A stretch of 38,898 nucleotides of DNA, taken from Draconibacterium orientale (GTDB lineage Bacteria; Bacteroidota; Bacteroidia; Bacteroidales; DYQJ01). A program made the translations under genes and the position numbers. The stretch covers positions 5,621 to 44,518 of the forward strand of contig DYQJ01000001.1 in assembly GCA_020719345.1 (NCBI GenBank). The letters run 5' to 3'. The notes beneath the pieces are model-generated. The model did not search any database and was not told where the DNA came from. It worked only from the letters and a program-made list of their open reading frames with translations. Shown here in pieces: positions 1 through 38,898 of this stretch; position 1 is the first letter of the stretch; the number at the start of each line of letters is the position of its first letter.

Positions 1-463
1 GGGCGAAGGATTAGTTCCTATTCCCTAAACCCTACTCCCTCGCACCTAACAGGGCGAAGGATTAGTTCCTATTCCCTAAACCCTACTCCCTCGCACCTAA
101 CAGGGCGAAGGATTAGTTCCTATTCCCTAAACCCTACTCCCTCGCACCTAACAGGGCGAAGTATTAGTTCCTATTCCCTAAACCCTACTCCCTCGCACCT
201 AACAGGGGTGAAGGATTAGTTCCTATTCCCTAAACCCTACTCCCTCGCACCTAACAGGGGCGAAGGATTAGTTCCTATTCCCTAAACCCTACTCCCTCGC
301 ACCTAACAGGGGCGAAGGATTAGTTCCTATTCCCTAAACCCTACTCCCTCGCACCTAACAGGGCGAAGGATTAGTTCCTATTCCCTAAACCCTACTCCCT
401 CGCCACTAACAAGGGCGAAGGATTAGTTCCTATTCCCTAAACCCTACTCCCTCGCCACTAACA
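1..463. repeat. Tandem repeat array, 9 copies of a 51-52 bp unit (gggcgaaggattagttcctattccctaaaccctactccctcgcacctaaca); may continue left of the window
   Basis: Unit starts at about 1, 52, 103, 154, 205, 257, 309, 361 and 413; copies nearly identical with single-base variants; unit about 51% GC in a low-GC window. Confidence 0.97.
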
Positions 464-464
464 G

Positions 465-3400
465 CTAAATTTTTATTCCCATGACTAAAATGTCATCTAT
501 TTGAAACATAGTACCTTTCCAGCTAATATTTTCTGCATCTAAGATGTCTTTCTGTTGGGAAAACGGCAAATTATTTATTTTGATTAATAATTCTTTGAAA
601 CGCTTAGTCTTATATTTTTCTTTATAGCTCTCGTTGAATTGGTCTACATAACCGTCTGAAAATAAATATATTCTGTCGTTTTTGTCCATTTCAATAAAAG
701 ACGATTCAAAATCTTTCTCCTTATAATATATTCCGATTGGGTTTTTCGTTGCTTTTAGTTCTATTAGGTCATTATAATTTTCGTTTTTAAAAATATATGC
801 CGAGTTGTTTGCACCTGCAAAATCTAATATCTTATTATTTTGGTCATAAATACACAATGCAATATCCATCCCGTCTTTTGTATCTACGTCATAATCTGTC
901 TGTTGAAGTGATATTTTAATTTGATTTCGTAGTTCATTAAGTACTTGACAAGATTTTTTAACACTTTCTTGTCGTATAATTTCATTTAAAAGTGCTATTC
1001 CAAGCATACTAACAAAGGCGCCTGGAACTCCATGTCCGGTACAGTCGGCTACAGCAAATACTAAGTAATGTTTTATTTTTTTCATCCAATAGAAGTCGCC
1101 GCTGACTATGTCTTTTGGTTTGAATAAAACAAAATAGTCACTGAAATTTTGTTCAAATAATTGATTAATAGGTAATACCGCATTTTGAATACGGCTGGCA
1201 TAATTGATACTGTCTTTTATCTCCTGATGCGCCTTTTCTATTTTCTCTTTTTGTTTATTTATTTCATAAGTTCTTTCGGTTACTTTTTGCTCCAGAATAT
1301 TTCGTTGATTTATAAGTTTACGTTCTCTTAGCTTAATAAAAAAATATATCAAAAAAACTACAATAAAGATATAAGAAATTATAGCTATTCGGCTCATCCA
1401 CCAGGGCGGTAAAATTTTGATATTAATTTCAATTCCTATATTATTCCATGTGCCATCATTATTAGCTGCTATTACCGAAAAAACATATTCTCCGGCTGCC
1501 AAATTGCTAAAAGGCACGAAGTTACGAGTACCTATATGTATCCATTCTTCATCTTTTCCGTTTTTGGACATCTTGTAAGCATATTGATTTTTATTGTAAT
1601 TAGTATATTCTAAAGCAGAAAATTGAATAGTAAATGCAGATATATCATCGTCTAAAACAATATCTTGAACACTATCTACATTGATATAAAATAAATTAGC
1701 TTTTGTTACCACTTCAAATTTTGTAAACACTATATTGGGGACAAATAAATTATTGCTAAGAGAGTCGGGATAAAAAGAATTAAATCCGTTCATTCCGCCA
1801 AAAAATATTTCCCCATCCGGACTGATATATTTCGCGCCGAGATTAAATTCCACACTTTGTAACCCTTCTTCTATGCTGTAATTAGTGAAGCTGTTATTAT
1901 CGTGATTAAATTTTGACAATCCTGAACCGGTTGCTAACCAGAGACTTTTATTTTTGTCTTCTAATATTTCGTACACCACATTACCCGCTAATCCGGATTC
2001 TACTGAGAAAAAAGTGAACGAGTTATCTTTTTTATTATACTTATTTAATCCCGAATTAGTGCCTATCCATATATTTCCTTCAAAATCTTCGCACAACGAG
2101 ATGACAAAATTATCACACAAAGAATTTGTATTTTCCTGGTCTTTTAGAAAATGCGTTATTTTATTTTTTTGCAAATCAAACATATCAAGTCCGTTAGCCG
2201 TTGCTATCCACAAAAATCCCTGACTGTCTATCATTATTTCATAAATATAATTCCAACAAATAAACGATTCTTTATATATCTCTGTTTTATAATCTATTAA
2301 GTTTATTTTTATAAGACCATTTTGCGTGCCGAACCACAAGTTTTTGTTTTTATCTTCTATGATAGAATTAACTCTATTATTTTCAAAATTAGGAATATTT
2401 TTAGAATTAAAAAAGAGATGAGCATATTGAAATTTCTGCTTGTCGGTATCATAAATCATGACCCCGTTGCGTGTGCCTATCCACACGTGTCCGTAGGAGT
2501 CCTCTTTGATTGCGTGAATATAATTATCACAAATATAATTATTTAACGAGTCGGCGGAAAAATGTTTTACATAATTAGCACTTCTGTTATAGATATTTAA
2601 TCCTTTTCCCCAATTGCCTACCCAGATATTATTTTCTTTGTCTTTGTATAACGAGGCGATAATATTGTCTAAAAGATTGACAGAATTTGCCTCTTGTGAT
2701 TGTCGGTATAATCTAAATTTTTGTGGTTTCAAATCGGTTTTAGAAATTCCCTTCAAAGTAGCTACCCACAAATTATTGGAATTATCTATTGTTATATCAA
2801 ATATATTATCATTAATCAGCGCAGATTTTTGTTGATTATATAATTGAAAACGAATATTAATATTTTCATTATCAAGTAAATAACAAGAAGCAATACCTTT
2901 ATCTGTTCCTATCCATAATCTATTGTTTCTGTCGCACAAAATGGAGTTTATAGAATTAGATGGTAACGAGAAATTGTCATCTGGATTGTTATAATATTTT
3001 ATAATTTTTTTTGTCTTTTTATTATAAAAGTTCAAACCATTTGCTGTTCCAAACCATAAATTTTTATTATTGTCTTCACAAATAGATTTAACTATTTGAT
3101 TACTGATAGCAAAATCATCTGGTAAGTTAAGCGTATTTTCTGCGGTTATGTTATTAAAAATTTGTTTAGAAATATCAAAATAAGCAAGTCCTTTTGTGGA
3201 GGCAATCCATATTAGTCCTTCGCTGTCTTTAAATATAGGTATTTTTTCATTCTTATCGGTGTTATCAATTTCTTGCGAATTTACATAATGTTTATATGTG
3301 CTATCCCTTAAATTATAGATAGTTAAGACGGGTGGCGTGTTGATATATAGTTGATAATTATCTACATAAATTCCGTAAACGCATTTTACAATGTTATCAA

Positions 3401-3806
3401 AGCTTATTAAAGAGTATTTTAATTTTTTAAATACTCCGCTTTTTTTATCAAAACAATTGACGCCTTTTTTTGTTGCTATCCAGATTTTTCCATCTTTGGA
3501 TTCGGTAATATCAAATATCCAATTGTCGGATATAGAGTTCGTATCTATATGCGAGTAGCGATATTTGGTAAAAACTTGTCCATCAAATTTATTTAAGCCG
3601 TTTTGTGTTCCGAACCACATATATCCTTGCGAGTCATGAAACACACAATTGACCACACTTTGCGAGAGACCATGTTGAATGTCATAACTTGTAAAAAAAA
3701 GTTGCTGCGAAAAAAGAAGTAATTTATTTGTTATCAGCAACAAAATTAAAATAAATATTTTTTTCAAATTTTTCAATGGTTTATAAAATAGATTAATCAT
3801 TTTCAT
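465..3806 (-). CDS. Two-component-regulator-type beta-propeller (Reg_prop) + Y_Y_Y domain + TM + coiled coil + SpoIIE/PP2C phosphatase
   Basis: Signal peptide; repeated 'GxxWFGTxxGLNKFD / LWIGTNSGL' blades; 'YAYKMSKNGKDEEWIHIG...FSNLAAGEYVFSVIAANNDGTWN' Y_Y_Y; C-terminal 'FKPKDIVSGDFYWM...VADCTGHGVPGAFVSMLG' SpoIIE. Confidence 0.93.
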   Translation of the reverse strand: MKMINLFYKPLKNLKKIFILILLLITNKLLLFSQQLFFTSYDIQHGLSQSVVNCVFHDSQGYMWFGTQNGLNKFDGQVFTKYRYSHIDTNSISDNWIFDITESKDGKIWIATKKGVNCFDKKSGVFKKLKYSLISFDNIVKCVYGIYVDNYQLYINTPPVLTIYNLRDSTYKHYVNSQEIDNTDKNEKIPIFKDSEGLIWIASTKGLAYFDISKQIFNNITAENTLNLPDDFAISNQIVKSICEDNNKNLWFGTANGLNFYNKKTKKIIKYYNNPDDNFSLPSNSINSILCDRNNRLWIGTDKGIASCYLLDNENINIRFQLYNQQKSALINDNIFDITIDNSNNLWVATLKGISKTDLKPQKFRLYRQSQEANSVNLLDNIIASLYKDKENNIWVGNWGKGLNIYNRSANYVKHFSADSLNNYICDNYIHAIKEDSYGHVWIGTRNGVMIYDTDKQKFQYAHLFFNSKNIPNFENNRVNSIIEDKNKNLWFGTQNGLIKINLIDYKTEIYKESFICWNYIYEIMIDSQGFLWIATANGLDMFDLQKNKITHFLKDQENTNSLCDNFVISLCEDFEGNIWIGTNSGLNKYNKKDNSFTFFSVESGLAGNVVYEILEDKNKSLWLATGSGLSKFNHDNNSFTNYSIEEGLQSVEFNLGAKYISPDGEIFFGGMNGFNSFYPDSLSNNLFVPNIVFTKFEVVTKANLFYINVDSVQDIVLDDDISAFTIQFSALEYTNYNKNQYAYKMSKNGKDEEWIHIGTRNFVPFSNLAAGEYVFSVIAANNDGTWNNIGIEINIKILPPWWMSRIAIISYIFIVVFLIYFFIKLRERKLINQRNILEQKVTERTYEINKQKEKIEKAHQEIKDSINYASRIQNAVLPINQLFEQNFSDYFVLFKPKDIVSGDFYWMKKIKHYLVFAVADCTGHGVPGAFVSMLGIALLNEIIRQESVKKSCQVLNELRNQIKISLQQTDYDVDTKDGMDIALCIYDQNNKILDFAGANNSAYIFKNENYNDLIELKATKNPIGIYYKEKDFESSFIEMDKNDRIYLFSDGYVDQFNESYKEKYKTKRFKELLIKINNLPFSQQKDILDAENISWKGTMFQIDDILVMGIKI

Positions 3807-3846
3807 AGGGGTTTATCATAATTTTTTTAGAGAATACAAATTAATG

Positions 3847-3895
3847 AAAAAAACGCTTATCTTCTTATTTTGAGTAAGATTATAAGCGTTTTTTT
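3847..3895 (-). terminator. Hairpin terminator (14-bp perfect stem AAAAAAACGCTTAT/ATAAGCGTTTTTTT), likely bidirectional
   Basis: 3847-3860 complementary to 3882-3895, A/T runs at both ends; downstream of the DUF2283 ORF on the minus strand. Confidence 0.75.
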
Positions 3896-3901
3896 GGCAT
3901 G

Positions 3902-4037
3902 TTTCATTTATTAGTTTACACTTCTTTGCGAAACTTTGCGTTTTTACCTTTGCGAGACTCTGCGTGAAACATTTGATTATCAGTTTCTCGCAGAGTTTCG
4001 CAAAGTTTCTCGCAGAGTTTCGCAAAGAAAAAAGTGT
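3902..4037. repeat. Palindromic repeat element, copy A (inverted ends ACACTTCTTTGCGAAACT...AGTTTCGCAAAGAAAAAAGTGT), with an internal 22-bp direct duplication
   Basis: Shares tttcatttatt..cttctttgcgaaac and atttgattatcaRtttctcgcag..tttcgcaaagaaaaaag with copy B at 5393-5484; tttctcgcagagtttcgcaaag duplicated at 3984-4005 and 4006-4027. Confidence 0.85.
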
Positions 4038-4103
4038 CAACTACTTTTAAGCATTTATAAAAGATGCCGTTTTTTTATATTTAAAATTCACAACTTTTAT
4101 TAC

Positions 4104-4313
4104 CTATCGCAATACCGCTTGCATATCTTGCAAAATCGGCGACACTTCTGCTCCATATTTTTTTATAAAATACGCAATTTCTATACCAACTAAATTATTT
4201 TCGCTGTCATATTCAAACACAACATTTTTTTCTTTTTCTTCACTTTCAAACACCTTAGCGTCAGAAAATTCGATGTATAAAACATCTGCTTCTTTATCAT
4301 AAGTTATTTTCAT
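4104..4313 (-). CDS. DUF2283 domain small protein (putative antitoxin-like partner)
   Basis: 'MKITYDKEADVLYIEFSDAKVFESEE...VVFEYDSENNLVGIEI' is typical DUF2283; ATG at 4313 overlaps the upstream TGA as ATGA. Confidence 0.85.
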   Translation of the reverse strand: MKITYDKEADVLYIEFSDAKVFESEEKEKNVVFEYDSENNLVGIEIAYFIKKYGAEVSPILQDMQAVLR

Positions 4314-4570
4314 TTGCAATCGTTTTTAGTCATTTTTCTATCAAAATACGCAGTAATTACAAGTCTCTTTAAAGGATTAAATACCACTTTGAAGCATCTA
4401 CTTCCAAAATTCACTATTTTTTTGAAAAAATGCTGTTCTTCTTCCTCTAATTCAACAAATTTATCAGGATTACTTATGGTCTCGTCTACATGCTCTCTCA
4501 CTACCTTGCCCTTTTCTATTTTTTCTTGCAAGTGTTTAGATAATTCGTATTCATTTTTTCCCATTATCAA
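4310..4570 (-). CDS. DUF4258-like small protein (putative toxin-like partner)
   Basis: 'LSKHLQEKIEKGKVVREHVDETISNPDKFVE...CFKVVFNPLKRLVITAYFDRKM' pattern; 4-nt overlap with DUF2283 gene. Confidence 0.65.
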   Translation of the reverse strand: MIMGKNEYELSKHLQEKIEKGKVVREHVDETISNPDKFVELEEEEQHFFKKIVNFGSRCFKVVFNPLKRLVITAYFDRKMTKNDCK

Positions 4571-4725
4571 TTATAATTTATAAATTAAGCACATCACATT
4601 AACACTATTGTAATAACAATTTGTCGGCAAAGTTAAAATAAAAAATTAATAAAAAAAATATTTTACTTTTTTTTTGCACTAAAAAGTAATTTTTTTAACT
4701 AATAACACAACCATTTTTCGTCTTG

Positions 4726-5385
4726 TTAAGCATTTTTATTTTCAATTATAGTTATTTCCTCTTCTGTTATATTGTAAAGTTGGTAAACCAATTTATCTAT
4801 TTCGTTGTCGGTAAAATCTATTCGGCGTTTTAGCTGTTCTTTTTCGGTTTGACGGTTTGGCAGATTCACAAAATAAATTGTCTGTAGAGACTGCGGCAAT
4901 TATTTCCCATAATAATTCATAATAAGCAACCCAACCATATTGTCCTTGTTTCCGTGCTAATTCGATATACCATAATGCAAAATCTTTTTGCTTAATCAAT
5001 TCGTGTTCTGTTAATGACGACAATTTTGTGTGTGTTTCTGCAGCATTTATTTTAAGATCTTCAAATTTATCCCATGACGATTTATTTACACGTTTGTCTT
5101 GCCGCATAGCCGCGTGTTGATTGATATTAATAACGGCTTCGTTGTAGCTTTTTTTAGGTTGCTTCGTAGTTTTTTGTTTGCTGCTTCGAGTTCTTCGTTT
5201 TCGGTCTTCAAGTAATTATACGGATAATACGATTTATATTCTATGTATGCGTCATTATTCTTAACCATCCAACCGGTGGTTTCTCGGAGTTCTTCAGTGG
5301 TAGCGTCTTTACGTTCACTTAGAAATATTTCGTGAACAATAAGGACTTCGCTTTTTTCGATTGTATTAAGCATCTTTACCTTCAT
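4726..5385 (-). pseudogene. Frame-disrupted gene (ORFs 5086..5385, 4793..5107 and a third-frame tail 4726..4899); C-terminal tail resembles type IIG/TaqI-like methylase termini
   Basis: A7 run at 5149-5155 where a -1 shift joins the first two ORFs; the +1 frame after about 4900 encodes ..TIYFVNLPNRQTEKEQLKRRIDFTDNEIDKLVYQLYNITEEEITIIENKNA*. Confidence 0.55.
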
Positions 5386-5392
5386 TGGCTAA

Positions 5393-5484
5393 TTTCATTT
5401 ATTCGGTTACTCTTCTTTGCGAAACGAAGATTGAAATATTTGATTATCAATTTCTCGCAGAATTTCGCAAAGAAAAAAGAGAGT
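5393..5484. repeat. Palindromic repeat element, copy B (shorter relative of 3902-4037, same orientation)
   Basis: ttcatttatt-cggttactcttctttgcgaaac ... atttgattatcaatttctcgcagaatttcgcaaagaaaaaagagagt. Confidence 0.8.
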
Positions 5485-5500
5485 TTAATTGAAGAACCAC

Positions 5501-7492
5501 TTATAATCGTCTTTCCTGTCTTACATTATCAATAGTATCAACAAAATTAATATTGTCTAAAGATAAATCATAAAATAATTTAGCTACAATTTCTTTGTGT
5601 CGGTTGTCTATAAACTGCTCATTTATAGTTGTTTGTAACAGTTCTCGCGTAAGCGGAAAATTAGATTTGTTATATTCTCTTTTTTTAATTTCAAAATCGG
5701 AGTTGCTTGCCGCCGCATTAAAAGGTTGAGAAAGTAAGGTCATATTTCCAAGACGATAGGTATAAAAATCTCTACATTTCTGACTAAATTGCGTAATCCA
5801 ATTACTCTGCTCTGCCGGATAACGTGGAATAATATGCTCTAAGGTGACTTTATTCAAATCAATATTATATTTTCCCATGTCTTTGGCGTTTTCTGTTAGC
5901 CGAAAATACTTAATTATCAATAAAGTAGCAATTTCATTATTTTGAAGTTCTCCATTTATAAGATGACGAAGTTCTTTTTTCTCTTCGTCTGCGATTTTAA
6001 GAAATGATATTGCCGAGTTAATATCCATCTTATTTAGCGCACCGATAGCGGCATTAATATTTTTTGCGGAAAATTTGGAGCCCGGCTTCAATAAAATATA
6101 TACAAAATATTGTTCAAAATATTGAATAAGAATTCTAAAATTTATAAGATGCTCAAAATAAAAGTGTTCTGCGTATAATTTATTCATTGCATTGCTTAGA
6201 TATTTTTTTTCTTCATCTCTGTCAATCGGCGGTCTTTGTAAATATCTGATTTTCAGGTCTTCTATTTTATTATCTATTTCTTTGAACATAATAAACTCAT
6301 CTGTACTAATTTTAGATTTATTAATATATCTAAAAAGTGCGAGCAAGAAGTTATAAGTGTGTTTTTCGTTTCTACACAATAACAAAAAATTTATTCGTTG
6401 TTCTTGATAAGGAATGCGATTGTTAAGAATCATTTGAAAATTGTACAAATCCGAACTGACATCTTCATAAAATAGTTCTATGGCTTTTTTGCCGACGATA
6501 TCCGAGTATTTATCATTAAAAATAGTTTCTATTTCGGTAAACGCCGAGTATTTTTGTTGCTTAGCATTGATAGTTTCTACCCATCTGCTGATAAATTCAT
6601 CGGAAATTCCGCTAAGCTCTAAGTAGTTCCATTTAGCAACCGGGTCATCATTTTTTATTTCGTCAAATTTTCGTATGACAAAATTACGAAACAAATCTTT
6701 ATTAGATAATGGCAGTCCGCGGTTATTCAAAATCTCAAAAATAACATAAGCATCATGCAAATTAAAAGTTTTGATTCTGATGATAGAGACTCTCTCCGTT
6801 AAAAAGCCGATAAATCTGTCCAATTTATTAGCCAATTCTACGGTGAAACCTTTTCCCGAGTCATAAAAATAAGTTTCAAACTGTTGAACAAAATATTTCC
6901 TATTCTTGTAATAGCGTTGCGAGATAATATTATCTTCTTCATATTTACTGCTATTTATTTTATCATTGCATTCCAAAACATCTTGTAGTACGGCATCAAA
7001 ATTAACGTTTACGGTATTGCTTTCTATTTTAACTTTTTTCTCTTTAGGTATAACTCCTCCGAAACGTTGGATATTGAATATTTTATTGTCCACATGATTG
7101 ATTATAGGAATAATATATGTATGGTCAAAATTTGTTTTGTCACTATTATTAGCAAACCTCATGGTATCAGAAGTTTTTTTGAGGAAGCATTTTATTGAGG
7201 CAAAAAGAATGACGATAGAAATAAGTCGTTGTTGTCCGTCTATAACTTCAAATTCGCGGTTTTTGACTTCTCGCATCACCATTGAACCAAAAAAATAAGG
7301 GTTCTCGTTCTCCGAATTATTAATAAAAAATTCGTATAAGTCGTCCCACATCATATTTATTTGGTTGTTGCGTTCGCTTTTGCCTTCGCAGTCCCATTCA
7401 TATCGGCGTTGATATCCAGGAATAATAAATTTTACGTTATCACCGAACAAATCAGTGATAACAATATGTTCTGGCGTAAATAAGTTATTCAT
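5501..7492 (-). CDS. DUF262/DUF1524 (GmrSD-like, ParB-like NTPase + HNH) protein
   Basis: 'FIIPGYQRRYEW', 'FFGSMVM...FEVIDGQQRLISIVILF', C-terminal 'TLEHIIPRYP...YRLGNMTLLSQPFNAAASNSDFEIKKREYNKS'. Confidence 0.92.
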   Translation of the reverse strand: MNNLFTPEHIVITDLFGDNVKFIIPGYQRRYEWDCEGKSERNNQINMMWDDLYEFFINNSENENPYFFGSMVMREVKNREFEVIDGQQRLISIVILFASIKCFLKKTSDTMRFANNSDKTNFDHTYIIPIINHVDNKIFNIQRFGGVIPKEKKVKIESNTVNVNFDAVLQDVLECNDKINSSKYEEDNIISQRYYKNRKYFVQQFETYFYDSGKGFTVELANKLDRFIGFLTERVSIIRIKTFNLHDAYVIFEILNNRGLPLSNKDLFRNFVIRKFDEIKNDDPVAKWNYLELSGISDEFISRWVETINAKQQKYSAFTEIETIFNDKYSDIVGKKAIELFYEDVSSDLYNFQMILNNRIPYQEQRINFLLLCRNEKHTYNFLLALFRYINKSKISTDEFIMFKEIDNKIEDLKIRYLQRPPIDRDEEKKYLSNAMNKLYAEHFYFEHLINFRILIQYFEQYFVYILLKPGSKFSAKNINAAIGALNKMDINSAISFLKIADEEKKELRHLINGELQNNEIATLLIIKYFRLTENAKDMGKYNIDLNKVTLEHIIPRYPAEQSNWITQFSQKCRDFYTYRLGNMTLLSQPFNAAASNSDFEIKKREYNKSNFPLTRELLQTTINEQFIDNRHKEIVAKLFYDLSLDNINFVDTIDNVRQERRL

Positions 7493-7546
7493 TGTCTTTT
7501 ATATAATTTTGAACAAATATATAACATTTATAAGATATCCCCAAAA

Positions 7547-8863
7547 TTATTTTTGTATTCGCAATCCTACTATTGTGATGTCATCTCGTTGGTCCGAGTT
7601 TTGCATGTGATTATTAAGCTCTTGCTGTATTAATATTTTCTGTTCTGACATTTTTTTAGTTTTTATCGTATTTAAAAAGTTGATAAATCTCTTCTTTGTA
7701 TAATTTTTGCGAAGGTCATTGCATTGGTCAGCAAATCCATCTGTAGCCAGATAGATGACATCATTTTTCTTTAAAATCCGTTTTGTATCTTCAAAAGATA
7801 ATTCACTTTTAGCAGCTGAGCGTCCTCCTAATGTTTTTCTTACCCCTTTCAATATTTCTAATTCTTTGTCGTCAGTGGATAGAAACAAATCCATCTTAGC
7901 TCCGGCAAAAGTTAATATTGTAGTGTCATTTCCTCCTCGTTCGAAGCGACAGAGTGCCAAATCCATTCCATCATTATTATGAGATTGATATTGCTTTAAG
8001 GTCTCTATCAGTTCTTGATTTAAAATTTCTAATATTCTATCAGGGTGATATTCTTTCCGTAAATATATTATTTCATCTAAAATTTTACCTCCTATCATCG
8101 TAATAAGCGCCGCCGGTACTCCATGACCTGTACAATCTGCTACTGCAAAAAAGAGTTTTTCCTTTTCTTTTCCTACTTTCTTAGGTGAAAACCAGTAGAA
8201 ATCGCCGGATATTATATCACGAGGCAAATAATAAATAAAACACTCAAAGAAATTATTTATCAAACTTTCATCCGGCAAAATGGCATCTTGAATAGTTTTA
8301 GCGTATTCCACGCTGGCTTGAAATCGCTGATTTTGCATCTCTAATAGTTCGCTTTTAACTTCCAATTCTTTCTTTTGAATCTGAATAGATAGATTTGCCT
8401 TCTGCAACAAATTAAGTGTCAGACGATGAATATAATTATTGGCACTTAATAACTCATTAAAATCTAATATCTTATAATTGTTACTCGGAAATTTTACAAG
8501 TATTGGTTTATATTGCCATTTCTTTTCGGATGCCAACTCTGAGGCTTCTGTAATTCCTATATTGCTCTCTATTATTAAATATTCCTCCAGATATTCTTCG
8601 GCTAACATGAAGCTTACATTTCGTTTTGCAAACAGCTCAAAGGAATACTGTTTAGACATCAAATCCAAAAATCGTATTTTTGAAATAAACATCTCAAAAC
8701 CACCGTTCTTGGTTACCATTACCCCTGGTATCTCTGGATTTTTGGTAAAAATAACACTCAACTTTTCTATTGCCTCATTTAGTTCTATCTTTTCTTCCGA
8801 CAAATTCAATTCAGACACCGAACTATTGATATTCAAATATACTTGCATAATTTTTTTATGCAA
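7547..8863 (-). CDS. SpoIIE/PP2C-family phosphatase with N-terminal CBS-like region
   Basis: 'YYLPRDIISGDFYWFSP...VADCTGHGVPAALITMIGG...NDGMDLALCRFERG...IYLATDGFADQCN'; N-term 'PEIPGVMVTKNGGFEMFISKIRFLDLMSKQYSFELFAKRNV' resembles a degenerate CBS pair. Confidence 0.9.
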   Translation of the reverse strand: MHKKIMQVYLNINSSVSELNLSEEKIELNEAIEKLSVIFTKNPEIPGVMVTKNGGFEMFISKIRFLDLMSKQYSFELFAKRNVSFMLAEEYLEEYLIIESNIGITEASELASEKKWQYKPILVKFPSNNYKILDFNELLSANNYIHRLTLNLLQKANLSIQIQKKELEVKSELLEMQNQRFQASVEYAKTIQDAILPDESLINNFFECFIYYLPRDIISGDFYWFSPKKVGKEKEKLFFAVADCTGHGVPAALITMIGGKILDEIIYLRKEYHPDRILEILNQELIETLKQYQSHNNDGMDLALCRFERGGNDTTILTFAGAKMDLFLSTDDKELEILKGVRKTLGGRSAAKSELSFEDTKRILKKNDVIYLATDGFADQCNDLRKNYTKKRFINFLNTIKTKKMSEQKILIQQELNNHMQNSDQRDDITIVGLRIQK

Positions 8864-8928
8864 ATATATTGTTATTTTATCTGTTATGCGTTAATTGTAT
8901 TTTAATTAAATATTAATTTTAAAATAAA

Positions 8929-9348
8929 CTAAAGTTCTACAATTCCTTTGTCTGAATAGTATTGTCCAAAGGTTTTGTCGCTTATTTTAATGTGATTCAA
9001 TAACCATTCTTTTAAAAAATTCATAACATCATAGCTAAGAGTAACGCTTCCGTTTTTGTATTCGGAGAAAAATAAAGAGACTTTTTGCACGAAATTTTGA
9101 TGTTCTACGATATGCTCCGGCGACTGCGGATATTTGTATTTATCAAAATATTTCTCTTCTGTTCCAAAATGATAGCCCGTATAATCTATCATTTTCTCCA
9201 AAATATCTTTAATCACAGCGTCTGCTTTTGCCTCAGTAAAAGCTGCATACAGCTCGTTTATTATTCCCACAAGATTTTGATGTTGTCCATCAATTTCTTG
9301 ATAACCAACCGAATATAAGTTGCTCCACTTAATAAGTTCTTTCTTCAT
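8929..9348 (-). CDS. Bacteriohemerythrin
   Basis: 'WSNLYSVGYQEIDGQHQNLVGIINELY', 'HFGTEEKYFDKYKYPQSPEHIVEHQNFV', 'WLLNHIKISDKTFG' iron-ligand motifs. Confidence 0.93.
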   Translation of the reverse strand: MKKELIKWSNLYSVGYQEIDGQHQNLVGIINELYAAFTEAKADAVIKDILEKMIDYTGYHFGTEEKYFDKYKYPQSPEHIVEHQNFVQKVSLFFSEYKNGSVTLSYDVMNFLKEWLLNHIKISDKTFGQYYSDKGIVEL

Positions 9349-9366
9349 GTCAAATATAAATTTTAA

Positions 9367-9840
9367 TTAATATTCTATTTTATCTGTTTTTTCGTTCCAC
9401 ATTTGAAAAGCAATAATAGCTTCATCTCTCATTACTTGAATAGTTTTGATATTTCTTTTGTCTATCGGTTTTTCAATTTCTTCGTAAATAAACGAGTCGT
9501 CAAACCCAATGTTTTTAGCATCTGCTTTATTGTTAGCGAAATATATTTTATCTAATCTAGCCCAGTATATTGCTCCGAGACACATTGGACATGGCTCGCA
9601 CGAGGTGTATATTTCGCAACCACTCAGGTCAAAGGTCTCTAATATTCGGCATGCTTCTCTGATTGTATTGACCTCTGCATGCGCTGTCGGGTCGTTGTTC
9701 TTGGTTACGCTGTTGGAGTTTGCTGCTATAATTTTTCCGTTCTTGACAATAACTGCTCCAAAAGGTCCTCCTCCACTTTGAACACTATTTACAGACAAAT
9801 CAATTGCCTTTTGCATGTAATCGCTGTTAAAATTTTCCAT
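9367..9840 (-). CDS. Nucleoside/guanine deaminase (CDA-fold)
   Basis: 'DPTAHAEVNTIREACRILETFDLSGCEIYTSCEPCPMCLGAIYWARLDKIYFANN' zinc-deaminase signature. Confidence 0.92.
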   Translation of the reverse strand: MENFNSDYMQKAIDLSVNSVQSGGGPFGAVIVKNGKIIAANSNSVTKNNDPTAHAEVNTIREACRILETFDLSGCEIYTSCEPCPMCLGAIYWARLDKIYFANNKADAKNIGFDDSFIYEEIEKPIDKRNIKTIQVMRDEAIIAFQMWNEKTDKIEY

Positions 9841-9927
9841 AAGAATAAGATATTAGGGTAAAAAAATCGTGTAAAGATATTAAAAAAAATAAAAAGATAA
9901 AATAAAATAAAAAAAAATGAAAATTAA

Positions 9928-9957
9928 TTGCATATTAAAAAAAATATTATACCTTTG
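9928..9957 (+). promoter_or_regulatory. Bacteroidota-type promoter of the ribosomal protein operon (TTG -N19- TACCTTTG)
   Basis: TTG at 9928-9930 and TACCTTTG at 9950-9957 match the known -33 TTG / -7 TAnnTTTG consensus. Confidence 0.75.
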
Positions 9958-10009
9958 CGGTCACAAATATTTTTTAAGAAGAATTATTAAATTATTAAAA
10001 CAAAGTAAA

Positions 10010-10465
10010 GTGGACACTTTAAGTTATAAAACAGTATCGGCAAACAAGGCTACGGTAGTAAAGGAGTGGATTTTGGTGGATGCTGAGGATCAAATCTTGG
10101 GTCGCATGTCTTCTAAGATAGCAAAAATTCTTAGGGGCAAGCACAAAGCAGGTTTTACTCCTCACGTTGATTGTGGAGATAACGTAGTAATAATCAATGC
10201 AGCTAAGGTACGTATGACCGGCAAGAAGTTTGCGGATCGCAAACGAATTCGTCACTCGGGTTATCCTGGCGGACAAAAAATTACTAATGCGAAAGAGGTT
10301 ATCAAGCAACATCCTACCCGAGTGGTAGAAATGGCTATCAGTAGAATGCTTCCAAAAAACAGATTGGGAAGTGCTTTGTTCAGAAATCTTTATGTTTATG
10401 AGGGAGTCGAGCATGAGCAAGTAGCTCAACAACCGCGCACAATTAATTTAAACGAAATTAAGTAA
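10010..10465 (+). CDS. rplM: 50S ribosomal protein L13
   Basis: 'WILVDAEDQILGRMSSKIAKILRGKHKAGFTPHVDCGDNVVIINAAKVRMTGKK'; GTG start at 10010 preferred over ORF start 9917, which lies upstream of the promoter. Confidence 0.95.
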   Translation: MDTLSYKTVSANKATVVKEWILVDAEDQILGRMSSKIAKILRGKHKAGFTPHVDCGDNVVIINAAKVRMTGKKFADRKRIRHSGYPGGQKITNAKEVIKQHPTRVVEMAISRMLPKNRLGSALFRNLYVYEGVEHEQVAQQPRTINLNEIK

Positions 10466-10466
10466 T

Positions 10467-10853
10467 ATGGAAGTAGTTAATTCGATTGGTAGAAGAAAAA
10501 CTGCTGTAGCCAGAGTTTATATTAGAGAAGGAAAGGGAAATATAGTTATCAATAAGCGCGACTACAAGGCGTATTTTCCGGTACCGCAGTTACAGTACGT
10601 AGTAACACAGCCATTGGCTACGCTTAATGCCTTAGAAAAGTATGACATAAAAGTAAACTTAGATGGAGGAGGAATAAAAGGTCAGGCAGAGGCACTAAGA
10701 ATGGCAATAGCAAGAGCATTAATAAAAATTAATGCAGAGGACAGATCATCTTTAAAGAAGAACGGCTTTTTAACTCGTGACCCACGTGAGGTGGAACGCA
10801 AGAAACCGGGTCGTCCTAAAGCACGTAAAAGGTTTCAATTTAGTAAACGTTAG
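10467..10853 (+). CDS. rpsI: 30S ribosomal protein S9
   Basis: 'SIGRRKTAVARVYIREGKGNIVINKR...DPREVERKKPGRPKARKRFQFSKR'. Confidence 0.98.
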   Translation: MEVVNSIGRRKTAVARVYIREGKGNIVINKRDYKAYFPVPQLQYVVTQPLATLNALEKYDIKVNLDGGGIKGQAEALRMAIARALIKINAEDRSSLKKNGFLTRDPREVERKKPGRPKARKRFQFSKR

Positions 10854-10857
10854 AGGT

Positions 10858-10930
10858 TGTTTAGTATCTAAATTGCTTAGACTACTCGCTGCTTATCAAA
10901 GTCGGGTGCTACTAAGTGATTGCCTAAACA
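10858..10930 (+). promoter_or_regulatory. Structured rpsI-rpsB intergenic element, candidate S2 leader
   Basis: Nested helices: TGTTTAG(10858-10864)/CTAAACA(10924-10930); AATTGCTTAG(10871-10880)/CTAAGTGATT(10912-10921); ACTCG(10884-10888)/CGGGT(10903-10907); no U-tract. Confidence 0.55.
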
Positions 10931-10957
10931 GAATGTAAACAATTAAAAAGAATTAAA

Positions 10958-11764
10958 ATGTCTAAATTATCATTTCAAGAGTTATTAGATGCCGGTGTAC
11001 ACTTCGGTCATCTAAAAAGAAAGTGGAATCCTGCCATGGCACCGTATATTTACATGGAGAAGAACGGGATTCATATTATAGATTTGCACAAGACAATAGT
11101 AAAGATGGACGAAGCTGCTGCTGCACTAAAACAGATAGCAAAATCAGGGAGACGCATATTGTTTGTCGCAACCAAGAAACAAGCCAAAGAAATAGTTTCC
11201 GAAAAAGTTAAATCAGTGGGAATGCCATACATCACCGAGCGCTGGTCTGGAGGTATGCTCACAAATTTCCCTACTGTTAGAAAGGCTATCAAAAAGATGG
11301 CTACCATAGATAAGATGGGCGTAAATGGGACCCTTGACACTTTGTCAAAGCGTGAACGTTTGCAAGTATCACGTGAACGAGATAAATTAGAGAAGAACTT
11401 AGGCAGTATCGCCGATTTGACTCGTATTCCAGCCGCTATCTTTGTCGTAGATGTTATGAAAGAAAAAATTGCTGTCCGCGAAGCACAAAAATTACATATC
11501 CCCGTTTTTGGTATAGTAGATACTAACTCTAATCCGGAAATTGACTTTATGATACCTGCTAATGACGATGCTACCAAATCTATTTCTCTTATAGTAGATT
11601 ACATGACAAAAGCAGTAGCAGAAGGTCTTGCCGAGAGAAAAGCCGAGAAAGAGAAGGAAGATACCGAACAACAAACCGAAATGAGAGCTCCGAAAAAGAG
11701 CTTACAACGAGGACAAGGAAGAGCAAGAAAAAATGCTCAAATAGAGAGAGTTGACGAAGACTAA
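10958..11764 (+). CDS. rpsB: 30S ribosomal protein S2
   Basis: 'FQELLDAGVHFGHLKRKWNPAMAPYIYMEKNGIHIIDLHKT...ERWSGGMLTNFPTVRK'. Confidence 0.98.
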   Translation: MSKLSFQELLDAGVHFGHLKRKWNPAMAPYIYMEKNGIHIIDLHKTIVKMDEAAAALKQIAKSGRRILFVATKKQAKEIVSEKVKSVGMPYITERWSGGMLTNFPTVRKAIKKMATIDKMGVNGTLDTLSKRERLQVSRERDKLEKNLGSIADLTRIPAAIFVVDVMKEKIAVREAQKLHIPVFGIVDTNSNPEIDFMIPANDDATKSISLIVDYMTKAVAEGLAERKAEKEKEDTEQQTEMRAPKKSLQRGQGRARKNAQIERVDED

Positions 11765-11800
11765 TTTTAATAATAATAATTCTAAAAAATATATAATAAA

Positions 11801-12628
11801 ATGACACAAGTAAAAGCAGCCGATGTTGCTAAATTGAGAAATATTACCGGCTCAGGAATGATGGATTGCAAAAAGGCATTGGAAGAAAGTGATGGCGACT
11901 TTAATCTCGCTATTGATATTCTTAGAAAGAAAGGACAAAAAGTTGCGAACACCCGCGCAGACCGAGAGTCTACTGAGGGCGCAGTAATAGCTAAAGCTTC
12001 TGATGACGAAAAATTTGTTGCTCTTGTTACTTTAAATTGCGAAACAGATTTCGTAGCTAAGAATGTTGACTTCGTTGCGTTTGCCGAATCAATTTTAGAT
12101 GTAGCAGTTCAAAATAGACCTGCCGACATTGACGAACTACGTAATTTGAAAATTGGAGATATTACTATTCAAGAGGAAATTATTAACAAGACGGGAGTTA
12201 CCGGAGAAAAATTGGGCTTGTCGTACTATGCAAAAATAGAAGCAGAGTATGTTATAGCTTATATTCACCCAGGAAACAGAGTTTGCTCTATCGCCGGCTT
12301 TAATAAAATTATTCCACGCGAAGCAGCTAAAGATATCGTTATGCAAATAGCCGCTATGTCACCTGTCGCAATAGACAAAACAGACGTAAGTCCGGAAGTA
12401 GTAGCCAAAGAATTGGAAATAGGTAAAGAACTCGCTATTAACGAAGGTAAAGACGAAAAAATGGCAGAAAACATTGCTAAAGGACGTCTTGCTAAGTTCT
12501 ATAAAGAGTCAACTTTATTGAATCAACAATTCATTAAGGATAACAAAATAACCGTAGGCGAATATCTGGCAACTGTGGACAAACAAGTAAAAGTAACAGC
12601 CATTGCAAGATACTCTTTGAGTATTTAG
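11801..12628 (+). CDS. tsf: Elongation factor Ts
   Basis: 'VAKLRNITGSGMMDCKKALEESDGDFNLAIDILRKKGQ...NCETDFVAKN'. Confidence 0.98.
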   Translation: MTQVKAADVAKLRNITGSGMMDCKKALEESDGDFNLAIDILRKKGQKVANTRADRESTEGAVIAKASDDEKFVALVTLNCETDFVAKNVDFVAFAESILDVAVQNRPADIDELRNLKIGDITIQEEIINKTGVTGEKLGLSYYAKIEAEYVIAYIHPGNRVCSIAGFNKIIPREAAKDIVMQIAAMSPVAIDKTDVSPEVVAKELEIGKELAINEGKDEKMAENIAKGRLAKFYKESTLLNQQFIKDNKITVGEYLATVDKQVKVTAIARYSLSI

Positions 12629-12650
12629 TAGCAATTAAATATTTTTTATA

Positions 12651-12681
12651 ATAGATAACCTTTTAGGTTATCTATTTTTTT
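12651..12681 (+). terminator. Rho-independent terminator after tsf
   Basis: ATAGATAACC-TTTTA-GGTTATCTAT followed by a T-run. Confidence 0.9.
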
Positions 12682-12755
12682 ATACTAAAAACGGTTTATT
12701 ATTTAACTTTCCAAAGTTGTAGTTACATAATAATAAAAGTTTAAATTTATAACAT

Positions 12756-13532
12756 TCAATCATGTACCACTCTAAAACCGATGACGATGCTGTTAGTTCG
12801 CGGATTTTCGGCGCGGCGAATCTCGGCAGATATACTCTCGGATTTGCTGTACCAATTTGCACCACGATGCACTTTCATGAGTCCTCTCTCAGCTCCCTGC
12901 GGATTCTTCTTCGGCGACTTTTGATAGTAATCTTTTGAGTACCAGTCCAAGCACCACTCCGACATGTTTCCATAAATATCATAAACTCCCAAAACATTGG
13001 GTTGTTTACTGCCAACTCTATGCGGATGCGCTTCCGAATTATCTCTATAAATCACATAGTTATCTATTTCTTTGAACTCATTTTTTTTATAAATCCCCTC
13101 TTTTGCTACATATTCCCACTCGGCTTCCGTAGGCAAACGTCCACCTTTCCATTTGCAATACGCCGATGCACCGTACCAATTTACATGGGTGACAGGATAA
13201 TTTTCATACCCGACCTCAACTTTATAAATACTATCTTTATAGATGCGGCAACGAAGGTCGCGCCATGTATCCGAAAGCGAAATCCAATAACTGTCATGCT
13301 CTATTTGATTATCATACAAATTTAGAAACGCGGCAAATTCATTATTTGTGACTTCATATCGTGAAATATAAAAACTTTTTAGCTTTACTAAATGTTTATC
13401 AGCATCTTCTGATGATTTGTCTCTGCCCATAAAAAAAGTTCCGCCCTCAATATAAACATAATTTGTGTCTTGTGAACTTGCCAAAATAACAGCGAAAAAA
13501 AATAAATAAAATATTATAATTAATTTTTTCAT
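12756..13532 (-). CDS. SUMF1/formylglycine-generating-enzyme-like (FGE-sulfatase domain) secreted protein
   Basis: Signal peptide; 'YIEGGTFFMGRD...YISRYEVTNNEFAAFLN...HVNWYGASAYCKWKGGRLPTEAEWEYVAKEG...VYDIYGNMSEWCLDWY...IGFRVVHD'. Confidence 0.92.
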   Translation of the reverse strand: MKKLIIIFYLFFFAVILASSQDTNYVYIEGGTFFMGRDKSSEDADKHLVKLKSFYISRYEVTNNEFAAFLNLYDNQIEHDSYWISLSDTWRDLRCRIYKDSIYKVEVGYENYPVTHVNWYGASAYCKWKGGRLPTEAEWEYVAKEGIYKKNEFKEIDNYVIYRDNSEAHPHRVGSKQPNVLGVYDIYGNMSEWCLDWYSKDYYQKSPKKNPQGAERGLMKVHRGANWYSKSESISAEIRRAENPRTNSIVIGFRVVHD

Positions 13533-13631
13533 TTTTTCATTTTTTTTTCTTAAAATTGTTTTTTATTTTATAATAGTTTCGCAATAATAAAAAATATATA
13601 CCACAAAATTACATTTTAATATCTAATTTTT

Positions 13632-14369
13632 ATGAAAGTATTAGGAATAGACGTAGGCGGTTCTGGAGTAAAAGGAGCTATCGTAAATTTAGAGACCGGA
13701 GTCCTTGAAACAGAACGACATAGAATAGAGACCCCGCAGCCGGCAACTCCGGAAGCATTAGCGCAAACAATAGCAAAAATTGCAAGACATTTTGACTGGA
13801 ACAACAAAATAGGCATAGGTTTTCCTGCATTAGTTCAAAATGGCGTGATAAAAACTGCTACTAATATAGATAAATCTTGTATAAATGTTGATTTTGAACG
13901 TCTTGTAACGAAGATGACTAATTGTCCGGCAAAAGTCCTTAACGATGCCGATGCGGCAGCGATGGCAGAAGTCAAATTTGGAAACGGGAAAAATGTGTCC
14001 GGATTAATTTTTACGGTCACAATAGGGACTGGAGTAGGAACGGCACTATTTTTTAATCAAAAATTAATTCCTAACATAGAATTAGGACACGTTTATATGC
14101 CAAACGGAAAATGGGTAGAAAAATATTTATCTGACGCTACCCGAAAAAATGAAGAACTATCTTGGGAAGAATGGACTGCACGTTTTAACAAATATGTAGA
14201 ATATATAACTCTTTTACTTAGTCCGCAGCTTATAATTCTTGGCGGAGGAGTAAGTAAAAAATATAAGAAGTTTGAAAAATATTTGCCCAAAGAAGGAATA
14301 CTTAAACCGGCGATGTTACTTAATGAGGCAGGTATTATTGGTGCAGCTTATTATACGGCTGAAAATTAA
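13632..14369 (+). CDS. ppgK: Polyphosphate glucokinase-like ROK kinase
   Basis: '[23 protein letters not shown]', '[13 protein letters not shown]', '[23 protein letters not shown]', '[11 protein letters not shown]'. Confidence 0.88.
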
Positions 14370-14380
14370 TCTTTTAAAAA

Positions 14381-15238
14381 ATGAGTGAATATATCAATTG
14401 TAATGGAGAATACTGTAGAGCCGAAGAAAATGCCATCTCGGTGTATAACAGAGCTTTTAAATATGGTGATGCATTGTTTGAAACTATGTTCGCCTCCGGT
14501 AGTGAAATTCCGTTATATAACGAGCATATAAAAAGATTGGTCAAATCTATGATGGTCTTGAAAATGGAAATACCGGTAAAGCTAAGTTTAGAAGCAAAGG
14601 TACTGCAACAAGAAATAACTCGTCTGCTCACAAAAAATAAATTTTTTACCTCCTCCAAAGTGAGATTAACAGTTTTCAGACAAGATGGCGGCAATTATGT
14701 GCCGACAACCAATAATGTCTCGTATATTGTAGAAACAGAAAAATTGGCTATTGCTAACTTTGAGGTCTTAAAATCGGGATTAAAAATAGATGTTTTTACC
14801 GAAATCAAAAAACCAATAAATATTTTTGCTAATATGAAGACCGCAAATTCGCTTCTCTACGTGATGGCAGGAATATATCAACAAAAGAAAAATCTTGACG
14901 AGGTAATTATATTGAATCAAAATAATAATATCTGTGAAAGCGTTACTTCTAATGTATTTGTTGTCAAAGCTGATAAAATTTATACGCCCGCGCTCAGCGA
15001 AGGGTGTATTGAGGGAGTAATGAGACAAGCAATACTCCAGCTTGCAAAAGAAAACAACATGGAAATAATAGAGAACACGCTATTAACAACTGACAATTTG
15101 CTACAAGCCGATGAAATATTTTTAACCAATGCAGTGCAAGGGATCCGTTGGGTCGCCGCATTCCAAAACCGCCGATATTTTAATAAAATATCCAAATATT
15201 TAACCTTCTTGTTAAACAATAAATATCTAAATATCTGA
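14381..15238 (+). CDS. Aminotransferase class IV (aminodeoxychorismate lyase / BCAT-like)
   Basis: 'FKYGDALFETMFASGSEIPLYNEHIKRL', 'EVIILNQNNNICESVTSNVFVVK', 'SEGCIEGVMRQAIL'. Confidence 0.88.
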   Translation: MSEYINCNGEYCRAEENAISVYNRAFKYGDALFETMFASGSEIPLYNEHIKRLVKSMMVLKMEIPVKLSLEAKVLQQEITRLLTKNKFFTSSKVRLTVFRQDGGNYVPTTNNVSYIVETEKLAIANFEVLKSGLKIDVFTEIKKPINIFANMKTANSLLYVMAGIYQQKKNLDEVIILNQNNNICESVTSNVFVVKADKIYTPALSEGCIEGVMRQAILQLAKENNMEIIENTLLTTDNLLQADEIFLTNAVQGIRWVAAFQNRRYFNKISKYLTFLLNNKYLNI

Positions 15239-15273
15239 TTTTTAACTATTTGTAAAATATAATATTTCTAAAA

Positions 15274-18200
15274 ATGAACGAATCCATTTTAAAAGCTTTA
15301 ATGCAATTGTTCGCTATTATTGCAAATGTGAACGAAGACGGTGTTTCGCATGACGCAAGAAATATAGTTGAAAGCTATTTGCGACAACAATTAGGACAAA
15401 CAATAACCGAGAACTACATGAAACTTTTTGACCAATATGTAGAGACACACATGCAAGATGCCAAAGCCGGAAAAAAAGGCAAAAAACGAATAGCCATGAA
15501 CTCCGTTAAAGTGCTTCTAATATGTGAAAATATTAATAAACAGCTACACCAAAAAGAGAAAATTATCGTAGTAATGCGGCTGCTCGAATATGTAAACGAA
15601 GATGGACATATTACTCAAAATGAATTTGATTTTATCACACTCGTGGCAGACACTTTCAACATAGAACGCGAAGAATTTAAAAGAATTGAACTTTTTACCT
15701 TTGGAAAACCACAAGAAATAGAAGATAAAAATAGCATTATTATCATTGACTCCAACCCCGAAACAGCGGAAGAAAAGAACGATGGAATCAAACATATCGT
15801 AAAAGAGAACCTCGACGGACGAATTTTAATATTATATATAGAAAGCATACAAACGTTTGTCTTCAATTATGACGGACATCAAAATTTATTCTTAACTGGA
15901 CAAAATATCGCAGCAAAACGAACTTATATTTTTGACAACGGCTCTATTATCCGAGGCGGAAGGATATCACCTATATATCAAAGTGATATAGCAAGTTTGT
16001 TCTTATACTCCGACAACAAACCGAAGATAACATTCACTGCCGAAAATATTGAATATCGTTTCCAAAACAATGCCATCGGATTGCATCAGTTTAGCTTCGT
16101 AGAAGACTCTGGACAATTGATAGGTATTATGGGAGGAAGCGGAGTAGGTAAATCTACACTTCTTAACGTATTAATAGGTAAATATACTCTCAGCAGCGGT
16201 AAAATTTACATCAATGGACATGATATTCACAAAAAGGGCGAACGTCTTGACGGTATCATCGGATTCGTTCCACAAGATGACCTCCTCATAGAAGAATTGA
16301 CCGTATATCAAAATTTATATTATAACGCTAAGCTGTGCTTCGGAACTTTTACCGAAGAACAATTACATAAAGCCGTAGAACGAGTCCTCAGCGACTTAGG
16401 TCTTTACGAGGCAAGAAATTTAAAAGTTGGAAATCCCTTAAACAAATTTATCAGCGGCGGACAACGTAAACGTCTTAATATCGCACTTGAACTTATTCGC
16501 GAACCGGCAATTATGTTTGTTGACGAGCCAACTTCGGGACTCTCATCTATGGACTCTGAAATAGTTATGCAACTGCTAAAAGACCAGGCTCTCAAAGGTA
16601 AGTTAGTGATAATAAACATACATCAACCTTCTTCCGACATCTTTAAACTATTTGATAAGCTGTGGATAATGGACAAAGGTGGACACATTATTTATAACGG
16701 AAATCCTATTGAGGCGGTTGTATATTTCAAAAAAATGAACATGTATGTAGATGCTGACGAAAGCGAATGTCCTACATGCGGTAATGTAAACCCCGAACAA
16801 ATACTTGAAATAGTTGAAAATAAAGTTATTAACGAGTTTGGAAAATATACTACCGAACGCAAAGTCGCAGCAGACGAATGGTACAAAAAATATAAAGATA
16901 ACATAGAGAGCAAGTTAGAAATAAAAGAAATATCACACAATCCTCTGCCGGAGACAAGCTTTAAAATACCCGGACGATTCAAACAATTTAAAGTCTTCTG
17001 CATACGGAATATTTTATCCAAACTCGCCAACACTCAATTTATGCTCATTAACTTCCTTGAAGCGCCAATTCTGGCTTTTATTCTCGGATTTTTTACCCGA
17101 TATATTAACGAAGACGGCGAATATATTTTTGCCGACAACAAAAACCTACCCGTCTATCTATTTATGAATGTAGTAGTTGCACTTTTTATAGGACTGACAG
17201 TTAGTGCCGAAGAAATTATTAAAGACCGCAAAATTTTAGAACGCGAGAAATTTCTGCATCTTAGCAAATTTAGCTATATCAATTCTAAAGTTTTGATTTT
17301 GCTCATCATGTCGGCTATTCAAATGTTCTGCTTTGTCTTAGTAGGTAACTTCGTATTAGAAATTCAAGGAATGACATTTAGCTACTGGTTGATTTTGTTT
17401 TCCACTGCCGCCTCGGCAAATATGATAGGACTCAACATCTCTGCCTCCTTAAACTCGGTCATAACTATTTATATATTAATACCTTTTATCTTGGTTCCTC
17501 AATTACTTTTAGGAGGAGCGATGGTCAATTTTGACGACCTGCATCCAACTCTCACTAACAAAAAATATGTCCCTCTCATAGGTGATATAATGCACTCAAG
17601 ATGGGCGTATGAAGCACTTGCAGTTCAACAATTTAGAAACAATGAATTTCAAATCCACTTCTATGAAATAGAAAAGAAGAAATCGGAAGCCAGCTATATC
17701 AGCTCATATCTTGTCAGCGAATTGGAATTGATAGCACGAAAGTGCGAAAAAGCAAAAAATGACACTGCATTTAAAGCTGACTATATAAAATATATAAATA
17801 TACTTAACAAAGAATTTAAGAAATTATCTAAGCTAAAAGACTTAAAATCAGTTGATTTTACTGTCTTACAAGATATTAATACTGACAACTTTGACTCGAC
17901 AACTTTGATTACTACACTTGAAATACTCGCTAATGTTAAAACTATCTACAATACAAAGCTTAACGACCAGAACACAAAACGAGATGAAAAATTTAATGAA
18001 CTCGTGGAACTATTTGGTAAAGAAGAAGTTTTAAAATTAAAATTAGAAAACCATAATGAAAAACTATCCGAATTTGTATTAGATAAGATGAACTTAAGAC
18101 AAATAGTAGAGACTGAAAACGGACTGATACGCAAAAAAGACCCTATATTTATGGAGCCAACTTCTAACTTTGGAAGAGCGCATTTTTATGCACCTGTCAA

Positions 18201-18357
18201 AATATTTTTTGGCTATCATATCAAAACTATATGGTTTAATGTTGCAGTAATATGGTTTACTATGCTGCTCATGTACATTGCATTATATTTTGATTTGCTA
18301 AAAAAACTTCTAAATAAAATTGAAGATTTAATACCAAAAAAAACAAAAAAACAGTAA
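15274..18357 (+). CDS. ABCG-like ABC transporter (ATPase + ABC-2 permease) with N-terminal TerB-like region
   Basis: Walker A 'GGSGVGKSTLLN', signature 'ISGGQRKRLNIALELI', 'VDEPTSGLSS'; N-term 'MQLFAIIANVNEDGVSHDARNIVESYL' acidic helical TerB-like; C-terminal TM helices. Confidence 0.9.
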   Translation: MNESILKALMQLFAIIANVNEDGVSHDARNIVESYLRQQLGQTITENYMKLFDQYVETHMQDAKAGKKGKKRIAMNSVKVLLICENINKQLHQKEKIIVVMRLLEYVNEDGHITQNEFDFITLVADTFNIEREEFKRIELFTFGKPQEIEDKNSIIIIDSNPETAEEKNDGIKHIVKENLDGRILILYIESIQTFVFNYDGHQNLFLTGQNIAAKRTYIFDNGSIIRGGRISPIYQSDIASLFLYSDNKPKITFTAENIEYRFQNNAIGLHQFSFVEDSGQLIGIMGGSGVGKSTLLNVLIGKYTLSSGKIYINGHDIHKKGERLDGIIGFVPQDDLLIEELTVYQNLYYNAKLCFGTFTEEQLHKAVERVLSDLGLYEARNLKVGNPLNKFISGGQRKRLNIALELIREPAIMFVDEPTSGLSSMDSEIVMQLLKDQALKGKLVIINIHQPSSDIFKLFDKLWIMDKGGHIIYNGNPIEAVVYFKKMNMYVDADESECPTCGNVNPEQILEIVENKVINEFGKYTTERKVAADEWYKKYKDNIESKLEIKEISHNPLPETSFKIPGRFKQFKVFCIRNILSKLANTQFMLINFLEAPILAFILGFFTRYINEDGEYIFADNKNLPVYLFMNVVVALFIGLTVSAEEIIKDRKILEREKFLHLSKFSYINSKVLILLIMSAIQMFCFVLVGNFVLEIQGMTFSYWLILFSTAASANMIGLNISASLNSVITIYILIPFILVPQLLLGGAMVNFDDLHPTLTNKKYVPLIGDIMHSRWAYEALAVQQFRNNEFQIHFYEIEKKKSEASYISSYLVSELELIARKCEKAKNDTAFKADYIKYINILNKEFKKLSKLKDLKSVDFTVLQDINTDNFDSTTLITTLEILANVKTIYNTKLNDQNTKRDEKFNELVELFGKEEVLKLKLENHNEKLSEFVLDKMNLRQIVETENGLIRKKDPIFMEPTSNFGRAHFYAPVKIFFGYHIKTIWFNVAVIWFTMLLMYIALYFDLLKKLLNKIEDLIPKKTKKQ

Positions 18358-18375
18358 TAATTTATTGTAATATTC

Positions 18376-18585
18376 ATGAAAAATAGAGTAAAAATATTTC
18401 AGTACAACAAGCTGGTAGGTGGGTATTCTTTAGCTGTACGAGATAATTGGTCTTACAAAATCAAGAGAATACACATCTCCGACTATGAATATGAAGAATA
18501 TCTTAAAACTTTTGGAAATGAAATAGTTACTTTAGATGTTTTTTACCAATGGTGGAATAATTTACAAAAAAATACAAATAAATAA
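18376..18585 (+). CDS. Small hypothetical protein, 69 aa
   Basis: Co-directional ORF between the ABC transporter and the LYS1-like gene. Confidence 0.6.
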   Translation: MKNRVKIFQYNKLVGGYSLAVRDNWSYKIKRIHISDYEYEEYLKTFGNEIVTLDVFYQWWNNLQKNTNK

Positions 18586-18594
18586 TTTATAGTA

Positions 18595-19806
18595 ATGATT
18601 AACAAGTATAAAATAGGTATCCTCAGAGAGACCAAAAATCCGCCCGACAGACGAGTAGCGGTGACCCCGAAATCTGCAATAGAGCTGTTAAAAAAATACC
18701 CCCAAGTAGAGCTCCGCGTGCAACCAAGTCCTATAAGATGTTTCACCGACCAAGAATATCGGGACGCCGGAATTATCTTACAAGAAGACCTTTCGGACTG
18801 TGTTATCCTCATCGGAGTTAAAGAAGTTAAATATGAAACTTTTATCCCCAAAAAAAAATATTTATTCTTCGCACACGTGGCTAAACTTCAAGCTTATAAT
18901 AAACAAATGTTTAAAGAAATGATCTCCCAGCAGATAACTTTAATGGATTATGAATATCTGACCGACAATAATAACATGAGATTAGTCGCATTCGGACACT
19001 GGGCGGGTATTGTAGGAGCATATAATTCGTTGTTAGGTTTTGGAAAAAAATACAATTTATACGAGTTAAAGCGTGCTAAAGATTGTTTTGATTATCAAGA
19101 ACTAAGGCTACAACTTGTAAATATCAAACTCTCGCCGATAAAAATACTCGTTACAGGAAAGGGTAGAGTAGGAACAGGTGCTAAAGAAATTTTAGATGCC
19201 TCCTCTATTACACAAGTTAATACCGAAGACTTTTTACGTAAAACATTTGACTATCCGGTTTACTGCCAAATAGATGCCGACGAATATGCTATTCATAAAG
19301 AAAACCGCAATTTTTCTTTTCCACATTTCTTTAAGCATCCGGAAGAATATGTCTCTAATTTCAAAAGATTTATGCATGCGGCAGACTTGTATATAGCTTG
19401 TCACTTCTGGGACAAAAATGCCCCTATTATGTTAGGGAAAGAAGAAATATGCGACAATCAATGTGCCATCAAATTCATTGGAGATGTCAGCTGCGACATC
19501 AATGGACCGATAATTACTACCACGCATGCCTCCACTATAGACAGCCCATATTATGACTTCAACACGTATAAGATGTCAGAAGAACCACCATTCTCCAGTC
19601 CGAAAAATATAACTACCATGACAGTAGATAATTTGCCAGGCGAATTACCTCGCGACGCATCCGAGTTTTTCGCTAATACATTGTTAAACAACGTTATAGA
19701 TTATATTATAAACCATGACACTGAAGAAGTAGTCAAACGTGCTACGATTTTAGAAAACGGCAATATTACAGAGAGATACAACTATTTACACGATTTCGCA
19801 AAATAA
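18595..19806 (+). CDS. Saccharopine dehydrogenase (LYS1)/alanine dehydrogenase-PNT-like protein
   Basis: 'IGILRETKNPPDRRVAVTPKSAIELLKKYP', 'ILVTGKGRVGTGAKEIL', 'IKFIGDVSCDINGPI'. Confidence 0.85.
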   Translation: MINKYKIGILRETKNPPDRRVAVTPKSAIELLKKYPQVELRVQPSPIRCFTDQEYRDAGIILQEDLSDCVILIGVKEVKYETFIPKKKYLFFAHVAKLQAYNKQMFKEMISQQITLMDYEYLTDNNNMRLVAFGHWAGIVGAYNSLLGFGKKYNLYELKRAKDCFDYQELRLQLVNIKLSPIKILVTGKGRVGTGAKEILDASSITQVNTEDFLRKTFDYPVYCQIDADEYAIHKENRNFSFPHFFKHPEEYVSNFKRFMHAADLYIACHFWDKNAPIMLGKEEICDNQCAIKFIGDVSCDINGPIITTTHASTIDSPYYDFNTYKMSEEPPFSSPKNITTMTVDNLPGELPRDASEFFANTLLNNVIDYIINHDTEEVVKRATILENGNITERYNYLHDFAK

Positions 19807-19904
19807 TTTACTAAAAACAATTTTATTTACAAATCAAAATTATATATTTGCACCAAATATCTAATTTTGATTTTATACATTTTAATCTATAATATTAAAT
19901 AACA

Positions 19905-20324
19905 ATGGAAAACGAAGTTTTATTTGAGAATGTTACAGCACATCTGACCGACTTTATCACCCGAACAGCACGAAGAGATATCTCTAAGATAGGGACAGAG
20001 ATTTATGACAAAGGACTTAAATGTTTTAATGCTGACAAAATAGGCGAATTTGAATACGTGACAAATAACAAAATTATCGCTACGGTACAAGACACCGAAG
20101 ACTACGAAGTGATTATTGAAAAAGAAAATAATAAAATAATCTACTCCTGTGACTGCGGTAAAGAAGACACTAAATGCGAGCATGTCATCGCTACGCTTAT
20201 TTATGCAGTTGAAAATAAACATATTGTAACGGCTATCAAAACATTGCAAAATTATTCAAAAGACGAGCTTATTAATATAATTTTACAAAACACTACCAAA
20301 CAATTTTTATCTACCTTAAAATAA
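19905..20324 (+). CDS. SWIM zinc-finger domain protein
   Basis: '[23 protein letters not shown]' matches CxCx(n)CxH. Confidence 0.8.
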
Positions 20325-20325
20325 T

Positions 20326-21081
20326 ATGCTTAAAATTTCTAATTTGCATGCCTCAATTAACGGCAAAAAAATTTTAAAAGGATTAAATCTGGAAGTAAAA
20401 AAAGGAGAAGTCCATGCAATCATGGGACCAAATGGCTCAGGAAAAAGCACACTCGCATCGGTAATAACAGGACGTGAAATTTTTGAGGTCAACGACGGCG
20501 AAATATTATTAGACGGAAAAAGTATATTAGACCTCGCACCCGAACAAAGAGCAAGAGAAGGCATATTCCTCGCTTTTCAATATCCGGTAGAAATACCCGG
20601 AGTTAGTATTACTAATTTTATGAAAGCTGCAATTACCGAACAACGCAAACACAAAGGATTAGAGCCACTTGCTCCATCAGAATTTCTTAAAATGATTAAA
20701 GAGAAAAAAGCTCTCGTAGAAATGGAAGCTAAACTTGACAACAGAGCTGTCAACGAGGGTTTCTCCGGAGGCGAAAAAAAGAAAAACGAGGTCTTTCAAA
20801 TGGCGATGTTGCAACCTAAACTCGCTATACTCGACGAAACAGACTCGGGACTGGACATAGATGCACTGCGTATAGTTGCAAACGGAGTCAATAAACTCAA
20901 AAACGAAGACAATGCATTCCTTGTAATTACTCATTATCAACGACTTCTCGACTATATCGTACCTGATGTAGTTCACGTATTATACAACGGAAAAATTGTC
21001 AAAACAGGCGGAAAAGAACTCGCACTACTGCTTGAGGAAAAAGGATATGACTGGATAAAAAAAGAAGTTGACCAAGATTAA
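20326..21081 (+). CDS. sufC: Fe-S cluster assembly ATPase SufC
   Basis: '[47 protein letters not shown]', '[37 protein letters not shown]'. Confidence 0.97.
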
Positions 21082-21097
21082 TATTAATTTTATACCC

Positions 21098-22429
21098 ATG
21101 ACAGATACTTTCAAAGAACATATTATCAATATATTAGAAACTAATAATATTCCTCTCGCTGATACGCAAAAGCAACAAGAGGCAATTTATTTTATAAATA
21201 ATAATGAATTTCCTAATAAAAAACAGGAGACATGGCAAAAAATTGACCTCGCTAAACTGTTCAAGCATAAGTACGAAAAACCCGTACAAACAGACATAGA
21301 GACACACCAGATTGATATTTATAAAATTAAAAATATCAATGCTAATACAATAGTCTTCATGAACGGAAATTTGTTGGCAGAGTCGTCTTTTATTTTTGAT
21401 AAACAAATAGTTATAAAAAAAATGTCCGAAGCTAAAAAAGAACATCACGACATTTTTATTAATTACTATAACAAAACAAACATTCTAAATGAAAATATTT
21501 TCACTGCAATAAATACGGCGTTTGCCGAAGACGGAATTTTTATTCATATCCCAAAAAATACCATTGTAGAAAATCCAATTCATGTGTTGTTTTTTACAGA
21601 TGGAAATAATAGAAAAGTCTTCTCGCAATTACGAAATACTATTATTGTTGATAAAAATGCACAAGCTAAAATTATTATAAGCTTTCATTCTACATCTGTT
21701 AATTATACTGTAACCAATGTGGCGACAGAAATTTTTGCAGAAGAAAACTCCTCCTTAGATTATAATATTTTCCAAGGAGAAGGGGACGATGCAATGCAAT
21801 TTAATTTTACTAATGTTCAGCAAGAAAGATATAGCAATTTTACGAGCAACTATGTTACTCTTTGCGGTGCTATCATTCGTAACGACTTGAAAATAAATCT
21901 ACAAGCCGAACACTGTCAAACACAACTCAATGGTTTTTATTTGCCCGACCGGGAACAACATTTTGATAATAATGTTGCTGTGCATCATAAAATGCCTAAT
22001 TGTGTTAGTAATCAATTATATAGAGGGATAATAGATAACAAAGCGATGGCGATATTTTCCGGCAAAGTTTTAGTAGATAAAGATGCCCAAAAAACAGATG
22101 CCCATCAAAATAACAGTAATATTTTACTAACGCAATATGCTAAGGCTCACAGCAAACCGCAATTAGAAATTTACGCCGATGACGTAAAATGTTCACACGG
22201 CGCTACAATAGGACAATTAGATAAAAATGCGCTTTTCTATTTGCAGTCAAGAGGGATAGGCGCCAAAGAAGCTAAGATACTTCTACTTAATGCCTTCGCA
22301 AATCAAGTATTAGACAAGATAACTATTAGCGAGTTCAAAATGTTTGTCAAACTATTAATAGAACGCCGAATGAGTGGAGACAAGAATGATGGACAATGTG
22401 CAATGTTAGAAGACTGCCAAGCTTGTTAA
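21098..22429 (+). CDS. sufD: Fe-S cluster assembly protein SufD
   Basis: 'DAHQNNSNILLTQYAKAHSKPQLEIYADDVKCSHGATIGQLDKNALFYLQSRGI'; ATG at 21098 preferred to the TTG ORF start at 21068. Confidence 0.95.
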   Translation: MTDTFKEHIINILETNNIPLADTQKQQEAIYFINNNEFPNKKQETWQKIDLAKLFKHKYEKPVQTDIETHQIDIYKIKNINANTIVFMNGNLLAESSFIFDKQIVIKKMSEAKKEHHDIFINYYNKTNILNENIFTAINTAFAEDGIFIHIPKNTIVENPIHVLFFTDGNNRKVFSQLRNTIIVDKNAQAKIIISFHSTSVNYTVTNVATEIFAEENSSLDYNIFQGEGDDAMQFNFTNVQQERYSNFTSNYVTLCGAIIRNDLKINLQAEHCQTQLNGFYLPDREQHFDNNVAVHHKMPNCVSNQLYRGIIDNKAMAIFSGKVLVDKDAQKTDAHQNNSNILLTQYAKAHSKPQLEIYADDVKCSHGATIGQLDKNALFYLQSRGIGAKEAKILLLNAFANQVLDKITISEFKMFVKLLIERRMSGDKNDGQCAMLEDCQAC

Positions 22430-22451
22430 GTGTAATTATACTATAAACGGC

Positions 22452-22484
22452 AACTTTGCCAAAGTTGAAAACTTTGGCAAAGTT
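22452..22484. terminator. 33-bp perfect hairpin (AACTTTGCCAAAGTT-GAA-AACTTTGGCAAAGTT) between convergent genes; bidirectional terminator or palindromic repeat
   Basis: 15-nt arms exactly complementary, 3-nt loop, followed by TTTAATT; lies between sufD (+) and the aro gene (-). Confidence 0.85.
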
Positions 22485-22561
22485 TTAATTACCAAACAAT
22501 TATATAAGAATAAAAGTTAAAATTAATTAGCAATGCACTTCAACAAATTTTAGAAATTTTA

Positions 22562-23662
22562 TTAAAAGTTGTGGTCTGTTGTTTTTATAATATTAGATTG
22601 TATATTAATAGATTCTCTGTGAATTTCGTTAAAAATATTTTCTACAAAATTGGCATTAAGATTATGGAATTGTGCTTTTTTCTGTCTTGTGTTTAATATT
22701 TCATTCCAGCGAGTAATTTGTAAAATGCTAAGTTGATTATTTTTTTTTAGTTCCCCTATTTTATGAGATAAAGACATTCGTTTGGCTAATAATTCAATAA
22801 GCATGTCGTCGAGTATATCAATTTCTGTCCTAATTTGTTCTATCTCACTGTTTATCGGGATATTTTTAAAGTCTTTTGTAGAAATATTTAAGTTGTCTAT
22901 CAGTTTATTTAGTTCTGCCGGTGTTAGTTGTTGTTCTTTGTCACTTAGTGCGTTCTCTGGGTCGTGATGTGCTTCTATCATCAGTCCGCCGTAGTTTAGG
23001 TCTACCGATTTTTGAGCTATTTCAGGAATGTAATTTTTATTTCCTGTAATATGACTTGGGTCGCAAATGATTAACATTTCAGGGAATCGTCTTTTCAACT
23101 CGATGACTATTTGCCAGTGCGGGTAGTTTCTGTACTTTGTTTTTTCCCATGTAGAAAATCCGCGGTGTATTACTCCTACTTTAGTTATGCCAGCATTTTT
23201 TATTCGTTCTATAGCTCCTATCCAGAGGTCTATGTCCGGACTGATAGGATTTTTTATTAATACCGGCGTGTCAGTCCCTTTCAATGCGTCAGCAATTTCT
23301 TGTACTCCAAAAGGTGTGCTTGTTGTTCTGGCTCCTATCCAGAGGAAGTCTATGCCGTGTTTTAAAGCTTGGTAAACATGATTTGCCGATGCCACTTCTG
23401 TTGCTACCGGCAAATTATATATTTGTTTTACTTTTTGTAGCCATTTTAAACCTATCATTCCTACTCCCTCAAATTTTCCGGGCAGTGTTCGTGGTTTCCA
23501 TATACCGGCTCTAAAAATGTGTATCTTTTTTAATTCCACCAATTCTGTGGCAGTTTGTAACATTTGTTGCTCGGACTCGGCACTGCATGGTCCGGAGATG
23601 ATGAGCTGGCTTCTGGTGTTCTTGGTATTATTAAAAAGCGATAAAATTTCTTCTAACGACAT
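22562..23662 (-). CDS. Bifunctional 3-deoxy-7-phosphoheptulonate synthase / chorismate mutase
   Basis: 'LIISGPCSAESEQQML...FRAGIWKPRTLPGKFEGVG...NPISPDIDLWIGAIERI...CDPSHITGNK' plus C-terminal 'IRTEIDILDDMLIELLAKRMSLSHKIGELKK' chorismate mutase. Confidence 0.95.
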   Translation of the reverse strand: MSLEEILSLFNNTKNTRSQLIISGPCSAESEQQMLQTATELVELKKIHIFRAGIWKPRTLPGKFEGVGMIGLKWLQKVKQIYNLPVATEVASANHVYQALKHGIDFLWIGARTTSTPFGVQEIADALKGTDTPVLIKNPISPDIDLWIGAIERIKNAGITKVGVIHRGFSTWEKTKYRNYPHWQIVIELKRRFPEMLIICDPSHITGNKNYIPEIAQKSVDLNYGGLMIEAHHDPENALSDKEQQLTPAELNKLIDNLNISTKDFKNIPINSEIEQIRTEIDILDDMLIELLAKRMSLSHKIGELKKNNQLSILQITRWNEILNTRQKKAQFHNLNANFVENIFNEIHRESINIQSNIIKTTDHNF

Positions 23663-23664
23663 GA

Positions 23665-24078
23665 TTAAATTTTTTCGCTAAACAATTCTTTGTCTATACT
23701 TCGGACTTTTGCTTGCATACCGTTGAGAAGTGCGTCAATTTTTTCACTGCTCTTTTCACCCGCGTTCTTAATAAAATTACTAAATTCGTCCATTCGTTTT
23801 TCTAATTGAATTTTGTCACTCAGTGCAGCAGTTCCCGCTTTAAAAGTCTCGGCAAAAGAATTGTACGCAACGATGAGGTCGGTCAGCAATTCTTTTGACT
23901 TACCTTGTAACTCGCCTTTGTATTCTTCCCATAGTTTTTTAAATTCGGCAGTCATCCGGGCAGTTTCTTCGTCCCGTTGCTGTTTTCTCTCCATGATGTG
24001 CTTGTTGTCGGATTCAAAATCTTGTTTCCAATCGGACAAAAAATTTTTGGCGTTCTGACTAAAATTTTTCTTCTCCAT
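23665..24078 (-). CDS. Hypothetical coiled-coil protein, 137 aa
   Basis: Heptad-rich Lys/Glu sequence; 2 nt upstream of the aro gene. Confidence 0.7.
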   Translation of the reverse strand: MEKKNFSQNAKNFLSDWKQDFESDNKHIMERKQQRDEETARMTAEFKKLWEEYKGELQGKSKELLTDLIVAYNSFAETFKAGTAALSDKIQLEKRMDEFSNFIKNAGEKSSEKIDALLNGMQAKVRSIDKELFSEKI

Positions 24079-24146
24079 AAAATAGTGATTTATTATAAAT
24101 TATTTATTTTTTCAAAGATAAAAAATAAAATAAAAAACAAATAATT

Positions 24147-27100
24147 TTATCTATATAATTTTATTATTTCGGTAATATTATTTCTAATATTTATTTTTTC
24201 TATGGTTTGATATTCTCCTTTGTAGCAATAAATATTTTCACTACTGTTATTAAATGAAACATCTAACGCATAATTTGTAGAGTTATAATCAAAATATGAA
24301 GTTTTTTTACCTTGATTATCTATAAAAAAAAGTTTAAAACAATTTTTAAAATATCTATCTTTATAAATATCCGTTTTAAAAACTATTTTATCATTGATAG
24401 TTACACCTTTAAATTCAATAAAATCTTTTCCTTGTAGATAATAAATATTGTTTATTATATTTTTGTTGGTATCAATTTCTACTGCATAATATTCGGAGCT
24501 TGTAGAATACGCTATACGATAGTTCTCATACTCATCAAAATCTGCCATTATTACATATTCTCTAACTTCCTTATTGGTTGTGGTATAAATACAATTACCT
24601 TTCAAAAACATTTCATTTCCACAAGTCCACAAATTATTTATTTGTTTTGTAGAAATTATTTTTTTCTCTAAGTTATATTTTTGTAATACAATTGGTGAAC
24701 ATTGAAAATCATAAGTTAATGCTATTATTTCGTTATTTTCGTTAATATCAATATTTACAAAAATTTTTGTTGGGTCAGAAAATTCTAAAAACAAAGAATA
24801 GTCGTGGAGATTATAAATTTTGTGCGAATTATTATCAAATTCTCGGTAATTGAATGTGTGAGCTGCATAATTATTTTGGTAAGAGACAATTAGATATTTT
24901 TTATTTGCCGAGATTTTCAAGTTGTTTATATTTTTATTCATTACATTTATTGCAGAAATTAAAATTCCGGTTTTTAGCTCCCATACATTTATAATTCCCT
25001 TAGAATCAGAAGTATAAACAAATTTTTCATCAGGCGAAATGCAAATATTATAAGATGCTTCGTTCAGGACAATAATTGATTGTAAACTTCCATCTGTTAA
25101 ATCAAATATTTTCAAAGAATCTTTATTATTGTAAAGAATTGCATATTTCTCGTTATTACTAATCAACAAATTACAGTCATGAGAATTTGTAAAAGGTAAA
25201 AATCTTTTTTCTGTAGTCCCATTTATTGCTTTCTTTTTCTGAAGTATATCAAAAATTTCTTTGTTGTTATAATAAATAGTTAAATCTAAATTAGAATTTC
25301 CGAAGTTATCATTTTGATTTACAAGAGCTTTCTTTTTAATTAATAGTTGTGCTATATCATTGCGGTTGTGCATAATAGCATACATTAGTGGTGTTCGTCC
25401 ATTATAATCTGATATATTTATATCACATTTGTTATGTATTAAAAAAATTACAGTTTCTAACTTGTTTTTTTCTATGGCTTTATGTAAAGGTGTTTTTCCC
25501 TCATAATTTTTTTCGTTTATATCAAGGTCATTATTTTCAAAATGTTCGGTAAAAGCAGTATAATTCTCATATTCAATCAATTGAAATATTTTATTATCGG
25601 GTGAATTAATAAAATTAAGTACATTTTTGTCGCTATTTTTTTGTGCTAATTCTTTAACAGTATAATTAGTAGTATCGGTTTCCTCATATCCTCTTACATA
25701 ATCGTATATTAAATAATTTCCGTTAAAAAATTGTGGACATTTATAATATAAATATCTTATATTTTGTAAGTTAGCAAAAGCAATAATACTACCGAAATAA
25801 TTTTGTATGCTCATATTATTTTCCAACATTTTATCAAAGATGATTTTGAAATTATCAAAAGTCAAATTATTAGCAAGTATGTAGCGTCCGTAGATATAAT
25901 TATTTATAACATTTGTTTTTATTTCATTTGTATCCGTTATTTGTGTTATTTCTATTATTTCGTTTTTTTTAATAAATTCATGAATTACATTTGCATCTAA
26001 AAATAATTTAATTGTTTCAGTATCATTGTTTTCAATAGCATTAAAAAAAACTTTTGAACCAACCAACGTATTTAAAGTGTGTTTGTTTTTATTTGCGTAC
26101 TCAAAAAATTCTTCTCTTGTAAAAAAATTATAATATAAGTCCAAATAATTTCTATTTTCCAAAAAATCGGTTATTTCCAAATTATTTTTCACATAATCTT
26201 TTTTCTTAAGTTCTTCAAATTCTTCTTCCGTTTTCAGAAAATTATTTAATATCAAGTATTTAGCGATTGTAATATTCTTGTTAAAAATAGCTAATTCCAA
26301 TGCGTTATAATTATCACTTGATTTTAAGTCTGTTTTAATACCTTTGCTTAATAGATATTTAGTTTGTTCAAAATTATTATCCCGAGCTGCAAAAAGTAGC
26401 CAGTTAAAATCCCACGCTTTTTCATTTATATCGGTCATATTTCGTAGAAACATGTTTTTATACATCGTACTTTCAGTATTACTTTGTGCAAACTTAATAA
26501 TATTATAATCTTTATCAGGTATATTGCTTTCTAAATCAGAATTATAATTTAATAAATATGCTACTATTGGTAAATTGTTGAGCATCAAGGACAATTCAGT
26601 AGCATTATATTTTTGTAAGGATTCGCTATAAGACTTTTTAATTTCCATAACAGTCTTATCATCTATTTTATAATCTTCTATTAGATATTTAATTATTTGC
26701 AAATTTTCGTAAACAATTGCAATCCCCAAAATAGAAGTAATATATAGTTTATCAATATTATCTGACCCCCAACCCAAAGAAATAATATCTATACCTAATG
26801 CCATTTTTATGTTGTACATAATATTATCGTTTTTAGTAAAATCAGGCGAAAATTTACATTTATCATTAGCATTTTTGCTAAGTAAATATTTTACAATATC
26901 TAAATTATTTTCTTTTGTGAAAAAAGCGACTGGTGTCATACCATTAAATTCAAGATTTATATTTGCTCCAGCATCTACAAGTAACTGAATAATAGGCAGA
27001 GAGTCAGTTAATGTAATTATAGGTAGCGAAATAATTGTATCAATATAATTTACATCTACTCCTTTGGAAATGTAGAATTTAACTTTATCATAATCGTTTG

Positions 27101-27197
27101 TTGGTACTGTTTGTATAAATTCTTCTTGTAAATAATGTTTTTGTGCCAAACAAATATTTGATACGAGCAAAAGAAAAAATAGAATTTTTGTTTTCAT
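24147..27197 (-). CDS. Secreted ankyrin-repeat protein with C-terminal WD40-like propeller
   Basis: Signal peptide 'MKTKILFFLLLVSNICLAQ'; 'NYEGKTPLHKAIEKNKLETVIFLIHNKCDINISDYNGRTPLMYAIMHNRNDIAQLLIKKKALVNQND'; 'ICISPDEKFVYTSDSKGIINVWELKTG'. Confidence 0.88.
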   Translation of the reverse strand: MKTKILFFLLLVSNICLAQKHYLQEEFIQTVPTNDYDKVKFYISKGVDVNYIDTIISLPIITLTDSLPIIQLLVDAGANINLEFNGMTPVAFFTKENNLDIVKYLLSKNANDKCKFSPDFTKNDNIMYNIKMALGIDIISLGWGSDNIDKLYITSILGIAIVYENLQIIKYLIEDYKIDDKTVMEIKKSYSESLQKYNATELSLMLNNLPIVAYLLNYNSDLESNIPDKDYNIIKFAQSNTESTMYKNMFLRNMTDINEKAWDFNWLLFAARDNNFEQTKYLLSKGIKTDLKSSDNYNALELAIFNKNITIAKYLILNNFLKTEEEFEELKKKDYVKNNLEITDFLENRNYLDLYYNFFTREEFFEYANKNKHTLNTLVGSKVFFNAIENNDTETIKLFLDANVIHEFIKKNEIIEITQITDTNEIKTNVINNYIYGRYILANNLTFDNFKIIFDKMLENNMSIQNYFGSIIAFANLQNIRYLYYKCPQFFNGNYLIYDYVRGYEETDTTNYTVKELAQKNSDKNVLNFINSPDNKIFQLIEYENYTAFTEHFENNDLDINEKNYEGKTPLHKAIEKNKLETVIFLIHNKCDINISDYNGRTPLMYAIMHNRNDIAQLLIKKKALVNQNDNFGNSNLDLTIYYNNKEIFDILQKKKAINGTTEKRFLPFTNSHDCNLLISNNEKYAILYNNKDSLKIFDLTDGSLQSIIVLNEASYNICISPDEKFVYTSDSKGIINVWELKTGILISAINVMNKNINNLKISANKKYLIVSYQNNYAAHTFNYREFDNNSHKIYNLHDYSLFLEFSDPTKIFVNIDINENNEIIALTYDFQCSPIVLQKYNLEKKIISTKQINNLWTCGNEMFLKGNCIYTTTNKEVREYVIMADFDEYENYRIAYSTSSEYYAVEIDTNKNIINNIYYLQGKDFIEFKGVTINDKIVFKTDIYKDRYFKNCFKLFFIDNQGKKTSYFDYNSTNYALDVSFNNSSENIYCYKGEYQTIEKINIRNNITEIIKLYR

Positions 27198-27273
27198 GAT
27201 ATTATATCTTTGATAATGTAAAAAAATTGTGACTTCCTTATTCTTTGTTTTTCGGAAAAATAAATATTTTTAT

Positions 27274-27840
27274 CTAATAAAAATTACATATTATATCATT
27301 TTCTTGTTCCATTAAAAATAAGTCATCGTTTATATTACCGTAATTTTTTATTCCTTCTATTTTATAAGTGCGTGCCGAGAAGAAGTTAAAAAAGAAGAGG
27401 TCATCTATGGTGTTTATATTAGCGAGATTGCTTTTTATTTTGATGTCGGCTAATATTTTTCGCAAATAAGGGAAATAAAAGCTTCCCAAATCAATGGTGT
27501 CCGGACTGTTTTTAGTTGTTATTAGTGGAATGAAGCTTATTAATCTTTTTTCGGCGATGAAACGATAGGTGTCAAAAAACCAAAGTTCCTTAGTCTTGAT
27601 TCCCACCATCTTAATAGTGTCTATTGCTGGTAGTTTTATATTGTCTATAGAGTCACAAAAGTCTTCGGTATAACAGACTATCTTATTGTTTTTTAATTCA
27701 TTATATATTATTTCTAAAATATTTTGATTAAAAATAAGTGGGTTTTCGGAGGCATCTATTTTTCTCCATATTATTTTTGATGCAAAGACCATACTTTCGG
27801 TAGGTTCAAAATATGAGATGTAATTATTTGAATTATAAGA
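27274..27840 (-). CDS. GldN/PorN-like protein; domain appears to begin upstream of the ATG at 27792, in frame with the preceding ORF
   Basis: 'KIIWRKIDASENPLIF', 'FIPLITTKNSPDTIDLGSFYFPYLRKILADIKI', 'TIDDLFFFNFFSARTYKIEGIKNYGNI' resemble the GldN pattern; in-frame codons before the ATG encode SYNSNNYISYFEPTES. Confidence 0.6.
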   Translation of the reverse strand, partial: SYNSNNYISYFEPTESMVFASKIIWRKIDASENPLIFNQNILEIIYNELKNNKIVCYTEDFCDSIDNIKLPAIDTIKMVGIKTKELWFFDTYRFIAEKRLISFIPLITTKNSPDTIDLGSFYFPYLRKILADIKIKSNLANINTIDDLFFFNFFSARTYKIEGIKNYGNINDDLFLMEQENDIICNFY

Positions 27841-28965
27841 TCATACATATTTATTATTTGAGATATATTTAGTAGTTTTTACTTCAGTGAACTTCGGAAA
27901 AATTGTTTGATAAATGTAACTGTTGATATAAAATCTTTGATTTTTTAGATTTCCTAAGCTGTCGCAAATGCTCCAAATTCCAACTTTCATATTATTGGTG
28001 AAATAACCGGTAGTTTTTATTTTTCCGTTCGGGTATTTTGAAATATAATATCCATCAAATAAATTATTCCGTAGTTGATATTCAATAAAAGTATTATCTG
28101 CTAAATAAGTGTTAAAACTCTTTCTTGTTGTTGTTTTATAAGTAGTTAAGTTCCACATTTTTATCAGACGATTTTCAGTGGAGTTTTTATCAGCGAGAAT
28201 ACTGTCTGTTAGATAAACTTTTATGCAGCGAAAACCTGTGTGCGAATAACCTATATAAGAATAATAGCTGAGGGCAAAGAAATCAATAAATTTTGGCAAT
28301 TTGAACAAAAAAGAATTACCTATAATAACCTTTCTTTTTAAAACCGAAGGGTCATCTTCAGATGCAAAATACGAATAATCAAAAGTTGAATTTGGCGAGT
28401 AAAAGAAATAGCTTTCGTCTTTAGTATTTATTAACCAGTCGGAATAAAATTTATTAAAGTCGTTTTCTATACCACTTTTTTCTAAAAAATGTTGTGCAAA
28501 CAACCATTCACTGCAATACGGCAGACGATATATAAACTCTATTTCTCCGGATTTGTTATCTTGCAAAGTCTTCCATTTACAAAAGTTCAGCGCATTTTCC
28601 CAAGAGATAGCAACAATCGGCTGGTCTTGTAAGTCTTTATCTTTAAGATACTTATTTACATTATGGACTATTACTACCGAAGTATCCGGTAATTGTTGTT
28701 TATAAAAATGTTTATCTTCGCTTGCTTTGATGTAAGATAAATACTGATTGTATAACTTTAAAGTAATCAATTTACTTATCTCAAAAGTGTTTTTAGTGTG
28801 CGAAGTATCCTTTGTTAGCCCTAATATTTGATAGGTATTTAGAGTTTGAATCGGGATAAGATAATTATCCAATTGTTGAGAACGTACCATTGAAGATATC
28901 AACAACATTATAACAATAAGTAAAATTGTTATCTTTTTTTTAATACAATTAATGCTTTTTAACAT
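27841..28965 (-). CDS. Degenerate SUMF1 (GldK/GldJ-like) domain protein with MORN-like repeat, signal peptide without lipobox
   Basis: 'VAISWENALNFCKWKTLQ...YRLPYCSEWLFAQ...GYSHTGFRCIKVY'; 'YYISKYPNGKIKTTGYFTNNMKVGIWSICDSLGNLKNQRFY'. Confidence 0.75.
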   Translation of the reverse strand: MLKSINCIKKKITILLIVIMLLISSMVRSQQLDNYLIPIQTLNTYQILGLTKDTSHTKNTFEISKLITLKLYNQYLSYIKASEDKHFYKQQLPDTSVVIVHNVNKYLKDKDLQDQPIVAISWENALNFCKWKTLQDNKSGEIEFIYRLPYCSEWLFAQHFLEKSGIENDFNKFYSDWLINTKDESYFFYSPNSTFDYSYFASEDDPSVLKRKVIIGNSFLFKLPKFIDFFALSYYSYIGYSHTGFRCIKVYLTDSILADKNSTENRLIKMWNLTTYKTTTRKSFNTYLADNTFIEYQLRNNLFDGYYISKYPNGKIKTTGYFTNNMKVGIWSICDSLGNLKNQRFYINSYIYQTIFPKFTEVKTTKYISNNKYV

Positions 28966-28980
28966 ATTAATAAGTTTTAT

Positions 28981-31900
28981 TTATATCCATTCTTTAGTTT
29001 GGTTATCTATTAATATCATTTGTTTGATAGTGAAATTTAAAACTTTTATAATATTAGTAATATTATCTATTTCGTTGTGCGACAGTTCTCTGTTCTTGCG
29101 GTCTTTAATGTATTTATCAAGTACTTGATAACCACCGACATAAAAATTATAAATGTTTTCTTCTATGGTTTCAAAATATTGTGTTTTATTGATATACAAT
29201 TTATTATCAACAAAATACGGATTTATAACTATTTTATCTCCTTGTCCTTTAAAAATTCCGATTTCGTTATATTCCGGCTCGTGTGGAATTTCTTTAAGTA
29301 AGTGTTTTTTAACGAGTTGCTCGCCCATGTTAGCCAAAGTTTGAAATTTAGTCAAACTTTCGGTAAATGGTATACGCGGGAAATCCATCTTCAAAAATTC
29401 TGCATATTTCTCTCTAAACGTAGGACTGTGCAAAATAGCATAAATATAATAAAATATTTCTTCAGGTGTCGGTTCATAATCAGAGTTCTGCGAACTATTT
29501 GCAGAGATTAGATAATGTTTTTTCTGCTCTATCTGGACTTTTAATTCTTCGGCAGTTTGTTTTTGTAGATTAATTATTGAAATATCAGTGTTTGTTTTTT
29601 CAAATGTTAAAATAATTTTTTCAATTTGTTTTAGTTGTTTTTCTTGTGCTTTAATATTTTTTTCTATTTCTGTGAGATGTTTTTTGTCTATAGGTTTGCT
29701 CTTGTATTTTGTTTTGATATAATTTCGGAATTGTTCAGTGAAATTATCTTTTTTGTCGTCTTCCTTAAATAAATAATTTGTAGCATGAGAAGTTCCATTT
29801 CCATTGTAACGGTAAAGCGGACAGATAGATGCCGTTCCAGGTATTTGTAAAAAATTTATATCCAAAATATTCTCGGATGCAAAAACATAAGAATATTCAT
29901 TGTCTTTTTTATAAGCAAATCTTGTAAATATCAATCCCAGATTTTGTTTTTCAAAATGTTTCATTACTTTGGTTACCGTTCTCCAAACTAATTTTTCTTC
30001 ATAAAAAATAAATCGTTTGTCAAAAGGACGATACAATATAGGTTTTATAAAAGTTCTTAAATCTTGATGATTTTGTAAATTGTCCCAACCTTTCAATATG
30101 TCCCAGTCTTTTTTCTCTACTACATTAAATTTTTGGTGTAATGTTTTAGAGTAACGTTCAGTGTTTTTGAAATTATTAAATCTTTTCAATAATATATCTT
30201 CTTGATAATCAATGCAAAAATTGTCGTGTGCTGTTGTTATGCCTACTCCGTTTATATCAAAAATATCTTTTATACTTGTGAATTTTTCATAAACTGCTCT
30301 TAGGTTTTGATTTTGCGGCACAAACAAATAAAACGGCGAATTAGGTTTTATCTCATTAAAAATAAGAGTATTGAAATTATTTTCCATGCAAATATTGAAT
30401 TTTGTCTGACGGTCTCCCCAAAAATCAGTATGAAAAACGGCTTTAGGTATTCCTTTCTTTTTAATCATCAGCGAAATACAGACTCCTTGTTGAATATCAA
30501 ATACATTTTCGTCTTTTTCACCTTCTAAGGTCGTCTCTTTTTTTAATGAATTTCCATGTAAATCAATAAAATACATGCTGTCAAAAGTATTAATCAAACT
30601 TTGTCTCATGCCGCGAAAAGTAGGGTTGTCTAAAAACGAATGATTAGTAATTATCGCAACTATTCCCTGCTCTACTTTGTCCATTTTATCTTGTGCAAAA
30701 CGGATAAATTTCACGTAGTCGTCTTGTAACCATTTAGGGTTTCTTTCGCCAAGCGGTTTATTATCAACGAGATTGTATTTTTTTATCTCATTTTTTATCC
30801 ACAGTCCATTGTTTTTAGAATTACCAGAGTATGGCGGATTTCCTATGATAACCAAAATAGGTTTATCTTTAACTTCTTGTGCTGCTTTTGTCTCTTTGGA
30901 GAGCTGCGGCATAAAAGGGACTTTTATTTGCTTGTCCGTTGGCTCTAAAGTGTTGGTTAAATAAACTTGTAAACGGTCTTTATCCAAAAATTCATACCCT
31001 TCTTCTTTGAGGAATTGCGAAAGTTTAAGATGCGCAACAGTGTAAGGTGCAATAAGATATTCAAACCCAAATAGATTTTTCAAGATGTGGTCTTGTATAA
31101 TCATTCGGCGTTTTTCGGCTAAATCATTCGGCGTTTTATCTAAAATAATTTTAAAAACTTCCAACAAAAAAGTTCCTGTTCCTGTGGCAAAATCAAGGAC
31201 AGTTACATTGTCGCGCTCTGCAAGACCGTTTGAAAGATTGAAAGTATTTATCAAAATTTCATCTACGCAGCGAACAATAAAATTAACTATTTGCGGAGGA
31301 GTATAATAAACGCCCTTAGATTTTCGTAAATTATAATCGTAAACAGACAAAAAAGTCTCATAAAAATAAATATACGGGTCGTTTTCAACCCTGCCAGCGT
31401 TTCCAACGCTGGCAGGGTTTTGGAAATCTTTTTTTAAATCAGCCCATTGAATGTTGTTTATTATAGATAAAATTTCGTCTATTATCCATTTGGTTTCTTT
31501 GTATTCCGGTTTCTCTAATTCTTCGAGAAAACTGATTAACTCTTTGATTAATTGAAAATTAGCGGGTATATATTTTTTGGCATTCTCACGTGAAATAGTT
31601 TTTGTATCAGCATTTAAACCTGCGAGAAACAAGCCATAGGTGAGCATTTGCGCAAAAGTGTCAGAAAATTCGGAGATAGTTAGCTCTGCGAAGACATTAT
31701 CTTTGAAAGCGTTGTAGAGGTCGTATAATCTCTCTTGTTCGCTTTGAATATTTTGTCGTGTAAGTTCCTCATTTATAAATGCTTTCAAATTTTTACAACG
31801 ATTCGCAAGCGCGGTAGCCAAATCTTTGGAAGACGATATTTTTTCAGGGACTTGCGAAAAGAAGTTTAATAAAAGTCGTTCTACTTTTTCTATATTCAGA

Positions 31901-32343
31901 TTTTGCGAGGTCTCTGGTTTTGTAATTGTTTCACTATTGGTAATTATTTCTATACTGCACAAAGTTTCGCGCAGAATTGTTTGGTCTTTTATCCAGATGA
32001 ATTCTAAATAATTAGTTATCAGGAGATTTTGAGATAATTCTCGGTACTTTTTTATCTGTTCGGAATTTAATATGTTGTCCAGATTTTCTGTAATTTTTTT
32101 ATTTTCAACATATCCAATAATTGAAAATTCAGAATAAATTTTAAAGTCCGGCGCTCCGTAATTATCTTTACGTTTAGGTTCTTGTAAAACCGTAATTTTT
32201 TTAGTTTGATTTATTAGTGCTGCCAGTTTTAAAAGATTTTCAAGCGCCGAACGTTTAGAATGTTCAGTCAATTCATCTATCGGAACTTCTTGTAACTCCT
32301 TAATATATTGTTTAAAATCTATCATAAACAATTCATTAACCAT
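28981..32343 (-). CDS. Single-polypeptide N6-adenine methylase restriction-modification protein (type IIG / type ISP-like)
   Basis: N-terminal 'GAPDFKIYSEFSIIGYVENKK' PD-(D/E)xK-like; 'VYYTPPQIVNFIVRCVDEIL', 'VLDFATGTGTFLLEVF', 'IIGNPPYSGNSKNNG' MTase motifs; large C-terminal specificity region. Confidence 0.9.
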   Translation of the reverse strand: MVNELFMIDFKQYIKELQEVPIDELTEHSKRSALENLLKLAALINQTKKITVLQEPKRKDNYGAPDFKIYSEFSIIGYVENKKITENLDNILNSEQIKKYRELSQNLLITNYLEFIWIKDQTILRETLCSIEIITNSETITKPETSQNLNIEKVERLLLNFFSQVPEKISSSKDLATALANRCKNLKAFINEELTRQNIQSEQERLYDLYNAFKDNVFAELTISEFSDTFAQMLTYGLFLAGLNADTKTISRENAKKYIPANFQLIKELISFLEELEKPEYKETKWIIDEILSIINNIQWADLKKDFQNPASVGNAGRVENDPYIYFYETFLSVYDYNLRKSKGVYYTPPQIVNFIVRCVDEILINTFNLSNGLAERDNVTVLDFATGTGTFLLEVFKIILDKTPNDLAEKRRMIIQDHILKNLFGFEYLIAPYTVAHLKLSQFLKEEGYEFLDKDRLQVYLTNTLEPTDKQIKVPFMPQLSKETKAAQEVKDKPILVIIGNPPYSGNSKNNGLWIKNEIKKYNLVDNKPLGERNPKWLQDDYVKFIRFAQDKMDKVEQGIVAIITNHSFLDNPTFRGMRQSLINTFDSMYFIDLHGNSLKKETTLEGEKDENVFDIQQGVCISLMIKKKGIPKAVFHTDFWGDRQTKFNICMENNFNTLIFNEIKPNSPFYLFVPQNQNLRAVYEKFTSIKDIFDINGVGITTAHDNFCIDYQEDILLKRFNNFKNTERYSKTLHQKFNVVEKKDWDILKGWDNLQNHQDLRTFIKPILYRPFDKRFIFYEEKLVWRTVTKVMKHFEKQNLGLIFTRFAYKKDNEYSYVFASENILDINFLQIPGTASICPLYRYNGNGTSHATNYLFKEDDKKDNFTEQFRNYIKTKYKSKPIDKKHLTEIEKNIKAQEKQLKQIEKIILTFEKTNTDISIINLQKQTAEELKVQIEQKKHYLISANSSQNSDYEPTPEEIFYYIYAILHSPTFREKYAEFLKMDFPRIPFTESLTKFQTLANMGEQLVKKHLLKEIPHEPEYNEIGIFKGQGDKIVINPYFVDNKLYINKTQYFETIEENIYNFYVGGYQVLDKYIKDRKNRELSHNEIDNITNIIKVLNFTIKQMILIDNQTKEWI
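31387..31419. repeat. 33-bp perfect hairpin within the methylase CDS (AACCCTGCCAGCGTT-TCC-AACGCTGGCAGGGTT)
   Basis: 15-nt arms fully complementary, 3-nt loop; read in frame as part of ..FQNPASVGNAGRVEND.. Confidence 0.95.
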
Positions 32344-32353
32344 TAATAGTTTT

Positions 32354-33190
32354 TTACAAAGCTTTTAGACTAAGGTCGAGACTTTTAATTTGATGCGTTA
32401 GCGCTCCAATTGAGACAAAATCTACTCCGCACAAGGCATAATCTCTAATTGTGTCTAAAGTTATTCCGCCGGAGGATTCCGTTTCGTAGTTATAATTAAT
32501 AAGTTCCACTGCTTTTCGTGTGTTTTCTAACGAGAAGTTGTCTAACATAATTCTGTTTATGAGTCCTATTTTGAGTACTTGTTTTAGTTCTTCAATGTTT
32601 CGGACTTCTATTTCTATTTTTAGCTGTTTATTTAATTTTTTCAAATATTCGTTAGTAGATAAAATAGCTTTTTCTATTCCTCCTGCAAAATCTATGTGAT
32701 TGTCTTTTAACATTATCATATCATACAATCCCATTCGGTGATTTAGTCCTCCTCCTATTCTTACTGCCATTTTTTCGAGTAGTCTAAGTCCGGGAGATGT
32801 TTTTCGGGTGTCTAATATTTTAGTTTTCAAATCTGATATTTTTTCTTGATAAATATTAGTTTGTGTAGCTATTCCACTCATTCGTTGCATGATGTTGAGT
32901 ACCAGTCGTTCAGCTTGCAATATATTGCGTATTTTTCCTTTGATATTAAAAACAATATCTCCATAGTTAATTTTTTGTCCATCTTTAATAAAGATATTTA
33001 TTTCTAAGTTCTTATCTATCATTGCAAATACTTTTTGTGCAACTTCTACTCCTGCGATAATTCCTTGTTGCTTGACTAATAATTTAGCTTCTCCTGTTGC
33101 GTTTTCGGGAATGCATGCGAGTGCGCTGTGGTCTCCATCACCTATGTCTTCGGCTATTGCGTTTGCAATAATTTGTTCTAAAGTAATCAT
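32354..33190 (-). CDS. nadC: Nicotinate-nucleotide pyrophosphorylase (quinolinate phosphoribosyltransferase)
   Basis: 'EDIGDGDHSALACIPENATGEAKLLVKQQGIIAGVEVA', 'ILDTRKTSPGLRLLEKMAVRIGGGLNHRMGLYDMIMLKDNHI'. Confidence 0.97.
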   Translation of the reverse strand: MITLEQIIANAIAEDIGDGDHSALACIPENATGEAKLLVKQQGIIAGVEVAQKVFAMIDKNLEINIFIKDGQKINYGDIVFNIKGKIRNILQAERLVLNIMQRMSGIATQTNIYQEKISDLKTKILDTRKTSPGLRLLEKMAVRIGGGLNHRMGLYDMIMLKDNHIDFAGGIEKAILSTNEYLKKLNKQLKIEIEVRNIEELKQVLKIGLINRIMLDNFSLENTRKAVELINYNYETESSGGITLDTIRDYALCGVDFVSIGALTHQIKSLDLSLKAL

Positions 33191-33216
33191 TTGTATAAAT
33201 TTTTTAGTAACTTTTG

Positions 33217-33594
33217 TTATTTTACTGCGATGGTTTCTATTTCTATCATAGCGGACAGCGGAAGTTTTGTTACTGCATACGCTGCTCTTGCGGGTGGATT
33301 TGTGTGATAATATTTAGCATATACCTCGTTCATGGCGGCAAAATTGTCCATATTATCTAAAAGACAGACCGATTTTACGACGTTTTCGGTAGTATATCCG
33401 GCTTCGTTTAGTATGGCGACAATATTTTTTAACACTTGTTCGGTTTGTTCTTTAATACCACCTTCTATGATTTTTCCTGTTTTGGGGTCTATAGCAATTT
33501 GTCCTGATACAAATAACATGTTATTAGCTTCTATGGCTTGGCTATATGGTCCTATGGCTTTAGGTGCGTCATTTGAATGAATTACTTTCTTCAT
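33217..33594 (-). CDS. ridA: RidA family enamine/imine deaminase
   Basis: 'NDAPKAIGPYSQAIEANNMLFVSGQIAIDPKTGKI...NPPARAAYAVTKLPLSAMIEIETIAVK'. Confidence 0.96.
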   Translation of the reverse strand: MKKVIHSNDAPKAIGPYSQAIEANNMLFVSGQIAIDPKTGKIIEGGIKEQTEQVLKNIVAILNEAGYTTENVVKSVCLLDNMDNFAAMNEVYAKYYHTNPPARAAYAVTKLPLSAMIEIETIAVK

Positions 33595-33612
33595 ATCTAT
33601 AATTATTTAAGA

Positions 33613-35625
33613 TTAAAATTTTTCAAATTTATTATCCATTTCATCATCGTCTTGATTATTATCAGAATAGATTGTTTTTTTCAATTGCGATGTTTTACGT
33701 TTATGGTTGATATTTTTTTTTGCGTGAGAGATATTTCGGTGTCCTATTTTAAAAAAGCTCATTGTATCAGTTAATTGTTCTGCTTGTCCGGCTAATTGTT
33801 CGGCACTTGTAGCAAGTTGCTCTGCTGCTGCGGCATTTTGTTGGGTGACTTGATTTAATTGATTAATAGCACTATTGACCTGTGATGCTCCGGCATTTTG
33901 TTCGGTGCTGGCGGCGCTTATTTCTTGGACGAGTGTGGCTGTTTTTTCTATTTCGGGTAGTATTTTATTAAGCAAATTTCCTGCATTTTCAGCTATGCTA
34001 ACCCCATTTTTAGATACGCTGTCTATTTCATTAGCGGCTTTAGCACTTCGTTCTGCGAGTTTACGGACTTCGGCGGCGACTACTGCAAACCCTTTTCCGA
34101 GTTCTCCGGCTCTTGCTGCTTCTACTGCTGCGTTGAGTGCGAGAATATTTGTTTGAAAAGCAATGTCGTTGATTATTCGTATTTTTTCTGCTATCATTTT
34201 CATTGCATCCACCGATTCTTGTGTTGCTTTGTTTCCGGTAATAATGCCGCTAAGCGATTTTTGTGCTATTTGTTGCGTCAGTCGGGCGTTTTCAGTATTT
34301 TGTTGAATATTAGCGGATATTTCTTCCATCGACGATGTTACTTCTTCGGTAGACGATGCTTGCTGACTTGCTCCTTGTGACATTTCTTGAGAAGTAGATG
34401 CGATTTCTTGACTTGCGGAGGATATATTTTCTGCTCCCATGATAATATTTTCTACTATACTTTTTAATTTATTTGACATTTTTTGTAAAGCACGTGCCAT
34501 GTCTCCGATTTCGTCTTTTTGCTCTACGAGTTCGCGGGAGATTTCGGTTGTTAAATTTCCTTCGGCTATATTTTCGGCTATTTTGACTCCTTCACTTAGT
34601 CCGGCGACCAAAATTCGCGTCATATAAAAAGCCAGCACAAATCCTAATGCTATTGCTACCAACAAGCTAATAATCAAGATTATATTTGAAGAATAAATTA
34701 AAGTTATCACCTCTTTACCTGTATTAGAAGACTCCGTTATACCATCATCAGCTGCTTTTTGTAGTTTATCTAAAATTCCTATAGCAAGCGTTATTCTTTG
34801 CTCTTGTATTTTTTCGTTTGATATCCATGCTTCATAAAAAATGTTCATCTCCTTTAGATAATCTTCAGCACAATCTTCTATTTTTTCCAGCTGCATAATA
34901 TTGCTTTGCTGTTTTGTCAGTGGTCGTATTACTTCAAAATAAGGATCTAAGTCAAATTTATCTATGGCATTTTTCAAGTTTTCATGATTTAGATTAGCTT
35001 GCGCTTTAAAATTTGCTATTCTAAGTTCATTACCTTTGTCTACGACCGAGTTCATATAGTTTATTTTTGTAATACGGTCATTTATTTTTTCGCCCTTCGC
35101 TCCGCTTTGCAATTCTAATCCCAATTCGGCATTTTGATTGGAGATAAAATACTCACAATTATCAATAAATTCATCGGCAGCTTCGTCCATATTTGTTCGG
35201 GCATTATCAATGGCTATAACATTAGCTTCCGTTTTGTCTATTAGTTCTTGATATTTTTTGAAATCGGTGTTTACAGATTCTAATGCGAGTTTTAAAGTTT
35301 CCAGATTTTCTGTTTCGTCCACCAAGTCGTCTGCGTTGTCCATATATTTTTTTGTCTCATTTAAGAAGCTTAGTGCTTTAGTTAATAATTCTTCTTCTCC
35401 AGTATATCCATAACTTCTTATATAATACATTGTTTGCAAGAAATTTCGTTCTATATTATTAGCTATTTCCACTTCTTGTTGGTATTCATTGACCAGCACT
35501 TTTGATTTTGAGGAGATTCGCGACATGTTGATGATAGCTAAAATCCCTATAAACAGCATAATAAAGAGTATGGAGGCAAACGCCACTCCTAATTTTTGTC
35601 CTAATTTTAAATTATTAAATTTCAT
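33613..35625 (-). CDS. Methyl-accepting chemotaxis protein
   Basis: Two TM segments, HAMP, '[45 protein letters not shown]' signalling tip. Confidence 0.96.
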
Positions 35626-35704
35626 GATAATTAATTATATTTACAAAGATAATTAAAAAAAACTATTTATATAATATTTTTGAAAAATCTATTTTTTATT
35701 TTTT

Positions 35705-37540
35705 TCAAAAAATCAAGATATTCTGACAGAGAGTGCAGTCTTGTTTTACTTCTATTAAGTTATTCTGATATTTAATAAATTTTACTTCGTTCAGATTTTT
35801 GGTGTTCGTATTTTTTTGATACTTTTCACATTGTCCTAAGGCATGTTTGATACAAAATTTTGTTATCATAACTTCTTTTTTTTCTGTTTCGGGGTTAATT
35901 TCATAGGCTTCGTTTATATTTGAAACCTGATGCCGCAAGAAGAATTTTTTAGCCAGCGAATTAGCAATATTAGCTTTATAATCTAATATTTTTTTATAAT
36001 AAGGAAAATCATTTTTCTCAATAATTTTAAATTCATTTTTATAATTTTCCCCTAATGTTTCATATAGTTTAGTTAACAGATTTCTTCGCATTTCGTTAAT
36101 TTCTTTGATAGACAAAAAATAGATTTCCGAATATGCTATATCAATTTTTGTTACTTTAAAAATAGTATCTCCTGTTTTATCTAACTGTTTGATAATGTTT
36201 AAATTATAATCTCTGTTTGTAGCAATTTGTTTATTGGTTTTATAAGTTATTTGTGCGTGATATTTTTTATTAGTTGTCTGGGCATATAAAAAAAATCCTT
36301 CGGGCATTTCATCAAGCAATATATAAATATTTATGTATCTGCAATTTTCAATATTAGATATTTTTTTGATAAAGTTGTGGTCATAGTTGCGATATATTTC
36401 AGTATTAATTTTTATTTCTATCGGAGTATTAGGAAATATTTTGTTGTTTTCTACTGTATTAACTTTTATTCCGGACAGTGTGTTTTGATTATTGATAAAA
36501 CATAATCCGTCACCGTTATTTATCTGTATATCAGAGTTTATCTGGAAGAAATCTTTTGCTACATTGCTTATTTTTCCGATATATTGTCCAGTAGGTTTAG
36601 ATGTTTTTGCATTTATATCTTGTTGTTTTCCGAGAAGAAAATAGTCTGTATATTGTCTGTTGAAAGTGCTATCCGGGTTTGGAATGAAATTAAAATCAAA
36701 TACTCCGATTGATGTTTTTTCAAGATTTTTTTGAGATAAAATATTATCAATTTTTTGTCTGTAGAATGCGACATTATTTTTGAGATAATTAATATCCTTC
36801 ATTCTACCTTCTATTTTAAAAGAATTACATCCTGCTTCTATCAATTGCAATAAATATTGACTTCTGTTCATGTCTTTAAGCGAGAGTATATGTTTGTTTT
36901 TAGCGATGATATTTTTATCTTTATCAAGTATATCATATTGTAATCTACAAGGTTGTGCGCATTGTCCTCTGTTTCCGCTTCGGTGTCCGAGTTTGTAGCT
37001 CATATAACATTGTCCGGAGAATGAAACGCATACTGCTCCATGCACGAAGCATTCTAATTCTATATTTGTGTTGTCGGCAATATATTTTATTTGCGTGAGA
37101 CTAAGTTCGCGTGCGAGAATTACCCGCGAGAATCCGACTTTTTGGAGGAAAATTATTTTTTCTATGTCGTAGTTATGTGTCTGTGTACTTGCATGTATAG
37201 GAATTGGCGGCAGTTTCATTTCTAATATTCCGAAGTCTTGAATAATAATGGCGTCAGCATTCATCTGATATAATTTATCAATGATATTAAGTGCTTGACT
37301 TAATTCGTCTTCATAAATAATAGTATTTAAAGTGACATATACTTTTGCATCAAATTTATGAGCATATTTAATAAGTTTTTCTATATCAATTAGTTGGTTT
37401 GTCGCTTGGTCTCTTGCGCCGAATTTATTTGCGCCTATATATACCGCATCAGCACCGAAATTGATTGCAGTTATGCCATATAGATAATTTTTCGCTGGTG
37501 CGAGCAGCTCAATTTTATGCTTTTTAATATCTTGCATCAA
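35705..37540 (-). CDS. Peptidase U32 family protein
   Basis: 'IELLAPAKNYLYGITAINFGADAVYIGANKFGAR', 'ELECFVHGAVCVSFSGQCYMSYKLGHRSGNRGQCAQPCRLQY', 'SFKIEGRMKDINYL'. Confidence 0.95.
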   Translation of the reverse strand: MMQDIKKHKIELLAPAKNYLYGITAINFGADAVYIGANKFGARDQATNQLIDIEKLIKYAHKFDAKVYVTLNTIIYEDELSQALNIIDKLYQMNADAIIIQDFGILEMKLPPIPIHASTQTHNYDIEKIIFLQKVGFSRVILARELSLTQIKYIADNTNIELECFVHGAVCVSFSGQCYMSYKLGHRSGNRGQCAQPCRLQYDILDKDKNIIAKNKHILSLKDMNRSQYLLQLIEAGCNSFKIEGRMKDINYLKNNVAFYRQKIDNILSQKNLEKTSIGVFDFNFIPNPDSTFNRQYTDYFLLGKQQDINAKTSKPTGQYIGKISNVAKDFFQINSDIQINNGDGLCFINNQNTLSGIKVNTVENNKIFPNTPIEIKINTEIYRNYDHNFIKKISNIENCRYINIYILLDEMPEGFFLYAQTTNKKYHAQITYKTNKQIATNRDYNLNIIKQLDKTGDTIFKVTKIDIAYSEIYFLSIKEINEMRRNLLTKLYETLGENYKNEFKIIEKNDFPYYKKILDYKANIANSLAKKFFLRHQVSNINEAYEINPETEKKEVMITKFCIKHALGQCEKYQKNTNTKNLNEVKFIKYQNNLIEVKQDCTLCQNILIF

Positions 37541-37541
37541 T

Positions 37542-38018
37542 TTAGGTTGTTTTTTGAATAAGAATTACTGCGTATGCCGATATTCCTTGCTCTTGTCCTA
37601 CAAAACCGAGTTTTTCCGTTGTTGTTGCTTTGATAGATAAATCTGTTTCCGGTATCTCCATGACTGCGCATAGAGTTTTTATCATCGTAGGTATATAGTC
37701 CTTAATTTTAGGTCTTTGCAAACATATTGTTGAGTCAATATTAACAATTTTATAATTATGTTCGTTAAGTATCTGTGTTGTTTTTTTGAGAAGAATTTTG
37801 CTATCTATTCCTTTATATATCAATGAATTATCAGGGAAATGATAACCTATATCTCTAAGATTTGCGGCGCCGAGCATCGCATCGCAAATGGCATGTATCA
37901 GCACGTCAGCATCGGAGTGTCCTACTGCACCTTTTTCGTGTATAATTTCTATTCCGCCGAGCATAAAGCGGTAGTTTTCAGCAAGTTGATGCACATCATA
38001 TCCAAAACCTATTCTCAT
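37542..38018 (-). CDS. ispF: 2-C-methyl-D-erythritol 2,4-cyclodiphosphate synthase
   Basis: 'MRIGFGYDVHQL...HEKGAVGHSDADVLIHAICDAMLGAANLRDIGYHFPD...IKATTTEKLGFVGQEQGI'. Confidence 0.98.
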   Translation of the reverse strand: MRIGFGYDVHQLAENYRFMLGGIEIIHEKGAVGHSDADVLIHAICDAMLGAANLRDIGYHFPDNSLIYKGIDSKILLKKTTQILNEHNYKIVNIDSTICLQRPKIKDYIPTMIKTLCAVMEIPETDLSIKATTTEKLGFVGQEQGISAYAVILIQKTT

Positions 38019-38045
38019 ATCAAATAAATTTTAATTATTAATTTC

Positions 38046-38678
38046 TTATTTTATTATACCATGTTTAATAGCAAACATTACCAGATGTGGAGCGTTTTTT
38101 GCGCCTGTTTTTTCAAAGAGATGACATCTATGCACGTCTACTGTTTTTTGGCTGATTCCTAAGTGTTTGGCTATTTCATTATTAGACATACCTTTACATA
38201 TAAGTTCTAATATTTGAGTTTCGCGTTCGGTCAGATTAATCTTTGCTGATATTTTGGTATTATTTTTAGAATTGATATTGCAAACAAACTCTTCTGAGTA
38301 ATAATTATCTCCTTGCATAACAGTATTTATAGCATTTTGCAATTCTTCGCGGTTAGTTTTTTTTAGTAAGAAGCCTGTTGCTCCGGCTTCTAACATTTTA
38401 TTGAAATATCCTATTTCTTCGTGCATTGTTAGCGCAATAATATTTACCTCCGGAAATTTTTCGCTAATTTTCTTAGTAGCTTCTATTCCATCTATGAGTG
38501 GCATTTTTATGTCCATGAGTATAATGTCGGTCTTATTATTTTTTAATATCTCCAGCAGTTCGTGTCCGTTTGAGGCTTCAGCAATTACTTTAACATTAGT
38601 TATTTCGTTAAGCACTGTTCTTAGTCCTTTTCTAAAAATGACGTGGTCATCGGCGATTATTACTCTTACTATGTCCAT
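38046..38678 (-). CDS. NarL/LuxR-type response regulator
   Basis: 'VIIADDHVIFRKGLR...DIILMDIKMPLIDGIEATKKI', 'LTERETQILELICKGMSNNEIAKHLGISQKTVDVHR'. Confidence 0.97.
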   Translation of the reverse strand: MDIVRVIIADDHVIFRKGLRTVLNEITNVKVIAEASNGHELLEILKNNKTDIILMDIKMPLIDGIEATKKISEKFPEVNIIALTMHEEIGYFNKMLEAGATGFLLKKTNREELQNAINTVMQGDNYYSEEFVCNINSKNNTKISAKINLTERETQILELICKGMSNNEIAKHLGISQKTVDVHRCHLFEKTGAKNAPHLVMFAIKHGIIK

Positions 38679-38692
38679 GATAATTTCAACGT

Positions 38693-38898
38693 TTAATTTT
38701 GTTTTCCACTCAATTTTTGCATTAGTTCCGTTATTAGTCTATCCTTTTCTTGCAGTATTTCTTCGTTCTCCTTCAGTTTTTGGTCTTTCTGCTGTATTAT
38801 TTCTTCGTTCTCCTTCAGTTTTTGGTCTTTCTGCTGTATTATATCCTCTTTCTCCTTCAGTTTCTGCGTTTTTTCAAGGATAATATTTTTACTTTCTT
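38693..38898 (-). CDS. C-terminus of a coiled-coil protein truncated by the window edge
   Basis: Minus-strand frame reads ..ESKNIILEKTQKLKEKEDIIQQKDQKLKENEEIIQQKDQKLKENEEILQEKDRLITELMQKLSGKQN*; 42-bp direct repeat at 38759/38801. Confidence 0.8.
   Translation of the reverse strand, partial: ESKNIILEKTQKLKEKEDIIQQKDQKLKENEEIIQQKDQKLKENEEILQEKDRLITELMQKLSGKQN

Follow-up and report, generated by a model that had tools for sequence, protein, structure and literature searches.

Background

The closest described relatives of the gene reported here are PorK/GldK and PorN/GldN, the ring proteins of the type 9 secretion system (T9SS). The InsH insertion of PorK (R81-P230) bridges the subunits of the ring, a lipid anchors PorK, and PorN docks onto the neighbouring PorK through its N-terminal helix (PMC12421860). 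The T9SS hub or gliding track has been described as a filament of GldJ, GldK and GldN (PMC12635249).

The window, that is, the whole stretch of 38,898 nucleotides of Draconibacterium orientale DNA that was analysed, includes a locus with parts related to both proteins and a stop codon between them. The K-L-M-N gene order is absent from this locus. Its neighbours are a gene for a Type ISP restriction-modification enzyme, directly upstream (28981-32343, minus strand), and, immediately downstream (24147-27197, minus strand), a gene whose 1016-amino-acid product bears a signal peptide and combines ankyrin repeats with a WD40-like propeller. Elsewhere, the window encodes a GmrSD-type restriction enzyme (5501-7492, minus strand) and another SUMF1/FGE protein of 258 amino acids (12756-13532, minus strand; PF03781, E-value 1.5e-49), which adjoins the rpsB/tsf genes.

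The name K2 is used here for a short GldK-like paralogue, and N2 for a paralogue composed of a signal peptide, a MORN region and a GldN domain. In the literature that was searched, no description of the K2-N2 pair was found, and the family appears to be undescribed.

A GldK-like and GldN-like frame with one in-frame stop

The frame lies on the minus strand and comprises 563 codons, of which positions 28965-27841 correspond to the GldK-like ORF and positions 27840-27274 to the GldN-like part. A single TGA (27843-27841) cuts it and is the sole in-frame stop between the two ORFs. A preliminary description of the window had reported two ORFs in the same frame, separated by one TGA and with no start codon until 27792, and this arrangement was confirmed on the minus strand. 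The ORF starts at 28965 and 27792 are 1173 nucleotides apart, and the 16 codons past the TGA (TCT TAT AAT ... GAA AGT) include no ATG, GTG or TTG before the ATG at 27792. At the local base composition, the chance of 188 open codons past the TGA is about 3.5e-7. Codon usage past the TGA is no less gene-like than ahead of it: the log-odds in this frame are 0.178 past the TGA, compared with 0.103 for K2 and 0.113 for the MORN region, and are negative in the other five frames.

The K2 part (28141..28965, minus strand), as delimited by the K2 family model, consists of a signal peptide (about residues 1-29) and a short GldK-like FGE/SUMF1 domain (residues 9-275). The window protein matches positions 2-277 of the 279 in a K2 model built without it, at 249 bits. 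The first ORF also matches PF03781 (E-value 1.8e-8, 34.8 bits, cut-off 23.3) and the GldK family TIGR03525 (7.6e-10). No lipobox cysteine is found at the end of the signal peptide. Thus, the preliminary description of this ORF as a SUMF1 protein with a signal peptide, no lipobox cysteine and a MORN-like tail is borne out, with MORN_2 (PF07661) matching weakly in the window (0.017) and above its cut-off in the relative from genome G012. AlphaFold2 places the strands of this MORN-like beta-sheet at residues 285-349 (27919..28113, minus strand; pLDDT 72-85), upstream of the TGA, and predicts K2 with low confidence (pLDDT 41), poorly also in the joined model.

Past the TGA, 188 codons (27277..27840, minus strand) encode a GldN/PorN-like domain, which is recognised by PF19841, the N2 model and fold search. 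The preliminary description had staked its proposal on the second ORF matching GldN, and such a match was found (PF19841, E-value 1.3e-13, 51.6 bits, cut-off 23); TIGR03523 also matches (1.2e-5). In a fold search with the AlphaFold2 model of the joined protein, whose input alignment included canonical GldN rows, the only matches at an E-value of 0.001 or better were PorN chains (9ots, 9mzu, 7pvh and 9myj). The predicted GldN domain spans residues 376-528 and is separated from the MORN sheet by a low-confidence linker. A Pfam scan of the joined 563-amino-acid protein missed PF19841, although the scan of the 188-amino-acid piece found it. Filtering during the scan probably explains this, and the N2 model made with the window left out does match the joined protein.

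The N2 model, which was made from 19 relatives with the window left out, matches the joined frame as a single domain that crosses the TGA (residues 273-541, 213.8 bits). The separate pieces score 73.1 bits before the TGA and 128.1 bits after it, and none of 200 shuffled sequences matched. A search with the second ORF revealed a continuous frame of 330 codons in G012, the genome of an uncultured Bacteroidetes MAG. This frame encodes MORN and GldN behind a signal peptide, and its alignment with the window extends over the site of the TGA. MORN and GldN form one ORF in every relative. As judged from sequence, the K2 and N2 halves in the window are one interrupted gene and not two, because one domain match to the window-free family model spans the TGA. 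The earlier suggestion that the GldN domain begins before the first start codon holds clearly for the wider MORN-GldN homology, which crosses the TGA; the Pfam domain begins only 2 residues ahead of the ATG at 27792.

Relatives of the K2-N2 gene

Searches across the order and class, together with two loci from a contig search, revealed 19 other full-length N2 genes. These occur in 7 other genomes of the 393 in the order sample and in 10 more of the 395 in the class sample, in addition to the two from the contig search. The joined protein alone found nothing as a query in the contig search, whereas an alignment query did. In a sample of 396 genomes from the phylum, no N2 besides that of the window's own genome was found at E-values of 1e-46 or below, a cut-off too strict for the weakest known member to be detected. 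Most sampled genomes are without the K2-N2 pair.

Nine genomes have K2 and N2 side by side as separate genes. K2 directly precedes N2 and has its own stop, and N2 has its own signal peptide. The two are separated by a 1-nucleotide gap in G106 and ES-bin-35, and overlap by about 4 nucleotides in other genomes, for example G412, G469 and G645. Genome G735 contains an unbroken K2-MORN-GldN fusion of 574 amino acids from its ATG, with no stop. The remaining N2 genes have no adjoining K2. In G128, a lipobox-bearing SUMF1 gene (L180:949-1911) lies about 520 nucleotides upstream of N2, and is possibly a less derived relative of K2.

The window locus belongs with these pairs, since models built without it score 249 bits for K2 and 213.8 bits for N2. 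Domain order in the gene pairs and in the G735 fusion is K2-MORN-GldN, as in the window, and the models match over nearly their full length. The junction in the window (28100..28150, minus strand) lacks two features of the two-gene relatives, namely the stop codon of K2 and the signal peptide of N2, and K2 and N2 are joined in frame because both are missing. The match to K2 extends to residue 275, and that to N2 starts at residue 273, at position 13 of the 326 in the model. In an alignment with 10 other K2 proteins, the conserved W-G-L-K-like tail of the relatives ('LKYWGLK-stop') is still recognisable in the window as 'IKMWNLTTYK'. The fusions of the window and G735 are grouped in the K2 tree (support 95/88) but not in the N2 tree, and the joint tree and the AU test (p-AU 0.25) do not discriminate between one origin of the fusion and two.

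The nine K2-N2 relatives are thus two genes and the G735 relative is an unbroken fusion, whereas a stop occurs only in the window. These intact relatives support the proposal in the preliminary description that a K-N fusion has been interrupted by one stop, and the homologue with a continuous ORF that it called for is the one in G735. The preliminary description had also regarded homologues consistently encoded as two genes, with start codons after the equivalent stop, as evidence against its proposal. Two-gene homologues exist, but their boundary is that between K2 and N2 and never the site of the stop in the window.

Comparison with canonical GldK and GldN

The genome that contains the window (G000) also encodes a canonical T9SS. 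A search for gldKLMN, as proposed earlier, located a complete and intact porP-gldK-L-M-N-N operon on another contig, C70, whose GldK scores 564 bits against TIGR03525. At L063:7103-8873 in this operon, two tandem and closely similar gldN copies accompany porP, gldK, gldL and gldM. Canonical GldN is likewise present in the well-complete genomes that have N2.

The window gene falls well below the thresholds that define the canonical families. Its K2 part scores 38.7 bits against TIGR03525, for which the equivalog level is 350 bits, and its GldN part scores 24.8 bits against TIGR03523, for which the level is 85.9 bits. N2 and canonical GldN form separate clades with 100/100 support, and K2 is separated from GldK and other SUMF1 proteins with the same support. 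A lipobox is found in none of 11 K2 proteins versus 48 of 63 GldK proteins. The gap at the InsH site is 37-38 amino acids in the nine K2 proteins measured (38 in the window) versus 133-191 in the 31 GldK proteins measured. Therefore, the earlier idea that the actual T9SS ring proteins are fused here is not supported: the protein belongs to a distinct clade, lacks InsH and a lipid anchor, and is encoded apart from the canonical operon. The window gene is non-canonical, and K2-N2 is a distinct paralogous clade that appears to be an offshoot of the ring proteins of the T9SS.

A third GldN-derived class, of about 190-200 amino acids and covering only profile positions ~30-154, occurs in many genomes that have N2. 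Examples are found as single loci (G012:C436:2398-2775, G151:C218:6880-7248, G245:C22:56969-57352 and G457:C20:6162-6563) and as tandem pairs in G353:C17 and G106:C329.

Nature of the stop

The TGA is codon 375 (27841..27843, minus strand) and lies in the linker between MORN and GldN. In an alignment that is approximate in this linker, the same column holds leucine in 10 of the 19 other N2 genes and a stop in none, and no internal stop was found anywhere in these 19 genes. Conserved residues are retained in the window at 26 of 35 positions past the TGA, 19 of 25 in the MORN region and 69 of 96 in K2, so that no extra decay is seen in the part past the TGA. The stop is also unshared, and it is therefore either young or an error. 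Some relaxation of the window N2, before or after the stop arose, is possible because its branch in the N2 tree is long (2.14 changes per column) and a conserved C-terminal tryptophan is not kept. Most likely, the TGA either arose in this lineage by a recent nonsense change or reflects an incorrect base in the metagenome assembly, and these are the favoured ones among the alternatives listed in the preliminary description.

A real and recent nonsense mutation, by which the N2 half has been lost, has a good chance of being correct, if somewhat short of even. The gene would then be an incipient pseudogene or would survive as K2-MORN. Of 20 N2 genes, only that of the window carries a stop, the canonical GldKLMNN proteins are present, so that the window gene may be dispensable, and the pair is missing from most sampled genomes. 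The lack of excess decay past the stop is compatible with such a mutation, but the intact downstream frame shows merely that the event would be young.

Alternately, the stop might exist only in the assembly or consensus, in which case the organism itself carries an unbroken gene for a 563-amino-acid K2-MORN-GldN protein. This is a serious possibility, although a rather doubtful one. The genome is known from a draft assembly of 442 contigs, one substitution suffices to create the stop, the gene carries no further sign of decay, and G735 has an uninterrupted fusion with the same composition. However, no such breaks are seen in the window's long genes.

Programmed or leaky readthrough of the UGA, which would yield K2-MORN as the major and K2-MORN-GldN as the minor product, is improbable. 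This explanation is kept at low probability because the stop falls in a low-confidence linker, almost exactly between the predicted MORN sheet (285-349) and the predicted GldN domain (376-528), where a random stop would be placed only ~4-5% of the time. Moreover, the GldN half looks maintained. On the other hand, no relative conserves the stop, and the hallmarks of a recoded UGA or selenoprotein (SelA, tRNA-Sec and a conserved stop) are all lacking. No SelA was found in the genome, and the tRNA-Sec candidates proved to be tRNA-Ser, so neither selenocysteine nor suppressor decoding of the TGA is indicated. A search for an RNA element past the stop revealed folding no better than that of shuffled sequences (z 0.87). 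The readthrough or recoding put forward in the preliminary description is thus disfavoured. TGA serves as an ordinary terminator in the window, where it ends 3 of 25 genes. A start codon overlapping the stop was also considered, but an ATG in that position opens a frame that ends three codons later.

Two separate genes, one GldK-like with a MORN tail and one GldN-like with a start at the ATG at 27792 or at a non-standard codon, are very unlikely, since the proximity of the Pfam domain start to this ATG is outweighed by a family domain that spans the TGA, by the single MORN-GldN ORF of all relatives, and by the lack of a signal peptide in the product of the 172-codon mechanical ORF (27274..27792, minus strand), though GldN-family proteins are periplasmic.

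Possible function and comparison with known systems

The locus probably represents one K2-N2 fusion gene cut by a TGA, through a recent nonsense mutation or an assembly error, whose intact form would be a 1:1 unit that builds no ring. The intact protein would be exported to the periplasm by the Sec pathway via the K2 signal peptide, and would constitute a fixed, soluble unit of one K2 and one N2. If the stop is real, the translated product is a 374-amino-acid K2-MORN, and only this exported protein would be made, with the GldN half lost. K2-N2 would retain the pairing of K with N, but a PorKN-type ring is not expected because K2 has neither the bridging InsH insertion nor a lipid anchor. The natural K2-N2 fusions fit 1:1 pairing without a ring.

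K2-N2 may have an accessory role at the T9SS hub or gliding track, where it might bind the canonical GldKN proteins encoded elsewhere in the genome or modulate their ring or track. The diverged use of ring proteins that the preliminary description proposed is a fair guess. Tentatively, K2-N2 could be a hitherto undescribed, ring-less and unanchored derivative of the GldKN hub of the T9SS, with its MORN sheet in place of the docking helix of PorN and with a covalent link between K2 and N2 in some lineages. As a soluble 1:1 complex, it could cap the canonical ring or track, serve as an adaptor for it or put a brake on it, or perhaps act in a different periplasmic process.

The stop taken alone is a routine lesion, and the interest of the locus resides in the family behind it. 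Relatives of GldK and GldN have evolved as a stand-alone pair without gldL, gldM, the ring-closing insertion or the lipid anchor. That fusions of the two occur in nature argues well for K and N being able to function as a 1:1 unit. The pair provides a simple handle on which features of PorK are needed for building a ring and which serve only to hold PorN.

K2 shares with PorK/GldK (TIGR03525; PDB 9mzu and 9ots) an FGE/SUMF1-derived domain and the motif D-D-P-[SA]-V-L-K-R-K-V-I-x-G, and TIGR03525 is the top NCBIfam match of the K2 proteins scanned. However, K2 proteins are 270-302 amino acids long, compared with a median of about 452 for PorK/GldK, lack the ~150-amino-acid InsH and the lipobox, and form a separate clade. 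N2 resembles PorN/GldN (TIGR03523, PF19841; PDB 7pvh and 9myj) in its GldN domain, as detected by Pfam and by fold search, but has a MORN sheet where PorN has the helix that binds PorK, and also forms a separate clade. Duplicated genes of the GldN family are known from the GldO-type paralogues of F. johnsoniae. GldO-type and tandem gldN copies are located in or beside gldKLMN, whereas N2 is remote from it, bears a MORN region and is paired with K2.
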